Shown here in pieces: positions 1-64,000 of a stretch of DNA of 64,000 nt. A program made the position numbers and the translations under genes. Below the pieces are notes generated by a model. It worked only from the letters and a program-made list of their open reading frames with translations, did no database searches and was not told where the DNA came from. The stretch spans positions 62,001-126,000 of the forward strand of contig CACASE010000002.1 in assembly GCA_902535165.1 (NCBI GenBank), read 5' to 3'. How positions within the stretch are numbered: the stretch's first letter is position 1; each line of letters starts with the position of its first letter. The DNA comes from an uncultured Bacteroidota bacterium (GTDB taxonomy: Bacteria > Bacteroidota > Bacteroidia > Flavobacteriales > Flavobacteriaceae).

Positions 1-1019
1 AATAAGTCTTTTTGATTATTTGTAATATCTATATCTAAATGTTTATATGCTTTTTTAGTCACTTGTCTTCCTCTAGGTGTTCTGATCAAAAATCCCTCTT
101 GAATAAGAAATGGCTCATACACTTCCTCAATTGTTTCAGCAGTCTCGGAAACTGCAGTTGATAATGTACTTATGCCAACAGGCTGTCCATTAAATTTTTT
201 TATTAATGTACTAAGGATTTTATTATCCATCTCATCCAGTCCAAATTTATCAACATTTAAAGATTTTAGAGCATACTTTGTAATTTCAAGATCAATATTT
301 CCATCTCCTTTAATTTGAGCAAAATCACGAACTCTTCTGAGTAATGAATTACAAATTCTTGGTGTTCCTCTGCTTCTTCCAGCTATCTCATTAGATGCAT
401 CAGAATCGATTTTAATATTTAAAATATCAGCACTTCTATCAATAATTGATGATAAAACGTTAACATTATAATATTCCAATCTATTATTTATACCAAATCT
501 AGCTCTCATTGGAGCAGTTAATAATCCAGACCTCGTTGTAGCTCCAATAAGCGTAAAGTCATTCAAATTAATTTGGACAGATCTTGCATTTGGACCAGAC
601 TCAATCATTATGTCAATTTTATAGTCCTCCATTGCTGAATACAAGTACTCCTCAACAACAGGTGATAGTCTATGAATTTCATCAATGAATAAAACATCTC
701 TACTTTCCAAACTTGTTAATAATCCTGCTAAATCACCAGGCTTATCAATAACTGGACCTGATGAAACTTTTAATGATACTCCCAGCTCCTCAGCAAGGAT
801 ATGAGCTAGTGTAGTTTTTCCTAAACCTGGGGGGCCATGCAAAAGCGTGTGATCAAGGGCCTCAGATCTTTCATTAGCTGCTTGAACGAAAATCTTCAGG
901 TTTTCAATAACCTGGGTTTGACCATTAAAATCTAAGAAGGATAAAGGTCTTAATGCCTTGTCAATTTCTAATTCATCATTGTTGAAGTTATCTTTAGATG
1001 GATCAAGATTTTCATTCAT
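1..1019 (-). CDS. ruvB: Holliday junction branch migration ATPase RuvB (3' end cut by window edge)
   Basis: RuvB is the hexameric AAA+ motor that drives Holliday junction migration with RuvA and RuvC. Reading the minus strand from the ATG at 1019 gives about 339 open codons with no stop before the window edge; the family is about 340 residues, so only the last few residues are missing. Visible are Walker A (GPPGLGKTT), Walker B ([11 protein letters not shown]), the sensor stretch GATTRSG followed by RARFG, and the C-terminal winged-helix segment with RTPRGRQ. It follows the cox operon on the same strand, but a -7 promoter element and a hairpin in the 55-bp gap suggest that it has its own transcription start. 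Confidence 0.95.
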
Positions 1020-1022
1020 AAT

Positions 1023-1030
1023 CAAATATA
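1023..1030 (-). promoter_or_regulatory. Candidate -7 element of ruvB promoter
   Basis: On the minus strand the sequence TATATTTG matches the Bacteroidota -7 consensus TAnnTTTG. Its last G lies only 4 nt before the A of the ruvB ATG, so transcription would begin at or next to the start codon. No clear -33 TTTG was found at the usual distance. Confidence 0.45.
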
Positions 1031-1040
1031 GTTAAAACAT

Positions 1041-1076
1041 AATTTAACTAATTGATCTTAGAAATTAGTTAGAATT
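1041..1076 (-). terminator. A+T-rich hairpin after cox1, possible terminator
   Basis: A 9-bp perfect inverted repeat (AATTAGTTA and its complement) around a 9-nt loop extends by 4 more pairs past a one-base bulge. The upstream arm overlaps the cox1 stop codon. A short T run follows on the minus strand. The stem is almost entirely A-T, so termination is uncertain. Confidence 0.4.
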
Positions 1077-2874
1077 AATGTTCTGTAATCTTCTCTCCTT
1101 TGGCAATTGGTACAGATTGAGGAACAAAATCTTCTTCTTTTCCTGGCTTACTATAATCGTATGCCCATCTAAAAACTTGTGGTATTTTTCCTGGCCAGTT
1201 ACCATGCATGTGTTCGACTGGTGCTGTCCATTCTAATGTATTAGATTTCCAAGGATTTTGCTCAGCTTTTTTCCCATAATACATACTGTAGAAGAAATTA
1301 AATAAAAACACTAATTGAGCTAATCCAGCAATTAAGGCAAATACAGTTATTAATACATTAATATCTGCTAAATCATCAAAATAAGGAAAAGCAGTGTTAG
1401 TGTAATATCTTCTTGGAAGACCTGCCATACCAACAAAATGCATAGGGAAAAATATACCATATGCGCCAATAGCTGTAATCCAAAAATGAATATATCCAAG
1501 TGATTTATTCATCATTCTTCCATATAATCTTGGAAACCAATGATATACTCCGGCAAACAGGCCGTACAATGCAGAAATACCCATTACTAAATGAAAGTGA
1601 GCAACAACAAAATAAGTGTCATGAACATTAATATCAAGAGCACTGTCACCTAAAATAATTCCCGTTAGACCACCAGTTATAAATGTTGATACCAATCCAA
1701 TTGAAAATAACATAGCTGGGTTAAGTTGCAGATTACCCTTCCAAAGCGTAGCTATGTAGTTAAAGGCCTTTACTGCAGATGGAATTGCAATTAGTAATGT
1801 TGTAAATGTAAAAACTGATCCCAAAAATGGATTCATTCCTGTAATAAACATGTGGTGTCCCCAAACAATTGTTGATAAAAATGCAATTGCAAGAATTGAA
1901 GCGACCATCGCTCTATATCCAAATATTGGTTTTCTAGCATGTGTAGCAATAATTTCGGAGGTTATCCCCAGTGCAGGTAATAATACAATATAAACCTCAG
2001 GGTGACCAAGAAACCAAAATAAGTGTTCAAATAAAACAGGTGAACCACCTTGATAATGTAAAACTTCGCCTTGTACAAAAATATCTGATAAGAAAAATGA
2101 AGTTCCAAAACTTCTATCCATTATCAGCAATAGCGCAGCAGATAATAAAACTGGAAATGAGATGACTCCAATAATTGCAGTTATAAAAAAAGCCCAGATG
2201 GTTAGAGGCAATCTAAAAAAGGTCATTCCCTTAGTTCTTAAATTAAGAACTGTAACAATGTAATTTAATGACCCTAAAAGCGATGAAGCAATAAAAAATG
2301 CCATTGAGACAAGCCACAAAGTCATACCTAAACCTGATCCTGGTTGTGTTTGAGGTAGCGCACTTAAAGGCGGATATATAGTCCATCCAGCAGCAGCTGG
2401 ACCAGCTTCGACAAATAATGATGCTACCATAATTACACTTGAGACAAAAAATAGCCAATAAGCGATCATATTTAAAAATCCGGATGCCATATCTCTAGCT
2501 CCAATTTGTAACGGAATCAAAAGGTTACTAAAAGTTCCGCTTAAGCCTGCAGTCAAAACGAAAAATACCATTATAGTTCCGTGAATGGTTACAAGTGCTA
2601 AATATATATTAGGATCCATTACGCCATCTGGTGCCCATCTATCACCTAAAAATATTTTAAAAACCTGAAATGATTCTTCAGGCCAACCTAACTGTATCCT
2701 AAACAATAAGGACATTAAAACTCCTATAATACCCATAACAATTACTCCAGTTACAAAGTATTGTTTTGCAATCATTTTATGGTCTTGGCTGAAGATCCAC
2801 TTAGAAATAAAAGTTTCTTTGTGATGATGATGCTCCTCGTGACTATCTACATTATTATTTATTGCTACTGACAT
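1075..2874 (-). CDS. coxA: Cytochrome c oxidase subunit I
   Basis: Catalytic subunit of the haem-copper terminal oxidase; it reduces oxygen to water in the inner membrane and pumps protons. The 599-residue protein has the twelve-helix layout and the expected ligands: HGTIMVFF (low-spin haem histidine), GHPEVYIV (CuB histidine cross-linked to tyrosine), WGHHMF (two CuB histidines) and HDTYFVVAHFH (haem a3 and a ligands). A short His-rich stretch sits near the N-terminus, before the first helix. It is the last gene of the actABCDEF-coxBA operon, 13 bp downstream of coxB, and follows complex III genes that would deliver electrons from quinol. Confidence 0.97.
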   Translation of the reverse strand: MSVAINNNVDSHEEHHHHKETFISKWIFSQDHKMIAKQYFVTGVIVMGIIGVLMSLLFRIQLGWPEESFQVFKIFLGDRWAPDGVMDPNIYLALVTIHGTIMVFFVLTAGLSGTFSNLLIPLQIGARDMASGFLNMIAYWLFFVSSVIMVASLFVEAGPAAAGWTIYPPLSALPQTQPGSGLGMTLWLVSMAFFIASSLLGSLNYIVTVLNLRTKGMTFFRLPLTIWAFFITAIIGVISFPVLLSAALLLIMDRSFGTSFFLSDIFVQGEVLHYQGGSPVLFEHLFWFLGHPEVYIVLLPALGITSEIIATHARKPIFGYRAMVASILAIAFLSTIVWGHHMFITGMNPFLGSVFTFTTLLIAIPSAVKAFNYIATLWKGNLQLNPAMLFSIGLVSTFITGGLTGIILGDSALDINVHDTYFVVAHFHLVMGISALYGLFAGVYHWFPRLYGRMMNKSLGYIHFWITAIGAYGIFFPMHFVGMAGLPRRYYTNTAFPYFDDLADINVLITVFALIAGLAQLVFLFNFFYSMYYGKKAEQNPWKSNTLEWTAPVEHMHGNWPGKIPQVFRWAYDYSKPGKEEDFVPQSVPIAKGEKITEH

Positions 2875-2887
2875 TTTACTAATTTAT

Positions 2888-3961
2888 TTATTGAATAATT
2901 TCAGAAAAAGTTTTTTGATTATTAATCCATTTATTAAAGTCTTTTTCAGACTCAACAATTATTTTCATTTGCATATTATAGTGTGACGCTCCACATATTT
3001 TAGCACACAAAAGTAAGTAATCAAATTGATATGGGTCTAATGATTCTTCACCTTTTGCAATTAATTCTTGACTATTTTCGTATCTAATCTTATTAATTCT
3101 ATTTACTTTATCAACAACATCAGGATTCATTCTCATATCAGCAGTCGTAATAGTAGGTGTAAATGAAAATTCTGTTATCATTCCAGGTACACAATTCATC
3201 TGTGCTCTAAAATGTGGCATGTATGCAGAGTGCAGAACATCCTGTGATCTAAATTTGAAAATAACTTTCCTATCAACAGGTAAATGGAATTCTTGAGTTA
3301 CAACAATATCATCAAGACCATTTGGATCAGACGAATCTATACCAACTGTATTTAAGCCGTCATAATCATTTAGAAATCTTACATTGGCATCTCCTAATAC
3401 GTTATCATCCCCAGCGTATCTGGCTTTCCAATTCCACTGCTGAGCATATAATTCAATTACAAGAGCATCTTCATCTTCTTCAAAATTCATAATTTGAGAC
3501 CAGGTTGTCATACCGTATAAAATCAATCCAAATAAAACAATTGCTGGTATTATTGTCCATATAAATTCAAGCTTATTATTATGAGTTATGAACTCAGCCT
3601 TAGTATCTTTTAGTCCTCGGTATTTGTAGGAAAAGTAATGTAATAATGCCTGAGTTATTATTTGCACAAACATTATCAAAGCAAATGACACAAAAAATAA
3701 AGTATCATAAGTAGATCCATGTTCAGATGCTGCTTCAGGCAATAAAACTTTTGTATAAGAAACAAAAGAAAAAATAGTTACAAGATAAATGAAGACTAAA
3801 AATGCAAACATTAGCTTTCCATGCAAATCATTGTCCTTGTGATTAGCAACTTGTGAATCATCTCTATTTTTTCCAAGATTAGAAACCTCAAAAATCTTTG
3901 CTATCTGCCAAACAGAAATTGAAAGTAGAATTACGGTTATTATAGAAAAAATTATTGTCAT
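2888..3961 (-). CDS. coxB: Cytochrome c oxidase subunit II
   Basis: Subunit II carries the CuA centre that receives electrons from cytochrome c. The 357-residue protein has an N-terminal membrane helix, two further helices near residues 50-75 and 90-110 and another at 130-150, then a periplasmic cupredoxin domain. CuA ligands are visible: DVLHSAYMPHF supplies a histidine, and CAKICGASHYNM supplies two cysteines, a histidine and a methionine. The aromatic stretch QQWNWKARY, which guides electron entry, is present. It lies between actF and coxA in the operon. Length and layout are typical of the Bacteroidota form. Confidence 0.96.
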   Translation of the reverse strand: MTIIFSIITVILLSISVWQIAKIFEVSNLGKNRDDSQVANHKDNDLHGKLMFAFLVFIYLVTIFSFVSYTKVLLPEAASEHGSTYDTLFFVSFALIMFVQIITQALLHYFSYKYRGLKDTKAEFITHNNKLEFIWTIIPAIVLFGLILYGMTTWSQIMNFEEDEDALVIELYAQQWNWKARYAGDDNVLGDANVRFLNDYDGLNTVGIDSSDPNGLDDIVVTQEFHLPVDRKVIFKFRSQDVLHSAYMPHFRAQMNCVPGMITEFSFTPTITTADMRMNPDVVDKVNRINKIRYENSQELIAKGEESLDPYQFDYLLLCAKICGASHYNMQMKIIVESEKDFNKWINNQKTFSEIIQ

Positions 3962-3970
3962 TCTTGTATA

Positions 3971-5311
3971 TTAAAATGGATAAACAAACTTTTTACTTTC
4001 TTCATTAAATGGATCACCTTTAGCTTCTAGTGGAGCTTTTGTTAGAGTTGAAAAAACAATGAATATGAATAGGCCTGCAAAAAACATTAAAGAAGCTAGC
4101 TCAGGTATTCCAAATCCCCACTTATCGCCAACTGCAGATGGCATGATCATGTTATAAACATCAATGTAGTGACCAACCAATATTATAATACCAGCCATGG
4201 TAATAATCCAATAAACTCTCTTGAAATTACTGCTAACTAAAATTAAAAATGGTAAAATAAAATTAATGACAACCATACCCCAAAAAGGAACGGTATAATC
4301 ATCCATTCTTGTAATAAAATAAACAACCTCTTCAGGGATATTTGCGTACCAAATCAGCATAAATTGTGAAAACCACAAATAGGTCCAAAATACACTAAAA
4401 CCAAACATAAATTTTCCTAAATCATGAATATGATTATCATTTACGTTAGGAAGATATCCTTTAGATTTTAGATATATCGATATCAATGCGATTGTAGTAA
4501 CTGCAGACACTGCCATACTTGCAAACACATACCATCCAAATAAAGTACTAAACCAATGAGGGTCAATTGACATAATCCAATCCCAAGACATCATAGATTC
4601 AGTAACTAAGAAAAAGACAAGAAAACCTGCAGAAATTTTAAAATTCTTTATATGATTGCTATTATCATTTGAATTGTCTTGAGCAATTGAAAATTTTCTA
4701 GAAAAATATCGGTATAATGACCAGCCTGCTAAGTAAATAAAACCTCTAATTAAGAAAAAGTAAGGGTCTAAATAACCACTTTTAGCTTTGATAATTTTAT
4801 CATGTTCAACTACTTCGGGATCCATCCAAATAAACAGGTGATTGAAATGCAATATTGAGAAAATTAAAATTAAAAGTACCAAAAGTCCCCCAGGTAGTAA
4901 ATAACCAGTAATTCCCTCCATTACTCTAAATAATACAGGTGACCAACCGGCTTGAGCAGCTCTTTGTATTGCATAAAAAGCAAGTGTACCTAGGGATATC
5001 ATAAAAAAGAAAAATGCTGCAACGTACAGTGCTGCCCAAGGTCTATTTGCTAATTGATGATACACATGCTCATCATGAGACATAGCGTGCGAGTCTGATG
5101 AATGTGTATTATATCCGTATGATTCTGATGAGTCAGATTCAGATGAATGTGAGTCTGAGCTGGAATGAGAATCATCATGATAATTTGCAACCATTTGTTT
5201 TGACTCCTCAATTGTTTTTGGAGCTGTGTAAAAACCAAATCCAATACCTAATAATCCTATAACTATTAATGAAAATGAGAAAATCTTGATATTTGTTGAG
5301 AGTTTATACAT
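3971..5311 (-). CDS. actF: Alternative complex III subunit ActF (NrfD-like membrane subunit)
   Basis: ActF is one of the two large quinone-binding membrane subunits of alternative complex III, which oxidises quinol and passes electrons to cytochrome c or directly to the oxidase. About ten membrane segments are visible, with conserved stretches such as VMEGITGYLLPGG and SMMSWDWIMSIDPHWFS. Residues about 43-85 form a Ser/His/Asp-rich low-complexity loop, which relatives also have. I take the ATG at 5311, which overlaps the actE stop as TGATG; a GTG one codon earlier is possible. Translational coupling to actE is likely. Confidence 0.93.
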   Translation of the reverse strand: MYKLSTNIKIFSFSLIVIGLLGIGFGFYTAPKTIEESKQMVANYHDDSHSSSDSHSSESDSSESYGYNTHSSDSHAMSHDEHVYHQLANRPWAALYVAAFFFFMISLGTLAFYAIQRAAQAGWSPVLFRVMEGITGYLLPGGLLVLLILIFSILHFNHLFIWMDPEVVEHDKIIKAKSGYLDPYFFLIRGFIYLAGWSLYRYFSRKFSIAQDNSNDNSNHIKNFKISAGFLVFFLVTESMMSWDWIMSIDPHWFSTLFGWYVFASMAVSAVTTIALISIYLKSKGYLPNVNDNHIHDLGKFMFGFSVFWTYLWFSQFMLIWYANIPEEVVYFITRMDDYTVPFWGMVVINFILPFLILVSSNFKRVYWIITMAGIIILVGHYIDVYNMIMPSAVGDKWGFGIPELASLMFFAGLFIFIVFSTLTKAPLEAKGDPFNEESKKFVYPF

Positions 5312-5862
5312 CACTTAATTAAATCATTTCTAAGTTTTAAAACATATTGAGATATTTGCCATCTTTCTTTATCATTGACTTGACCAGCATGAGAACCCAT
5401 TAAATTAATACCGTGCATCAATACATGATAAATAGACCCTTCTGTGATATCTCTGTCTGCATAACTTGGTATGCCAAGAAATTTTTCTCTTTCCATTAAA
5501 ATACCATTACCATCACCTTTTGAGCCGTGACAAACAGAACAGTATATTTCATACATTTTTTTCCCGTTTTTAAGATTCTCTTCATTTTTCTCGAATGGAG
5601 ATTTCAACTCAACTTTAGCTAATTCATAACCATCAGTAGAGTTCTCATACTCGTATGGTTGCCATCCTCGCGGAATAGATTCTTCGACAGGGAGTTGAGC
5701 TTCAATTCCATTAGGAAAGGCTTCAGATTCATCATACGTTCCATATCCTACTGATTCATACATGTTTGGAAAATACTGATAATTAGGTTTTGAAGGGTCA
5801 AAACAAGATAACATCATAGATATTATTAAAAAATAGCCTGTATTTTTAAACAACTTGTTCAT
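5311..5862 (-). CDS. actE: Alternative complex III subunit ActE, lipoprotein cytochrome c
   Basis: Monohaem cytochrome c subunit of alternative complex III. The 183-residue protein starts with a lipoprotein signal peptide ending in a MLSC lipobox, so it is predicted to be lipid-anchored. A single haem-binding motif CSVCH follows GKKMYEIY, and MGSHAGQ supplies a likely axial methionine region. The start codon overlaps the actD stop as TAATG, and its stop overlaps the actF start, so the three genes are probably translationally coupled. Confidence 0.93.
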   Translation of the reverse strand: MNKLFKNTGYFLIISMMLSCFDPSKPNYQYFPNMYESVGYGTYDESEAFPNGIEAQLPVEESIPRGWQPYEYENSTDGYELAKVELKSPFEKNEENLKNGKKMYEIYCSVCHGSKGDGNGILMEREKFLGIPSYADRDITEGSIYHVLMHGINLMGSHAGQVNDKERWQISQYVLKLRNDLIK

Positions 5863-6731
5863 TAAATAATTATACTTTTATAAACATCCTCAAAATCAAT
5901 TGATCCACTAGAAAATTTATTTTTTGCTTTTTTGATATTATCCTTTAATGCATTTAGAGATTTATTTATTTTGATGTAATCAACATGTTTATCACTAACT
6001 TCATTTTTTTTAGATATCCAATGCTTTCTAAAAATTCTTAAACCTGAATTTTTTGCATACTGCTGTCCTCTTCCTTTAGTAAATTGAATTCTTAAATTAG
6101 AAGAACCATCAGAATACTTTCTTGAATGAAATACAAATCCAATTGTAATTTCTGAATCTCGATCTTGTACATTACTTTGTACATTATCAATTTCTTCATT
6201 ATTTTCTTTTTTTGCGTCAATAACAGACATTTTAAATAAATCTGTTTTTTTCAAAATAGATTTAATTTTACTTTCGTTTCCATATATAGGTATCTGAATT
6301 AAGAACTTATCATCTGTAGTTTCTGGTATTGGATTTTCAGCTTTTTTAAACGGCCATAATCTACTTCTAAGATAAAATGTAATGACCATTAAGTGCCCTG
6401 TAAAGAAAACTGTTAATTCAAACATAACTGGAACAAAAGCTGGCATATTTTCCTGAAAGCTAAAACTAGGTTTACCGCCAATATTTTGAGGCCAATCAAC
6501 AATCATAATATAATTAATCATTAAAAGTGCAAAAGTAAAACCAACACAACCATATAAGAATGCAGCTATAGCAATTCTTGTAGGAGCTAATCCCATTACG
6601 TGATCTAAACCATGCACAGGAAATGGCGTAAACACTTCCTCAATGGTAACTTTATTTTCTTTTAGATCTTTGACAGCATCTAAAAGTTTATCATCATCAT
6701 CATATACAGCATGTATAAATTTATTTGCCAT
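5862..6731 (-). CDS. actD: Alternative complex III subunit ActD with C-terminal integrase-arm-like extension
   Basis: Residues 1-172 are a normal ActD (DUF3341): a soluble N-terminal part with EEVFTPFPVHGLD, two membrane helices near 50-75 and 100-120, and the typical RSRLWPFKKAENP stretch. The family normally ends near residue 175. Here an acidic linker (173-194) leads into an extra domain (195-289) with a basic beta-rich part (DGSSNLRIQFTKGRGQQ), the motif SGLRIFRKHW and an amphipathic helix KINKSLNALKDNI. This pattern is that of the N-terminal arm DNA-binding domain of Bacteroidota tyrosine integrases; no core-binding or catalytic integrase part follows. Overlaps with actC and actE (TAATG) are intact. 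Certain as ActD; the nature of the extension is my reading of the pattern. Confidence 0.9.
   Translation of the reverse strand: MANKFIHAVYDDDDKLLDAVKDLKENKVTIEEVFTPFPVHGLDHVMGLAPTRIAIAAFLYGCVGFTFALLMINYIMIVDWPQNIGGKPSFSFQENMPAFVPVMFELTVFFTGHLMVITFYLRSRLWPFKKAENPIPETTDDKFLIQIPIYGNESKIKSILKKTDLFKMSVIDAKKENNEEIDNVQSNVQDRDSEITIGFVFHSRKYSDGSSNLRIQFTKGRGQQYAKNSGLRIFRKHWISKKNEVSDKHVDYIKINKSLNALKDNIKKAKNKFSSGSIDFEDVYKSIII
5865..6149 (-). other. Integrase arm-type DNA-binding-like domain inside actD
   Basis: Codons 195-289 of actD. The segment has the arm-domain signature: DGxSxxxIR-like strands, SGLRI..KHW, and an IN..L..L...I helix. No methionine exists between the end of the ActD domain and this segment, so it should be translated only as part of ActD. 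The family assignment rests on pattern recognition, not on a search. Confidence 0.65.
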
Positions 6732-8116
6732 TACTTTTTATCTCTTAACTTTTTATAATTATCTCCAGATGATTTCAAAATTGTTTTTACCTCAGCTTGA
6801 GCAATAACGGGGAATGTTCTGGCATAAAGTAAAAATAGAACAAAGAAAAATCCAATAGTTCCAATAAAAATTCCTATGTCTACGAATGTTGGAGAAAACA
6901 TAGTCCATGAAGATGGAAGATAATCTCTGTGGAGTGAAGTAACAATAATAACAAATCTTTCAAACCACATTCCAATATTTACAACAATTGAAATAACAAA
7001 TGAGAACACTATACTAGTTCTTAGTTTTTTAATCCACATAAATTGTGGTGAAAATACATTACAGGTCATCATTGCCCAATATGCCCACCAATATGGACCT
7101 GTAGCTCTGTTTAAAAATGCGTATTGCTCATACTCAACACCTGAGTACCATGCAATAAATAGTTCGGTAATATAAGCGCATCCAACTAATGAACCTGTAA
7201 TCATGATAACGATATTCATTAATTCAATGTGCTGTAAAGTAATATAGTCTTCTAAATCACAAACTTTTCTCATTACTATTAGAAGTGTTTGTACCATAGC
7301 AAACCCTGAAAAAATTGCACCAGCTACAAAATAAGGTGGAAAAATTGTCGTGTGCCATCCAGGTATTACAGATGTTGCAAAATCAAATGATACAATTGTA
7401 TGGACGGACAATACCAGTGGAGTAGCTAATCCTGCTAAAACTAAAGAAACTTCTTCAAATCTTTGCCAGTCTTTTGCTCTACCACTCCATCCAAAGCTTA
7501 CTAAACTATATATCTTTTTTTGAAAAGGCTTGATAGCCCGATCTCTAATCATGGCAAAGTCTGGAAGTAATCCTGTCCACCAAAATACTAATGAAATTGT
7601 TAAATAGGTTGAAATTGCAAAAACATCCCAAAGTAAAGGAGAGTTAAAGTTAACCCACAATGAACCAAATTGATTAGGAATCGGGACAATCCAATATGCT
7701 AGCCATGGTCTACCCATGTGAATAACCGGGAATAGTCCTGCTTGTATTACAGAAAAAATTGTCATAGCTTCAGCAGATCTATTTATTCCCATTCTCCATT
7801 TTTGTCTAAATAATAATAATACGGCTGAAATTAGTGTTCCAGCGTGTCCTATACCAATCCACCAAACAAAGTTTGTAATATCCCAAGCCCAGCCGACGGT
7901 TTTATTTAATCCCCAAACACCAATACCAGTTGAAATTGTATATATAATACAAACTATCCCCCACAAAAATAATATTAAGGAAATACCAAATACAATCCAC
8001 CACTTTTGATTTGCAACACCCTCAATTGGTCTTGCTACATCAACAGAAATTTGATGGTAAGACTTGTTGCCTGTTACAAGCGGTTTCCTAATTGGTGCTT
8101 CGTAGTGAGATCCCAT
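6731..8116 (-). CDS. actC: Alternative complex III subunit ActC (NrfD/PsrC-like)
   Basis: Integral membrane quinol-oxidising subunit of alternative complex III, homologous to NrfD/PsrC. The 461-residue protein shows about ten hydrophobic segments and conserved stretches such as WWIGIGHAGTLISAVLLLFRQKWR, shared across ActC/HybB-type proteins. The N-terminus (SHYEAPIRKPLVTGNKSYH) is the usual cytoplasmic leader. Its start overlaps the actB stop and its stop overlaps the actD start (TAATG in both cases), which fits a coupled operon. Confidence 0.94.
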   Translation of the reverse strand: MGSHYEAPIRKPLVTGNKSYHQISVDVARPIEGVANQKWWIVFGISLILFLWGIVCIIYTISTGIGVWGLNKTVGWAWDITNFVWWIGIGHAGTLISAVLLLFRQKWRMGINRSAEAMTIFSVIQAGLFPVIHMGRPWLAYWIVPIPNQFGSLWVNFNSPLLWDVFAISTYLTISLVFWWTGLLPDFAMIRDRAIKPFQKKIYSLVSFGWSGRAKDWQRFEEVSLVLAGLATPLVLSVHTIVSFDFATSVIPGWHTTIFPPYFVAGAIFSGFAMVQTLLIVMRKVCDLEDYITLQHIELMNIVIMITGSLVGCAYITELFIAWYSGVEYEQYAFLNRATGPYWWAYWAMMTCNVFSPQFMWIKKLRTSIVFSFVISIVVNIGMWFERFVIIVTSLHRDYLPSSWTMFSPTFVDIGIFIGTIGFFFVLFLLYARTFPVIAQAEVKTILKSSGDNYKKLRDKK

Positions 8117-11100
8117 TATATACTTTTATCAATATTTCTAACCTTAGTATGGTAAAATACGTTTGGCTTTGTTCCTACATATTCAAGAAGGTGATACACT
8201 CTTTCATCTTTCTTTCTCTTATATACTTCACTTTCCTTATTATTTATGTCTCCAAAACTCATAGCTCCTGTTGAACATGCTGCAGAACATGCACATGCAT
8301 CATTAAATTCATTTTTATCAACTTCCCTTCCTTCATTTTTAGCTTTTAAAATAACTGCTTGTGTTGACTGTATACAGAATGAACACTTCTCCATAACTCC
8401 TCTTGACCTTACAACAACATCTGGGTTTAAAACCATTTTACCTAAATCATCATTCATGTTAAAGTCAAACTCATCATTATTGTTATACAAAAACCAATTA
8501 AACCTTCTAACCTTGTAAGGGCAGTTATTAGCACAATATCTTGTTCCTACACATCTATTATAAGCCATGTGATTTTGACCTTGTCTACCATGAGACGAAG
8601 CTGCAACTGGACATACTGTTTCGCATGGAGCATGATTACAATGTTGACACATCACTGGCTGAAAGACAACTTGAGGATTTTCATTTGGATCTTCCATTTG
8701 ACCAAAAACAGTTAAAGAGTCAGAAATACCACTAATATTATCCTTGTTTTTATTATCATCCTCAAATGATACATCTGACGAATAGTATCTGTCAATTCTC
8801 AACCAATGCATATCCCTTGATTTTCTAATTTCTCTTTTTCCAACAACAGGAACATTGTTTTCAGCGTGACATGCAATAACACATGCTCCACAACCAGTAC
8901 AAGCATTTAAATCAATTGACAGATTAAAATGATGACCAATAGATCTATCAAATTCTTCCCAAATGTCAACTTCGCGTTTGTTAACAGGTGTTTCAATGTG
9001 ATCTTTAGAAACAACAGGTATTGGATTCCAATAGTTTTTGTCTTTTGTGTTAAATAACTCAAGCGTAGTTTCTCTTACAATATCACCTCTACCCATCAAG
9101 GTATTATGCAACTGTACACAAGCAAACTCATGAATTTCATAAACTGGCTTAATTTCAACATCCTGTAATTTTGAAAAATCCTTATAAAGTAAAAAGGCAT
9201 TTGAGCCAGTTTTCATTTCAGATTTAACACCTAGAGTTCTTCCATAACCAAAAGAAATTCCAACTGTTCCTATGGCTTGACCAGGTTGAATAATTACGGG
9301 TAACTTAATTTCTTCATCCTCAAGAACAACTTTGGCATAATTACTATTTAATGCACCATTGGATTCGTTGTAATTTTTAAGTCCAAGAGACTCTGCATCT
9401 TTTTTAGAGACAGTTAAGTAATTATCCCATGACACTCTTGAAATTGGGTCAGGAAACTCTTGAAGCCAAGGATTATTGGCTCTTTGACCATCACCCATTC
9501 CGATTTTAGAGTACAGAAATAATTCAAAATTTTTGGTCTTATTTTTTATTAAAGCATTTATAGAATTAACAACATCAATAGAGTTATTATTAAAATTAAC
9601 TTTTTTGTCTAAAGAATATACACCATCATGAATTGCTTTATTCCATGAGTCATTGGAATTTAAAATATTAGTTGTCCAATTTTCTTTCAACGTCTCATAC
9701 ATTGATTCTGAGCTATTAGACCATTTCAATAAACATTCTTCAGGTTGTCTTGTATCAAATAATGTTTTTATAGTTGGTTGACAAATACTGTATTCTCCAT
9801 TGATAAATTCAAAATCAGCCCAAGATTCTAAGTAATGAGAGCTAGCAGCAACATATTGACATTTTGATGAAGTTTCATCCATCTTCATAGAAATGTTAAC
9901 AGAAAAATCTAACTTCTCTAATGATTCTGAAAATTGTTTTGAGTTTGGTAGTGAGTATGCAGGATTAACTCCACTCATAATTAGCCCAGAAATTTCTTGA
10001 TTATAAATTTTATTTATTAGATCTGTCACCTTCTTATTTTTTCCTTGTCTTAATAGTGAAATTTTGGAAGTACTCTTACATTTACTTTTTACTAAATCAT
10101 TTATTGAATTAGTTAATATTTGTGCATGGATATCATCAATACCACAAACAACCAGAGATGAGCTACCATATGATATTAGATCGTCATAAATCTGATTTAA
10201 ATTTGATGAAAGTTTATCATCCAATTCTGGTAATTGAATATTTAAATTAGATACTTTTTTATATAAATGAGTAAGGAAAAGCTTTTGTAATGATGAAGAT
10301 ATTGGAATTCTAGAATCTGCATTTGCGCCTGTCACAGACATATTAGATTCAATCTGAATATGTTTTGACATCGATGCTGTGCCATCAATTTTAACTGGAA
10401 TTCTACCTTTTGCATAATCAGCATCATAATTTGATCCTAACCAATCTCCAAGAAAATCAGCACCTATTGAAAGGATGTATTTAGCTTTATCAAATTCATA
10501 ATAAGGTATTGCTCTAATACCATACATCATCTCATGAGCATCTAAAACAGAGCTTTCAGAAATTGAATCATATTCAACATGAGTGACATTTGGATATTTT
10601 TCTGTAAAAGATGAAATTATTTTCGATGTTGTTGGACTTACAATAGTGTTTGTCATCAAAACAACTGGCTTATTTGAGAATCTTAATAAATCTAATTTTT
10701 CAATAATCTTAGTGTCAAAATCATCCCAAGAAATATCTTTTCCAAGATGAATTGGCCCTTGAATTCTTGCACTATCATACATGGATAATATTGAAGCATG
10801 AACTCTAGCATTTGCTGATCCATGAAATTTAGCAAGTTTGTTATTTTCAATTTTTATAGGTCGACCTTCCCTAGTTTTTACTAAAATATTAGCACAATCA
10901 TATCCGTCGAACATTGAGGTTGCATAATAATTTGATATTCCAGGTCGTATTCTTTCAGGTTGAATTACATATGGAACTGATTTATGAACAGGGCCTTCAC
11001 AGCTAGCTAAAACAGCAGCTGATGTACTAAAACCTAAATATTTTAGAAAATCTCTTCTGTTTGTATTTGAGTTTTCAAGAGAATTTTTATCGGAAAGAAT

Positions 11101-11211
11101 ATCATCAACAGGTAGTTTTTCAACAAATTCATTATTTCTCAATGATTCTACCTTTGAGCTATCTGTTAACTCAATTTCACTTTTCCAATATTTCTTAATA
11201 TTCTTATTCAT
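8116..11211 (-). CDS. actB: Alternative complex III subunit ActB (iron-sulfur, molybdopterin-oxidoreductase-like)
   Basis: Large periplasmic iron-sulfur subunit of alternative complex III. A twin-arginine signal (RRDFLKYLGFSTSAAVLASC) lies near residue 50. The middle two thirds resemble a molybdopterin oxidoreductase fold that in ActB has lost its cofactor. The C-terminal third is ferredoxin-like, with cysteine clusters CTGCGACVIAC, CQHCNHAPCETVCP, CVGTRYCANNCP, CSFC and CACSAACSTGAMSF for several Fe-S clusters. I take the ATG at 11211 (1031 residues), which begins MNKNIKKYWKS like its relatives and lies 1 nt after the actA stop; a longer start would overlap actA. Confidence 0.94.
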   Translation of the reverse strand: MNKNIKKYWKSEIELTDSSKVESLRNNEFVEKLPVDDILSDKNSLENSNTNRRDFLKYLGFSTSAAVLASCEGPVHKSVPYVIQPERIRPGISNYYATSMFDGYDCANILVKTREGRPIKIENNKLAKFHGSANARVHASILSMYDSARIQGPIHLGKDISWDDFDTKIIEKLDLLRFSNKPVVLMTNTIVSPTTSKIISSFTEKYPNVTHVEYDSISESSVLDAHEMMYGIRAIPYYEFDKAKYILSIGADFLGDWLGSNYDADYAKGRIPVKIDGTASMSKHIQIESNMSVTGANADSRIPISSSLQKLFLTHLYKKVSNLNIQLPELDDKLSSNLNQIYDDLISYGSSSLVVCGIDDIHAQILTNSINDLVKSKCKSTSKISLLRQGKNKKVTDLINKIYNQEISGLIMSGVNPAYSLPNSKQFSESLEKLDFSVNISMKMDETSSKCQYVAASSHYLESWADFEFINGEYSICQPTIKTLFDTRQPEECLLKWSNSSESMYETLKENWTTNILNSNDSWNKAIHDGVYSLDKKVNFNNNSIDVVNSINALIKNKTKNFELFLYSKIGMGDGQRANNPWLQEFPDPISRVSWDNYLTVSKKDAESLGLKNYNESNGALNSNYAKVVLEDEEIKLPVIIQPGQAIGTVGISFGYGRTLGVKSEMKTGSNAFLLYKDFSKLQDVEIKPVYEIHEFACVQLHNTLMGRGDIVRETTLELFNTKDKNYWNPIPVVSKDHIETPVNKREVDIWEEFDRSIGHHFNLSIDLNACTGCGACVIACHAENNVPVVGKREIRKSRDMHWLRIDRYYSSDVSFEDDNKNKDNISGISDSLTVFGQMEDPNENPQVVFQPVMCQHCNHAPCETVCPVAASSHGRQGQNHMAYNRCVGTRYCANNCPYKVRRFNWFLYNNNDEFDFNMNDDLGKMVLNPDVVVRSRGVMEKCSFCIQSTQAVILKAKNEGREVDKNEFNDACACSAACSTGAMSFGDINNKESEVYKRKKDERVYHLLEYVGTKPNVFYHTKVRNIDKSI

Positions 11212-11212
11212 C

Positions 11213-12475
11213 TTAATAATGACACTTACCACACTCTAATCCACCCATCTGAGCAACCGTTAATTTTTCAACACCATATTTTTTAGATAATTCTTCATGA
11301 ATTTTTGTGTAATAATCATTGTCTTTAACTTTTACATCTGATTCACGATGACAGTTAATACACCATCCCATGGTTAGAGGAGAATACTGATATGCAATTT
11401 CCATTTCCTCAACTGGTCCATGACATTCTTGGCACTCAATTCCTGCTACATTTACGTGTTGAGAGTGGTTAAAATAAACATGATCTGGTAAATTATGTAT
11501 TCTAACCCATTTTACAGGTTCGGTATCTCCAGTATAAATTCTTCTTTCTTCATCCCATCCAACAGCCTTATATAATTTTTTAATTTCGTTTGTATAAAAT
11601 TCTTTTGTATAGCCCAACTCTAAATCTTCCTCACCATTATATTCAGCAATATTTTGATGACAATTCATACAAACATTAAGCGATGGTATACCAGAATGTT
11701 TAGAGACGCGAGCAGATGAATGACAATATTGACAATCAATTTGATTTGCACCGGAATGTATTTTATGGGAATAGTGAATTGGCTGAATCGGCATGTAACC
11801 TTGATCAATCCCAACTTGCATCAACCAACCATAAGCAAAGTATGCACTAGATAGCAAGAAAAATACTACCGAACAAAATACTAAAAACTGGTTTTGAATA
11901 AAAAGTATCCAAATTGGCTTACTTGGTTTTTTTGCTTTCTTTTCTATTACAATTCCATTATTAAGCGCTATTGCTCTTAGTGTCTTATTAACTAAATACA
12001 ACATTGAAATAAGAACTAATAGTATTACAATCAGAACAGCAAGTATGATATCAGTTGAAATTGAGCTTTCTGATTGCAGTTGAACAGCACCTGCATCTGC
12101 AACAGCTGTAACAACAGGTTCTGGTACATAGTCAGTGTATGCTAGTATGTTATCAATATCTTCATTTGAAAGTTGAGGAAAGGCATTCATTGCAACTTTA
12201 TTCCATTCTTCATAAATTGCGACAGCACGCTCATCGCCAGATTTAATCATAGCAGAGCTATTTTTAATCCAGGAATAGAGCCACTCTTTCTCATATTTAG
12301 CAGATACGCCAGCAAGCTTAGGACCTACAAGATTCTTATTTAATTTATGACAAGCTGCACAATTAGAATTAAATAAAGATTTTCCTTTTGAGATGTCAAC
12401 ATCCTGAGAATGAGAGTAAAAGGAAAAAAATAAGAGTGAAAAAAAGAGCGTAAAAAAGCTCCTAACATTTTTCAA
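11213..12475 (-). CDS. actA: Alternative complex III subunit ActA, multihaem cytochrome c
   Basis: First gene of the alternative complex III operon. An N-terminal monohaem domain (CAACH) is followed by two membrane helices and a pentahaem domain with CQYCH, CMNCH, CQECH, CINCH and CGKCH, six CXXCH motifs in all. The N-terminal haem domain is fused ahead of the usual pentahaem ActA, as in other Flavobacteriia. No ATG gives a sensible start. The TTG at 12475 gives a clean signal peptide (MKNVRSFFTLFFSLLFFS, then SHSQ); a TTG at 12529 would add 18 residues. The start is therefore uncertain, the identity is not. Confidence 0.92.
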   Translation of the reverse strand: MKNVRSFFTLFFSLLFFSFYSHSQDVDISKGKSLFNSNCAACHKLNKNLVGPKLAGVSAKYEKEWLYSWIKNSSAMIKSGDERAVAIYEEWNKVAMNAFPQLSNEDIDNILAYTDYVPEPVVTAVADAGAVQLQSESSISTDIILAVLIVILLVLISMLYLVNKTLRAIALNNGIVIEKKAKKPSKPIWILFIQNQFLVFCSVVFFLLSSAYFAYGWLMQVGIDQGYMPIQPIHYSHKIHSGANQIDCQYCHSSARVSKHSGIPSLNVCMNCHQNIAEYNGEEDLELGYTKEFYTNEIKKLYKAVGWDEERRIYTGDTEPVKWVRIHNLPDHVYFNHSQHVNVAGIECQECHGPVEEMEIAYQYSPLTMGWCINCHRESDVKVKDNDYYTKIHEELSKKYGVEKLTVAQMGGLECGKCHY

Positions 12476-12641
12476 AAAAAGAAAGTTTATTTTAGTTTTT
12501 AAAAGGTTGTTTTTTCTAGTTTCCAACAATCAAAAATTGCTCATTCTTTTAAAGAGAGTAAATATAATAAAGAATTATTATATTAGGAAAGAAAAATAGT
12601 TGATTTTTCTCTAATTTTAATTGAATAAAAGCTATCACGTA

Positions 12642-13049
12642 ATGCACATCGTAATGTATAATTGTTTTTTAAGTAAAAAATCTTTTTTTTCTATTTTTTT
12701 TGCCTTGATTTTTTTTAATGTTTCTAGCCAGAATTTAAATAGAAAAATAAATGATAATCCTAAGTTTTTAAAACTAATTGAACTGTCAAAAAATGCTAAT
12801 AATGAATACTTTAAGTCAAATTATTTTTCAATTCAAGTTTACAGCGGAACATATAATGAAGCTGATTCTATTATGAATTTTGTGAAGGAGAAATATATTA
12901 ATGACAGTATTTATTTTTTCTTTGAAACACCAAACTATAAAGTTCAGTTAGGAAAATATAGGTCTAAAATTGAAGCTCAAAAAAGTCTAAGAGAAGTGTC
13001 AAAAGTATTCAAATCAGCATTTATTCTAAAACCTAATACTAAGACTTAA
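12642..13049 (+). CDS. Small exported SPOR-like domain protein
   Basis: A protein of about 135 residues with a hydrophobic N-terminal segment ([17 protein letters not shown]) that looks like a signal peptide, followed by a basic linker and a C-terminal SPOR-like fold: [19 protein letters not shown], then [22 protein letters not shown] domains bind denuded peptidoglycan. The gene stands between the divergent act operon and infB, the place a SPOR gene occupies in related genomes. Possible starts are the ATGs at 12642 and 12654, or a TTG at 12621; the ATG at 12654 gives the tidiest signal peptide. Its 3' end overlaps infB by 11 bp. Confidence 0.75.
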
Positions 13050-15567
13050 TTTTCTTTTTCACCTCGAGCTCAGTATAAAATTCAAGAGAATCTCCAACTT
13101 TTATATCATTGTAATTTTTTAATTGAATTCCACAGTCATAGCCTTTGGAGACTTCTTTGACATCATCTTGAAACCTTTTTAATGATGCTAAAGTTGTAGT
13201 TGTAATTACAATACCTTCTCTGATTAATCTAACATTTGATTTTCTGTACACTTTTCCATCAGTCATCATACATCCAGCTATTGTCCCAATTTTTGAAATT
13301 TTAAATGTTTCTCTAATCTCAGCAGCTCCAGAAACCTCCTCCTTTAAATCAGGGGAAAGCATCCCTTCCATGGCATCTTTTAGATCATTAATTGCATCAT
13401 AAATAATCGAGTAATTTCTTATATCAACATCTTCTTTTTCAGCAATACTTCTTGCATTGCCTGATGGCCTAACATTAAATCCTATAATTATTGCATCAGA
13501 GGCTGAGGCTAATAAAACATCAGATTCTGTAATTGCACCCACAGCTTTATGAACTATATTAACGTGAATCTCATCCGTTGATAATTTTTCAAAAGAGTCT
13601 GATAATGCTTCAACTGAACCATCAACATCACCTTTTAGGATAATGTTTAATTCTTTGAATTCTCCAAGAGCGATTCTTCTCCCAATCTCGTCAAGTGTAA
13701 GATGTTTTTGCGTTCTTACGCTCTGTTCCCTTACTAATTGTGTTCTTTTAGAAGCTATTTGCTTGGCTTCTTTTTCATCAACGAATACATTAAACTTATC
13801 CCCAGCTTGGGGAGCACCATCAAGACCCAAAACAGAAACTGGCATTGAAGGTCCAGCTGAGTCAATTTGATTTCCTCTTTCATCATAAAGTGCTCTGACT
13901 TTGCCGCTATACTGACCTGCAAGAAAATAATCTCCAACAAATAAATTTCCATTTTGAACCAAGAGAGTAGTTATGTAGCCCTTACCCTTATCAAGTCTAG
14001 CTTCAATAACAGATCCGCTAGCTGTTTTTTCAGGATTTGCTTTTAATTCTAAAAGCTCGGCCTCCAACATAATTTTTTCTAATAATTCTTCAACCCCAGT
14101 TCCTTTTAAAGCTGAAATATCTTGAGATTGAATTTTTCCTCCCCAATCTTCAACAAGAATGTTCATGCCTGAAAGCTTTTCTTTAATCTTATCAGGGTTA
14201 GCAACATCTCTATCAATCTTATTTATTGCAATTATCATGGGAACTCCCGCTGCCTGAGCATGGCTAATGGCCTCTTTTGTTTGCGGCATAATATCATCGT
14301 CAGCAGCAATAACAATTACAGCAATATCTGTTAATTGTGTTCCTCTTGCTCTCATTGCAGTGAATGCTTCATGACCTGGCGTATCTAAAAATGTTATTTT
14401 ATTTCCATTTTTTAATTCAACATTATATGCACCAATGTGCTGAGTTATACCACCGGACTCACCAGCAATTACATTTTCATTTCTAACATAATCTAATAGA
14501 GAAGTTTTACCATGATCAACATGGCCCATAACTGTAACAATAGGTGGTCTTGGTTTTAAATTATCAGGTGAATCATCCTCTTCTTGTATAGATTCTTCAA
14601 TCTCGGCTGTGACAAACTCAACCTCAAATCCAAATTCATCAGCCACCAATGTTAAAATTTCAGCATCTAATCTTTGGTTCATTGTTACCATTATTCCTAG
14701 TGACATACATGCTGATATAATTTCATTTCCTGAAACATCCATCATTGTAGCAATTTCACCAACAGTAATAAATTCTGTTACCTTAATTACTTTTTTTTCA
14801 GCTTCAGTTTTTTCGACATCTTCTTCAAATCTTTTCTTGTGAGTATCTCTTTTTTCTTTTCTGTATTTTGATGCTCTTGATTTAGAAGAAGTTTGTAATT
14901 TCTCTAATGTTTCCTTAATTTGTTTTTGCACTTCATCATCAGATGGTACAGTAGGGGCTACCTTACTTTTTGTTATTTTAAAATTTTTATTTTTATCAAC
15001 TGCAGAATCTTTGGTAATTATATCCTTTGCTATTCTCCTTCTTTTTCTTTTTGTTTTTTGATCTGTATCATCCTTTGACTCTGGCTTTTTAAAACTTTCA
15101 AGATTGATAGTTTGACCTGTTTCTTTTATGCCTGAAAGTTTTTCATACTTGGTGTCAATTTTTGATGAAGTTTTATCTATATTTTCGACTATATTTTTTT
15201 CCTCAGTTTTCTTTTGTGAAACTGGCTTTTCTAAATCAATTTCTCCAACTTTTTTAAATTGTTGTATTGATGACTTAGATGTGATAACTTTTCTTTGAAT
15301 TTTTAATTCTTTTTCTTGTTCAGCTTTTGCTTTGATAACTTCTTTTTCTTTTTTCTTCTCCTCACTTAAATCATCCGATTCAACTTTACTTGATCTGTCT
15401 GAACTGAACTCATTTAATAATAAGTCATATTGAATTTGTGAAATTTTTGTGGTGGGTCTTGCTTCAATATTATGACCTTTTGAGGATAAAAATTCCACAA
15501 CCCTTTCCAAGGAGATATTAAATTCTCTTAAAACTTTATTCAATCTAATTTTGTTCAATTCTGACAT
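13039..15567 (-). CDS. infB: Translation initiation factor IF-2
   Basis: GTPase that places initiator tRNA on the 30S subunit and promotes subunit joining. The 842-residue protein has an IF2 N-domain at residues 1-40, a long Lys/Glu-rich linker to about 255, a second IF2-N module at about 265-315, then the G domain with GHVDHGKTS (G1), DTPGHEAF (G3) and NKID (G4), followed by domains II-IV. It lies 4 bp after nusA on the same strand, the classical nusA-infB pairing. The linker is shorter than in many Flavobacteriia, in keeping with a compact genome. Confidence 0.97.
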
Positions 15568-15571
15568 TTAG

Positions 15572-16810
15572 TTAATTATTATCATCAAACTCTTCACTTA
15601 AAATTTTTCTAACGTCTATAATAGTTTCCTCTTCAAGATCAGTCCTTTTAACAAGATCTTCAAGGTCTTGTTCCAAGATACTTTTTGCCGTATCTAATCC
15701 AACTTTTTTAAATTCATCAATTATCCAACTCTCAATTTCATCAGAAAATTCTGTTAATTCAACATCCTCCTCGGAACCTTCACGAAAAACATCTATCTCA
15801 TAACCAGTCAATTGACCTGCTAACTTAATATTATAACCTCCCCTTCCAATTGCCTTTGATACTTGATCTGCATCTAAATAAACTTGGACAGTCTTATTAT
15901 CTTCATCAATTTTCAAAGAAGTTACTTTTGCAGGACTAAGAGCTCTATTAATAAATAATTGAATATTATTTGTGTAATTAACTACATCAATATTTTCATT
16001 ACCTAGTTCTCTTACTATTCCATGAATTCTAGAACCTTTCATACCGACACAAGCCCCAACTGGATCAATTCTATCATCATATGAGTCAACTGCAACTTTA
16101 GCCTTCTCACCAGGAATTCTGACAACTTTTTTAATTGAGATTAAACCATCAAAAACCTCTGGAATATCTTGCTCAAATAATTTTTCAAGAAATTTTGGTG
16201 AAGTTCTTGACATGATAATTGCAGGTTTTGTTCCTTTTAACTCAACAGACTCAATAATTCCTCTAACTGAATCTCCCTTTCTGTAAAAATCTGATGGAAT
16301 CTGTCTATCCTTAGGCATAATAATTTCATTACCATCATCATCTAAAAGAATGACAACATTATGGCGAATATGATGAACCTCAGCAGTATAAATTTCACCA
16401 ACTAAATCAACAAATTGTTTATAGATAATTCCATTATCATGTTCATGTATTTTAGCAACTAGATTTTGTCTTAGAGAGAGTACAACCCTACGGCCTAAGT
16501 CGACAAGCTTAACTTCCTCAGAAACATCTTCCCCTACTTCAAAATCAGGTTCAATTTTCTGAGCATCAGTAAGAGATATTTGACTATTTTCATCTTCGAC
16601 TTCACCGTCACTAACAACTATTCTATTTCTCCATATTTCAAGATCTCCTTTGTCTGGATTTATAATGACATCAAAATTGTCATCATCACCAAACTTTCGC
16701 TTTAATGTATTCCTAAAAACTTCCTCAAGAATTGACATCAATGTTACCCTGTCAATATATTTTTCATCTTTAAACTCAGAAAAAGATTCAATTAATGATA
16801 AATTATCCAT
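15572..16810 (-). CDS. nusA: Transcription termination/antitermination protein NusA
   Basis: RNA polymerase-associated factor acting in pausing, termination and antitermination. The start is set at the ATG at 16810 (MDNLSLIESFSEFKDEKYIDR), which matches the usual family start; the longer reading is upstream leader. Order: N-terminal RNAP-binding domain (1-125), S1 domain (about 130-200), KH1/KH2 (about 225-345, with GACVGMKGSRI and AIGRGGYNIKLA), and an acidic C-terminus. It is coupled to infB. The usual upstream neighbour rimP is missing; tRNA-Gln is there instead. The leader contains a strong hairpin and a good -7 element. Confidence 0.96.
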   Translation of the reverse strand: MDNLSLIESFSEFKDEKYIDRVTLMSILEEVFRNTLKRKFGDDDNFDVIINPDKGDLEIWRNRIVVSDGEVEDENSQISLTDAQKIEPDFEVGEDVSEEVKLVDLGRRVVLSLRQNLVAKIHEHDNGIIYKQFVDLVGEIYTAEVHHIRHNVVILLDDDGNEIIMPKDRQIPSDFYRKGDSVRGIIESVELKGTKPAIIMSRTSPKFLEKLFEQDIPEVFDGLISIKKVVRIPGEKAKVAVDSYDDRIDPVGACVGMKGSRIHGIVRELGNENIDVVNYTNNIQLFINRALSPAKVTSLKIDEDNKTVQVYLDADQVSKAIGRGGYNIKLAGQLTGYEIDVFREGSEEDVELTEFSDEIESWIIDEFKKVGLDTAKSILEQDLEDLVKRTDLEEETIIDVRKILSEEFDDNN

Positions 16811-16840
16811 AACTAATATTTTAAGTATATATAATAAATA

Positions 16841-16857
16841 AGGGGACAAAGTCCCCT
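16841..16857 (-). terminator. GC-rich hairpin between tRNA-Gln and nusA (terminator or nusA leader attenuator)
   Basis: AGGGGAC, a 3-nt loop and GTCCCCT form a perfect 7-bp stem, the most G+C-rich hairpin seen in any intergenic region here. On the minus strand it is followed by TATTTATTATATA. It lies 31 nt before the nusA ATG and downstream of both tRNA-Gln and the putative nusA promoter, so it could end the tRNA transcript, attenuate nusA, or both. Confidence 0.6.
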
Positions 16858-16874
16858 CATTTTTCTATCACGTG

Positions 16875-16882
16875 CAAATATA
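16875..16882 (-). promoter_or_regulatory. Candidate -7 element of nusA-infB promoter
   Basis: TATATTTG on the minus strand fits TAnnTTTG. It would place the transcription start near 16870, giving a leader of about 60 nt that contains the hairpin at 16841-16857. The -33 region would fall at the 3' end of the tRNA gene and is not a clear TTTG. Confidence 0.45.
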
Positions 16883-16905
16883 ATAAAATATATTACACCT
16901 AAAAG

Positions 16906-16978
16906 TTGGCCTACTAGGGATCGAACCTAGACTCTTCTGGACCAAAACCAGACGTGTTGCCAGTTACACCATAGGCCA
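16906..16978 (-). tRNA. tRNA-Gln (anticodon UUG)
   Basis: On the minus strand the 73-nt sequence folds as a full cloverleaf. The acceptor stem pairs TGGCCTA with TAGGCCA and has discriminator A. The anticodon stem TCTGG/CCAGA encloses loop TTTTGGT with anticodon TTG. The T arm CTAGG/CCTAG contains TTCGATC. The 3' CCA is not encoded. The weak first pair U1-A72 is typical of tRNA-Gln. It has a strong promoter upstream and a hairpin downstream. Confidence 0.95.
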
Positions 16979-16987
16979 ATTGGATTT

Positions 16988-17019
16988 CAAATTTAAAATA
17001 AAGTTATAGGCTGGACAAA
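16988..17019 (-). promoter_or_regulatory. tRNA-Gln promoter (TTTG-N20-TAAATTTG)
   Basis: On the minus strand TTTG (17019-17016), a 20-bp spacer and TAAATTTG (16995-16988) match the Bacteroidota housekeeping promoter closely. The predicted start lies a few bases before the mature tRNA 5' end at 16978. Confidence 0.7.
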
Positions 17020-17073
17020 TTAAATTAAGTAATTCATTATTTAGATACTATTGTTTATTTTCGCTTGAAATCT

Positions 17074-20000
17074 ATGAAAGTATTAGAGTTTTACAAATAC
17101 AATAAAATTTTTGGATTATTTGCTGGGCTTATATCATTTATTGTTTATTCATTAACAGTCGAACCAACTGCTAGTTATTGGGATTGTGCTGAGTATATTT
17201 CTACATCAGCTAAACTACAAATTGGTCATCCACCTGGAGCTCCATTATTTCAAATGCTTGGAGCTATTTTTTCAATTTTTGCATTAGAATCAACTCAAAT
17301 AGCATATGCAGTAAATATGATGTCTGTTTTTTCAAGTTCACTTACCATAATGTTTCTCTTTTGGTCAATTAGCTTAATTGGTAAAGAAATATTGTGTGCA
17401 AACAAAACACTTGATATAAACAATTCTGTTAAAATTTTTGGAGCATCTTTTCTTGGTTCATTAACGTTCACTTTTACAGATAGTTTTTGGTACAATGCTG
17501 TTGAAGCAGAAGTATATGCAATGGCAACTTTAATTTTATCTGTTCTTTTTTGGTTAGGGCTTAAATGGGCTGATGATTTTGAAAATGATAGATCCAATAA
17601 GTGGTTAATATTAATATCATTTGTTGTAGGACTTTCGTTTGGAGTTCATTTTATGGGACTGCTTGCAATACCGTCAATTGGATTAATTTATTATTTCAAA
17701 AAATACAAGAATTTTAAATTAAAAAGTTTTTTGATTGCAAATATTTTGTCTGTTGGAATTTTACTTTTTATTTTCAAACTTCTACTGCCTTCAACTCTTT
17801 CATTATTTGCTAACCTTGAAGTTTTCTTTGTAAATGACTTGGGCTTTCCTTTTAATTCTGGAACTATATTTAGTGCTGTATTTATTATATGTTCAATATA
17901 CTATGGATTATCTTACACAGCAAAAAAAAAATACTACTTAGCCAATACCACTTTGCTTTCATTAACATTTATTTTTATAGGATTTTCATCATGGCTTATG
18001 ATCCCTATAAGATCAAATGCTGACACTGTAATAAATGAAAATTCACCAAAAGATGCTAGATCATTATTGGCGTATTACAACCTAGAACAATACCCAGATA
18101 CATATCTATTTTATGGCCCCATGTTTTCAGATATTTATGCTGGTCAAGACCCTGATGATCCATATAAAAATGACAAACCTAAATATGAAAGAGACTATGA
18201 AATAAATAAATATATAATTGTAAATGATTGGGAAAAAGGGAAAATCAATTCAAATAAAAGCCATGAGGGTTTATTTCCTAGAATGTGGAGCTCAGATAAT
18301 GCTGTAAATTATTTAAATTACTATGGATTTCTTGATTTTGAAATTAAATCTGAGTACAAAAATGAAAGTCAAATTATTGAGATAGTAAATAGCTTTAAAA
18401 GTAGAATTGCAAACGATGATGTTGATGCAGATGATTATCACGAATTTCTGTCAAATTTCGGTTCATACCTGGATATCGATAAACCATCACTTTTTTCCAA
18501 CATAAGCTACTTTATTAATTTTCAGCTCAGTAAAATGTATTTTAGATATTTTATGTGGAATTTTAGCGGGAGACAAAACGATAAACAATGGAAATATGAT
18601 TTAGAAAATGGAAATTGGATTAGTGGTATTAATATAATTGATGAATACAGGCTCGGTCCTCAAAAAAACCTTCCTCTCGATGTAATAAATAATAAAGCAA
18701 GAAATCAGTATTACTTAATACCATTTATACTAGGAATAATTGGATTGATTTTTATTTTCAAGAAAAATTTAAAGATGTTCTGGCCCATATTTTTATTATT
18801 TATTTTTACAGGCATAGCACTAAAATTTTATTTAAATGAAAGAGTCTTTGAGCCTAGAGAAAGAGATTACGCTCTTGTGGGCTCCTTTTACACTTATTGT
18901 ATTTTTATAGGATTTAGTTTTATTGCAATATGTGAATATTTATCAAAATATCTAAAAAATAATTTTTCATTTTTGCTTGCAATATCAATCACAATAACAT
19001 CACCATTACTGTTATCATTTAATAATTGGGATGATCATGATCGATCTAACAGATATACTGCGCAAACATTAGCTAAAGCATATCTTGACTCAATTGATGA
19101 AGACAAGCAAGCTATGATTTTTACGATAGGTGATAATGACACTTTTGCTCTTTGGTATGCGCAAGAAATTGAAAATCACAGGACTGATGTAAGAACAATT
19201 AATACTAGCTTATTAGCTACTGATTGGTATATGGATCAAATGAAAAGAAAAGCTTACAAAAGTGATCCAATTCTTTCCAATTTAAACCATAAACAATATG
19301 CATATGGTAATAGAGACTATATTAAATACGAAGAATTGATTGACTCTGTCAGATGGGATCTTAAAGATTTTATGAATTGGGTCTCTAGCGACAATAAAAG
19401 AACAAAATATAAATTCTTACTTGAACAATACGGTTATGAAAAAGATGATTTGGAGGAGATACCAATGTTTACTCAAAACATGATTTACTATCCTACCAAC
19501 AAAGTTAGATTTTATGTTAACAAAGAAAATGTTATAAAAAGTGGAATAATTAACAGTTCTGAAACTGAAAATATAGTTGATTATATAGATATTGATTTAC
19601 CAAAAAGTGGTCTATATAAAAATCAAATTTTAATGTTGGATATTCTTTCAAAAAATGACTGGAAGAGACCAATTTATTTTACTGGCGGAAGTTACAAAGA
19701 CTCCGAATACATATGGATGAAAGATTTTCTACAGCTTGATGGACTAGTCTATAAGCTTGTACCAATTAAAACACCTGTTAATCGAGAAAATCCTTATCAG
19801 ATGGGAAGAATTGAACGTGACAGAATGTATAACATAATTAAAAAATGGGAATGGGGAAATTCTGAAAGTCCTGATATTTACCATGATCCTGAAACTAGGA
19901 AAAACAGTATTTCCTTCAGGGGAAATTTGCATAGACTTGCAAATAAATTTATCGATAATGAGGAATTTGAAAAAGCTAATGAAATTATGGATCTATCATT

Positions 20001-20625
20001 TGAAAAAATGCCAATCGATTTTTTTGAATATTACAGCCTTAGCGAACCTTATATTTTAAGCTACTATAAAATTGGTGAAGATAAAAAGGCGCAAAATTTA
20101 TATAAAACCATTGAAGCTAAATATTTAGATCAAATAAAATATTATTCTATATCAATGAGAGAATATGAGGATATGTTTGACGTAAGTGAATTTGCAGAAA
20201 ATATTTTTACCTACACCGAAAGATATAGGGGTTTAATTGAAAATCAAATAAAGCTTGGTAATTATGATTTTGTTAAGCCATCAATAAAATCTTTTGTTGA
20301 CTACACTGAAATATTTAAAGGGATATATGGTGAATACGATTATTATATGTTTCTGATTAGTTTCATTGAACCATTGTATCTTTCAAGTGAAAATAATTTA
20401 GCTAGAAAATTATATAGAGATATATCTGATCAAATTGTTTCAAGGCTAGAAACTATTATATCAGCAAAGGACGAATCCAATTTTACTTACCTAAGTAATT
20501 TGTTTGACGAAGAAATAGAATCTGCTAAAAGTTTAATCGATATTATCAGTTTGTATGAGAGCAAGGATTATCAAGTCAAAGAATCGAACAAATTAGAAGG
20601 TTTTATAAGTGAATTTTTTAATTAA
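17074..20625 (+). CDS. DUF2723 multi-pass membrane protein (GT117-like)
   Basis: A very large membrane protein of about 1183 residues. The N-terminal half holds about ten to twelve hydrophobic helices and the family signature near the start (SLTVEPTASYWDCAEYISTS, then GHPPGAPLFQMLG). The C-terminal half is soluble and helical. DUF2723 proteins are classed with glycosyltransferase family GT117; the eukaryotic relative TMEM260 is a protein O-mannosyltransferase, so a role in glycosylating exported proteins is plausible but unproven here. The ATG at 17074 is preferred to a TTG three codons earlier. Its stop shares the tetranucleotide TTAA with the convergent thioredoxin gene. Confidence 0.85.
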   Translation: MKVLEFYKYNKIFGLFAGLISFIVYSLTVEPTASYWDCAEYISTSAKLQIGHPPGAPLFQMLGAIFSIFALESTQIAYAVNMMSVFSSSLTIMFLFWSISLIGKEILCANKTLDINNSVKIFGASFLGSLTFTFTDSFWYNAVEAEVYAMATLILSVLFWLGLKWADDFENDRSNKWLILISFVVGLSFGVHFMGLLAIPSIGLIYYFKKYKNFKLKSFLIANILSVGILLFIFKLLLPSTLSLFANLEVFFVNDLGFPFNSGTIFSAVFIICSIYYGLSYTAKKKYYLANTTLLSLTFIFIGFSSWLMIPIRSNADTVINENSPKDARSLLAYYNLEQYPDTYLFYGPMFSDIYAGQDPDDPYKNDKPKYERDYEINKYIIVNDWEKGKINSNKSHEGLFPRMWSSDNAVNYLNYYGFLDFEIKSEYKNESQIIEIVNSFKSRIANDDVDADDYHEFLSNFGSYLDIDKPSLFSNISYFINFQLSKMYFRYFMWNFSGRQNDKQWKYDLENGNWISGINIIDEYRLGPQKNLPLDVINNKARNQYYLIPFILGIIGLIFIFKKNLKMFWPIFLLFIFTGIALKFYLNERVFEPRERDYALVGSFYTYCIFIGFSFIAICEYLSKYLKNNFSFLLAISITITSPLLLSFNNWDDHDRSNRYTAQTLAKAYLDSIDEDKQAMIFTIGDNDTFALWYAQEIENHRTDVRTINTSLLATDWYMDQMKRKAYKSDPILSNLNHKQYAYGNRDYIKYEELIDSVRWDLKDFMNWVSSDNKRTKYKFLLEQYGYEKDDLEEIPMFTQNMIYYPTNKVRFYVNKENVIKSGIINSSETENIVDYIDIDLPKSGLYKNQILMLDILSKNDWKRPIYFTGGSYKDSEYIWMKDFLQLDGLVYKLVPIKTPVNRENPYQMGRIERDRMYNIIKKWEWGNSESPDIYHDPETRKNSISFRGNLHRLANKFIDNEEFEKANEIMDLSFEKMPIDFFEYYSLSEPYILSYYKIGEDKKAQNLYKTIEAKYLDQIKYYSISMREYEDMFDVSEFAENIFTYTERYRGLIENQIKLGNYDFVKPSIKSFVDYTEIFKGIYGEYDYYMFLISFIEPLYLSSENNLARKLYRDISDQIVSRLETIISAKDESNFTYLSNLFDEEIESAKSLIDIISLYESKDYQVKESNKLEGFISEFFN

Positions 20626-20918
20626 ATAAACTCATTTATTAGATTAATTAGAGTGTTGGCATCCTGCTCTCCGCTTTGACGCCAAACCATTTCACCAGAT
20701 TTGTAGATCATCAATGTTGGTAATCCTTTAATCCTCAATGCTTGTGCTAATTCATTGTTCTTATCTACATTAATTTTAATAACCTTGCCTCTATCTCCGA
20801 TAGCTGCAGCTACATCCTTTAGAACTGGATGCATTGAAGTTGATGATTCATTCCAGTCAGTGTAAAAATCCAATAGTATAGGTAATTCAGAATCTATTAG
20901 TTCACCAAATTTTGACAT
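20622..20918 (-). CDS. Thioredoxin-fold protein lacking the CxxC active site
   Basis: A 98-residue thioredoxin-like protein. The fold signature is clear (LLDFYTDW at the active-site strand, IKGLPTLMIYKSGEMVWRQSG with the cis-proline), but the position of WCGPC reads WNESSTS and there is no cysteine in the protein. It cannot do dithiol chemistry; a chaperone-like or binding role is more likely. Similar CxxC-less proteins are common in Flavobacteriia, often near polA, as here. A -7 element TATTTTTG lies about 20 nt upstream. Confidence 0.85.
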   Translation of the reverse strand: MSKFGELIDSELPILLDFYTDWNESSTSMHPVLKDVAAAIGDRGKVIKINVDKNNELAQALRIKGLPTLMIYKSGEMVWRQSGEQDANTLINLINEFI

Positions 20919-20938
20919 ATTATTAAATCTTAATACGG

Positions 20939-20946
20939 CAAAAATA
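20939..20946 (-). promoter_or_regulatory. Candidate -7 element of the thioredoxin-fold gene
   Basis: TATTTTTG on the minus strand fits TAnnTTTG, about 20 nt before the ATG at 20918. No good -33 box was found. Confidence 0.35.
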
Positions 20947-21023
20947 ACATTTTTTATAAACTACTGATTTAAATAAAGTTAACTGGGGTTTTATTTCATA
21001 TTAAATAACAGAAAAATAGATGA

Positions 21024-21031
21024 TAAGTTTG
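21024..21031 (+). promoter_or_regulatory. Candidate -7 element of polA
   Basis: TAAGTTTG fits TAnnTTTG, 19 nt before the polA ATG at 21051. The -33 position is not a clear TTTG. Confidence 0.4.
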
Positions 21032-21050
21032 TATTTTAGTCACTGTATTA

Positions 21051-23690
21051 ATGTCAAAAAAAAAATTATTTTTAATTGATGCCTATGCGCTAATATACAG
21101 AGCATATTACGCTTTTATTAAAAATCCTAGAATAAATTCAAAAGGATTTGATACTAGTGCAATAATGGGTTTTTTAAATTCTATTTTTGATATTTTAAAA
21201 AGGGAAAATCCAGACTATTTTTCTGTTGTTTTTGACAAAGGTGGATCAAGTGACAGAATTGAGATCTACGAAGAATACAAGGCTAACAGAGACTCAACAC
21301 CTGAGCCTATTCTAGATTCGGTACCAATTATTCATGAAATTTTAACAGAATTAGGAATTAAAACCCTTGAACTTAGTGGTTATGAAGCCGATGATATTAT
21401 TGGAACCGTAGCTAAAAAAGCTGAAAAAGAGGGATTATTAACATACATGGTAACCCCTGATAAAGATTTTGCTCAATTAGTTACAGATTCTACTTTTCTT
21501 TACAAACCTGCAAGATTTGGAAATGGAATTGAAATATGGGGAATTGATGAAGTAAAAAATAAATTTGAAGTAGACAACCCTCTTCAAGTGATTGATTTTT
21601 TGGGGATGATGGGTGATTCAGTAGATAATATTCCTGGCTTACCTGGTGTTGGTGAAAAAACAGCAAAAAAATTCATTAAAGAATATGGCTCTATCGAAAA
21701 TTTATATGAAAATCTTGATGATATCAAAGGGAAGTTAAAAGACAAAATTTCTAGTAATAAGGAGCTAGGTTTATTATCCAAGAAACTTGCGACAATTATT
21801 ACAGATGTTCCAATTGAATATTCAATTGAAGAATTAAAAATTAGTAACTCTAACTCCGAAAAAATATTGTCAATTTTTAATGAACTAGAGTTTAAAAGAT
21901 TAAAAGAAAACTATTTAAAACTATTTGGTAAATCTTCAAATGAAAAAGAAGATAAACAAAACCTTGAATTTGATTTTAAACAACAATATAATAGTAAAAT
22001 TTTTAGTCAAAAAGTTGAATCAAAGCTTGGTACAGAATTATTAATTAAAAAGATATCTTCTGAAAAATCTGTTGCACTTGACTATTGTTTTGAAAAAGGT
22101 AATTCATATATCTCATTTTGTTTAAATACCGAAGTCTCATACTATATTCAATTTGAATATTCAGAATTATCTAAAGTAATTAATAGTCTCAAAGCTTTTT
22201 TTCTGAGCGAATCAATAAAAATAATCTATGATCACAAATTCCTTTCAAAAGAACTACAAAAAAATAATATTGATTTTAATATAAATTTTTTTGATATTAA
22301 AATTGCAAATTACCTTATTGATAGTTCAAGAAGAGATGATTTAGAATCTATTATTAAAACGAATTTAAACACTGAATTAACTGAATCTGAAATTAATTCA
22401 AAAGTTGTTTTAATATACAAACTTTATAAAATTCTCGTGAAAGATTTAATCAATCATAATCTGATAGATTTATTTTATGATGTAGAAATGCCTTTGTCAA
22501 GTGTATTGATGCAAATGGAATATAATGGGGTAAAATTAGATAAAAAATTAATTGATGAAATTAAAGTTCAGTTTCGAGAAAATCTGAATGATCTTGAAAA
22601 TTACATTTTTAATTTTTGTAAAAAAACATTTAATCTCGCCTCTCCAAAGCAACTTGGAGAAATATTATTTGATGATCTTAAATTAGAATCAAATCCAAAA
22701 AAAACAAAAACAGGTCAGTATTCAACTTCTGAGGAGACTCTTTCAAAACTTTCTAAAAAACATGAAATTGTAACTAAAATATTGGATTGGAGATCATTAC
22801 AGAAATTAATGTCAACATACATTAATGCCCTTCCAGATCAGGTTAATCAAAAGACAAAAAAAATTCATTCAATATTTAATCAAACTAATACATCAACAGG
22901 CAGGTTAAGCAGTAATAATCCTAACCTTCAAAATATACCAATAAGGACAAACAATGGAAAATTAATTAGAAAAGCATTTACATCTAGTAATAATAATAGT
23001 GTATTAATTTCTGCAGATTATTCTCAGATTGAGCTAAGAGTTATCGCTTCGATGAGTGGTGATGAAAACATGATTAATGCTTTTAACAATAATCAAGATA
23101 TTCATGCTTCAACTGCAGCTAAAGTATTTAATGTTGATTTAGGCAGAGTCACTAGAGAACAAAGGAGTCATGCAAAAATTGTGAATTTTGGAATTATTTA
23201 CGGAGTTTCTGCTTTTGGTTTAAGTAACCAAACAAATCTTAGTCGGTCAGAATCAAAAATAATAATTGACAACTATTACAATTCATACCCAGCATTAAAA
23301 GAATTTATGAGCAATCAAATTAATTTCGCTAGAGAAAATGGCTTTGTACAAACAATTTTGGGAAGAAAAAGATTTTTAAATGATATAAATTCAAGAAATG
23401 GGATGATTAGATCATCAGCTGAGAGGAATGCTATTAATACGCCTGTTCAAGGAAGTGCAGCTGATATTATAAAATTATCAATGATTGATATTTCTGATGA
23501 GTTAAAAAATAATTCACTTAAATCAAAGCTTATTTTACAAGTTCATGATGAACTTGTTTTCGATGTTCCACTAGAGGAAGTTGATTTGATAAAAAAAATA
23601 ATAATTGATAAGATGGAAAATGCATATAAACTCAAAGTTCCATTAACAGTTGATTTAGGAGTTGGAAATAACTGGCTTGAAGCTCATTAG
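21051..23690 (+). CDS. polA: DNA polymerase I with degenerate proofreading domain
   Basis: Repair and Okazaki-fragment polymerase, 879 residues. The 5'-3' exonuclease (1-290) is intact, with YEADDIIGT, TPDKDFAQLV and MMGDSVDNIPGLPGVGEKTA. The polymerase (about 490-879) has motif A SADYSQIELRVIA, motif B RSHAKIVNFGIIYG and motif C VHDELVFD. The central 3'-5' exonuclease fold (about 315-490) is short and has lost its metal-binding residues: the DxE of motif I reads DYC, the NxxxD region of motif II reads YDHKFLSKEL, and the YxxxD of motif III is not recognisable. The enzyme is therefore predicted to lack proofreading. Confidence 0.95.
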   Translation: MSKKKLFLIDAYALIYRAYYAFIKNPRINSKGFDTSAIMGFLNSIFDILKRENPDYFSVVFDKGGSSDRIEIYEEYKANRDSTPEPILDSVPIIHEILTELGIKTLELSGYEADDIIGTVAKKAEKEGLLTYMVTPDKDFAQLVTDSTFLYKPARFGNGIEIWGIDEVKNKFEVDNPLQVIDFLGMMGDSVDNIPGLPGVGEKTAKKFIKEYGSIENLYENLDDIKGKLKDKISSNKELGLLSKKLATIITDVPIEYSIEELKISNSNSEKILSIFNELEFKRLKENYLKLFGKSSNEKEDKQNLEFDFKQQYNSKIFSQKVESKLGTELLIKKISSEKSVALDYCFEKGNSYISFCLNTEVSYYIQFEYSELSKVINSLKAFFLSESIKIIYDHKFLSKELQKNNIDFNINFFDIKIANYLIDSSRRDDLESIIKTNLNTELTESEINSKVVLIYKLYKILVKDLINHNLIDLFYDVEMPLSSVLMQMEYNGVKLDKKLIDEIKVQFRENLNDLENYIFNFCKKTFNLASPKQLGEILFDDLKLESNPKKTKTGQYSTSEETLSKLSKKHEIVTKILDWRSLQKLMSTYINALPDQVNQKTKKIHSIFNQTNTSTGRLSSNNPNLQNIPIRTNNGKLIRKAFTSSNNNSVLISADYSQIELRVIASMSGDENMINAFNNNQDIHASTAAKVFNVDLGRVTREQRSHAKIVNFGIIYGVSAFGLSNQTNLSRSESKIIIDNYYNSYPALKEFMSNQINFARENGFVQTILGRKRFLNDINSRNGMIRSSAERNAINTPVQGSAADIIKLSMIDISDELKNNSLKSKLILQVHDELVFDVPLEEVDLIKKIIIDKMENAYKLKVPLTVDLGVGNNWLEAH

Positions 23691-23715
23691 ATAATCTTCT
23701 TTTATGGGAGAAAGA

Positions 23716-23746
23716 TTTGCATTTTTGATTATTTATTGTAGTTTTG
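23716..23746 (+). promoter_or_regulatory. rplM-rpsI promoter (TTTG-N19-TAGTTTTG)
   Basis: TTTG at 23716-23719, an exact 19-bp spacer and TAGTTTTG at 23739-23746 match the Bacteroidota consensus at both boxes. The predicted start is near 23752, which rules out a rplM start codon at 23744 and supports the TTG at 23768. Confidence 0.75.
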
Positions 23747-23767
23747 CTGGCCAATAAATTAATTGAT

Positions 23768-24220
23768 TTGGATTCAAATAGTTTTAAAACATTATCACTT
23801 AGAAAAGAAGATGTCAAGAAAAAATGGTTTTTAGTTGATGCTACTGACCAAAATCTTGGAAGAATGTGCTCTAACATTGCTAAAATCTTAAGAGGAAAAC
23901 ATAAAGCTTCTTTTACTCCTCACGTAGATTGTGGAGATAATATTGTAGTAATAAATGCTAAAAAAGTAAATCTCTCAGGTAATAAATGGGATAATAAAAC
24001 GTACATAAGCCATTCTGGTTACCCTGGTGGTCAAAAAATTAAAACTGCCAAAGAAGTTTTTGCGAAAAACCCATCAATTTTAATTGAGAAAGCAGTGAAA
24101 GGAATGTTACCTAAAAACAAATTAGGTTCAGTAATGTTTAAAAACTTAAGAGTTTACAATGACGAAAATCATAATCAAAGCTCCCAAAATCCAGAATCAA
24201 TCAATATAAACGAATTTTAG
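23768..24220 (+). CDS. rplM: 50S ribosomal protein L13
   Basis: Large-subunit protein that binds 23S rRNA early in assembly. About 151 residues, with family stretches WFLVDATDQNLGRMCS, HKASFTPHVDCGDN and KAVKGMLPKNKLG. The start is set at TTG 23768 (then DSNSFKTLS), which lines up with relatives that begin MDTLSYKT; an upstream TTG at 23744 lies inside the promoter. It is followed after 2 bp by rpsI, the standard rplM-rpsI pair. Confidence 0.95.
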   Translation: MDSNSFKTLSLRKEDVKKKWFLVDATDQNLGRMCSNIAKILRGKHKASFTPHVDCGDNIVVINAKKVNLSGNKWDNKTYISHSGYPGGQKIKTAKEVFAKNPSILIEKAVKGMLPKNKLGSVMFKNLRVYNDENHNQSSQNPESININEF

Positions 24221-24222
24221 TT

Positions 24223-24609
24223 GTGGAAGTAATTCATAAAATAGGTAGAAGAAAAACATCAGTTGCTAGAATATATCTTTCTAAAGGAAAAGACAAGTAC
24301 ACTGTTAACGGAAAAGATTTTAAAGATTATTTTCCAACGACTTCACTCCAGTATAAAATTTTACAACCTTTCAAAATAACTGATAACTTGGGTAAATTCA
24401 ATTTATCTGTTAATGTTTACGGTGGTGGAATAACTGGTCAAGTAGAAGCAATAAGATTGGCGATTTCTAGAGCTCTTTCAGATATGTCTGATGAGAATAA
24501 GTCTGCATTAAAAAAACTAGGCTTGTTGACTAGAGATCCAAGAATGGTTGAGAGAAAAAAGTTTGGTCAAAAGAAGGCAAGAAAGAAATTTCAGTTTTCT
24601 AAGCGATAA
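24223..24609 (+). CDS. rpsI: 30S ribosomal protein S9
   Basis: Small-subunit protein whose C-terminal tail reaches the P-site tRNA. 128 residues: IGRRKTSVARIYLSKG, NVYGGGITGQVEAIRLAISRAL and the invariant tail RKKFGQKKARKKFQFSKR. The start codon is GTG (24223), 2 bp after the rplM stop. Confidence 0.97.
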   Translation: MEVIHKIGRRKTSVARIYLSKGKDKYTVNGKDFKDYFPTTSLQYKILQPFKITDNLGKFNLSVNVYGGGITGQVEAIRLAISRALSDMSDENKSALKKLGLLTRDPRMVERKKFGQKKARKKFQFSKR

Positions 24610-24641
24610 TTTTAAATCAGCTATTTTCTTATTGGAATTTA

Positions 24642-24656
24642 GTTTAGCATCTAAAC
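24642..24656. repeat. Short perfect inverted repeat in the rpsB leader
   Basis: GTTTAG, a 3-nt spacer and CTAAAC form a 6-bp perfect hairpin 49 bp before the rpsB ATG. No T run follows, so it is not a classical terminator; it could be a small ribosomal-protein leader structure or an operator. Weak on its own. Confidence 0.3.
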
Positions 24657-24704
24657 AAGCATAATAGTTTGTTGCTAAAATATTAAGAAAGTAAACTAAA
24701 TAAA

Positions 24705-25460
24705 ATGAGTAAAATTGAAATTAAAGAATTAGTAAAAGCAGGAGTTCATTTTGGTCACCTAACCAGAAAATGGAATCCTAATATGTCCCCATTCATTTAT
24801 TCTGAAAAAAACGGGATTCATATAATCAATCTGTACAAAACCATAAATAAGCTTGAAGAAGCATGTGGTGCATTAGAAAAAATTTCTTCTTCAGGAAGAA
24901 AAATTTTATTTGTTGCTACAAAAAAACAAGCAAAAGATATTATTTCTAAAAGCGCATCTGAAGTTAATATGCCTTATATTACTGAAAGATGGCCAGGTGG
25001 AATGTTAACAAATTTTGTTACAATTAGAAAGGCTGTAAAAAAGATGTCAGCAATTGATAGAACCAAGGAAGATGGTACTTTTGAAACACTTTCTAAAAAA
25101 GAAAAACTAAGAGTAGACCGTACTCGTGCTAAGCTTGAAAAAAACCTAGGATCCATCACTTCAATGACTAGGCTTCCGGGTGCATTATTTGTTGTAGATA
25201 TTAGAAGAGAGCATATTGCAGTAAGAGAAGCAAATAAATTAAACATTCCCATTTTTGCTTTAGTTGATACTAATACAGACCCTAATCAGGTTAATTTTGG
25301 AATACCTGCTAATGATGATGCAACAAAATCAATAGAGGTTATATTAAAGTATATCACCGAATCAATAAAAAAAGGCCTTACGATTAGAGAAAATGAAAAA
25401 ATAGAAAGTGAAGCCAAAAAGGAAAAGGGTGATGAAATAGAAAATAAGGATAAAAAATAA
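24705..25460 (+). CDS. rpsB: 30S ribosomal protein S2
   Basis: Small-subunit protein, 251 residues. It begins with the usual AGVHFGHLTRKWNPNMSPFI, followed by ATKKQAKDII, RWPGGMLTNF and ALVDTNTDPNQVNFGIPANDDA, and ends in an acidic/basic charged tail. It stands 4 bp before tsf, the near-universal rpsB-tsf pair, and is separated from rpsI by a 95-bp leader containing a small inverted repeat. Confidence 0.97.
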   Translation: MSKIEIKELVKAGVHFGHLTRKWNPNMSPFIYSEKNGIHIINLYKTINKLEEACGALEKISSSGRKILFVATKKQAKDIISKSASEVNMPYITERWPGGMLTNFVTIRKAVKKMSAIDRTKEDGTFETLSKKEKLRVDRTRAKLEKNLGSITSMTRLPGALFVVDIRREHIAVREANKLNIPIFALVDTNTDPNQVNFGIPANDDATKSIEVILKYITESIKKGLTIRENEKIESEAKKEKGDEIENKDKK

Positions 25461-25464
25461 AATT

Positions 25465-26289
25465 ATGAGTAATATTACTGCTGCTGAAGTAAATAAATTA
25501 AGAAAAGCAACCGGAGCAGGAATGATGGATTGCAAAAAAGCTCTTGTCGAAGCTAATGGAAATTTTGAGTCTGCTATTGAAAATTTGAGAAAAAAAGGTC
25601 AAAAAGTTGCTGCAAAAAGAGCTGATCGTGAGTCAAGTGAAGGAGCTGTTATAGCCATGGTTAATGAACAGATGAATAAGGGTGTTGTTATATCACTAAA
25701 TTGTGAAACAGACTTTGTAGCAAAAAATGAGTCTTTTATTGAGTTTGCAAAATCATTATGTAAAATTGCTGTTAATTGTTCATCAGTTGAAGAACTTCTA
25801 TCTTCAAAATATGAATCAATGAATGTAAGCGAAAAACTTATTGAACAGACTGGTGTTATTGGAGAAAAATTGGAGATTGGATCTTTTGAATTGATTAATT
25901 CTGAGTATGTTGGATTTTATATTCATGCAGGAAATAAAATTGCCACATTAGTTGGACTCTCAAATAAATTTGAGGGATCTGATGAATTATCTAAAAATAT
26001 CGCTATGCAAGTTGCTGCTATGAATCCTATTGCTTTGAACGAAGATGGTGTAAGTAAGGATATTATTGAAAAAGAAATTGAAATTGCAAAAGAACAACTA
26101 AGAGCGGAAGGAAAACCTGAATCTATGCTGGATAATATAGCTAAAGGAAAATTAAAGAAGTTTTTCAAAGAAAGTACTTTAATTAATCAAGCTTACATAA
26201 AAGACAATAAATCAAGTGTAAATGATTACGTTAAATCCGTTAATCAAGACTGCGAAATTACGGATTTCAAGCGTGTTGCATTGGTTTAA
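25465..26289 (+). CDS. tsf: Elongation factor Ts
   Basis: Guanine nucleotide exchange factor for EF-Tu, 274 residues. The UBA-like N-terminus reads LRKATGAGMMDCKKALVEANG, and the core contains the TDFVAKN motif that inserts into EF-Tu. The length fits the shorter, single-core form. It directly follows rpsB. Confidence 0.96.
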   Translation: MSNITAAEVNKLRKATGAGMMDCKKALVEANGNFESAIENLRKKGQKVAAKRADRESSEGAVIAMVNEQMNKGVVISLNCETDFVAKNESFIEFAKSLCKIAVNCSSVEELLSSKYESMNVSEKLIEQTGVIGEKLEIGSFELINSEYVGFYIHAGNKIATLVGLSNKFEGSDELSKNIAMQVAAMNPIALNEDGVSKDIIEKEIEIAKEQLRAEGKPESMLDNIAKGKLKKFFKESTLINQAYIKDNKSSVNDYVKSVNQDCEITDFKRVALV

Positions 26290-26325
26290 TTTTTAAAAAT
26301 AAATCAAAATACCTTATTGAAATAG

Positions 26326-26349
26326 TATGATTATATTTACATAATCATA
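26326..26349 (+). promoter_or_regulatory. Palindrome over the putative pyrH promoter
   Basis: TATGATTA and TAATCATA form an 8-bp perfect inverted repeat around an 8-nt centre. A near-consensus -7 element TATATTTA (26332-26339) lies inside it, 15 nt before the pyrH ATG, so the palindrome could be an operator. No regulator is identified. Confidence 0.35.
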
Positions 26350-26353
26350 TAAA

Positions 26354-27058
26354 ATGTCTTACAAAAGAGTTTTATTAAAATTAAGCGGTGAAGCATTATT
26401 GGGTGAAAAATCTTATGGTGTTGATCCCAAAAGAATTCTTGCATATAGTAAAGAAATTAAAGAAATTGTTGACTCTGGTATTGAGTTAGCGATTGTTATT
26501 GGTGGAGGTAATATCTTTAGAGGTGTTTCTGGTGCAAGTAATGGAATTGACAGGGTACAAGCAGATTATATGGGAATGTTAGCTACTGTAATTAACGGCT
26601 TAGCTCTTCAAAGCAGTCTTGAGGATCTTAAAATACAAACTAGATTACAAACTGCTTTTAATATTGAAGCCGTAGCCGAACCTTATATTAAAAGAAAAGC
26701 TGTTAGGCACTTAGAAAAGAAAAGAGTTGTAATATTTAGCGCAGGCACTGGAAATCCTTTTTTCACAACAGACTCTGCAGCAGTTTTAAGGGCTATTGAA
26801 ATAAATGCAGATGTAATATTAAAAGGGACAAGAGTAGATGGAATTTTTGATAATGATCCTGAAAAAAGTAAAGACGCTGTTAAATTTAAACAGATAAGTT
26901 ATGATGATGTGATAGCCAAAAAACTTAAAGTTATGGATTCAACGGCATTCACCTTGAGTAAAGAAAATAAATTACCAATTATTGTTTTTAATATGAATAA
27001 AGAAGGAAATCTGAAAAAAATCATCAAGGGGGAAAAAGTTGGTACAATAGTAAATTAA
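26354..27058 (+). CDS. pyrH: UMP kinase
   Basis: Hexameric amino-acid-kinase-fold enzyme that phosphorylates UMP to UDP in pyrimidine synthesis. 234 residues with KRVLLKLSGEALLG at the N-terminus, VIGGGNIFRG, FSAGTGNPFFTTDSAA and the late DSTAF motif. It is followed 1 bp later by frr, giving the conserved tsf-pyrH-frr order. Confidence 0.97.
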   Translation: MSYKRVLLKLSGEALLGEKSYGVDPKRILAYSKEIKEIVDSGIELAIVIGGGNIFRGVSGASNGIDRVQADYMGMLATVINGLALQSSLEDLKIQTRLQTAFNIEAVAEPYIKRKAVRHLEKKRVVIFSAGTGNPFFTTDSAAVLRAIEINADVILKGTRVDGIFDNDPEKSKDAVKFKQISYDDVIAKKLKVMDSTAFTLSKENKLPIIVFNMNKEGNLKKIIKGEKVGTIVN

Positions 27059-27059
27059 T

Positions 27060-27611
27060 ATGGAAGAATTAGATTTTATAATTGAAAGTTCAAAAGAATT
27101 AATGGATAACTCAATCATTTATTTGGAGAAGGAGCTTGTGAATATTAGGGCTGGTAAAGCAAATCCCAATATGTTATCATCTGTTAATGTTGAATATTAC
27201 GGCGTTATGACACCACTTAGTCAGATTTCTAATATAAGTACACCAGACTCTCAAACAATCTCTATCCAACCATGGGAAAAAGATAAATTACAAGATATCG
27301 AAAAAGCAATTCTTGCTAGTAATTTAGGATTTAATCCAATGAATAATGGTGAGTCAATTTTAATCAATATCCCTCCTCTAACTGAAGAAAGAAGAATTGA
27401 ATTAGTGAAAGTTGCAAAGTCTGAAGTAGAAAAAGCAAAAGTGAGTATTAGAAATGCACGAAAAGAAGCGAATAATGAAATAAGAAAGTCAGATTTTTCA
27501 GAAGATTTAAAAAGTAATTATGAGCAAGATATTCAAGATCTTACTGATAAATTTATTAGTAAAACTGATAATATTTTAGCTATTAAAGAAAAGGAAATTT
27601 TATCAATATAA
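27060..27611 (+). CDS. frr: Ribosome recycling factor
   Basis: Splits post-termination ribosomes together with EF-G. 183 residues with the helical-bundle signature: an N-terminal helix ending LVNIRAGKANP, the beta domain VEYYGVMTPLSQISNIS, then LTEERRIELVKVAK. It sits between pyrH (1 bp) and asnS (1 bp). Confidence 0.97.
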   Translation: MEELDFIIESSKELMDNSIIYLEKELVNIRAGKANPNMLSSVNVEYYGVMTPLSQISNISTPDSQTISIQPWEKDKLQDIEKAILASNLGFNPMNNGESILINIPPLTEERRIELVKVAKSEVEKAKVSIRNARKEANNEIRKSDFSEDLKSNYEQDIQDLTDKFISKTDNILAIKEKEILSI

Positions 27612-27612
27612 T

Positions 27613-29049
27613 ATGTCTAAAAATATTGAAATAAAAAGTGTTTTTAAAATTAAAAATGTTGGTGACAATGTTTCGATCAGTGGATGGGTTAAAACATTTA
27701 GATCAAATAGATTTATTGCTTTAAATGATGGCTCATGCTTAGAAGATATTCAATGTGTAATTAATTTTGAGGAGATTGACAATGAAATTTTATCAAAAAT
27801 AAATACTGGTACATCTCTTAATATTGAGGGAGAAATTGTAAAAAGCCAGGGCAAAGGACAAAGCATTGAAATTTTAGTTAAAAAAATTAATATTCTTGGC
27901 TTAAGTGATCCTGATAAATATCCTATACAACCTAAAAAACATTCTTTTGAATTTTTGAGAGAAAATGCACATTTAAGAGTTAGAACAAAGACAATTAGCT
28001 CAGTTATGAGGATTAGATCTGAAGTTTCATATGCTATTCACAAATTCTTTAATGAAAATAATTTTTATTATGTACATACACCTATTATTACGGGAAGTGA
28101 TGCAGAAGGAGCTGGTGAGATGTTCAAAGTAACAACTCTTGATTTAAATAAAATACCCAAAGACTCTAATGGAGAAATTGATTTTACAGCTGATTTTTTC
28201 TCAAAAGAAACAAATCTTACAGTTTCTGGACAATTAGAAGCTGAATCTATGGCTCTTGGCTTAGGAAAGGTTTATACATTTGGGCCAACCTTCAGAGCTG
28301 AAAATTCAAATACTTCAAGGCATCTTGCAGAATTTTGGATGATTGAACCAGAAATGGCTTTTTACGAGCTTGATGATAATATTAATCTTGCAGAAGAATT
28401 CATTAAGTACATTATTAAGTATGTGTATAATAAATGTAAAAATGAGATTGTTTTTCTAAGTAACAGGTTAATAAAAGAAGAGCAAAATATCCCTAAAAAT
28501 GAAAGAAGTGAATTAAGCTTAGAGGAACGAATAAATTTTGTCATTAATAATAAGTTTGTCAGAATCACATATACTGAAGCGTTTGAAATTCTAAAAAATT
28601 CCAAACCAAATAAAAAAGGAAAATTCAAATATCCATTGGATAATTGGGGTATTGATTTTCAAAGTGAGCATGAGAGATTTCTTGTAGAAAAATACTTTAA
28701 ATCACCTGTAGTTGTCTATGATTACCCATCTAAAATTAAAGCATTTTATATGAGAATGAATGATGATAATAAAACAGTAAGGGCAATGGATATCCTATTT
28801 CCTGGAATTGGGGAAATTGTTGGCGGTTCACAAAGGGAGGAAAGAATTGATGTACTAAAAGATAGAATCAAATCATTAAATATTGACGAGAAAGAACTTT
28901 GGTGGTACTTAGATTTAAGAAAATTTGGCACTGTAAAACATAGTGGTTTTGGATTAGGTCTTGAAAGACTAATTTTATTTATTACAGGGATGAGTAACAT
29001 TCGTGATGTAATTCCATTTCCTAGAACACCTAAAAACGCTGATTTTTAA
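27613..29049 (+). CDS. asnS: Asparaginyl-tRNA synthetase
   Basis: Class IIb synthetase that charges tRNA-Asn, 478 residues. An OB-fold anticodon-binding domain (1-110) is followed by the catalytic core: YVHTPIITGSDAEGAGEMF, the motif 2 region FRAENSNTSRHLAEFWMIEPEMAF, and the motif 3 region HSGFGLGLERLILFITG. The presence of a direct AsnRS suggests Asn-tRNA is made without the amidotransferase route. Confidence 0.97.
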   Translation: MSKNIEIKSVFKIKNVGDNVSISGWVKTFRSNRFIALNDGSCLEDIQCVINFEEIDNEILSKINTGTSLNIEGEIVKSQGKGQSIEILVKKINILGLSDPDKYPIQPKKHSFEFLRENAHLRVRTKTISSVMRIRSEVSYAIHKFFNENNFYYVHTPIITGSDAEGAGEMFKVTTLDLNKIPKDSNGEIDFTADFFSKETNLTVSGQLEAESMALGLGKVYTFGPTFRAENSNTSRHLAEFWMIEPEMAFYELDDNINLAEEFIKYIIKYVYNKCKNEIVFLSNRLIKEEQNIPKNERSELSLEERINFVINNKFVRITYTEAFEILKNSKPNKKGKFKYPLDNWGIDFQSEHERFLVEKYFKSPVVVYDYPSKIKAFYMRMNDDNKTVRAMDILFPGIGEIVGGSQREERIDVLKDRIKSLNIDEKELWWYLDLRKFGTVKHSGFGLGLERLILFITGMSNIRDVIPFPRTPKNADF

Positions 29050-29069
29050 ATTTTATCCCTGTTATTTTG

Positions 29070-29077
29070 TAATTTTG
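29070..29077 (+). promoter_or_regulatory. Candidate -7 element of rpoN
   Basis: TAATTTTG fits TAnnTTTG, 13 nt before the rpoN ATG in the 41-bp gap after asnS. No clear -33 box. Confidence 0.35.
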
Positions 29078-29090
29078 ATTAAATAAAATT

Positions 29091-30536
29091 ATGTTAAATC
29101 AAAAGTTACAATTAAAACTTTCACAGAAATTATCTCCTCAGCAGATTCAGTTGATGAAGTTAATTCAATTGTCAACTCTTGAATTTGAACAAAGACTTTC
29201 TAGAGAAATTGAAGAAAATCCAGCATTAGATACTGTTGATGAAAGTCAAGAAATTGACAATGATTTTGAATATAATCAAGACAGTGAAAAGCAAGAAAAA
29301 TCAGATGATGAAATTGATATTTCTGAATATCTATCTGATGATGATATACCTGATTACAATTTAAAATCTAATAATTACAGTGAAGAAAATGAAAGGGCAA
29401 TTCCTTATGCAGCAGGGACTTCATTCAATCAATTTCTTAAAAATCAACTACATTCTTTTTCTTTTAATAATGAAGACTTAGAAATTGCTGAATTTATTTT
29501 AGGCAGTTTAGATCAGTTTGGCTATTTAAGAAGAGATTTAATTGATATTTCTGATGATTTAGCTTTCACTTTGGGAATTAATGCTGATGAAAACAAAATT
29601 CAAAAAATACTTGATAAAATATATCTTTTAGATCCAGCTGGTATTGGTGCAAAGAATCTTCAAGAATGTTTATACCTACAATTAAAAAGAAAGAAAACCA
29701 CTAAAAACATATCAAATGCAGTTAAAATAATAAAAGATTTATTTGATGAATTTTCAAAAAGACACTTTGATAAGATTAAAGCCAAATTAAATATTAGTGA
29801 TGAGGATTTAAGAGAAAGTATTTCTGAAATAGAAAAGTTGAATCCTAAACCAGGTGGAGCATATAATGAAAATACAAAAATGAACTCATCAATAGTACCT
29901 GACTTTACTGTTGAGGTTATTGATGGAGAAATAAAATTAAAATTAAATTCTAGAAATGCTCCAGACTTATATGTTTCTAATGAATACAAAAATATGTTAT
30001 CAGGCTATTCCGAATCAAAAGAGAAAACTAAAAGTCAAAAAGATGCTGTAATGTTTATTAAACAAAAACTTGATTCTGCTAAATGGTTTATTGAAGCAAT
30101 AAAGCAAAGAAATCAGACCTTAATAATGACAATGTCAGCAATTGTAGATTTTCAAAAAGAATATTTTATTACTGGAGATGAAAAGAAATTAAAACCAATG
30201 ATTTTAAAAGATATTGCTGAGGAAATAACTATGGATATATCAACAATTTCAAGAGTTGCCAACAGTAAATATGTAGATACGCCTTATGGAACTAAACTAA
30301 TAAAATCATTTTTTTCAGAGGGGATTAAAAATTCTAAAGGGGAAGATATTTCTACTATTGAGGTTAAAAAAACGCTTGAATCCATTATAGAGTCAGAAGA
30401 CAAGAAAAAACCTCTGACAGATGATCAGTTAACTAAACTCTTAAATAAAGAAGGCTACCCAATAGCCAGGAGGACAGTTGCAAAATACAGAGAAATGATT
30501 GGTGCTCCAGTTGCCAGACTTAGGAGAAAATTATAA
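29091..30536 (+). CDS. rpoN: RNA polymerase sigma-54 factor
   Basis: Alternative sigma factor for enhancer-dependent promoters, 481 residues. Region I is Gln-rich (KLSQKLSPQQIQLMKLIQL), region II is acidic (about 45-95), the core-binding domain follows, and the C-terminus carries the HTH and the RpoN box ARRTVAKYRE. No AAA+ activator is encoded in this window. Its stop overlaps the next gene's start (TAATG). Confidence 0.96.
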   Translation: MLNQKLQLKLSQKLSPQQIQLMKLIQLSTLEFEQRLSREIEENPALDTVDESQEIDNDFEYNQDSEKQEKSDDEIDISEYLSDDDIPDYNLKSNNYSEENERAIPYAAGTSFNQFLKNQLHSFSFNNEDLEIAEFILGSLDQFGYLRRDLIDISDDLAFTLGINADENKIQKILDKIYLLDPAGIGAKNLQECLYLQLKRKKTTKNISNAVKIIKDLFDEFSKRHFDKIKAKLNISDEDLRESISEIEKLNPKPGGAYNENTKMNSSIVPDFTVEVIDGEIKLKLNSRNAPDLYVSNEYKNMLSGYSESKEKTKSQKDAVMFIKQKLDSAKWFIEAIKQRNQTLIMTMSAIVDFQKEYFITGDEKKLKPMILKDIAEEITMDISTISRVANSKYVDTPYGTKLIKSFFSEGIKNSKGEDISTIEVKKTLESIIESEDKKKPLTDDQLTKLLNKEGYPIARRTVAKYREMIGAPVARLRRKL

Positions 30537-31408
30537 TGTCAAATCTTTCTATAGTAATTGTTAACTATAAGTCATGGACCCCCTTGACAATTTGTTTAGA
30601 TAGTTTATTAAATCAAAAAAAAATTACTCCTAAAATTATTGTTTTAGACAACAATTCTGATGATACTAAGTTTATGGAATTTAAATCAAAATATAAATCA
30701 ATTCATTGGATTAAAAATCAGGATAATTATGGATTTTCAAAAGCTTGTAATATTGGCTCAAAAATAGTTAAAACAGAATGGATATTATTTTTGAATCCGG
30801 ACGCATTAATACCTAAAGATTGTCTTGAAAAATTAATGAATAAAGTTTCAAATGAAAAAAATAAAATTATTGGAATAAAGCAACTTAATGAAAAAGATGA
30901 AGATACATATGCTTATGGAAATTTTTTAAGTTATTATTCAATAAATGGAATATTAAGGTTTATATACAGAATTCTAAATAATCAAACCAATAAAATACTA
31001 AGTAAAAAGAAAAGCTTTAGTCCAGATTGGATTTCAGGATCATTCATTTTAATCAAAAAAAAGGATTTTGATAAAATAGGTGGATGGGATGAAGATTTTT
31101 TTATGTACTATGAGGATATGGATATATGCAAAAGAGCTTTAAGATTTAATATCAAAACCAAGTTTTATAATGATTTATACTGTTATCACTTTCATGGCAA
31201 ATCTTCAAGGTTTGATTACAAAACAAAGATCAATTCAAAAACTCAAGTTATTAGATCATCACATATCTTTATTAAAAAACATTATGGTGCTTTAAATGCA
31301 AAATTGATTTCATTGCTTTTATTTTCCTCTCAACTAATTGAGTTAATAGTTCTATCTCTATTTATAAAAGAAAAAAGGGAAATTCTTAACAAGCTTATTA
31401 AAAGCTAG
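30536..31408 (+). CDS. Glycosyltransferase family 2
   Basis: GT-A fold glycosyltransferase of 290 residues, likely acting at the cytoplasmic face on surface polysaccharide or glycolipid. Visible are SIVIVNYKSWTPLTICLDSL, the nucleotide-binding VLDNNSDDT, the metal-site region FLNPDALIP, and the acceptor-side signature GGWDEDFFMYYEDMDICKRA. A short hydrophobic C-terminus may contact the membrane. It resembles rhamnosyltransferase-type enzymes, but the substrate cannot be read from the sequence. Translationally coupled to rpoN; shares the stop tetranucleotide CTAG with the convergent DUF4270 gene. Confidence 0.88.
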   Translation: MSNLSIVIVNYKSWTPLTICLDSLLNQKKITPKIIVLDNNSDDTKFMEFKSKYKSIHWIKNQDNYGFSKACNIGSKIVKTEWILFLNPDALIPKDCLEKLMNKVSNEKNKIIGIKQLNEKDEDTYAYGNFLSYYSINGILRFIYRILNNQTNKILSKKKSFSPDWISGSFILIKKKDFDKIGGWDEDFFMYYEDMDICKRALRFNIKTKFYNDLYCYHFHGKSSRFDYKTKINSKTQVIRSSHIFIKKHYGALNAKLISLLLFSSQLIELIVLSLFIKEKREILNKLIKS

Positions 31409-33216
31409 TTGTTTATTTCTGTATAAAATAATTCTAACCTAAACCTTTTATCATAATTAATTGGTTCAGGATTCGGCCCATATAGTATAGTACCTAAAGG
31501 GTTAATTACAGTTGATATTGGAATATATTCAAGTTCATCTGTACTTTTTAGCTCAGTATTTACTGCATTTGTAATGTCAGATGTAACTACTAGTCCTAAT
31601 TTTTTATTTAATGAATCATTTCTTATTATGTTTTTAACATGTTCAGAAATTCTAATTTTATACTTTATCCCATTTCTGTCTTCATCAATCTCAATCAATC
31701 CACTATGCACAGTTTTTTGATCTTTTGGTTTTTGCCCTTGAGACTGATCGACGAAATAATCAATTACTGGTGCTTTACTTTCAATATCATATAAATAAAT
31801 TCTAGATGGTTCAATTATTCCTCCGCTAATATCAACTGCATCCTTGTCGATATACATAGTTAAATTAGCTTCATTAATTAGCCATCCTTTTGACTTTATT
31901 TCACCTAAAATATCACTTCCAGTACCATCATCAAAAAGATTAATCTCCATCATTATACCTTCACCACCTTTTAGATAAACTCTTTTCAGATCTTGATTAG
32001 CGCTAGTCAAAGCATTTGAAATTTCAATAGAATAAGGGTCTTGTTTTATAATATTTATTTGATTACCAGTTAAATTAAGTTTAAATGTCTTTTCTTCTCT
32101 ATCAATCGTATCATCAGATGTGTCATCAGTGGTATCATTTCTATTATACTTATCATACTCATAAACAATATTAATTGAGGCATCAGAATAATTTAACATT
32201 AATAAAAGTGGATCAGAAAAATCATATGCACTTAAAAAAAGACCTTTAAAATATAAACTAAAATTATCTTGATTTGCTAAGTCAATATTACCTTCTTGAT
32301 CAATGATTTTAGATTGCATGTAATCCTTGTCAATAGGTATTCTTAATCTTGGGGTTAACCTTTCTTTTACCTGTTCAGATTCATCAACATCATCAGTATC
32401 AGGATCATCCTCTTTATAAATAACAACCTCATCAGTATCAATTTCAATTTCATCATCAAAGAGAATTTTACCTCTAAAATTTTCTATCTCATTATCATCC
32501 GAGTAATACTTTAGGAATGTTTCAAAATTATTAGATGGATCATAAGTACTTAAAAAATAATCTAATTCTTGAACCTTTATTTTAAAGTTTGCATCCTTAT
32601 TGCCTATTAGAGAATCAATATCATATACTGTAGCACCCTGCCTTGGATTAACTGTGTCGGTATCAACATTATCAAGAATACCATCATCATCAGTGTCTGG
32701 ATCTAATGGATCTGTTCCGTTACTTCTCTCAAGAACATCAGATAGACCATCTCCATCGCTATCACTATATATATCAAATGGATCAACATCATATGCATCA
32801 ATAACACCATCGCCATCTGAATCAAAAGTGTTATTGAAAAATGGGATATCTAAATATGCATCAACAACTATCTCATTTTCTGGGATAATTAATATATTGG
32901 AATCATCACCTTCTAACTCCTTAGCTTGACTTGTAATGCCAAAGATTGGATTTAACTCATCTAAAGTTAACTGGGAAACAAAAGTAGCTTCTCTATTTCC
33001 AAAAATATCATCTCCTATCTTACCTAGTTGATAAACAGGAAGGCCAATTGATTTAAATGCTGGTATTTTCTTTTGATTTATGAAAACATCGACATACTCA
33101 ACATTGGTTTCAAAAGTATCTGATCTTAAAAAATCTGTGCCAATATTATTATACTCTTTATTACATGACATAAAAATTAAAGAACAAAGAATAATTGAAA
33201 TGAATTTAATTCTCAT
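31405..33216 (-). CDS. DUF4270 lipoprotein with inserted thrombospondin type 3 repeats
   Basis: About 603 residues. The N-terminus is a lipoprotein signal (IILCSLIFMSC), then YNNIGTDFL and the DUF4270 body through to the typical end. Within the first third an Asp-rich block contains repeated DSDGDG and DTDDDG motifs of the calcium-binding thrombospondin type 3 kind, inserted between two strands of the DUF4270 fold. Function of the family is unknown. The ATG at 33216 is preferred; the one at 33234 adds six residues. The start overlaps the upstream glycogen-synthase-like gene, a pairing seen in related genomes. Confidence 0.85.
   Translation of the reverse strand: MRIKFISIILCSLIFMSCNKEYNNIGTDFLRSDTFETNVEYVDVFINQKKIPAFKSIGLPVYQLGKIGDDIFGNREATFVSQLTLDELNPIFGITSQAKELEGDDSNILIIPENEIVVDAYLDIPFFNNTFDSDGDGVIDAYDVDPFDIYSDSDGDGLSDVLERSNGTDPLDPDTDDDGILDNVDTDTVNPRQGATVYDIDSLIGNKDANFKIKVQELDYFLSTYDPSNNFETFLKYYSDDNEIENFRGKILFDDEIEIDTDEVVIYKEDDPDTDDVDESEQVKERLTPRLRIPIDKDYMQSKIIDQEGNIDLANQDNFSLYFKGLFLSAYDFSDPLLLMLNYSDASINIVYEYDKYNRNDTTDDTSDDTIDREEKTFKLNLTGNQINIIKQDPYSIEISNALTSANQDLKRVYLKGGEGIMMEINLFDDGTGSDILGEIKSKGWLINEANLTMYIDKDAVDISGGIIEPSRIYLYDIESKAPVIDYFVDQSQGQKPKDQKTVHSGLIEIDEDRNGIKYKIRISEHVKNIIRNDSLNKKLGLVVTSDITNAVNTELKSTDELEYIPISTVINPLGTILYGPNPEPINYDKRFRLELFYTEINN
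32650..32823 (-). repeat. Thrombospondin type 3-like repeat block inside DUF4270 gene
   Basis: Codons about 132-190 of the DUF4270 protein encode tandem calcium-binding motifs: DSDGDGVID, DSDGDGLSD and DTDDDGILD. Such blocks usually act as rigid calcium-dependent linkers in exported proteins. Confidence 0.75.
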
Positions 33217-34018
33217 TTGGTAAAATTTTTTCATAAAAATCTAAGTATTCCTTTTGAAAATCAATATTTGAAAAGCATTCCAGTACGGGAATTTTGGATT
33301 TTTTTATCATTTCAATATAATTTTTCTTAAGATCAGATGCAAAAATAACACCATCTGAAAATGCTAGAGAAATTCTGTATAAATTATCATAAGTTGGATT
33401 TTCAAGTATTGACAAATTTTTATCATCTATATCATCAAATTTTAACTTATTGATAATTTTTTTATCAAGCTTACCTTTAAGTTGATTATCATAAATAGAT
33501 ACAATTACTTTTGTATTTTCAAACATAAGATCATTATTGTAAAAGTTTTTAAGATATAGAGGCAGCAGTGATGCAATCCAGCCATGAACATGAATTAAAT
33601 CAGGTGTCCAATTTAATTTTTTAATCGTTTCTATAATACCTTTTGCAAAGAATATTGATCTTTCGTCATTATCTTTGTAAAGTTTGCCGTTTTTATCACA
33701 TTCAACTAATCTATTTTTGAAATAATCTTCACTGTCAATAAAATATACTTGCATACGTTCCTTAGGGATTGACGCAACTTTTAAAATTAAAGGCATATCC
33801 ATATCATCAATTATGAGATTGATTCCTGATAATCTAATTACTTCGTGCAATTGGTGCCTTCTTTCATTTATAATACCATACTTAGGTATAAAAATTCTAG
33901 TCTGACCACCATTTTCATTTACCATCTTAGGCAAACTATAAGTCATATTTGCTATATCGGTTTGAGGCATATAAGGGATTACCTCAGAGGAAACATATAA
34001 AATTTTTTTTCCTTTCAT
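33206..34018 (-). CDS. Glycogen/starch synthase N-terminal-domain-like protein
   Basis: 270 residues similar only to the N-terminal Rossmann domain of GT5 glycogen synthases (KKILYVSSEVIPYM, LPKMVNENGGQTRIFIPKYG, LIHVHGWIASLLPLYLK). Full enzymes are about 470-500 residues with a second Rossmann domain, and carry KTGGL for ADP-glucose binding; here that position reads PQTDIAN and the second domain is absent. It is therefore probably not a working glycogen synthase by itself. It sits between DUF4270 and divergent panC, a known arrangement in Flavobacteriia. The ATG at 34018 is preferred to a longer start at 34045 that lies in the promoter region. Confidence 0.8.
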   Translation of the reverse strand: MKGKKILYVSSEVIPYMPQTDIANMTYSLPKMVNENGGQTRIFIPKYGIINERRHQLHEVIRLSGINLIIDDMDMPLILKVASIPKERMQVYFIDSEDYFKNRLVECDKNGKLYKDNDERSIFFAKGIIETIKKLNWTPDLIHVHGWIASLLPLYLKNFYNNDLMFENTKVIVSIYDNQLKGKLDKKIINKLKFDDIDDKNLSILENPTYDNLYRISLAFSDGVIFASDLKKNYIEMIKKSKIPVLECFSNIDFQKEYLDFYEKILPNEN

Positions 34019-34020
34019 AA

Positions 34021-34074
34021 ATCCTATCTTGTAATATAGGTCCACAAAATTACAAAAATTAAATAAGATAGGAT
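34021..34074. repeat. 10-bp inverted repeat in the divergent panC region
   Basis: ATCCTATCTT (34021-34030) and its perfect complement AAGATAGGAT (34065-34074) are separated by 34 bp. One arm touches the start region of the glycogen-synthase-like gene, the other lies just upstream of the panC -7 element. It could be an operator for a dimeric regulator. Confidence 0.5.
34045..34052 (-). promoter_or_regulatory. Candidate -7 element of the glycogen-synthase-like gene
   Basis: TAATTTTG on the minus strand, 26 nt before the ATG at 34018 and between the arms of the inverted repeat. No clear -33 box. Confidence 0.4.
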
Positions 34075-34083
34075 GTAAAGTGT

Positions 34084-34091
34084 TATGTTTG
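34084..34091 (+). promoter_or_regulatory. Candidate -7 element of panC
   Basis: TATGTTTG fits TAnnTTTG, 22 nt before the panC ATG at 34114. The right arm of the 10-bp inverted repeat lies 9 bp upstream, inside the would-be spacer region. Confidence 0.45.
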
Positions 34092-34113
34092 CATCTTGTT
34101 AAATTTTTCTTAA

Positions 34114-34959
34114 ATGAACATTGTTAAAACAAAAGCAGATTTATATAGATTATTAGATGAACAAAGATCTTTTTCTAACAAAATTGGCTTGGTACCAACG
34201 ATGGGATCATTACACATGGGTCATTTATCTTTAATTGAAGTTGCAAAAAGAAAATCTGATTTTGTTTGGGTAACGATTTTCATAAATCCAACACAATTTA
34301 ATGATGTTAATGATTTTAAATCTTATCCAAAAGAAATTGATGGTGACATAAAAAAAATTAGATCTATCTCTAAAGAAATAAATATTTTCATACCTAGTGT
34401 AGATGAAATGTACCCTGATAACATACCTTTAGAAAAATTTAATTTTGGCGACATTGATAATATATTAGAGGGTAAATTTCGTCCTGGTCATTTTAATGGT
34501 GTCGCAACCATCGTTAAAAAATTATTTGAAATCTTTGAGCCTTGTTTCGTTTTTTTTGGTGAAAAAGATTTTCAGCAAACTTTAATAATCAAAAAAATAA
34601 TATATAAATTTTTTCCAGAGATAAATATTATTATTTGTCCCACAATAAGAGATAAAAATGGTTTAGCATTAAGTTCTAGGAATAAACTTATCTCAAAAAA
34701 TTCTTTTTCAAAATGTGGGATAATTTTCGAAACATTACAATTTGCAAAGGCAAATTATATTAAAATAGATTTTGTTGATTTATTAGTTGCAATCAAAAGT
34801 AAAATTGAAACAATAAAAAACTTTGAGCTTGAGTATTTTGAAATAAGAGACGAGGAAAATTTAGTGATTTACAACCAAAATGATTATAAAAAAAGCTTTA
34901 GAGGTTTCATTTCAGTGAAAGTTGAAGGTGTGAGGCTGATAGATAATTTACCCTTTTAG
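34114..34959 (+). CDS. panC: Pantothenate synthetase
   Basis: Joins pantoate and beta-alanine with ATP in coenzyme A synthesis. 281 residues with the HIGH-like PTMGSLHMGH, the FINPTQFN motif, GEKDFQQ and SSRN, all characteristic of PanC. It is divergent from the glycogen-synthase-like gene and its 3' end stops 3 bp from the convergent tas-like gene. Confidence 0.96.
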   Translation: MNIVKTKADLYRLLDEQRSFSNKIGLVPTMGSLHMGHLSLIEVAKRKSDFVWVTIFINPTQFNDVNDFKSYPKEIDGDIKKIRSISKEINIFIPSVDEMYPDNIPLEKFNFGDIDNILEGKFRPGHFNGVATIVKKLFEIFEPCFVFFGEKDFQQTLIIKKIIYKFFPEINIIICPTIRDKNGLALSSRNKLISKNSFSKCGIIFETLQFAKANYIKIDFVDLLVAIKSKIETIKNFELEYFEIRDEENLVIYNQNDYKKSFRGFISVKVEGVRLIDNLPF

Positions 34960-34962
34960 AAA

Positions 34963-35994
34963 TTATGGTGCAGGATTTGGATAAAGTTCGTGTACCTCAT
35001 TAATTTCCTTAATAATCTCATCTGAAAGTTTGATTTCAATACTTTTAATATTTTCTTCTAGCTGTTTTAAGTTTGTTGCTCCAATAATATTACTTGTCAC
35101 AAAAGGGCGATCATTGACAAAAGATAGAGCAAGATGAGTTAGTGAAATATTATATTTTCTAGCTATTTTATTATACATTAATGAGGCATTCATTGAGTTT
35201 TTACTATTGTACCTTTTTAAATTTGGAAATAAATTGAGTCTGCTATTTTCAGGGATTTTATTATCAAAATATTTTCCAGTTAATATTCCAAAGCCAAGAG
35301 GTGAATAACCTAATAATCCAATATTTTCTCTTTTACAAATTTCAGAGCTACCAACCTCAAATAGTCTATTTAATAATGAATATGGGTTTTGAATTGTAAT
35401 CATTTTGGGTAAAGACTCTTTTGAATATTCTAAAAATTTCATAATCCCCCATGGGTTTTCATTTGATAATCCTATCTGCCTAACTTTACCAGATTTTATA
35501 ATTCTATATAGCTTTTCTAAAATTTCTAAAAAATTATCTTCCCATGTATCATTTGAATATTGAAATGATCTATTGCCAAATGTATTAGTTATTCTCTCTG
35601 GCCAGTGTAATTGATATAAATCAATATAATCCGTCTTTAATCTCTTGAGACTACCATCTACTGCCTCATCAATAGACTTCCCCTTGAAGCCAGTTTTTCT
35701 TATATGTGCAGTGTAAGCCCCTGGCCCTGCTATTTTCGTTGCTAAAATTATTTTCTCTCGATTTTTATTTTCATAAAACCACTTTCCGATAATTTCCTCA
35801 GTTACAGCATATTTGTCAGCTGTAGCTGGTACTGGGTATAATTCAGCAGTATCAAAAAAATTAACTCCATGTTCTAAACTAAAATTCATTTGATCAAAAG
35901 CTTCCTGAGTAGTATTTTGTCTACCCCAAGTCATTGTACCAAGACATATTTTACTTACTTTAATATTTGTTGTTGGTAAAAAATTATACTCCAT
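34963..35994 (-). CDS. tas: NADPH-dependent aldo/keto reductase, Tas family
   Basis: TIM-barrel oxidoreductase of 343 residues. The sequence closely follows Escherichia coli Tas: CLGTMTWGRQNT at the start, FFDTAELYPVP with catalytic Asp and Tyr, ATKIAGPG with Lys, LYQLHWPER with His, IQNPYSLLNRLFEVG, and the end HELYPNPAP. The physiological substrate is unknown. The ATG at 35994 overlaps the xth stop (TAATG); a longer start would run into xth. Confidence 0.9.
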   Translation of the reverse strand: MEYNFLPTTNIKVSKICLGTMTWGRQNTTQEAFDQMNFSLEHGVNFFDTAELYPVPATADKYAVTEEIIGKWFYENKNREKIILATKIAGPGAYTAHIRKTGFKGKSIDEAVDGSLKRLKTDYIDLYQLHWPERITNTFGNRSFQYSNDTWEDNFLEILEKLYRIIKSGKVRQIGLSNENPWGIMKFLEYSKESLPKMITIQNPYSLLNRLFEVGSSEICKRENIGLLGYSPLGFGILTGKYFDNKIPENSRLNLFPNLKRYNSKNSMNASLMYNKIARKYNISLTHLALSFVNDRPFVTSNIIGATNLKQLEENIKSIEIKLSDEIIKEINEVHELYPNPAP

Positions 35995-36758
35995 TACATT
36001 TTTAAATTTAAACCAATTGGGCAATGATCAGAATGAACTACATCGTTTAAAATATAGGATTGTGTAATATTTTTTTTAAGTTTTTCAACAGCCAACAAGT
36101 AATCGATTCTCCATCCTTTATTGTTATTTCTAGAGTTGGCTCTGTAACTCCACCAGCTGTAATTGTGTGGTGAGTTATTGAATATTCTAAATGAATCAAC
36201 AAATCCATCCTTTATAAAATTGTCAATCCAATCTCGTTCTTCAGGCAAAAAACCTGAAACTTTTGCATTTCTAATTGGATCATGTATATCTATAGCTTTG
36301 TGACATATATTAAAATCTCCACCAACAATCAAGTTAGGAACTTTAGACTTCAAATTATTTATATATGTTTTAAAATCATCCATATATTGAAATTTAAAAT
36401 TTAGGCGATTAATATTAGTTCCAGAGGGTAAATATAAACTCATAACAGAAAATTTTTTAAAATCTACTCTTAAATTTCTTCCTTCAAAATCCATATAATC
36501 AATCCCAGTTCCATATGTCACATTTTCAGGTTTAATTTTAGTTATTATTCCAACTCCACTATATCCTTTCTTTTGTGCAGAAAACCAATAGTTATAATAA
36601 CCCAAATCAGAAAATAATGACTTGTCAAACTGATCCTCATTAGCTTTAATTTCCTGAAAACATACTATATCTGGATCATAATCTTTTATCCAATTCAACA
36701 AATTTTTTTTTAAAGCTGCACGAATCCCGTTAATATTATATGAAAGAATTTTAATCAA
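35994..36758 (-). CDS. xth: Exodeoxyribonuclease III / AP endonuclease
   Basis: Base-excision repair nuclease of the exonuclease-endonuclease-phosphatase fold, 254 residues. Motifs: SYNINGIRAA, FQEIKA (metal-binding Glu), GDFNICH (catalytic Asp/Asn), GWRIDY and SDHCPIGL (catalytic His). Located 9 bp downstream of glyS and coupled to the tas-like gene. Confidence 0.95.
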   Translation of the reverse strand: MIKILSYNINGIRAALKKNLLNWIKDYDPDIVCFQEIKANEDQFDKSLFSDLGYYNYWFSAQKKGYSGVGIITKIKPENVTYGTGIDYMDFEGRNLRVDFKKFSVMSLYLPSGTNINRLNFKFQYMDDFKTYINNLKSKVPNLIVGGDFNICHKAIDIHDPIRNAKVSGFLPEERDWIDNFIKDGFVDSFRIFNNSPHNYSWWSYRANSRNNNKGWRIDYLLAVEKLKKNITQSYILNDVVHSDHCPIGLNLKM

Positions 36759-36767
36759 TTTATATTT

Positions 36768-38294
36768 TTAAAGCCAATTCGAAATATCAAAAGATTTAGA
36801 TAAAAAACTTTCAATATTATCAATAGATATCCTTTTTTGTTTCATAGAATCCCTCTCTCTAATTGTAACTGTTTTATCTTGGTTAGTTTGATGATCAATT
36901 GTAATACAATAAGGTGTTCCAATTGCATCTTGCCTTCTATATCTTTTACCAATTGCATCTTTTTCATCATAAATAACATTATATTTTAATTTCAACTTGT
37001 CTTTTAAATTAGTTGCGATTTCAGGCAATCCATCTTTTTTAACCAGCGGTAAAATTGCACATTTATTAGATGCTAAAATTATTGGAATTTTCAAAACTGT
37101 TCTTTCAGTCCCATCATCTAATTTTTCAATATTTAATGATTCTGAGAAAACAGCCAAAAACATTCTATCAAGACCAATTGATGTTTCAATAACATATGGT
37201 GTATATTTTTCTTGATCAAATGGATCAAAATATTTAATTTGTTTGGAAGAAAACTTTTCATGATTTGATAAATCAAAATCAGTTCTTGAGTGAATTCCCT
37301 CCAGCTCTTTAAAGCCAAATGGAAATTCAAATTCAATATCACAAGCAGCATCAGCATAATGTGCAAGTTTCTCATGATTATGGAACCTATACTTATCTTG
37401 ATTAATTCCTAACGAAAGGTGCCATTTCATCCTTGTCTCTTTCCAGAACTCATACCATTTTTTTTGTTCTCCTGGTTTAATAAAAAATTGCATTTCCATT
37501 TGCTCAAATTCACGCATTCTAAAAATAAATTGTCTTGCTATAATCTCATTTCTAAATGCTTTACCAATTTGAGCAATACCAAAAGGTATTTTCATTCGGC
37601 CTGTTTTTAAGACATTCATATAATTAAGAAATATTCCTTGTGCGGTTTCTGGTCTAAGATATAAATCAGATGAGCTTTCAAGAGATGCTCCAAACTTTGT
37701 ATTAAACATTAAATTAAACTGCTTAACATCTGTCCAATTACATGATCCTGAGATTGGACAAAGAATATTGTTATCTAATATTATCTGTTTAAGCTCAGTT
37801 AAATTATCATCATTAAGTGCTTTATTTAATCTTAGTTTAAGATCATTAATTTGCGAATTATACTTTTTAGCTCGTTCATTTGTGGATAAAAATATATTTA
37901 AATCAAATTTTTCTCCAATTCTTTTTTCATTTTTAGAAACTTCTTTATTTAACTTACTTTGAATCTTTTCAATGAAATCTTCAATTAGATTATCTGCTCT
38001 ATATCTCTTTTTTGAATCTTTATTATCTATAAGAGGGTCATTAAAAGCATCTAAGTGACCACTTGCTTTCCATGTAATTGGATGAGAAAAAATTGCTGAA
38101 TCTAGTCCAACAATATTATCATTCATATTTATCATTGATTTCCACCAATAATTTTTAATATTATTTTTTAGTAAAACACCATTTTGACCATAATCATACA
38201 CTGCGCTCAATCCATCATAAATTTCACTTGATTGAAAAATAAAACCATATTCTTTAGCGTGTGAAATTATTTTTTTGAATTTTTCTTCAGACAT
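36768..38294 (-). CDS. glyS: Glycyl-tRNA synthetase, dimeric class IIa type
   Basis: Charges tRNA-Gly. 508 residues of the alpha2 (eukaryote-like) type: KIISHAKEYGFIFQSSEIYDGL at the N-terminus, LRPETAQGIFLNY, GKAFRNEI (motif 2), the motif 3 region TSIGLDRMFLAV, and the C-terminal anticodon-binding domain from about residue 410. A -7 element lies 5 nt from the ATG, so its mRNA may lack a leader. Followed by xth and the tas-like gene on the same strand. Confidence 0.96.
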   Translation of the reverse strand: MSEEKFKKIISHAKEYGFIFQSSEIYDGLSAVYDYGQNGVLLKNNIKNYWWKSMINMNDNIVGLDSAIFSHPITWKASGHLDAFNDPLIDNKDSKKRYRADNLIEDFIEKIQSKLNKEVSKNEKRIGEKFDLNIFLSTNERAKKYNSQINDLKLRLNKALNDDNLTELKQIILDNNILCPISGSCNWTDVKQFNLMFNTKFGASLESSSDLYLRPETAQGIFLNYMNVLKTGRMKIPFGIAQIGKAFRNEIIARQFIFRMREFEQMEMQFFIKPGEQKKWYEFWKETRMKWHLSLGINQDKYRFHNHEKLAHYADAACDIEFEFPFGFKELEGIHSRTDFDLSNHEKFSSKQIKYFDPFDQEKYTPYVIETSIGLDRMFLAVFSESLNIEKLDDGTERTVLKIPIILASNKCAILPLVKKDGLPEIATNLKDKLKLKYNVIYDEKDAIGKRYRRQDAIGTPYCITIDHQTNQDKTVTIRERDSMKQKRISIDNIESFLSKSFDISNWL

Positions 38295-38298
38295 GTAA

Positions 38299-38306
38299 CA
38301 AAAATA
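38299..38306 (-). promoter_or_regulatory. Candidate -7 element of glyS
   Basis: TATTTTTG on the minus strand; its last G is 5 nt before the A of the glyS ATG (38294), predicting a leaderless or nearly leaderless transcript. No clear -33 box. Confidence 0.4.
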
Positions 38307-38368
38307 CTATATTCATCTTTATTATGATTTTAATAATTAAAAATAAATTCTTTTAGTTATTGATGTTT

Positions 38369-39961
38369 ATGAAAGTTCCGTCTTCTCTGCTATTAATTAT
38401 AATTTTAGTTTTTTTGAGCTCATGTGCAAAGAGAGGTACACCAGATGGTGGGCCTTTAGATGAAAATCCACCAGAAATTGTAAGAGAGATACCTAAAAAC
38501 AATTCAATTTACTTTAATGATGAAAAGATTAGAATTTTTTTTGACGAGTACATAAAACTAGAAAAATTAAATTCTCAGCTTGTTGTATCTCCTCCGATTG
38601 ACAAAAGTAAATATTCAATTTTTCCGCAAGGTGGTGCTTCGAAATATATCGATATAGAAATTAATGAATCATTAGCAGATAGTACAACCTATGTTTTCAA
38701 TTTTGGACAAAGTATTCAGGACAATAATGAAGGAAATAAATTACAATTTTATAAATATGCATTCTCAACTGGATCATATATTGATTCTTTAGAGATTGAT
38801 GGTATAGTTAAGGACAGTTATTCAGCAAAAACAGATGAATTAATCACGGTTATGCTTTACCCCGAAAATGAAAAATTTTATGATTCAATAATATACAAAG
38901 AAAAACCAACTTATGTTGCTAGCACTCTGGATAGTACATATTTTAATTTTACTAATGTAAAAACAGGCAAGTATCATCTAATCGCAATTAAGGATAATAA
39001 CAACAATTTTTTATTTGATCCTCTAATCGATAAAATTGCTTATTATGATAGTATAATCAATCTTCCAGGTGATTATGAGATTGATTTAAAGATTTTTAAA
39101 GAAAATCCAGAATTTTTCATTTTTAAACCATTCCAAACATCTTATAACAAACTGTCATTTGGTTACAGAGGTAATACTGATAGTTTGGATATTAAAATTT
39201 CTAATAAAAATATTATTAATTCATCGCAAATAACATTTGAAAAAGAAACAGATACATTAAATTTCTGGTTTAAGGAATTCGAGTATGATACTATTTATTT
39301 AGATTTAAAAAATAAAAATTTCAAAGAAAAATTTAAAGTTTCGTATCCAAGAAAAAAATTAGAAAGAGACTCTCTGCAAATCAATAGTGATGTACAAAAT
39401 TCCATCGATTTAGGAGAAAAATTTATTTTAAATAGCAACATTCCTTTATCAAAAATTAATGATCAATACATAAATATTTATAATAAAGATTCAGTAGGTA
39501 TTGAATTTTCAACACGCATTAAAAATGGAACTGATATCATTTTTGATTTTGAGATTTTACCTAATGATAAGTATAATATTACTGTCTTACCTAACGCAAT
39601 TATTGATTTTTTTGATAATACTGTTGATACACTAAACTACTCATTAAATACAAAAAAGAGTTCTGATTATGGTTTATTGATAGTTAATATAGAAACATTA
39701 AAGAAGTATCCAATTATTGTCGAACTTTTAGATACTAAAGAAGATATTATACAATCTAAGTATATTAAAAGTCAATTTGATGAATGTATTTTTGAAAACA
39801 TTAACCCAGGGGACTATAATTTAAGATTGATTCATGACAAAAATGAAAATTATAAATGGGATTCTGGAAATTATTTAAATAAAATTAAACCCGAGGAAAC
39901 ATTACACAGTTTAGAAAGAATAAAAATCAGAGCAAATTGGGTTATTCGTGAAAAAATATGA
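38369..39961 (+). CDS. Lipoprotein with N-terminal SbsA-type Ig-like domain
   Basis: About 530 residues. A lipoprotein signal (LLLIIILVFLSSC) is followed by the motif RGTPDGGPLDENPPEIV and a Big_5/SbsA-like Ig domain at about 30-125 (IRIFFDEYIKLEKLNSQLVVSPP). The rest is beta-rich, with repeated segments such as YHLIAIKDNNNNFLFDP and YNLRLIHDKNENYKWDSG that look like transthyretin-type or prealbumin-like strands. Widespread in Flavobacteriia as a cell-surface protein of unknown function. Starts at 38363 (ATG) or 38360 (TTG) would add two or three residues. Confidence 0.8.
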   Translation: MKVPSSLLLIIILVFLSSCAKRGTPDGGPLDENPPEIVREIPKNNSIYFNDEKIRIFFDEYIKLEKLNSQLVVSPPIDKSKYSIFPQGGASKYIDIEINESLADSTTYVFNFGQSIQDNNEGNKLQFYKYAFSTGSYIDSLEIDGIVKDSYSAKTDELITVMLYPENEKFYDSIIYKEKPTYVASTLDSTYFNFTNVKTGKYHLIAIKDNNNNFLFDPLIDKIAYYDSIINLPGDYEIDLKIFKENPEFFIFKPFQTSYNKLSFGYRGNTDSLDIKISNKNIINSSQITFEKETDTLNFWFKEFEYDTIYLDLKNKNFKEKFKVSYPRKKLERDSLQINSDVQNSIDLGEKFILNSNIPLSKINDQYINIYNKDSVGIEFSTRIKNGTDIIFDFEILPNDKYNITVLPNAIIDFFDNTVDTLNYSLNTKKSSDYGLLIVNIETLKKYPIIVELLDTKEDIIQSKYIKSQFDECIFENINPGDYNLRLIHDKNENYKWDSGNYLNKIKPEETLHSLERIKIRANWVIREKI

Positions 39962-39965
39962 TCTA

Positions 39966-40712
39966 TTATTTTTTAATATTTGCTTTAACATATTCTCTGT
40001 TAAGCTTAGCAATGTAATCTAATGAGATACCCTTAGGGCACTCAACATGACATGCACCAGTATTTGTACAATTTCCAAAACCTTCTTCATCCATCTGATT
40101 AACCATATTTAAAACTCTGTCAGTAGCTTCAACCTTACCTTGTGGTAATAAAGAAAATTGGGAAACTTTTGCAGAAACAAAAAGCATAGCAGATGAGTTT
40201 TTACAACTAGCAACACATGCACCACAACCAATACATGTTGCAGCATCAAATGCTTTATCAGCATTTTCTTTTTCTATAGGTATTGTATTAGCATCTAAAG
40301 TATTCCCAGATGTATTTATCGAAATAAATCCACCTGATTGTTGTATTCTATCAAAAGCCGATCTATCAACAACTAAATCTTTAATAATTGGGAAAGCTTT
40401 AGCTCTAAATGGCTCAATGTATATAGTGTCACCATCTTTAAATTTTCTCATGTGAAGCTGACAAGTAGTAATTAATTTATCAGGACCGTGAGGCTCACCA
40501 TTTATAAACATGGAGCAAGAACCACAAATACCCTCTCTACAATCATGATCAAATGCAACAGGATCACCGTTCTCCTCAATTATTTTTTCATTTAGCACAT
40601 CCATCATTTCAAGAAATGACATATCAGGGGAAATATTATCAATCTCATAATCAATCATACTACCTTTTGATTTATTATTTTTTTGTCTCCATATTTTTAA
40701 ATACAATTTCAT
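39966..40712 (-). CDS. sdhB: Succinate dehydrogenase/fumarate reductase iron-sulfur subunit
   Basis: Carries electrons from the FAD of SdhA through three Fe-S clusters to quinone at SdhC. 248 residues: the [2Fe-2S] ligands in CREGICGSC and a later TTCQLH, the first ferredoxin motif [11 protein letters not shown], and [12 protein letters not shown] for the [3Fe-4S]/[4Fe-4S] clusters. Standard length. Its ATG overlaps the sdhA stop (TAATG). Confidence 0.96.
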
Positions 40713-43015
40713 TATTTATATGATCTACTTTTTAATTCAACATTCTCAAATTGTAATTGTTCCTTGTGTAATTTAGACAACTCTATATTAGGGTTATGCT
40801 CCCAAGCTGAAACAAATCTAAATTCATCGTCATTTCTTAAAGCTTCACCCTCTTTAGTTTGATACTCTTCCCTAAAATGACCTCCACAAGACTCATTTCT
40901 ATTAAGTGCATCTAATGCAAATAATTCACCTAATTCCATAAAATCAGCAACCCTCAAGGCTTTTGCTAATGATTCATTGAAAGAAGATTTTTCACCAGGG
41001 ACTTTTATATTTTTATAGAAATTTTTTCTCAGATTTTGAATGTCTTTGATCGCTTTTTTTAAGTCCTTTTTATTTCTTGACATCCCACAATTATTCCAAA
41101 TTATTTTACCTAACTTCTTGTGAAAATAGTCAACTGATTTTGATCCTTTATTTGCCATAATTTTATCAATTTTTTCTTCAACCAATTTTTTTGCATCTTC
41201 AAATTCAGGTAAATCTGATGAAATTGGTCCAGTTTTGATATCATCGGCTAGAAAATCATTTATTGTGTTTGGAAGCACAAAATAGCCATCGGCTAATCCT
41301 TGCATTAGTGCAGATGCTCCAAGCCTATTTGCTCCATGATCTGAAAAATTAGCTTCACCAATAGCATAGCAACCTGGAATGGTTGTCATTAAATTGTAAT
41401 CAACCCAAAGTCCTCCCATTGTATAATGAACAGCAGGATAAATCATCATAGGAGTTTTATATGGATTTTCATCTACAATTTTCTCATACATCTGAAATAA
41501 ATTGCCATATTTGGCCTTTATAACTTGCTCTCCTAAAGACCTAACTAAATTAATATCATCAGTGTCTAATCCTTTAATTAAAGCTTTCTCTTTTCCATAT
41601 CTAATTATGGAAGAAGAAAAGTCTAGAAATACAGCTTCTCCTGTTTTATTAACTCCAAAGCCGGCGTCACATCTTTCTTTAGCAGCTCTAGATGCAACAT
41701 CACGCGGAACTAAGTTCCCAAATGCAGGGTATCTTCTTTCTAGATAATAATCTCTATCATCCTCACTTAGATCAGTTGGTTTAAGCTTACCTTCTCTAAT
41801 TTTTATTGCATCATCTATTTTTTTCGGAACCCAAATTCTTCCATCATTTCTTAGAGACTCAGACATCAAGGTAAGTTTAGACTGATAATCGCCTGAAACA
41901 GGTATACAAGTTGGATGAATTTGTGTGAATGAAGGATTTGCAAAAAGAGCTCCTTTTTTATGCACTTTCCAAGCTGCAGATACATTACTACCCATAGCAT
42001 TAGTAGATAGATAAAATAAATTACCATAACCACCAGATGCCAAAACAACTGCATGAGCAGAATGACTTTCTATCTCACCAGTAATTAAATTGCGAGTGAT
42101 TATTCCTCTTGCTTTACCATCAACTATAACTATGTCCATCATTTCATGTCTTGTAAACATTTTTATTTTACCTCTGGCTACTTGTCTATTCATTGCCGAG
42201 TATGCGCCCAGTAATAATTGCTGTCCAGTTTGTCCTTTTGCATAAAAAGTTCTAGAGACCAATACACCACCAAATGACCTGTTATCTAAAAGACCCCCAT
42301 ACTCTCTCGCAAATGGAACTCCTTGAGCAACACATTGATCAATAATACTAGATGAAACTTCTGCTAATCTATAAACATTAGCCTCTCTAGATCTGTAATC
42401 ACCTCCTTTGATAGTATCATAAAATAATCTGTAAACTGAGTCACCATCACCCTGATAATTTTTAGCAGCGTTAATACCCCCTTGTGCTGCAATAGAATGA
42501 GCTCTCCTGGATGAGTCTTGAAAACAAAAAGCTTTGACATTATACCCCTGTTCTGCTAATGTAGCAGATGCAGAACCGCCAGCCAATCCAGTACCGACAA
42601 CGATTACATCAATATTTCTTTTATTAGCAGGGCTAACTAATCGAACATTATTTTTATGATTACCCCATTTAAGATCTAACGGACCATTAGGGATGTTTGA
42701 TTTAAGTAGTGATTTGGATTGTAATGGTTTTAAATCCTTTATTAAGGAGTGTAAATCAATTGATTTATTTCTAATCAATCTATTTTTTTCTAAAAATTCC
42801 GGATCGGATGATTTGATAGGATGTCTATTGTCAGACTTATGCCAGTCAGAATCCCAATCCTTAAGCTTACACTTAACACCTGTACTTTTTTTAATTACCT
42901 TTTGAGTTCCGTTTTCAAATTTGTGGTAATACCTGACACAAACTGTTAAGCTATCATCATCATTATACTCTTCCTTTGGTTTTCGATAATTAAGAGAATA
43001 GGTTATTTTTTTCAT
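40712..43015 (-). CDS. sdhA: Succinate dehydrogenase flavoprotein subunit with N-terminal integrase-arm-like extension
   Basis: Residues from about 104 to 767 are a standard Bacteroidota SdhA: IPNGPL, the FAD-binding [15 protein letters not shown], the covalent-flavin histidine in [18 protein letters not shown] and the active-site region around [17 protein letters not shown]. Relatives are about 665 residues. The first 100 residues are extra: a basic/beta segment ([19 protein letters not shown]), [15 protein letters not shown], then the helix [18 protein letters not shown], a pattern of tyrosine-integrase arm DNA-binding domains. The reading frame is continuous; the only in-frame alternative start close to the SdhA core is a TTG at 42778 (codon 80), which would remove most of the extension. 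Confidence 0.9.
42731..43015 (-). other. Integrase arm-type DNA-binding-like domain at the SdhA N-terminus
   Basis: Codons 1-95 of sdhA. Signature elements: RKPK near the start, an exposed beta-hairpin ending [13 protein letters not shown], and an EKNRLIRNK helix matching the conserved IN..L helix of arm domains. It differs in sequence from the ActD extension, so the two are not recent copies of each other. Assignment is by pattern only. Confidence 0.65.
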
Positions 43016-43018
43016 TCA

Positions 43019-43166
43019 CGTGTTAAAAGTAATAATAAATAATAAAATATAAAAAAATTGATAAAAATACTTTTATAACACAGATGGAATCTGATTATTA
43101 TTATTAATTTATAACACATAAAAGATTTATTTATGTGTTATAAATATGTACATTATGTGTTAAAAT
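43019..43166. repeat. Cluster of five TGTGTTA/TAACACA motifs in the sdhC-sdhA gap
   Basis: Copies on the plus strand: cGTGTTA (43019-43025), TAACACA (43076-43082), TAACACA (43112-43118), TGTGTTA (43134-43140) and TGTGTTA (43156-43162). The last three start exactly 22 bp apart, about two helical turns. Copies three and four form a 16-bp perfect inverted repeat (43107-43122 with 43130-43145, loop 7 nt). The last copy overlaps the sdhC stop codon. Most copies are flanked by the same TTTAT or AAA context. The 137-bp gap is long for an sdh operon. A small hairpin CAGAT-GGA-ATCTG lies at 43081-43093. Confidence 0.8.
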
Positions 43167-43821
43167 GCATAAAAAAATGAAATAATGCTATAAAACAAAA
43201 TCCAGCTGGTATTCCAATGCCGAATGCATAACTTATTTTATTTATAATTGAAGAGTATTTATTATTAGTTCCTAATGATTGTGTTGAAGAAGAAAGCCCG
43301 TGTATTAGATGAAGGGATAAAAAAATAAATGATAAGCAATATAATCCTACTCTAACAGGATTTTCAAATTTATGTATCAATTCTTCATAATACCTGTCAG
43401 GATCTTCTGGTAATACTTGAATATATTTATAATCCATTTCAGGTACCCAAAAATCATAAAAATGTAAAGCTAAAAAGGATAAAATTACGATTCCCGAAAT
43501 AATCATGTTTCTAGAAACAAACATTGAATTTCTTGATCCTTTGTAAACTGCATATTTTACAGGCCTAGCTTTGCGATTTTGCCAATCTAAAACAAAACCC
43601 ATTACAAAATGAAATATAACACCAACAATTAAGATTGGCTGTAAAATAAACTGAACCAACGGGTTATTACCCATAAAATGTGAAAGCATATTAAAAATAC
43701 TTTCACTGAAAACGGAGGTTATATTAATTAAGAAGTGCTGAGTTAAAAAAACTATCAAAAATACCCCAGAAAGTGCCATGGCAATTTTTCTACCAATCGA
43801 GGAATTAAAAAGCTTTTTCAT
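43153..43821 (-). CDS. sdhC: Succinate dehydrogenase cytochrome b subunit
   Basis: Membrane anchor with b-type haem and the quinone site; five hydrophobic helices fit the single-anchor-subunit (type B) complex II of Bacteroidota. About 222 residues with SSIGRKIAMALSGVFLIVFLTQH at the start and HLIHGLSSSTQSLG near the end. The start is the ATG at 43821, or one two codons earlier at 43827. First gene of sdhCAB; a good promoter lies directly upstream. Confidence 0.93.
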   Translation of the reverse strand: MKKLFNSSIGRKIAMALSGVFLIVFLTQHFLINITSVFSESIFNMLSHFMGNNPLVQFILQPILIVGVIFHFVMGFVLDWQNRKARPVKYAVYKGSRNSMFVSRNMIISGIVILSFLALHFYDFWVPEMDYKYIQVLPEDPDRYYEELIHKFENPVRVGLYCLSFIFLSLHLIHGLSSSTQSLGTNNKYSSIINKISYAFGIGIPAGFCFIALFHFFMHFNT

Positions 43822-43841
43822 TATCAAATCTAAATAGATTA

Positions 43842-43872
43842 CAAAATTAATTCAGAATGAAATCAGAAACAA
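43842..43872 (-). promoter_or_regulatory. sdhC promoter (TTG-N20-TAATTTTG)
   Basis: On the minus strand TTG (43872-43870), a 20-bp spacer and TAATTTTG (43849-43842) match the flavobacterial promoter pattern, with a start near 43835. A second -7-like TAGATTTG lies at 43832-43825, only 4 nt before the ATG at 43821. Confidence 0.6.
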
Positions 43873-43882
43873 GAAATTAAAG

Positions 43883-46708
43883 CTATTTAATAGAAAATTT
43901 TCTTGACAACCCATTAATATTTAGTTTATAGTCGCCCTTAGACAAATAAATATTTCCATCTTTGGATTTATCAAAACTTAATCCAATCTTCTTTAATTTA
44001 TTTTTATTGAGAGATTCATTAATTATTGGTAAAATTTCGATATAGTTAAATCCTTTATCAAAATTTAGCTGTCCTTTATTTAAAATATTATCCATGTCAT
44101 CCCTAAGTGTGTAATCATACATTATTGAATTATCTGAATACACAATCGCTTTAACTAAGGGTTTAAAAAAATCATCTGAATAGTTAGATTTTTTTCCCCA
44201 CGAATTTGAGTGTTTTAAATCATTTATTTCAAAAATAATTAAAGGCTTCTCTTCATTTTTTTCAATCATAAAATCATTAAATAAATCTAAATTTGTTTTG
44301 TATATAGATCTTCCGTGTGTTCCAACTAATAAATCATTTTTTTCAGTTTGAATTACTAAATCATGGACAGCAACCCTATTTAATGTAGATTCAAATGGAT
44401 ACCATTTTTTTCCATTATTAAATGAAATAAATAAACCATTGTCTGTACCAGCATACAGAATTTCTTTTCTATTAATATCTTCTCTAATTACATTAACGGG
44501 TGATAATGGAAGATTGGATGAAATATTTTCCCAATTATCGCCATTATCATCACTAAGGAATATATATGGCTTAAAGTCGTTGTATCTATATCCATTCAAT
44601 GATAAGTAAATCCTATTATTTTCATGTTTTGAAAAAATTACTCGGCTAACCCAAAGATCAGGTGGTAAATTTTTATTTATCGTCTTCCAACTTTTTCCAG
44701 AGTCAACACTAATACTTAGAATCCCATCATCAGAGCCAACAACTAATTTGCCAAACTGAAAAATCGATTCATCAAAACTAGTTATAGTGCCATAGGGTAC
44801 ATTGCCTCTTTTTCCACCAGTTGTCAAATCATCAGAGATTTCTTCCCAATCATCACCTTTATTAAATGACCTATGTAGCTTGTTACTCCCAAAATATATA
44901 ATATCTTGATTATGAGACGATATCAATACAGGTGTTTGCCAATTGAATCTTAGAGGAGAGTCTCCAAGCTTATGTTTTGGTTTAATACTTTTTCTATCAT
45001 TATTAGATAAATCTAGTCTGTAATAATTACCAAATTGTAATCCAGTGTAAACTATATTGTTATTTCGGTTATCAATTTGAATTTGCATGCCATCTCCTCC
45101 CATAATTTTAGTCCAATTATTGTGACCTGACTCATACCATGATGGAGATTCAATCGAATTATTTTTTGCCATCCAAACTCCATTATCTTGTAATCCACCA
45201 TAAACATTATAGGGACTAGAATTATCAACATTAATTGAATAGAATTGTCCAACAGATGGTTGGTTTAATTTTATCCAATTATCTCCTTGATCATATGTAA
45301 TATTAACACCACCATCATTTCCTAAAACTAGATGATTTGTATTTTTTGGATTGATCCATAAATCATGATGATCAACATGAACATTACTTGCTCCAATTCT
45401 TTTAAAAGTTTTTCCTGAATCATCTGATTTTAAAATTGGGACACCATAAATATATATTTGATCTGAATTAGTTGGAGAAACATGTATTCTTCCAAAATAA
45501 TATCCATAACTGTTATAAACACCATCCAAATAATTTGAGTTTTGTTTTTGCCACGAAATACCACCGTCAATCGATTTATAAACTTCTGCTCCTATTACAG
45601 GTGTATCAAATAGTTCTGCATTAGCATCTGTCAAAAACTTATAAATATCCTCTGGAATTAACTCATTTGAATTTACTTTAGATTTTAGGTAAACTGCATC
45701 TAAGTCTTTTGGAAAACCATTTTGCTTAATAAAGTTGTTTAACTTATCATTTCCTAAATCCATAAAGCTTTGCTTAGACATTTCCTTAAAGTCTAATCTT
45801 TTTAATCCTTCAGATTTATTCTCAACTTTTCTTCTAAACTGATTATCCAAAACTGCATAAATAACTGATGAATCATAAATTGCTAGCCCTATTCTTCCTA
45901 CTCCTTGGCCAGTTGGAAAACCAGAGGAAGAAGTTGATATTTTTTTCCAGTTTTTACCTCCATCAATTGTCTTATAAATCCCTGAATTACGGCCACTTCC
46001 TTTAAAGTTCCACGCATTTCTCTCTCTTTCCCAAAAAGCAGCATACTGAATATTGAAATTACTTGGATCATAAACTATATCAATAGCTCCTGTGTTATCA
46101 TTAATATATAAAGATTTAGTCCATGTTTTTCCTCCATCAAATGAATTAAAAATTCCTCTTTCTGTATTTTTTGAATATAAATGACCTATTACTGCTACTA
46201 CAATATGTTGATTATCATTTGGGTTAATAAGAATTCTACTAACATGATGAGAATCTCTTAAACCAACATTCTTCCAGGTCTTGCCATTGTCACTAGATTT
46301 TATTATTCCAATTCCAGGATATGATGATCTTGAAGAGTTACTTTCGCCAGTGCCTACATAAATTGTTTTAGATTCCCAATCTACTGCAAAATCTCCTATA
46401 TTTTGTGTTATGCTATTATCCATAATTGGATCAAATGTGGTACCATTATTTATTGTGTGCCATAATCCACCCGAAGCATACGCGACATAAAATTCTGTTG
46501 TATTTTTAGGGTTAACTTCTAAATCTGTAACCCGGCCGCTCATTACACTTGGTCCGATATTTACAAATTGAATATTTTTTACAATAGAGTTTTCTAATTG
46601 ATTTTTATATTGAAACTCAGATTTCTCGATTAATTCTGCAGATGTATAATTATTTTGTGACTGGCAAAAAATGGAGAATAAGATTATAAAAAAACTTATA
46701 TTTTTCAT
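43883..46708 (-). CDS. Exported sortilin/BNR-repeat (VPS10-like) beta-propeller protein
   Basis: 941 residues with a signal peptide (ISFFIILFSIFCQSQ). The body is a series of beta-propeller blades of the sortilin/BNR kind: SSDNGKTWKNVG, FDGGKTWTKS, TIDGGKNWKKIS, SIDGGISWQKQ, SDDSGKTFKRIG, SVDSGKSWKTIN, SDDNGDNWENIS and FNNGKKWYPFE. No type IX secretion C-terminal tag is visible, unlike many large relatives. Proteins of this family are often called glycosyl hydrolases, but no catalytic residues can be assigned, and a binding or processing role is possible. Divergent from pepP. Confidence 0.82.
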   Translation of the reverse strand: MKNISFFIILFSIFCQSQNNYTSAELIEKSEFQYKNQLENSIVKNIQFVNIGPSVMSGRVTDLEVNPKNTTEFYVAYASGGLWHTINNGTTFDPIMDNSITQNIGDFAVDWESKTIYVGTGESNSSRSSYPGIGIIKSSDNGKTWKNVGLRDSHHVSRILINPNDNQHIVVAVIGHLYSKNTERGIFNSFDGGKTWTKSLYINDNTGAIDIVYDPSNFNIQYAAFWERERNAWNFKGSGRNSGIYKTIDGGKNWKKISTSSSGFPTGQGVGRIGLAIYDSSVIYAVLDNQFRRKVENKSEGLKRLDFKEMSKQSFMDLGNDKLNNFIKQNGFPKDLDAVYLKSKVNSNELIPEDIYKFLTDANAELFDTPVIGAEVYKSIDGGISWQKQNSNYLDGVYNSYGYYFGRIHVSPTNSDQIYIYGVPILKSDDSGKTFKRIGASNVHVDHHDLWINPKNTNHLVLGNDGGVNITYDQGDNWIKLNQPSVGQFYSINVDNSSPYNVYGGLQDNGVWMAKNNSIESPSWYESGHNNWTKIMGGDGMQIQIDNRNNNIVYTGLQFGNYYRLDLSNNDRKSIKPKHKLGDSPLRFNWQTPVLISSHNQDIIYFGSNKLHRSFNKGDDWEEISDDLTTGGKRGNVPYGTITSFDESIFQFGKLVVGSDDGILSISVDSGKSWKTINKNLPPDLWVSRVIFSKHENNRIYLSLNGYRYNDFKPYIFLSDDNGDNWENISSNLPLSPVNVIREDINRKEILYAGTDNGLFISFNNGKKWYPFESTLNRVAVHDLVIQTEKNDLLVGTHGRSIYKTNLDLFNDFMIEKNEEKPLIIFEINDLKHSNSWGKKSNYSDDFFKPLVKAIVYSDNSIMYDYTLRDDMDNILNKGQLNFDKGFNYIEILPIINESLNKNKLKKIGLSFDKSKDGNIYLSKGDYKLNINGLSRKFSIK

Positions 46709-46722
46709 CTTTTTTAATTTGT

Positions 46723-46730
46723 TAAATTTG
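46723..46730 (+). promoter_or_regulatory. Candidate -7 element of pepP
   Basis: TAAATTTG fits TAnnTTTG, 17 nt before the pepP ATG at 46748, in the 39-bp divergent gap. No clear -33 box. Confidence 0.4.
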
Positions 46731-46747
46731 ACTCATATCAATTTTAA

Positions 46748-48040
46748 ATGAAATACAATAAAATAGATAGTAGCTTATTCATTAAAAATCGTAAAAATTT
46801 TATTAAAAAGCTAGAGGCTAATAGTATTGCTTTTTTTAATTCTAATGATATATATCCCATTAGCGCTGATTCTACTCTTCCATTTGAACAGCATAGAGAT
46901 ATTTTTTATTTGAGTGGTATTGATCAAGAAGAAAGTATCCTAGTTTTATTTCCAGATTCTAAAAAAAACAGCTTTAAGGAAATGCTCTTCATTAGAGAGA
47001 CTAATGATCATATAACCCACTGGGAAGGTGAGAAATTAACCAAAGAGAAAGCTAAAGATATTTCTGGAATAAATAATATTTATTGGACAAATGAATTTAA
47101 AGATATTTTAAATCAAATAATTAAACAATCTGAAAATGTATACATCAATACTAATGAACATTATAGGCAAAATGTAGAGACTCAAACAAGAGAAGATAGA
47201 TTCATTGAGGAGCTTAAAAAAATAGGTGGTATTAATTTTAAAAAAAGCAACCCAATACTCCAAAAACAAAGGTCTATTAAAGATGAGATTGAAATTAGAT
47301 TAATAGAACATGCATGTAATATAACTCGGAAAGGTTTTGAAAGAGTTTTAAAATTTGTAAAACCTGGAGTCTGGGAGTATGAAATAGAAGCTGAATTTTC
47401 ACATGAATTCCTGAAAAACAGGTCTAAAAAATTTGCCTACAGTCCAATAATTGCATCTGGAAGAAATTCAAATTTTTTACATTATATCGACAATAACAGG
47501 CAATGTCTGGATGGAGAAATAGTATTAATGGATGTTGCTGCTGAATATGCAAATTATTCAAGTGATATGACTAGAACTATCCCTGTAAACGGAAAATTTA
47601 GCGATAGACAAAAAATTATCTATAATGCTGTTTTAAATGTTAAAAATGAAGCCACATCATTGTTAAGGCCAGGTGTTTTGTGGAAAGACTATCATATTGA
47701 AGTTGGTAAAATCATGACTTCTGAGTTATTAAGAATTAAACTGTTAGATAAATCTGACATACAAAATCAAACTAAAGAAAAACCAGCTTATAAAAAATAT
47801 TTTAGTCATGGAACATCTCATCATTTAGGCTTAGATACTCATGACTATTGTGATTTAGATATGCCTTTTGAAAAAAATATGGTATTAACAGTTGAACCTG
47901 GAATTTATATTAAAGATGAAGATTTTGGAATAAGATTAGAGGATGATGTAGTTATAAATAGTTCAGGAGAACCAACTAACTTAATGAAAAACATACCAAT
48001 TCAGATTGAAGAAATTGAGGCAATCATGAACAATGGTTAA
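46748..48040 (+). CDS. pepP: Xaa-Pro aminopeptidase (aminopeptidase P)
   Basis: Dinuclear metallopeptidase that removes an N-terminal residue before proline. 430 residues: an N-terminal creatinase-like domain (1-175) and a pita-bread catalytic domain. Metal ligands are visible as the two Asp in VLMDVAAEYANYSSDMTRTIP, His in SHGTSHHLGLDTHD, Glu in TVEPGIYI and Glu in IRLEDDVVI. No signal peptide, so cytoplasmic. Shares the stop tetranucleotide TTAA with convergent thiL. Confidence 0.93.
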   Translation: MKYNKIDSSLFIKNRKNFIKKLEANSIAFFNSNDIYPISADSTLPFEQHRDIFYLSGIDQEESILVLFPDSKKNSFKEMLFIRETNDHITHWEGEKLTKEKAKDISGINNIYWTNEFKDILNQIIKQSENVYINTNEHYRQNVETQTREDRFIEELKKIGGINFKKSNPILQKQRSIKDEIEIRLIEHACNITRKGFERVLKFVKPGVWEYEIEAEFSHEFLKNRSKKFAYSPIIASGRNSNFLHYIDNNRQCLDGEIVLMDVAAEYANYSSDMTRTIPVNGKFSDRQKIIYNAVLNVKNEATSLLRPGVLWKDYHIEVGKIMTSELLRIKLLDKSDIQNQTKEKPAYKKYFSHGTSHHLGLDTHDYCDLDMPFEKNMVLTVEPGIYIKDEDFGIRLEDDVVINSSGEPTNLMKNIPIQIEEIEAIMNNG

Positions 48041-49071
48041 AAAGATTTCCAACCCAACGATTCTATCATTATATTTCTTCCTGATTTTTCTAATAAAATC
48101 ATCTCTTTGGATGAAGTAATATGTCCAATTACTGAAAGGTTTAAATTATTTTGAATTTGATCTAAATTTTCTTGAGCAACTGTAAATAATAATTGATAAT
48201 CCTCACCACCTGATAATGCAATTGTTGTCGGTTCTAAGTTAAATTCTTCACAAGCTTGTAAAGAATCGTCACTTATTGGTATTTTATCCTCATAAATTTT
48301 ACATCCTTTATTTGAACTTTTGCATAAGTGAATGATTTCTGAAGAAAGTCCATCAGAAATATCAATCATGGATGTTGGTTTAATTTTAGATTCCTGAAAA
48401 AACTCAATAATATCATTTCTAGCCTCAGGTCTTAGTTGTTTTTGAATAATATTTTTATAAGCTGTCAAATCAGGCTTATTACTTGGATTTACTAGAAAGA
48501 CCTGCTTTTCTCTTTCTAATACTTGTAATCCTAAATAAGCTCCCCCAAGGGTGCCAGAAACAACAATTAAATCATTAGTTTTTGCTCCTGACCTTTTAAC
48601 AAATCCACTTTCACTAGGAACTCCGAGTGCAGTTACAGAAATTATGAGTCCTTTATTTGATGAGGTTGTGTCTCCCCCAACTAAATCAACATTATAATTT
48701 TCACAGGCGACTTTAATACCAGAATAAAGATCTTTCAGGGATTCAATTTTAAACCTGTTAGATATAGCTACAGAAACTGTTACTTGACTACAGATACCAT
48801 TCATTGCACATATATCCGATATAGATGAAGTTATCGCCTTATACCCAAGATGTTTCAATGGGAAATATGAGAGATCAAAATGGACCCCTTCAACCAACAT
48901 ATCTGTTGAAATAAGCGTATTTTTTTTATTGAAATCTATTATAGCAGCATCATCACCAACAGATAGCTGAGTAGAATCATTTTTTGAAATAAATTCTTTA
49001 GTTAACAACTCAATTAGACCAAATTCGCCTATTTCAGCAATATCAGTAAGTTTTTTTGATTTTTTAGGCAT
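48037..49071 (-). CDS. thiL: Thiamine-monophosphate kinase
   Basis: Last step of thiamine diphosphate synthesis, ATP-dependent. About 344 residues of the PurM/ThiL fold: ELGEFGLI-like EIGEFGLIELL, SVGDDAAIID, TDMLVEGVHFDL, VGGDTTSS, MIDISDGLSSEI and SGGEDYQLLFTV. The ATG at 49071 is preferred to a TTG at 49083. Divergent from the suf operon with outward-facing -7 elements in the gap. Confidence 0.95.
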   Translation of the reverse strand: MPKKSKKLTDIAEIGEFGLIELLTKEFISKNDSTQLSVGDDAAIIDFNKKNTLISTDMLVEGVHFDLSYFPLKHLGYKAITSSISDICAMNGICSQVTVSVAISNRFKIESLKDLYSGIKVACENYNVDLVGGDTTSSNKGLIISVTALGVPSESGFVKRSGAKTNDLIVVSGTLGGAYLGLQVLEREKQVFLVNPSNKPDLTAYKNIIQKQLRPEARNDIIEFFQESKIKPTSMIDISDGLSSEIIHLCKSSNKGCKIYEDKIPISDDSLQACEEFNLEPTTIALSGGEDYQLLFTVAQENLDQIQNNLNLSVIGHITSSKEMILLEKSGRNIMIESLGWKSF

Positions 49072-49091
49072 TTGTATTCGCAATTGAATTT

Positions 49092-49099
49092 CAAATTTA
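49092..49099 (-). promoter_or_regulatory. Candidate -7 element of thiL
   Basis: TAAATTTG on the minus strand, 20 nt before the thiL ATG at 49071. The -33 box is unclear. Confidence 0.4.
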
Positions 49100-49124
49100 G
49101 AGTAATAATTATTTTTTAAAGGGT

Positions 49125-49132
49125 TATATTTG
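49125..49132 (+). promoter_or_regulatory. Candidate -7 element of the suf operon
   Basis: TATATTTG fits TAnnTTTG; its last G is 7 nt before the A of the ATG at 49139, so the operon mRNA would be leaderless or nearly so. A start at 49130 would lie within this element and is rejected. Confidence 0.45.
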
Positions 49133-49138
49133 CAAAAT

Positions 49139-49468
49139 ATGATTAAAGTAGCAGATACCGCAAAAAATCAAGTGTCAAAACTAATGAAAATGGATGGTTT
49201 TAATCCAAGTGAAGATTTTATCAGAGTTGGTGTAAAAAGCGGTGGATGTTCAGGACTATCTTATGAGTTAAATTTTGATAAAAATAAGCTTGATAATGAT
49301 AAGGTTTTTGAGCATAATGGTATAAAAATTGTAGTTGATAAAAAAAGTTTTTTATACTTGATAGGAACAACACTTGAATATTCTGGAGGTTTGAATGGAA
49401 AAGGCTTTATTTTTAAAAATCCTAATGCTTCACGAACTTGTGGTTGTGGTGAAAGTTTCTCTTTATAA
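49139..49468 (+). CDS. sufA: A-type iron-sulfur carrier (SufA/IscA family)
   Basis: 109-residue HesB/IscA-type protein that accepts and delivers Fe-S clusters. The three conserved cysteines are in GGCSGL and TCGCGESF near the C-terminus. It is the first gene of the suf operon, 9 bp before sufB. No IscR- or SufR-type repressor gene is adjacent. The start is the ATG (IKVADTAKNQ follows) rather than the TTG three codons earlier. Confidence 0.94.
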   Translation: MIKVADTAKNQVSKLMKMDGFNPSEDFIRVGVKSGGCSGLSYELNFDKNKLDNDKVFEHNGIKIVVDKKSFLYLIGTTLEYSGGLNGKGFIFKNPNASRTCGCGESFSL

Positions 49469-49477
49469 CAATATAAT

Positions 49478-50923
49478 ATGGCATATACAGAAGAAGAATT
49501 AAAAAAAGAACTAGAACAACAGGAATATCAATACGGTTTTACAACTGACATTGAATCTGAGACCTTTCCTATTGGACTTAATGAAGATATTGTTCGTTCT
49601 ATCTCAAAGAAAAAAAATGAACCAGAATGGATGACCAATTGGAGGCTTGATGCATATGCTGCATGGAAAAAAATGGATGAACCTGAGTGGGCTAACATTC
49701 ATTATAAGAAACCTGATTTTCAAGCTATTTCATATTTTTCAGCTCCAAAAACTAGTAACAAGTATAAAAGTTTAGATGAAGTCGATCCTGAACTTATTAA
49801 AACATTTAATAAGCTTGGTATTTCGATTGAAGAACAAAAAAAGCTTTCTGGAGTAGCTGTTGATATTGTAATGGACTCAGTTTCTGTTGCAACTACTTTT
49901 AGAGAAACTTTAGCTAAAGACGGAATTATTTTTTGTTCAATTTCAGAAGCAATTAAAGAATACCCTGATTTAGTAAAAAAATATATTGGAAAAGTAATAC
50001 CTAAAACAGATAATTATTACGCTGCATTAAATTCAGCTGTTTTCTCTGATGGATCTTTTTGCTATATACCAAAAGGTGTTAAATGTCCTATGGAATTGTC
50101 TACATATTTCAGAATAAATCAAGCTGGGACTGGTCAATTTGAAAGAACTTTGGTAATTGCTGATGAAGGAAGTTATGTAAGTTATCTTGAAGGTTGTACT
50201 GCACCAAGCAGAGATGAGAACCAATTGCATGCTGCTGTAGTTGAACTGATTGCACACGATAACGCTGAAATTAAATACTCTACTGTTCAAAATTGGTATC
50301 CTGGAAATAAGCATGGCAAAGGTGGGGTTTTTAACTTTGTAACAAAAAGAGGTTTATGCCATAATAATTCTAAAATTTCATGGACACAGGTTGAAACTGG
50401 ATCTGCTGTAACATGGAAATATCCATCGTGTATTTTAAAAGGTGACAATAGCATTGGTGAATTTTACTCAATTGCTGTTACAAATAATTATCAGCAAGCA
50501 GATACAGGAACAAAAATGATTCACCTCGGAAAAAACACTAAGAGTACAATTATATCTAAGGGAATATCTGCTGGAAAATCTCAAAACAGTTACAGAGGTC
50601 TTGTTCAAATTGGGAAAAATGCAGAAAATGCTAGAAATTTTTCCCAGTGTGATTCTCTATTAATGGGAAACAATTGTGGTGCACACACTTTTCCATACAT
50701 AGAGGCTAAAAATAAATCTGCCCAAATTGAACATGAAGCAACAACAAGTAAGATTGGAGAAGATCAAATTTTTTATTGTAATCAAAGAGGTATTGATGTA
50801 GAAAAGGCAATTGCTTTAATTGTGAATGGTTTTAGTAAAGAAGTATTAAACAAGCTACCAATGGAATTTGCTGTTGAAGCTCAAAAATTATTAGAAATAT
50901 CTCTTGAAGGATCTGTCGGTTAA
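49478..50923 (+). CDS. sufB: Fe-S cluster assembly protein SufB
   Basis: Core scaffold of the SufBC2D complex on which clusters form. 481 residues with the right-handed beta-helix core and conserved [45 protein letters not shown] and ENARNFSQC; the late Cys and Glu used in cluster assembly are in these stretches. It lies between sufA and sufC. Confidence 0.97.
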
Positions 50924-50932
50924 AATTATATT

Positions 50933-51667
50933 ATGTTAAAAATTGAAAATTTACATGTAAGTATTGAAGATAAAGCAATACTAAATGGCTTAAACTTAGA
51001 AGTAAATCCAGGAGAGGTTCACGCAATCATGGGGCCTAATGGATCTGGGAAAAGTACTCTTTCCGCTGTAATTGCTGGAAATGAAGATTATGAAGTTACA
51101 AAAGGAAATATTTTTTATAAAGATGAAAATATCGAGGATTTATCAGCTGAGGAAAGAGCTCACAAGGGAATTTTCATGTCATTCCAATATCCTGTAGAGA
51201 TACCAGGAGTGACAGTAACTAATTTTATTAAAACTGCAATTAATTCTAACCTAAAAGCTAGAGGTTTAAAAGAAATGCCTGCCAATGAAATGTTAAAAAA
51301 TATTAGAGACAAAGCGGCTCTTTTAGAAATTGATTCTAAGTTTTTATCAAGATCCTTGAATGAAGGCTTCTCTGGAGGTGAAAAGAAAAGAAATGAAATT
51401 TTTCAAATGGCAATGCTAAATCCAACTTTAGCAATTCTAGATGAAACAGACTCTGGATTAGATATTGATGCATTGAGAATTGTGGCAAATGGTGTTAACA
51501 AACTTAGAAATGAAAATAATGCTATCATTGTGATAACTCACTATCAGAGACTATTAGATCACATTATACCTGATTATGTGCATGTATTGCAAGATGGAAA
51601 AATTGCTAAATCAGGCGATAAAAACCTAGCTCTTCAGCTTGAAGAAAAAGGTTATGATTGGATTTAA
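50933..51667 (+). CDS. sufC: Fe-S cluster assembly ATPase SufC
   Basis: ABC-type ATPase that powers the SufBCD scaffold. 244 residues with Walker A GPNGSGKST, the signature SGGEKKRNEI, Walker B LAILDETDSGLD and the switch His in VITHYQRLL. A typical SufC; no membrane segments. Confidence 0.97.
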   Translation: MLKIENLHVSIEDKAILNGLNLEVNPGEVHAIMGPNGSGKSTLSAVIAGNEDYEVTKGNIFYKDENIEDLSAEERAHKGIFMSFQYPVEIPGVTVTNFIKTAINSNLKARGLKEMPANEMLKNIRDKAALLEIDSKFLSRSLNEGFSGGEKKRNEIFQMAMLNPTLAILDETDSGLDIDALRIVANGVNKLRNENNAIIVITHYQRLLDHIIPDYVHVLQDGKIAKSGDKNLALQLEEKGYDWI

Positions 51668-51677
51668 ATTATAATTT

Positions 51678-53027
51678 ATGTCACTAAAAGAAAAATTAGT
51701 ATCGTCATTTTTAGCATTTGAATTAGATGCCGATATTAATTCTGATGTCCATGATATAAGATCAAAATCAATCAAAGAGTTTGAGAAAATTGGTTTCCCT
51801 GACAAAAAACATGAATATTGGAAATACACTCCAATTAAGAAAGTCTTAAATGAGAAATTAACAATTTTTAAAAAGAAAAGACACTTAATCGAATTTGAAA
51901 AAGTTAAAGATTTCTTTTTAGGAGGTATCGAGTCTTACAAAATTGTATTGATAGATGGAATGTACGATCCTCTTTGGTCAAATACCACCCACAAAGGAGC
52001 AGATATTTGTATTCTTTCTTCTGTACTTGAAAATGAAAAATACTCCAATGTCATATCAAAATATTTTAACAAAATTGTCGATGACAAAGAATCTTTTAGT
52101 TTACTTAATAGCTCTTTTTCCAAAGAAGGCGCATATATACATGTTCCAAAAAATATTGAACTAGACAAACCCATTGAAATAATTCATATTAATTCTGGTG
52201 GTGAATCTTCATTAATGCTTCAACCAAGAAATTTGATAATTCTTGAAAAGGGGTCAAAAGCTCAAATTGTTGAGAGTCACTATTCTTTAATTGGAAACAA
52301 TATTTCACCATATACATTCCCTGGATACATTGACCCGCTTACAAATACACTAACTGAAATACATGTAGAAGAAAATGCAAATCTTGACTACTATAAGATT
52401 CAAAATGATTTAGAAACAACTTCAATTATTGATAACACATATATAAATCAGAAAAAGAATAGTACTGCGAGTTGTCATACATTCTCTTTTGGAGGTAATA
52501 TTGTTAGAAACAATCTTAACTTTTTCCAGAATGGTAAGAATATTAACTCCATCATGAAAGGAATTACTATTCTTGGCTCTAATCAACACACAGATCATCA
52601 TACTCTTGTTCATCATGCAAGTCCAAATTGTGAAAGCTATCAAGAATACAAGGGAATTTACAATGATAAATCTACTGGGGTCTTTAATGGAAAAGTAGTA
52701 GTCGATAAAATTGCTCAGAAAATTAACGCATTTCAACAAAATAATAATCTTTTAGTTGGAGATCATTCATCTGTAAATACTAAGCCTCAATTAGAAATTT
52801 TTGCTGATGATGTAAAATGTTCTCATGGATGCACCATTGGTCAACTAGATAAATCTGCTTTATTTTACTTAAAAACAAGAGGAATAGCTGAAAAAGAGGC
52901 GAAAGGCTTACTGACTTATGCATTTGCTAATAATGTCTTAGAAAATGTTAAAATGCAAGTTTTAAAAACAAAAATTAAAAAAATTATTGCTAGAAAGATT
53001 GGCGTTAATCTTGGTTTTGAATTATAA
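51678..53027 (+). CDS. sufD: Fe-S cluster assembly protein SufD
   Basis: SufB paralogue and partner in SufBC2D, involved in iron entry. 449 residues: an N-terminal helical part (KKHEYWKYTPIKKVL), then the beta-helix ending with LKCSHGCTIGQLD-like KCSHGCTIGQLDKSALFYLKTRGI. Its stop overlaps the sufS start (TAATG). Confidence 0.95.
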   Translation: MSLKEKLVSSFLAFELDADINSDVHDIRSKSIKEFEKIGFPDKKHEYWKYTPIKKVLNEKLTIFKKKRHLIEFEKVKDFFLGGIESYKIVLIDGMYDPLWSNTTHKGADICILSSVLENEKYSNVISKYFNKIVDDKESFSLLNSSFSKEGAYIHVPKNIELDKPIEIIHINSGGESSLMLQPRNLIILEKGSKAQIVESHYSLIGNNISPYTFPGYIDPLTNTLTEIHVEENANLDYYKIQNDLETTSIIDNTYINQKKNSTASCHTFSFGGNIVRNNLNFFQNGKNINSIMKGITILGSNQHTDHHTLVHHASPNCESYQEYKGIYNDKSTGVFNGKVVVDKIAQKINAFQQNNNLLVGDHSSVNTKPQLEIFADDVKCSHGCTIGQLDKSALFYLKTRGIAEKEAKGLLTYAFANNVLENVKMQVLKTKIKKIIARKIGVNLGFEL

Positions 53028-54244
53028 TGAGTTTTGATATAAATAAAATCAGATCTGACTTTCCCATTTTAAAAAAAAAAATTAATGGAAAGCAATTAAT
53101 ATATTTTGACAATGCAGCTACATCACAAACACCAAGTTGTGTAATTGATTCAATCTCTGATTATTATAAAAATTACAATTCCAATATTCACAGGGGAGTT
53201 CATTCATTAAGCGAACAGGCAACTGAATCATACGAAGATTCAAGAGAAAAAATTAGAGCACATTTTAATGCAAAATATAAAGAAGAAATAATTTTTACAT
53301 CAGGCACAACTCATTCGATTAATATAGTATCTAATGGATTTGTTAAACTGATTGGTAAAGGTGATGAAATTATTGTATCTGGCTTAGAACATCATTCAAA
53401 TATTGTTCCTTGGCAAATGATGTGTGAGAAAAACAATGCAAAACTTAATGTAATTCCAATAAATGATGATGGTGAGCTAGACCTTGATGAGCTTAAAAAA
53501 ATAGTTTCTAAAAAAACTAAAATTGTTTTCCTAAATCACGTATCAAATGCATTAGGAATAATTAATCCAATTGAAGAAATAATTAAATTATCTCACGAAA
53601 ATGGAGCATATGTCCTTATTGATGGAGCGCAAAGTGCAGCTCATTTCAAAATTGATTTACAACATTTAGATGTAGACTTTTTCACTGCATCTGCACACAA
53701 GCTGTGTGGTCCTACTGGAATTGGATTTTTATATGGAAAAAAAGAGTTATTAAATAAAATTGATCCATTAATGGGTGGAGGTGAAATGATTTCCGATGTA
53801 ACATTTGAAAAAACATCATATGCTGATCTCCCTCACAAGTTTGAAGCTGGAACACCTAATATTTCTGGCGTTATTGCCTTTGGTGTTGCTATTGATTATT
53901 TAAACAAAATTGGTTTTGATAATATTGAAAAATATGAATTACAACTCCTAGATTACGCTACTACAAAACTTAAAAAAATTGACGGCCTAAAAATTTATGG
54001 TGATGTGAAAAACAAAACCTCTGTAATTTCATTTAATATTATTGGAATACATTCTTACGATATTGGATCAATTTTAGATAAGTATGGAGTTGCTGTCAGA
54101 ACTGGTCAGCATTGTGCTCAACCTATAATGGATTATTTTAATATTCCTGGAACTGTAAGAGTGTCATTGTCATTTCTAAATACATTTGATGAAATTGATA
54201 TTCTTTATGAAGCTCTAGTAAAAGCGAAGTCAATGTTAAGCTAA
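53027..54244 (+). CDS. sufS: Cysteine desulfurase SufS
   Basis: PLP enzyme that takes sulfur from cysteine for cluster assembly. 405 residues of the group II type: IYFDNAATSQTP, LEHHSNIVPW, VDGAQS-like LIDGAQSAAH, the PLP lysine in TASAHKLCGPTGIG, and the catalytic cysteine in VRTGQHCAQP. Followed by its activator sufE. Confidence 0.97.
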   Translation: MSFDINKIRSDFPILKKKINGKQLIYFDNAATSQTPSCVIDSISDYYKNYNSNIHRGVHSLSEQATESYEDSREKIRAHFNAKYKEEIIFTSGTTHSINIVSNGFVKLIGKGDEIIVSGLEHHSNIVPWQMMCEKNNAKLNVIPINDDGELDLDELKKIVSKKTKIVFLNHVSNALGIINPIEEIIKLSHENGAYVLIDGAQSAAHFKIDLQHLDVDFFTASAHKLCGPTGIGFLYGKKELLNKIDPLMGGGEMISDVTFEKTSYADLPHKFEAGTPNISGVIAFGVAIDYLNKIGFDNIEKYELQLLDYATTKLKKIDGLKIYGDVKNKTSVISFNIIGIHSYDIGSILDKYGVAVRTGQHCAQPIMDYFNIPGTVRVSLSFLNTFDEIDILYEALVKAKSMLS

Positions 54245-54263
54245 TTCGTATCTTTGATTAGGT

Positions 54264-54680
54264 ATGACAATTGAAAATTTACAGCAAAACTTAATTGAAG
54301 ATTTTTCATTTTTTGAGGACTGGACTCAGAGATACGAATATATGATTGAGCTTTCAAAAGGTCTTGAAAAAATGGATGAGCAAATGAAAAATGATCAAAA
54401 TATAATAAAGGGATGTCAAAGTAAAGTTTGGTTACATGCTGAGTTGAATGAAGGAAAAATTAAATTTTTAGCTGATAGTGAAGCTATTATTACCAGAGGA
54501 ATTATTGCAATACTTCTTACAATTTTTAATAATAGAACACCCCAAGAAATTATTGAGTCTGATACTAACTTTATAGAAAAGATTGGGCTTAAAGAGCATC
54601 TATCACCAAATAGAGCTAATGGATTATATTCAATGATAAAGCAAATAAAATTTTATGCAATTGCATTTAATAAAAAATAA
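54264..54680 (+). CDS. sufE: Sulfur acceptor protein SufE
   Basis: Accepts persulfide from SufS and passes it to SufB. 138 residues with the active-site cysteine in IKGCQSKVWL and the family RANGL motif near the C-terminus. 19 bp after sufS. Confidence 0.94.
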   Translation: MTIENLQQNLIEDFSFFEDWTQRYEYMIELSKGLEKMDEQMKNDQNIIKGCQSKVWLHAELNEGKIKFLADSEAIITRGIIAILLTIFNNRTPQEIIESDTNFIEKIGLKEHLSPNRANGLYSMIKQIKFYAIAFNKK

Positions 54681-54683
54681 ATA

Positions 54684-55010
54684 ATGAGTGAAAAAATTAT
54701 AGACCCAAATAAATTAGGTGAAGAAATTGTAAAGGTTTTAAAAACAATTTTTGATCCGGAAATACCAGTTGATATATATGAACTTGGATTAATTTATGAT
54801 GTATTTGTAAATGAGGACAATGATGTAAAAATTTTAATGACCTTAACAACACCTAATTGTCCTGTAGCTGAGAGTTTACCTTTAGAGGTTAAAAATAAGA
54901 TTGCAGAAATTGAAGGCGTAAAAAGTTCTGAAGTTGAGATGACTTTTGATCCACCATGGACAAGAGATTTAATGAGTGAAGAAGCCAAGCTAGAATTAGG
55001 TTTTTTATAA
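54684..55010 (+). CDS. sufT: SUF-associated MIP18/DUF59 protein (SufT-like)
   Basis: 108-residue MIP18-family (DUF59) protein, associated with Fe-S cluster maturation. Conserved FDPEIPVDIYELGLIY, the cysteine-containing TTPNCPVAESLP, and VEMTFDPPWTRDLMSEEAKLELG. Part of the suf operon, 3 bp after sufE, directly abutting the DUF2480 gene. Confidence 0.92.
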   Translation: MSEKIIDPNKLGEEIVKVLKTIFDPEIPVDIYELGLIYDVFVNEDNDVKILMTLTTPNCPVAESLPLEVKNKIAEIEGVKSSEVEMTFDPPWTRDLMSEEAKLELGFL

Positions 55011-55520
55011 ATGAGTTTTGAGATAGAAAATAGAGTTTCAAAAAGTCCTATTCAGTCAATTGATTTATCAGATTTTCTGGTAAATAAAGAATTTGACAAT
55101 TTTGATATTAGAAACTGGTTAAAGGACGATCTGATTTTAATTGAAAAAGATTTTAGAAATCATGTTATATCGTTTGATTGGTCAATTTACAAAAACAAAC
55201 TTGTTTCAATAAGTTGTTCAACTGACGCTATAATTCCTGACTGGGCATTTATGTTGATTTCATCAGAATTAAATAAATTAAATATTAAAAATTTCATTGG
55301 ATCAACAGAAGACTTTGAAAATATATTAATGATTGAGGCTATAAATTCTATTGATTTATCTACTTATAAGAATAAACCAGTAATCATAAAAGGTTGTACA
55401 AATAAGAAATTCAAGAAATATTTCTATTCACTATTAATAGATAAAATTCAACCTGTTGCTAAAAGTATTATGTTTGGAGAAGCATGTTCATCAGTACCAA
55501 TATTTAAAGCAAAAAAATGA
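55011..55520 (+). CDS. DUF2480 family protein
   Basis: 169-residue protein matching DUF2480: ENRVSKSPIQSIDLSDFL, FDIRNWLKDDLILIEKDFR, and a C-terminus with VIIKGCTNK and FGEACSSVPIFKA. Almost always linked to suf genes in Bacteroidota, so a role in Fe-S metabolism is likely; two conserved cysteines (in KGC and EACSSVP) could matter. No known biochemical activity. Overlaps the next gene by 4 bp. Confidence 0.88.
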   Translation: MSFEIENRVSKSPIQSIDLSDFLVNKEFDNFDIRNWLKDDLILIEKDFRNHVISFDWSIYKNKLVSISCSTDAIIPDWAFMLISSELNKLNIKNFIGSTEDFENILMIEAINSIDLSTYKNKPVIIKGCTNKKFKKYFYSLLIDKIQPVAKSIMFGEACSSVPIFKAKK

Positions 55521-56416
55521 AAATTTTATTATTTATTTTTACGCTCACTTTATATATCTCGCCTGTTCTATCTCAAAATAATGAAGTCAAAGATTCTCTG
55601 AATTTGAACTGGTCTCTTTCAGGAAAATTCACTTTTTTAGGAAACCAATCAAGTTATAGTTATTGGACTGCTGGAGGCCAAACAAGTGTTTCTGGAACAG
55701 TAAAAATTGATTATGATTTTAATTATGAAAAAAATGGATGGAATTGGGATACCAAGTTAATTACAGCCTATGGACTAAATAGTATTGGTGGAAGTAAATT
55801 TTTAAAGAAAACAGATGATAAGCTTGAAATAAACTCACTATTGGGAAAACAATTTACTAACAATCTTATTGGAAACTGGAGCTACTCAAGTTTTATAAAT
55901 TTCAAGACACAATGGACCAAAGGATACAGATTTAGAAAGAATAGTGAAGGGCAAGAAGAAAGAACTGAACTGACAAGATTTTTATCTCCTGCATATCTTC
56001 AAATTGGTATAGGTTTATATTGGAAAAAAAATAAAGATCTCTGGATAAATATCGCACCAGTTACAGGTCGATTAATCATTGTAAATCGATTTTTCACCAA
56101 TAATTTAGAGCCTAACAAAGAATATTTTGGTGTTAAAAAAGGACAAAACAGCAGATTTGAGTTAGGAGCTTCCATAAGATCCTTTTTTAAATTTGAGCTA
56201 CTAGAAAATGTAGATGTTACAAATAGAGTGAGTTTATACTCTGATTACCTAAACAATCCATCTAATATTGATCTCGATTACACCATTAATACCGTGATGA
56301 AAGTTAACAAGTATCTTACAACTAATTTGATTATTCAGTTTATATATGATGATAACTCTGTTAAAAGACTTCAAGTAAGAGAAGTAATGGGGATTGGAAT
56401 TAGCTTGGATATCTAA
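55517..56416 (+). CDS. DUF3078 exported beta-rich protein
   Basis: 299 residues with a signal peptide (ILLFIFTLTLYISPVLSQ) and a beta-rich body: FLGNQSSYSYWTAGGQTSVSG, then alternating amphipathic strands as in an outer membrane beta-barrel, and the family ending (VMGIGISLDI). DUF3078 is typical of Bacteroidota and follows DUF2480 in many genomes. Function unknown. Shares the stop tetranucleotide CTAA with convergent hflX. Confidence 0.85.
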   Translation: MKILLFIFTLTLYISPVLSQNNEVKDSLNLNWSLSGKFTFLGNQSSYSYWTAGGQTSVSGTVKIDYDFNYEKNGWNWDTKLITAYGLNSIGGSKFLKKTDDKLEINSLLGKQFTNNLIGNWSYSSFINFKTQWTKGYRFRKNSEGQEERTELTRFLSPAYLQIGIGLYWKKNKDLWINIAPVTGRLIIVNRFFTNNLEPNKEYFGVKKGQNSRFELGASIRSFFKFELLENVDVTNRVSLYSDYLNNPSNIDLDYTINTVMKVNKYLTTNLIIQFIYDDNSVKRLQVREVMGIGISLDI

Positions 56417-57549
56417 TCTATCTCAGGATATAAGAAATTATTGTAAGGGAATCTTTTGACATGGATGTTTCTTACATATTTATAAATTTTTTCTTTCAAT
56501 TCATTAATATTTGTTTTTTTTTCAGCTGATATATATACTCTGCTTTTTAACTTATTTGATTTAATGAAAGAATCATCTTCTAATCTGTCTATCTTGTTAA
56601 ATACTAAAATGGAAGGCTTATCAATACTATCAATTTGTCCTAATATTTCATTTACAGAATCAATATGTTCTTCGTAATTAGGGTGTGAAATATCCACAAT
56701 ATGCAGCAATAAATCGGACTCTGTAATTTCATTAAGTGTACTTTTAAATGATTCGACGAGTTGGGTTGGCAATTTTCTAATAAATCCAACGGTATCTGTT
56801 AACAGAAATGGAAGATTACCGATTACCATTTTTCTCACTGTTGTATCAAGAGTTGCAAAAAGTTTATTTTCAGCAAATACATCGGATTTAGTAATTAAAT
56901 TCATCAATGTTGACTTGCCAACATTTGTATAGCCAACCAATGCCACACGAACCAAACTTCCTCGATTTCCTCTTTGAACTGACATTTGCTTATCTATACT
57001 TGATAGTCTTTTTTTTAGTAGACTAATTTTATCACGAACAATCCTTCTGTCTGTCTCGATTTCAGTTTCACCAGGTCCTCTCATGCCAATACCACCTTTC
57101 TGTCTTTCAAGGTGAGTCCATAGTCCTTTCAATCTTGGCATTAAGTACTGATATTGAGCTAATTCAACTTGATTTTTAGCATAGCTAGTTTTTGCTCTTT
57201 GTGCAAAAATATCTAAAATTAAACCTGTTCGATCAATTATTTTTGAACGTAAAATCTTTTCTAAATTTAATTGTTGAGTAGGCGATAGCTCATCATCAAA
57301 AATGACTGAACCTATATCGTTTTTAATACAGTAGTTTTGAATTTCAATTATTTTTCCAGATCCAATAAAAGTTTTTGGGTTTGGTTTATCAACCCTTTGT
57401 ATAAATCTTTTTGACACATGACCACCGGCAGTTTCAGTTAAAAATGATAATTCATTTAAATAGTCATTTACAATTGTTTCACTTTGAACACTATTGATTA
57501 TTCCTATCAAAATAGCCTTCTCATAGCTGATTTTATTATTTTCAATCAA
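56413..57549 (-). CDS. hflX: Ribosome-associated GTPase HflX
   Basis: GTPase that splits stalled or hibernating 70S ribosomes. 378 residues: an N-terminal nucleotide-binding-like domain with VIFDDELSPTQQLNLE, the glycine-rich GGIGMRGPGETEIETDRR linker, then the G domain with GYTNVGKSTLMN, LTDTVGFIRKLP and NKID. Typical length and order. Confidence 0.95.
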   Translation of the reverse strand: MIENNKISYEKAILIGIINSVQSETIVNDYLNELSFLTETAGGHVSKRFIQRVDKPNPKTFIGSGKIIEIQNYCIKNDIGSVIFDDELSPTQQLNLEKILRSKIIDRTGLILDIFAQRAKTSYAKNQVELAQYQYLMPRLKGLWTHLERQKGGIGMRGPGETEIETDRRIVRDKISLLKKRLSSIDKQMSVQRGNRGSLVRVALVGYTNVGKSTLMNLITKSDVFAENKLFATLDTTVRKMVIGNLPFLLTDTVGFIRKLPTQLVESFKSTLNEITESDLLLHIVDISHPNYEEHIDSVNEILGQIDSIDKPSILVFNKIDRLEDDSFIKSNKLKSRVYISAEKKTNINELKEKIYKYVRNIHVKRFPYNNFLYPEID

Positions 57550-57552
57550 ATT

Positions 57553-58317
57553 TTAATTTTTGAAATATTTAAGTTCAAGTGAATCATCTTTAAAATGAAG
57601 AAAGGAGTAGTGTTTTATCCAATCACCTGTGTTGTAATAGTATGAATTATTATCTAATTCAATTTTTAAAGGCAAATGCCTATGTCCAAAAATAAAGAAA
57701 TCATAATGTTTACTCTTTAGTTGTTTCATAGAGAAATGGTACAACATTTCATTTTCTTTAGATGTAAATTTTATATTGTTACCTGATAAAATTTTATTTT
57801 TTCTTGATAAAAATTTACCTAAAGGAATACCAAACCATGGATAATTTATTCTAAAAAGAAAAATAAATAGTGGATTTCTGAAAATTCTCTTTAAGAATTT
57901 GTATTTAAAATCTCCAGGTCCCAAACCATCTCCATGCCCGATAAAAAATAACTTATTGTTAATTTTAAACTCAGTAGGCTTTTTTATGACTTCCATACCA
58001 ATTTCTTTTGTAAAGTAATCTCTAGTCCAATAATCATGATTCCCTACAAAAAAATAAATTTTAATTCCTGAATCAGAAAGTTCAGCTAATTTTCCTAAAA
58101 CTCTAGTAAAGCCTTTTGGTACCGAATTGTAATATTCAAACCAAAAATCAAAAAGATCACCTAATAAAAAAATTACCTGAGCATCTTTTTTAATTATGTC
58201 AAGCCATGATACGAATAGTTTTTCTCTTATTATGCTTTCAGAAAAATTAGGGGCTCCAAGATGATTATCAGATGAAAAATAAATACTCTTGCCTTTATTT
58301 AATTTAATATTAATCAT
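57553..58317 (-). CDS. lpxH: UDP-2,3-diacylglucosamine diphosphatase-like metallophosphoesterase
   Basis: 254-residue calcineurin-like phosphoesterase. Metal-binding motifs in order: SDNHLG, LGDLFDFW, VGNHDYW, IGHGDG and FGHRHLPL. This set matches LpxH, which makes lipid X in lipid A synthesis; two hydrophobic stretches (about 147-165) may contact membrane. The gene starts within the stop of the DUF2452 gene (ATGA overlap). Confidence 0.85.
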   Translation of the reverse strand: MINIKLNKGKSIYFSSDNHLGAPNFSESIIREKLFVSWLDIIKKDAQVIFLLGDLFDFWFEYYNSVPKGFTRVLGKLAELSDSGIKIYFFVGNHDYWTRDYFTKEIGMEVIKKPTEFKINNKLFFIGHGDGLGPGDFKYKFLKRIFRNPLFIFLFRINYPWFGIPLGKFLSRKNKILSGNNIKFTSKENEMLYHFSMKQLKSKHYDFFIFGHRHLPLKIELDNNSYYYNTGDWIKHYSFLHFKDDSLELKYFKN

Positions 58318-58706
58318 TTAGATTTTAAATCAATTTTTTCCCATTTATCATTTGAATCTAATCTAAAAGATCCAATATATATCATATTCCATTCATCAGG
58401 ACTAATAATTGATAAAAAAAGTTTTTCATCATCTCTCTGGTATAAATGATAAATTTCTCCCTTATCTGGCTTGAAACTAAAACTGGAGTTGTAAATCAAT
58501 TTATTCCACTCATAAGAATCAATTAATTCCTGATATTCTTTTTTTATTTCCTCATATCTTGACTTAAAGTAGTCATTAGTTTTTAAGATCTTTTCTTGTT
58601 TAAATGATGTAAGATCTGTTGGCTTTATAACCGGAGCTCCTACATTAGAAGCATAGGGTAGAATATTTGGATTATCTGCTACTTGATCTGGTTTTTTTTT
58701 AGCCAT
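58314..58706 (-). CDS. DUF2452 family protein
   Basis: 130 residues. The start KKKPDQVADNPNILPYASNVGAP and the C-terminal GEIYHLY, FLSIISPDEWN, YIGSFRLDSNDKW match DUF2452, a small family found mainly in Bacteroidota. No catalytic motif, signal peptide or membrane segment is visible; the middle is helical and charged. Coupled to lpxH by a 4-bp overlap. Function unknown. Confidence 0.8.
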   Translation of the reverse strand: MAKKKPDQVADNPNILPYASNVGAPVIKPTDLTSFKQEKILKTNDYFKSRYEEIKKEYQELIDSYEWNKLIYNSSFSFKPDKGEIYHLYQRDDEKLFLSIISPDEWNMIYIGSFRLDSNDKWEKIDLKSK

Positions 58707-58727
58707 AATTGTACAAAATTAAACAAT

Positions 58728-59249
58728 CTATTTTAAGCGCTTTTCATAGCAGTTGAAAGGCATTTCACTTTGATCTCTAAAATATATTTGTCCAAGTTTT
58801 TCATAACCAATATTAGAATAAAAATTATTATTTTTTTTGTTCATGCTAAATGTATCCAAGCGAATGGAATCACAATTACTTTCAATCGCATTATTTTCAA
58901 TAAAATTCATGATTTCTTTTGCATATCCTAAACCTTGATACTTTGGATGAACTGCTAATCTGTGCACATACAAATTTTTTTTAGTAGGTGCTATCCAATC
59001 AATTTTTGTGTAAAAATCATCCATTTGATCTGTAACTGATACACATCCTAATATTTTATTCTCCTTGATTAGCACAAGTAAATATTCATTTTTAATATCG
59101 TTATGAAAAGTTTCTTTATTTGGGTATTTATCATTCCACTGATAAATTTTTTTTGATATCATATCCTGTGTACAAGATTTAATTATTCGCATTACAAGGT
59201 CAAGATCCTCTAAATTTGCTTTTCTTATAAATACTTTCTCACTTTTCAT
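58728..59249 (-). CDS. GNAT family N-acetyltransferase
   Basis: About 173 residues with the GNAT fold: FIRKANLEDLDLVMRII at the start, and the acetyl-CoA-binding RLAVHPKYQGLGYAKEIM, followed by IRLDTFSMNKKNNNFYSNIGYE. Substrate unknown. Two consecutive ATGs (59252 and 59249) are possible starts; both overlap the upstream oxidoreductase gene, suggesting coupled translation. Confidence 0.87.
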   Translation of the reverse strand: MKSEKVFIRKANLEDLDLVMRIIKSCTQDMISKKIYQWNDKYPNKETFHNDIKNEYLLVLIKENKILGCVSVTDQMDDFYTKIDWIAPTKKNLYVHRLAVHPKYQGLGYAKEIMNFIENNAIESNCDSIRLDTFSMNKKNNNFYSNIGYEKLGQIYFRDQSEMPFNCYEKRLK

Positions 59250-61074
59250 CATGAATTAATTGACCTTCAAAATCAACTTTAAAACTTTTAAAAGGATTTA
59301 AAAAATAATCCACAATTATAGCAAATTCTCCTCTCATCATAATCCTATTTTTATCAAAATTGGAAAGACCTAAATCTACCCAGGCTTGTTCGTAATTTTT
59401 AATTTTTGGGTTTGATATTAAGGAAATCCATTTAAAAACGGAATTAATTTTTAAATCACTTAATGGAAACTCATCTAAGTCATAATAATCTGCAAGGTCT
59501 GACTTCAACAAATTAAATTCAATATCTTTCTCTGGATAAAACCAAGTTTGATTAGACCATCCTACATTTAAACCTGTTCCTCTTAAAATTCCAGTAGATC
59601 CAATTCTTTGGTATGCTTTAAAAAAAGTATGGTTTTTCTCCACATCAAGGAAGGGCTGAATATATCCACCACTGTCTAAAAATTTTGATTGAATAGTTCT
59701 AATATCTATTTGTTGTGTATTTATATTTTTATTGACTGCTTCAGATGCTATTAATCCTGCAATTTGTCCAATCTGCAGAACAATAGGTTGAAGTCTGGTC
59801 GTTCCATTTACCAAATTTGAAACGGAAATTGATTTTTCTGCTACCAAAAAATTAGGATTCTTTTTTGAAATGATTGAACCAATTGGTAAGGTGTACGAAG
59901 GAATTGGATAAAATGAGAGCTGTGGTAAACTTTTTTTATTTGGATGTGCGTCATGATGATGGTCTACTGGATAGTCTCCAACTAAAACACCAGTTCTGTA
60001 TAAAGGATTAATCTGATCATATGGTTTCTTTATGTAATTAAGTGAAAAAGTCGTAACACCACGAATTCTTCTTGCTTCTCTGTAATATGGAATTAAAGGA
60101 AAATTATCTTTAGTATCGTATTCTTCATCACTGATTGAATAATTATCAAAACCCAATTCATTTTGAATATAGTACAGGTATCTCATTGATTTTTCCTTAG
60201 CTTTTTTAAAAACTACTTTTCTTTGATCTTCGTTCATCTCCAAAAGATTTGAATAATAGTCATTTCCATAGATTGGCCAGTTGATCATTATTTTACCATT
60301 TGGTAATTTACCATAATTCATCATCTGATCTGGTGACCATAAAGCTTTATCAGATTCAGGGCAATTGATTGACGAGGTTGAGCAATAAAATTCTGATGGA
60401 TCATAATTAATAGGCTTTTCAATTTTCATGCTCTTTCCAAAATTCTTTAAAATCATTACATAAGTTAAATCTTGGATAATATCATTCTTCTCATCTGGTG
60501 CAATATCTTCACCATACGTTAGTTTGTTATCCATACCAATGTCATAATCTTCATCTAACATAGGAAGAATATCTCCAAGCTCAGTGGCGTCTATAAGAAC
60601 CTTTGATGAAAAATTGCCTTTTGAAGAGTTTACATTGAAATTATAATCTCCTTCAGTTTGAACAACAGAGTTTACTTTGGAGCTATACAATATTTTTAAA
60701 TTCTTTTCTTTACTTGCAATTGCTTTTAAAATTTCATTTCCAACTCTTGGCTCAAATAAAACATTACTAACCCATCCAGTCTTTAAAGCATCTGAACTTC
60801 CATAATGAGATACTAAACTATCTTTAAATTCACCCCAGAACCCTGATGGTAGTTTATAGTTACCATCCACTGCACTAACTCCAGCTGATGTGAGCATACC
60901 TCCTAACCAATTAGTCTCTTCAATCAGAAGTGTCTTTACGCCATTTCTAGAGGATTCTACAGCAGCAGAGGTTCCACCTGCTCCTCCACCAACAATTATT
61001 ATATCATATTCACTTGAATCATCACACGAAAAAAAAATTATTACAATTAATAAAATGATTCTATTAAATCGCAT
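59239..61074 (-). CDS. Exported FAD-dependent oxidoreductase (FAD_oxidored family), lipoprotein
   Basis: About 611 residues. A lipoprotein signal (IILLIVIIFFSC) precedes the dinucleotide-binding DIIIVGGGAGGTSAAVESS, and TNWLGGMLTSAGVSAVDGN matches the FAD-dependent oxidoreductase family of Pfam FAD_oxidored. Later stretches include VLIDATELGDI and a late PIVLQIGQIAGLIASEAV. Such exported enzymes are often near glycan-degradation genes, but the substrate cannot be read. The ATG at 61074 is preferred to the TTG at 61092. It is followed by GNAT and preceded by the phosphatase-like gene on the same strand. Confidence 0.85.
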   Translation of the reverse strand: MRFNRIILLIVIIFFSCDDSSEYDIIIVGGGAGGTSAAVESSRNGVKTLLIEETNWLGGMLTSAGVSAVDGNYKLPSGFWGEFKDSLVSHYGSSDALKTGWVSNVLFEPRVGNEILKAIASKEKNLKILYSSKVNSVVQTEGDYNFNVNSSKGNFSSKVLIDATELGDILPMLDEDYDIGMDNKLTYGEDIAPDEKNDIIQDLTYVMILKNFGKSMKIEKPINYDPSEFYCSTSSINCPESDKALWSPDQMMNYGKLPNGKIMINWPIYGNDYYSNLLEMNEDQRKVVFKKAKEKSMRYLYYIQNELGFDNYSISDEEYDTKDNFPLIPYYREARRIRGVTTFSLNYIKKPYDQINPLYRTGVLVGDYPVDHHHDAHPNKKSLPQLSFYPIPSYTLPIGSIISKKNPNFLVAEKSISVSNLVNGTTRLQPIVLQIGQIAGLIASEAVNKNINTQQIDIRTIQSKFLDSGGYIQPFLDVEKNHTFFKAYQRIGSTGILRGTGLNVGWSNQTWFYPEKDIEFNLLKSDLADYYDLDEFPLSDLKINSVFKWISLISNPKIKNYEQAWVDLGLSNFDKNRIMMRGEFAIIVDYFLNPFKSFKVDFEGQLIHDEK

Positions 61075-61101
61075 AAAAAAATTATTAATCAAGTTAGAAG
61101 T

Positions 61102-62433
61102 TTATTTTAAAGTTTTGATTCCAGTAGTAAAATCTTTGGTGATAATAGCCATATCATATTCGTCGCCCAATGCTGTATAAGCTTTATATATCAATGATTC
61201 ATCTTCAATCGAGATAACTTGAAAAAATTGCATTTGTTCACCTATCTTGTTTGATAAATATCCATCAGTCTTATAATCCTCTAATTGTTCTAAACCAATC
61301 TTGTATTGCTTAGGACCACTAACTGATGTAATATATAACGTATTGAAATTTCCTGATTTATTTTCATCCTGAGATTTTACTGGTACATGACCTCTAGCGT
61401 ATGTATGATCATGCCCATTAAGTACCAAATCAACACCATATTTGTCAAACAATGGCTTCCAATTTTTTCTAGCAAATTCAAAATCCCTTCCCTCTGCTGG
61501 TGAAAAAACTGAATGGTGGCAAGTTACAATCTTCCATTTTGCATCACTTTTACTCAATTTTTCTTCAATGTATGCCGTTTGCTTTTCAAGGAAATCTGTA
61601 GAATTTAAGACGAGTATTAGTACGTCCTGATATTCTACTGTGTAAACTGTTTCATGTAATTTTTTATGTAAACTCTCCTCAACAGGTAACGTAAATTGAG
61701 GTCTCCATTGTACAGATAGTCTTTTAGGGCTTAATCCATTAATTCTTTGAAATTCATGATTTCCGACAACAGGAATTGCAGTCCACTGACTATGTATAAA
61801 ACCACCAGCCTTAAACCACTGTGCCCACTCATAATCTCTGTGGGCAGTATCAACCATATCACCTGCATGTATAACAAAAGCAGCATTTGGAGCAGTTTGA
61901 TAAGCCATCCTAATTACTCTTGACCAGTGATTTAATATATCATTTTGCGCATCCCCAAAATAAACAAATTGAGTTGGACTGTAACCTGTTTTTGCAGTTT
62001 TAAATTGAATCCATTCTGACCAATTTTTTCCATCTCCAACTCTATATGCATATATTGTATTTGGATTAAGATCATCAAAAATTACACTATGATAATTCAC
62101 TACAAAAGACTTATTTGTCTTATAAACTCCTAAATCAAATTCTTCAGTAATTGCATTATAGTTTTTAGCATTTTCAGTAAATTTCGAATTAACTCCGGAA
62201 ATTGCTATTTGAGCAATAGCATTTTTTACAGAAGAATCCGTTCGCCAAGTCACTGCCCTTGTGGATGAAGGATCTCCATTGAAATTAAGCATTATTCTAT
62301 CAGGATCCTTACTTGGTATTTCCCAATGATGTAAACCTAATCGGTGATCCTTGTTAAAATGAGAAAACTCTTGTGCATTTATAAATAAACTATAAATAAA
62401 AACAACTAAAAAAATAGATTGAAACTTATTCAA
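61102..62433 (-). CDS. Purple acid phosphatase-like metallophosphoesterase
   Basis: About 443 residues with a signal peptide (FQSIFLVVFIYSLFINAQ). A fibronectin-like N-domain (about 55-150, with STRAVTWRTDSS) precedes the dinuclear phosphoesterase domain: YFGDAQND, HAGDMVDTAHRDYEW, PVVGNHEF, TCHHSVFS and NGHDHTYARGH. This is the purple acid phosphatase layout; exported phosphate release is likely. The TTG at 62433 lies just after the upstream stop and gives a compact signal peptide; the ATG at 62472 would overlap the upstream gene by 29 bp and adds 13 residues. Confidence 0.85.
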   Translation of the reverse strand: MNKFQSIFLVVFIYSLFINAQEFSHFNKDHRLGLHHWEIPSKDPDRIMLNFNGDPSSTRAVTWRTDSSVKNAIAQIAISGVNSKFTENAKNYNAITEEFDLGVYKTNKSFVVNYHSVIFDDLNPNTIYAYRVGDGKNWSEWIQFKTAKTGYSPTQFVYFGDAQNDILNHWSRVIRMAYQTAPNAAFVIHAGDMVDTAHRDYEWAQWFKAGGFIHSQWTAIPVVGNHEFQRINGLSPKRLSVQWRPQFTLPVEESLHKKLHETVYTVEYQDVLILVLNSTDFLEKQTAYIEEKLSKSDAKWKIVTCHHSVFSPAEGRDFEFARKNWKPLFDKYGVDLVLNGHDHTYARGHVPVKSQDENKSGNFNTLYITSVSGPKQYKIGLEQLEDYKTDGYLSNKIGEQMQFFQVISIEDESLIYKAYTALGDEYDMAIITKDFTTGIKTLK

Positions 62434-62443
62434 TATGCTAAAA

Positions 62444-64000
62444 CTATTTAAAAATCTGCAGACGATCGTCATTATTGGCTATTATTAAAAGGTTATCATT
62501 TTTACTTTTTAAGGAAATGATTTTTTTTGAATCACCAGGTGCAAAAAAACCAGATTTGGACACTGAAATTTCCTTAAAGTCTCCATTTCCAATGCCTTGT
62601 AAAAGCAAACCGTTACCTGAGTCGTTTCGTGTGGTTTCGATTTCAGCATGATACATGTTACCGACAAGTACAATATCATTTATGTTATCATTATTAAAAT
62701 CCTGAATTATTATATCATTTGTAGATGAAAATTGTGCATAATTAGGTAGTGGTTTAAAGTCAAAAAACGATTCACTATTTATAAGTACTGCACTTTCAAA
62801 TGTATTTACAGAAAGTCTTAATGCATTTTCAAGATTCTCCTCGCCATATACTTCTTGTACATCTAAAGAAGCAAAAATATCGTACTTTTTAAATTTATCT
62901 TTCAAGTCAGGAACTTGTTGTGAGGAACATGAAAAGCCTCTAAGAGGAAATTGTATCCCGTAGTTATAATATGCAAGAACAATATCTTTTGATCCATTAT
63001 CATCAAAATCATCATAAAAAACTTCAAAAGGTTCATCAACGGAGGCTTTGTACTTATAATTTAAACCTAAATTCCCAACAACTAAATCTGGAAGATTGTC
63101 ATTATTTAAATCGCCGACTTCAACACTATACCACCAGCCTGTTGATGAGCATCCAAGGTTGGTATTTATTTCCTCTTTTTTAAAATTCCCATTATCGTTT
63201 TTTATAACAGTGATTGGCATCCATTCACCAACAACTACAATATCAGAATCTCCATCATTATCATAATCAAACCATTCAGCATCTGTAACTAGCCCTAAGT
63301 CAACAAGTGAATTAGATTCATATTTACTAAACTTTCCATTTTCATTTATAAGCAAATAACTTGAAGCTGGCTCTGGGTAATTCCATGGCTTCATTCTAGT
63401 GCCAATAAATAAATCTAAATCTCCATCCATATCAAAATCGTGAGGTTTTACAATTGAGCCACTTTCAAAAATAGAAGGTAAGAGTTCCCTTTTAAAAATA
63501 AAATTTCCCTGACCATCATTAATGTATAATCTATCTAAATATGTACTAGAATTAGGCATAAACTCATTCCCACCCGATACAACATATAAATCTAAGTCTC
63601 CATCATTATCCGAATCAAAAAATACAGCGTCAATATCTTCTAACGATTTATGTCTTTGAAAAATATCATTTGGTTTTTCTACAAATGATTGATCCTGGGT
63701 TTGTAAGTATAGTGTAGCCTCTTGACCAGAAGCCCCACCAACAAATAAATCTTCCATTCCATCTCCATTCACATCTCCTTTTACCAAAGCTGGACCTAAT
63801 TGTGATAATTTATGCGGAAGTAATACCTGTTTACCAAAATCATCAAAGTAATTTTCTTTATGTACATGCTTTAATATTTCTTTATCCTCATTAAATATTT
63901 TAAATTCCTCTACCTTATTACTCTTAGAGGATTTTGCTTTCTTTTTAATAGTATGGAGCTTATTTTTTTTAGGATTGAAAATCTTTTGAATTTTTCTATC
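62444..64000 (-). CDS. FG-GAP/VCBS-repeat exported protein (N-terminus outside window)
   Basis: The minus-strand frame is open from the window edge (64000) to the stop at 62444, so 518 codons of a longer protein are present. FG-GAP-like repeats with Asp-rich calcium loops recur: DVNGDGMEDLFVGG, DSDNDGDLDLYVVSG, DFDMDGDLDLFIG, DYDNDGDSDIVVVG, DLNNDNLPDLVVG, DFDDNGSKDIVL and DFNNDNINDIVLVG. The upstream part LLPHKLSQLGPALVKG is typical of large CRTAC1-like VCBS-repeat proteins of Bacteroidota. A start at 63787 would cut through a repeat and is not accepted. Confidence 0.85.
   Translation of the reverse strand, partial: DRKIQKIFNPKKNKLHTIKKKAKSSKSNKVEEFKIFNEDKEILKHVHKENYFDDFGKQVLLPHKLSQLGPALVKGDVNGDGMEDLFVGGASGQEATLYLQTQDQSFVEKPNDIFQRHKSLEDIDAVFFDSDNDGDLDLYVVSGGNEFMPNSSTYLDRLYINDGQGNFIFKRELLPSIFESGSIVKPHDFDMDGDLDLFIGTRMKPWNYPEPASSYLLINENGKFSKYESNSLVDLGLVTDAEWFDYDNDGDSDIVVVGEWMPITVIKNDNGNFKKEEINTNLGCSSTGWWYSVEVGDLNNDNLPDLVVGNLGLNYKYKASVDEPFEVFYDDFDDNGSKDIVLAYYNYGIQFPLRGFSCSSQQVPDLKDKFKKYDIFASLDVQEVYGEENLENALRLSVNTFESAVLINSESFFDFKPLPNYAQFSSTNDIIIQDFNNDNINDIVLVGNMYHAEIETTRNDSGNGLLLQGIGNGDFKEISVSKSGFFAPGDSKKIISLKSKNDNLLIIANNDDRLQIFK

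Follow-up and report, generated by a model that had tools for sequence, protein, structure and literature searches.

Respiratory subunits of marine Flavobacteriales with fused integrase-arm or excisionase-type domains: candidates for autogenous transcription regulators

SdhA, the flavoprotein of succinate dehydrogenase, carries an N-terminal DNA-binding domain of the kind found in the arms of integrases, and short repeats accumulate upstream of the fused genes. This was found in the window, a stretch of 64,000 nucleotides from contig CACASE010000002.1 of an uncultured member of the Flavobacteriaceae (GCA_902535165.1), and in related genomes. From the combination of domain and repeats we consider it probable that SdhA acts as an autogenous transcription regulator, i.e. 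as a trigger enzyme: its arm would bind GTGTTAYA repeats, free SdhA would repress sdhA, perhaps together with sdhB, and assembly would withdraw SdhA from the DNA. With moderate confidence we also favour a more general reading. Core respiratory subunits (SdhA and ActD of alternative complex III) may have become their own transcription regulators by capture of integrase-arm or excisionase domains together with their sites. In streamlined marine Flavobacteriales this would have happened at least twice on SdhA, coupling complex assembly to expression without a separate regulator gene.

The sdh operon of the window has the order sdhC-sdhA-sdhB, all on the minus strand, and sdhA is adjoined by both other genes. 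It comprises sdhC, the cytochrome b subunit (43153..43827; open frame and PF01127 domain match), sdhA (40712..43015; open frame, Pfam and NCBIfam) and sdhB, the iron-sulfur subunit (39966..40712; open frame and neighbourhood). The sdhA frame starts with an ATG at 43015, is free of stops and encodes 767 aa, composed of the N-terminal arm domain, a linker and a complete SdhA core. A sequence-only reading of the window had placed the beginning of the core near residue 104, in accordance with the match to NCBIfam NF005749, which covers residues 102–767 with 1155 bits (cut-off 866) and denotes a full-length complex II flavoprotein; PF00890 and PF02910 are matched as well. For comparison, among the matches listed for the order sample, unfused SdhA frames measure about 666–690 aa and most of them match the SdhA profile only from about position 85–102. 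The extra N-terminal domain of about 100 residues that had been noticed in this stop-free frame corresponds to the Pfam domain Arm-DNA-bind_5 (PF17293) at residues 14–96 (42728..42976, minus strand). A translation start at the TTG at 42778 was considered and ruled out, since this TTG, codon 80 of sdhA, falls inside the conserved arm. Methionine is absent at the canonical core start in 17 of 17 aligned fused SdhA, and start codons (ATG, GTG or TTG, differing between loci) are found at or just before the arm. The whole sdhA frame is therefore very probably translated.

A relation of this N-terminus to integrase arms had been proposed from the letters alone and was borne out in three ways. PF17293 is matched with E 1.5e-6 and scores 29.1 bits with the 105-aa fragment and 23.0 bits with the whole protein (gathering cut-off 22.6). 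The profile comparison that had been suggested for residues 1–100 was carried out against an alignment of 11 integrase arms, and hhalign returned a probability of 96 with E 2.7e-9. One of these 11 arms belongs to a complete tyrosine recombinase of the sister genome G013 with the domains PF17293, PF13102 and PF00589, to which the SdhA arm is 40% identical over 89 aa. The arm domains of tyrosine recombinases recognise accessory arm sites on DNA (PMC8138268). The arms of SdhA and ActD are homologous to these domains; they come without the core-binding and catalytic domains of a recombinase and are fused to SdhA or ActD instead. In Pfam the catalytic domain PF00589 is absent from both proteins of the window, so that neither is a tyrosine recombinase. 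A PDB sequence search with the arm profile gave no match at E 10. The SdhA arms of families f11 and f8 are divergent and stay under the gathering score of PF17293; three fused f11 SdhA match A4, a profile made from genus g1 only, from position 1.

A chimera or misassembly of the window SdhA, which the sequence-only reading had left open together with the occurrence of the fusion in sister genomes, can be excluded, since assemblies obtained independently, from single cells and from metagenomes, share the fusion. When named genomes (assemblies of these two types with the label Bacteroidetes or Flavobacteriales, some of which duplicate our G genomes) were scanned with the arm, 29 loci were obtained; 28 of these continue into SdhA and one (L079) ends with its contig. 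Within genus g1, 19 genomes have an SdhA-profile match. Fourteen are fully fused, three are unfused (G005, G009 and G014), and in the remaining two SdhA is cut, by a contig end inside the arm in G017 and ahead of the N-terminus in G004. PF17293 itself is matched in 16 of the 23 g1 genomes. At E 1e-97 the fusion was found in 7 of 397 genomes scanned in the family (g1, g5, g56 and g68) and, among 395 genomes scanned in the class, in the window's own genome only. The order sample of 395 contributed at least three f11 genomes and at least one f8 genome, a count that is a lower bound because an arm followed by a long linker escapes the profile. Matches to PF17293 as such are common (108 of 149 family genomes, mostly in frames of integrase length), which makes its family-wide presence uninformative. 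The assemblies of fused genomes measure 0.9–1.9 Mb, many of them being incomplete; that of the window has 1.32 Mb in 40 contigs and is 82% complete. At E up to 10, exactly two of its proteins match PF17293, namely SdhA and ActD. With the profile of the SdhA arm, SdhA alone was found in this 82% complete genome, and no integrase with such an arm was seen.

The SdhA arm is under purifying selection, with a median dN/dS of 0.044 (7 pairs with usable dS) compared to 0.01 in the SdhA core (15 pairs), most pairs being saturated. In a tree of the SdhA core based on 230 columns, rows with the arm, rows with the helix-turn-helix (HTH) domain described below and rows without fusion are intermingled at low support, so that this tree cannot count gains and losses.

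Fused genes are separated from sdhC by an enlarged spacer, which has 137 nt in the window (43016..43152, minus strand). Measured from the end of the sdhC open frame, the gap amounts to 65–183 nt in 22 of 24 arm loci and 103–234 nt in 8 of 8 HTH loci, whereas all 30 unfused loci examined have gaps of −4 to 18 nt. Reading of the spacers of fused loci revealed GTGTTACA-like repeats. In the window, candidate operator sites GTGTTATA are located at 43074..43081 and 43110..43117 on the minus strand and at 43135..43142 on the plus strand. Two candidate operator hexamers GTGTTA on the plus strand accompany them, one 4 nt from the sdhA start codon (43020..43025) and one within the 3' end of sdhC (43157..43162). 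An unbiased 7-mer scan of the regions upstream of 24 fused and 30 unfused loci ranked TAACACA first, the reverse complement of TGTGTTA; two or more copies in 260 nt are present in 17 of the 24 fused loci and in none of the 30 unfused ones. For GTGTTA the corresponding numbers are 20 of 24 and 0 of 30, with one copy each in two unfused loci and in the fused L065 and L067, and none in L098 and L099. Without the latter two, 22 fused regions of 170 nt contain 74 hexamers compared to 4.3 in dinucleotide shuffles (maximum 9 in 300 shuffles). Two or more sites occur in 20 of these 22 versus 0 of 31 unfused loci (Fisher 1e-12), a value that is overstated since the counts are not independent, 10 of the 24 fused loci being from g1 and named loci repeating G genomes.

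All 29 named loci have at least one hexamer within 190 nt and 26 have two or more; a single one near sdhA is found in L065–L067 and likewise in L200. Loci that had not been used in motif discovery show the sites as well, three in the arm-fused L198 and four in L201. The GTGTTA pattern is present in families f1, f8 and f11, and one unfused f6 locus (L091) has one octamer of the GTGTTAYA type. Throughout the window genome 75 GTGTTAYA octamers were counted versus 68 for the reversed control, and octamers spaced by less than 160 nt occur upstream of sdhA only, namely the three at 43074, 43110 and 43135. A strict promoter pattern after the Bacteroidota-type consensus is found in 3 of 32 fused and 0 of 30 unfused spacers, and these few cases do not establish an internal promoter.

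In two f11 loci, L098 and L099, the arm-SdhA follows right behind sdhC with gaps of 4 and 7 nt. Here, 5 and 4 hexamers, respectively, are located upstream of sdhC; of 2000 shuffles, none attained the first number and one the second. In a set of 47 distinct sdh loci in which sdhC is preceded by at least 200 nt, seven have two or more hexamers there (L065, L066, L072, L077, L204 and those of G358 and G398). These seven belong to the 23 arm-fused loci, compared to 0 of 9 HTH loci and 0 of 15 unfused loci. The arm-fused L204, unused in motif discovery, has three sites ahead of sdhA and, at distances of 11–12 bp, another three ahead of sdhC. That L098 and L099 keep repeats upstream of sdhC while lacking the spacer speaks for a function. 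In principle, the repeats could be occupied by another regulator, or repeats and arm could travel together merely through their adjacency; the latter is weakened by these two loci.

In family f6, SdhA bears an N-terminal HTH_17 domain in eight loci from seven genomes (L087–L090 and L092–L095). PF12728 was matched with E 1e-10 to 1e-14 and 42.2–54.5 bits (cut-off 27) in five of five tested, and the excisionase model TIGR01764 scored 40.9 (cut-off 28.8) on SdhA of L094. A search for HTH_17 in 15 genomes, 12 of them from f6, gave nine matches in eight genomes, the eighth being G218, and all nine are in SdhA-length frames of 734–760 aa. Four of the 12 f6 genomes have no match; considering also the unfused SdhA of G005, G009 and G014, the device is dispensable. 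The f6 domain resembles the excisionase-family HTH (PF12728/TIGR01764) in that it scores above both cut-offs and has upstream direct repeats phased by 10 bp, and it differs in being fused to SdhA. These spacer repeats are of the RGACAAA type. RGACA was counted 36 times in the eight f6 HTH spacers versus 3.7 in shuffles, and pairs at 10 or 11 bp were counted 20 times versus 0.02 (maximum 1 of 500), with 0 in 31 unfused loci. The locus L222 of G218, found later and unused in motif discovery, contains four units 10 bp apart, three of which fit RGACA, the third unit being CGACA, and in addition a pair at the start. Of the unfused f6 SdhA, L096 has a 7-nt gap and no RGACA, and L091 has two RGACA and no pair. 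We propose that the HTH_17 domain on SdhA may follow the same logic of self-regulation as the arm, and, on weaker grounds, that this may also hold for the arm on ActD described below.

According to the proposed mechanism, the arm would have been recruited from the integrase of a mobile element and would bind the GTGTTAYA-like repeats of the enlarged sdhC-sdhA spacer or, in lineages without spacer, the repeats upstream of sdhC. SdhA outside the membrane complex with SdhB and SdhC would sit on this operator and repress sdhA, possibly with sdhB. Incorporation into complex II at the membrane would then remove SdhA from the operator, so that synthesis would track demand. The domain with its conservation and purifying selection, the repeats, their near-exclusive association with the fusion and their clustering at sdhA in the window genome are observations; the binding of the arm to the repeats, the regulation, its repressing sign and the switch by assembly or redox state we infer. 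As a sub-variant the arm might be an activator of sdhAB, which we regard as unlikely. The usual position of an activator is a site just upstream of a −33-like box, and in L068, L073 and L080 the repeats indeed occur just upstream of a −33-like TTTG, a promoter-like box. In f6, in L081/L097 and in part of g1 (e.g. L082, L147 and L150), however, a site lies on the start codon or a short distance ahead of it, which is the usual position of a repressor.

Autogenous regulation by SdhA also has to be weighed against a passive remnant. An integrative element could have inserted between sdhC and sdhA, leaving in one piece its arm-type sites and the beginning of int (of xis in f6), fused in frame and now without function. 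Sites and domain do share one enlarged block, and arm-bearing integrases and Xis proteins co-occur in mobile elements (PMC8138268). Furthermore, frames of 534–535 aa with arms resembling the SdhA arm exist in G013 (L237), G074 (L235) and G767 (L236), and the SdhA arms group with these integrase arms in an arm tree of low support and long branches, the ActD arms being apart. Against a remnant, the arm is under purifying selection and conserved across genera, the f6 repeats are phased by 10 bp, and the G013 integrase locus (3.3 kb) contains no GTGTTAYA. In addition, the sites are kept in divergent loci and, in loci without the spacer, precede sdhC at the operon promoter, where they are not expected for a remnant. 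We thus consider a functionless remnant improbable. It is plausible, on the other hand, that the 5' end of int, or of xis in f6, was captured together with its binding sites. The G013 integrase, a tyrosine recombinase by Pfam, is located just downstream of an apparent tRNA gene.

In G158 (L234) the arm is a separate ORF of 131 aa with four GTGTTA sites upstream. It matches the SdhA-arm profile with E 2.7e-38 and scores 17 bits in Pfam, under the cut-off. On reading of the DNA, sdhC-like fragments flank this ORF; a different SDH flavoprotein (NF005866) and a 297-aa protein are found downstream. This arrangement, seen in one genome, fits a regulator that has outlived its fused enzyme or a recent remnant.

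The second respiratory arm fusion in the window, which had been proposed to be independent of that on SdhA, concerns ActD. The actD gene of alternative complex III (5862..6731, minus strand) encodes 289 aa with a C-terminal arm; the Arm-DNA-bind_5 domain at residues 204–273 (5913..6122, minus strand; Pfam) scores 25.1, above the cut-off of 22.6. The arms of SdhA and ActD hardly match directly and are separated in the weakly supported arm tree, so that independent acquisition is likely. In g1, ActD frames of 288–298 aa with a C-terminal arm were found in eight genomes and frames of 178–180 aa in six, the others being cut by contig ends or not found. Some f6 ActD have a lysine-rich C-terminal tail (L117, L118, L128, L137 and L138).

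Upstream of actA a candidate act operator is located, the direct repeat ACATTACGATGTGCATTAC (12639..12657, minus strand), which overlaps the start of a divergent gene. A repeat of the same kind within the actD linker (6170..6187, plus strand) encodes NVQSNVQ. The direct repeat RCATTAY-N5-RCATTAY is present upstream of actA in five of five proven fusions, namely those with a retrievable upstream region (window, G003, G018, G012 and G007), and in none of four unfused genomes (G014, G016, G009 and G002). It is also found in G010, where ActD runs off the contig, and in G006 and G011, which were chosen by pattern match and in which the C-terminus of ActD is not visible. CATTAY pairs have several matches in each of the 23 g1 genomes, above the reversed control in 23 of 23 (both strands summed), and those inspected away from act lie in open frames. 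The repeat was derived from these very sequences, is common genome-wide and extends into the beginning of the divergent gene. Coding constraint and common ancestry are therefore confounders, and the assignment of the repeat as operator of the ActD arm is no more than suggestive. A pair CATTAT...TGTGCATTAC with the same TGTGCATTAC spacing was observed in G000 (L205, C1:23764-23781), where a gene divergent from an ABC transporter operon begins, and also in G008; the ActD arm possibly has an additional target here, or the pair arose by chance within coding sequence.

SdhA is a cytoplasmic subunit. The termini of ActD are cytoplasmic in the solved complex (PMC5928083), and contact of both proteins with DNA is thus spatially possible. 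DNA-binding domains on the cytoplasmic side of two inner-membrane complexes would also suit a tether by which respiratory complexes anchor the nucleoid or just the sdh locus to the membrane, as would the lysine-rich ActD tail of some f6 genomes. However, a general tether needs many sites, and the window genome shows no enrichment of the SdhA site, which clusters only at sdhA. This demotes a global nucleoid tether and leaves room for a local one of the sdh locus only; overall we consider tethering very improbable. There is hardly any likelihood that the domain was added for protein contacts in assembly or in a supercomplex, in which arm domains can take part, with something else binding the repeats, as SdhA has received domains of two DNA-binding families at one position, and a distinct repeat type accompanies each of them.

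The autogenous regulation proposed for SdhA can be compared to known systems. PutA (trifunctional proline utilization A) is a flavoenzyme with an N-terminal DNA-binding domain of the ribbon-helix-helix type. It acts as a repressor of the gene that encodes it and moves between DNA and the membrane in response to proline and the flavin redox state (PMC5293562). Judged by sequence, SdhA is also a flavoenzyme with a fused DNA-binding domain; the repeats that co-occur with the fusion are a candidate operator at its own gene. Unlike PutA, SdhA is part of an integral complex II, its domain is an integrase arm or a Xis-type HTH, and its regulatory role is a proposal made here. In the control by epistasy of synthesis in chloroplasts, the synthesis of subunits responds to how far their complex has been assembled (PMC12449265). 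Assembly feedback is proposed for SdhA as well; the chloroplast case concerns chloroplast-encoded photosynthetic subunits and the level of translation, whereas control of transcription is proposed for SdhA. To our knowledge, no DNA-binding domain on the subunit takes part in epistasy of synthesis. A fusion of SdhA with a DNA-binding domain was not found reported in the open-access literature as far as accessible, by which its absence in print is not shown.

If the proposal is true, trigger enzymes would include a new form, namely a core subunit of a respiratory complex that regulates its own gene by binding DNA, and DNA-binding modules of integration and excision would have been domesticated directly. 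With two domains at the same place on SdhA, each with its own repeat code, the case is cheaply testable. Regulation of this kind possibly explains how organisms with small genomes match their respiratory complexes to demand.
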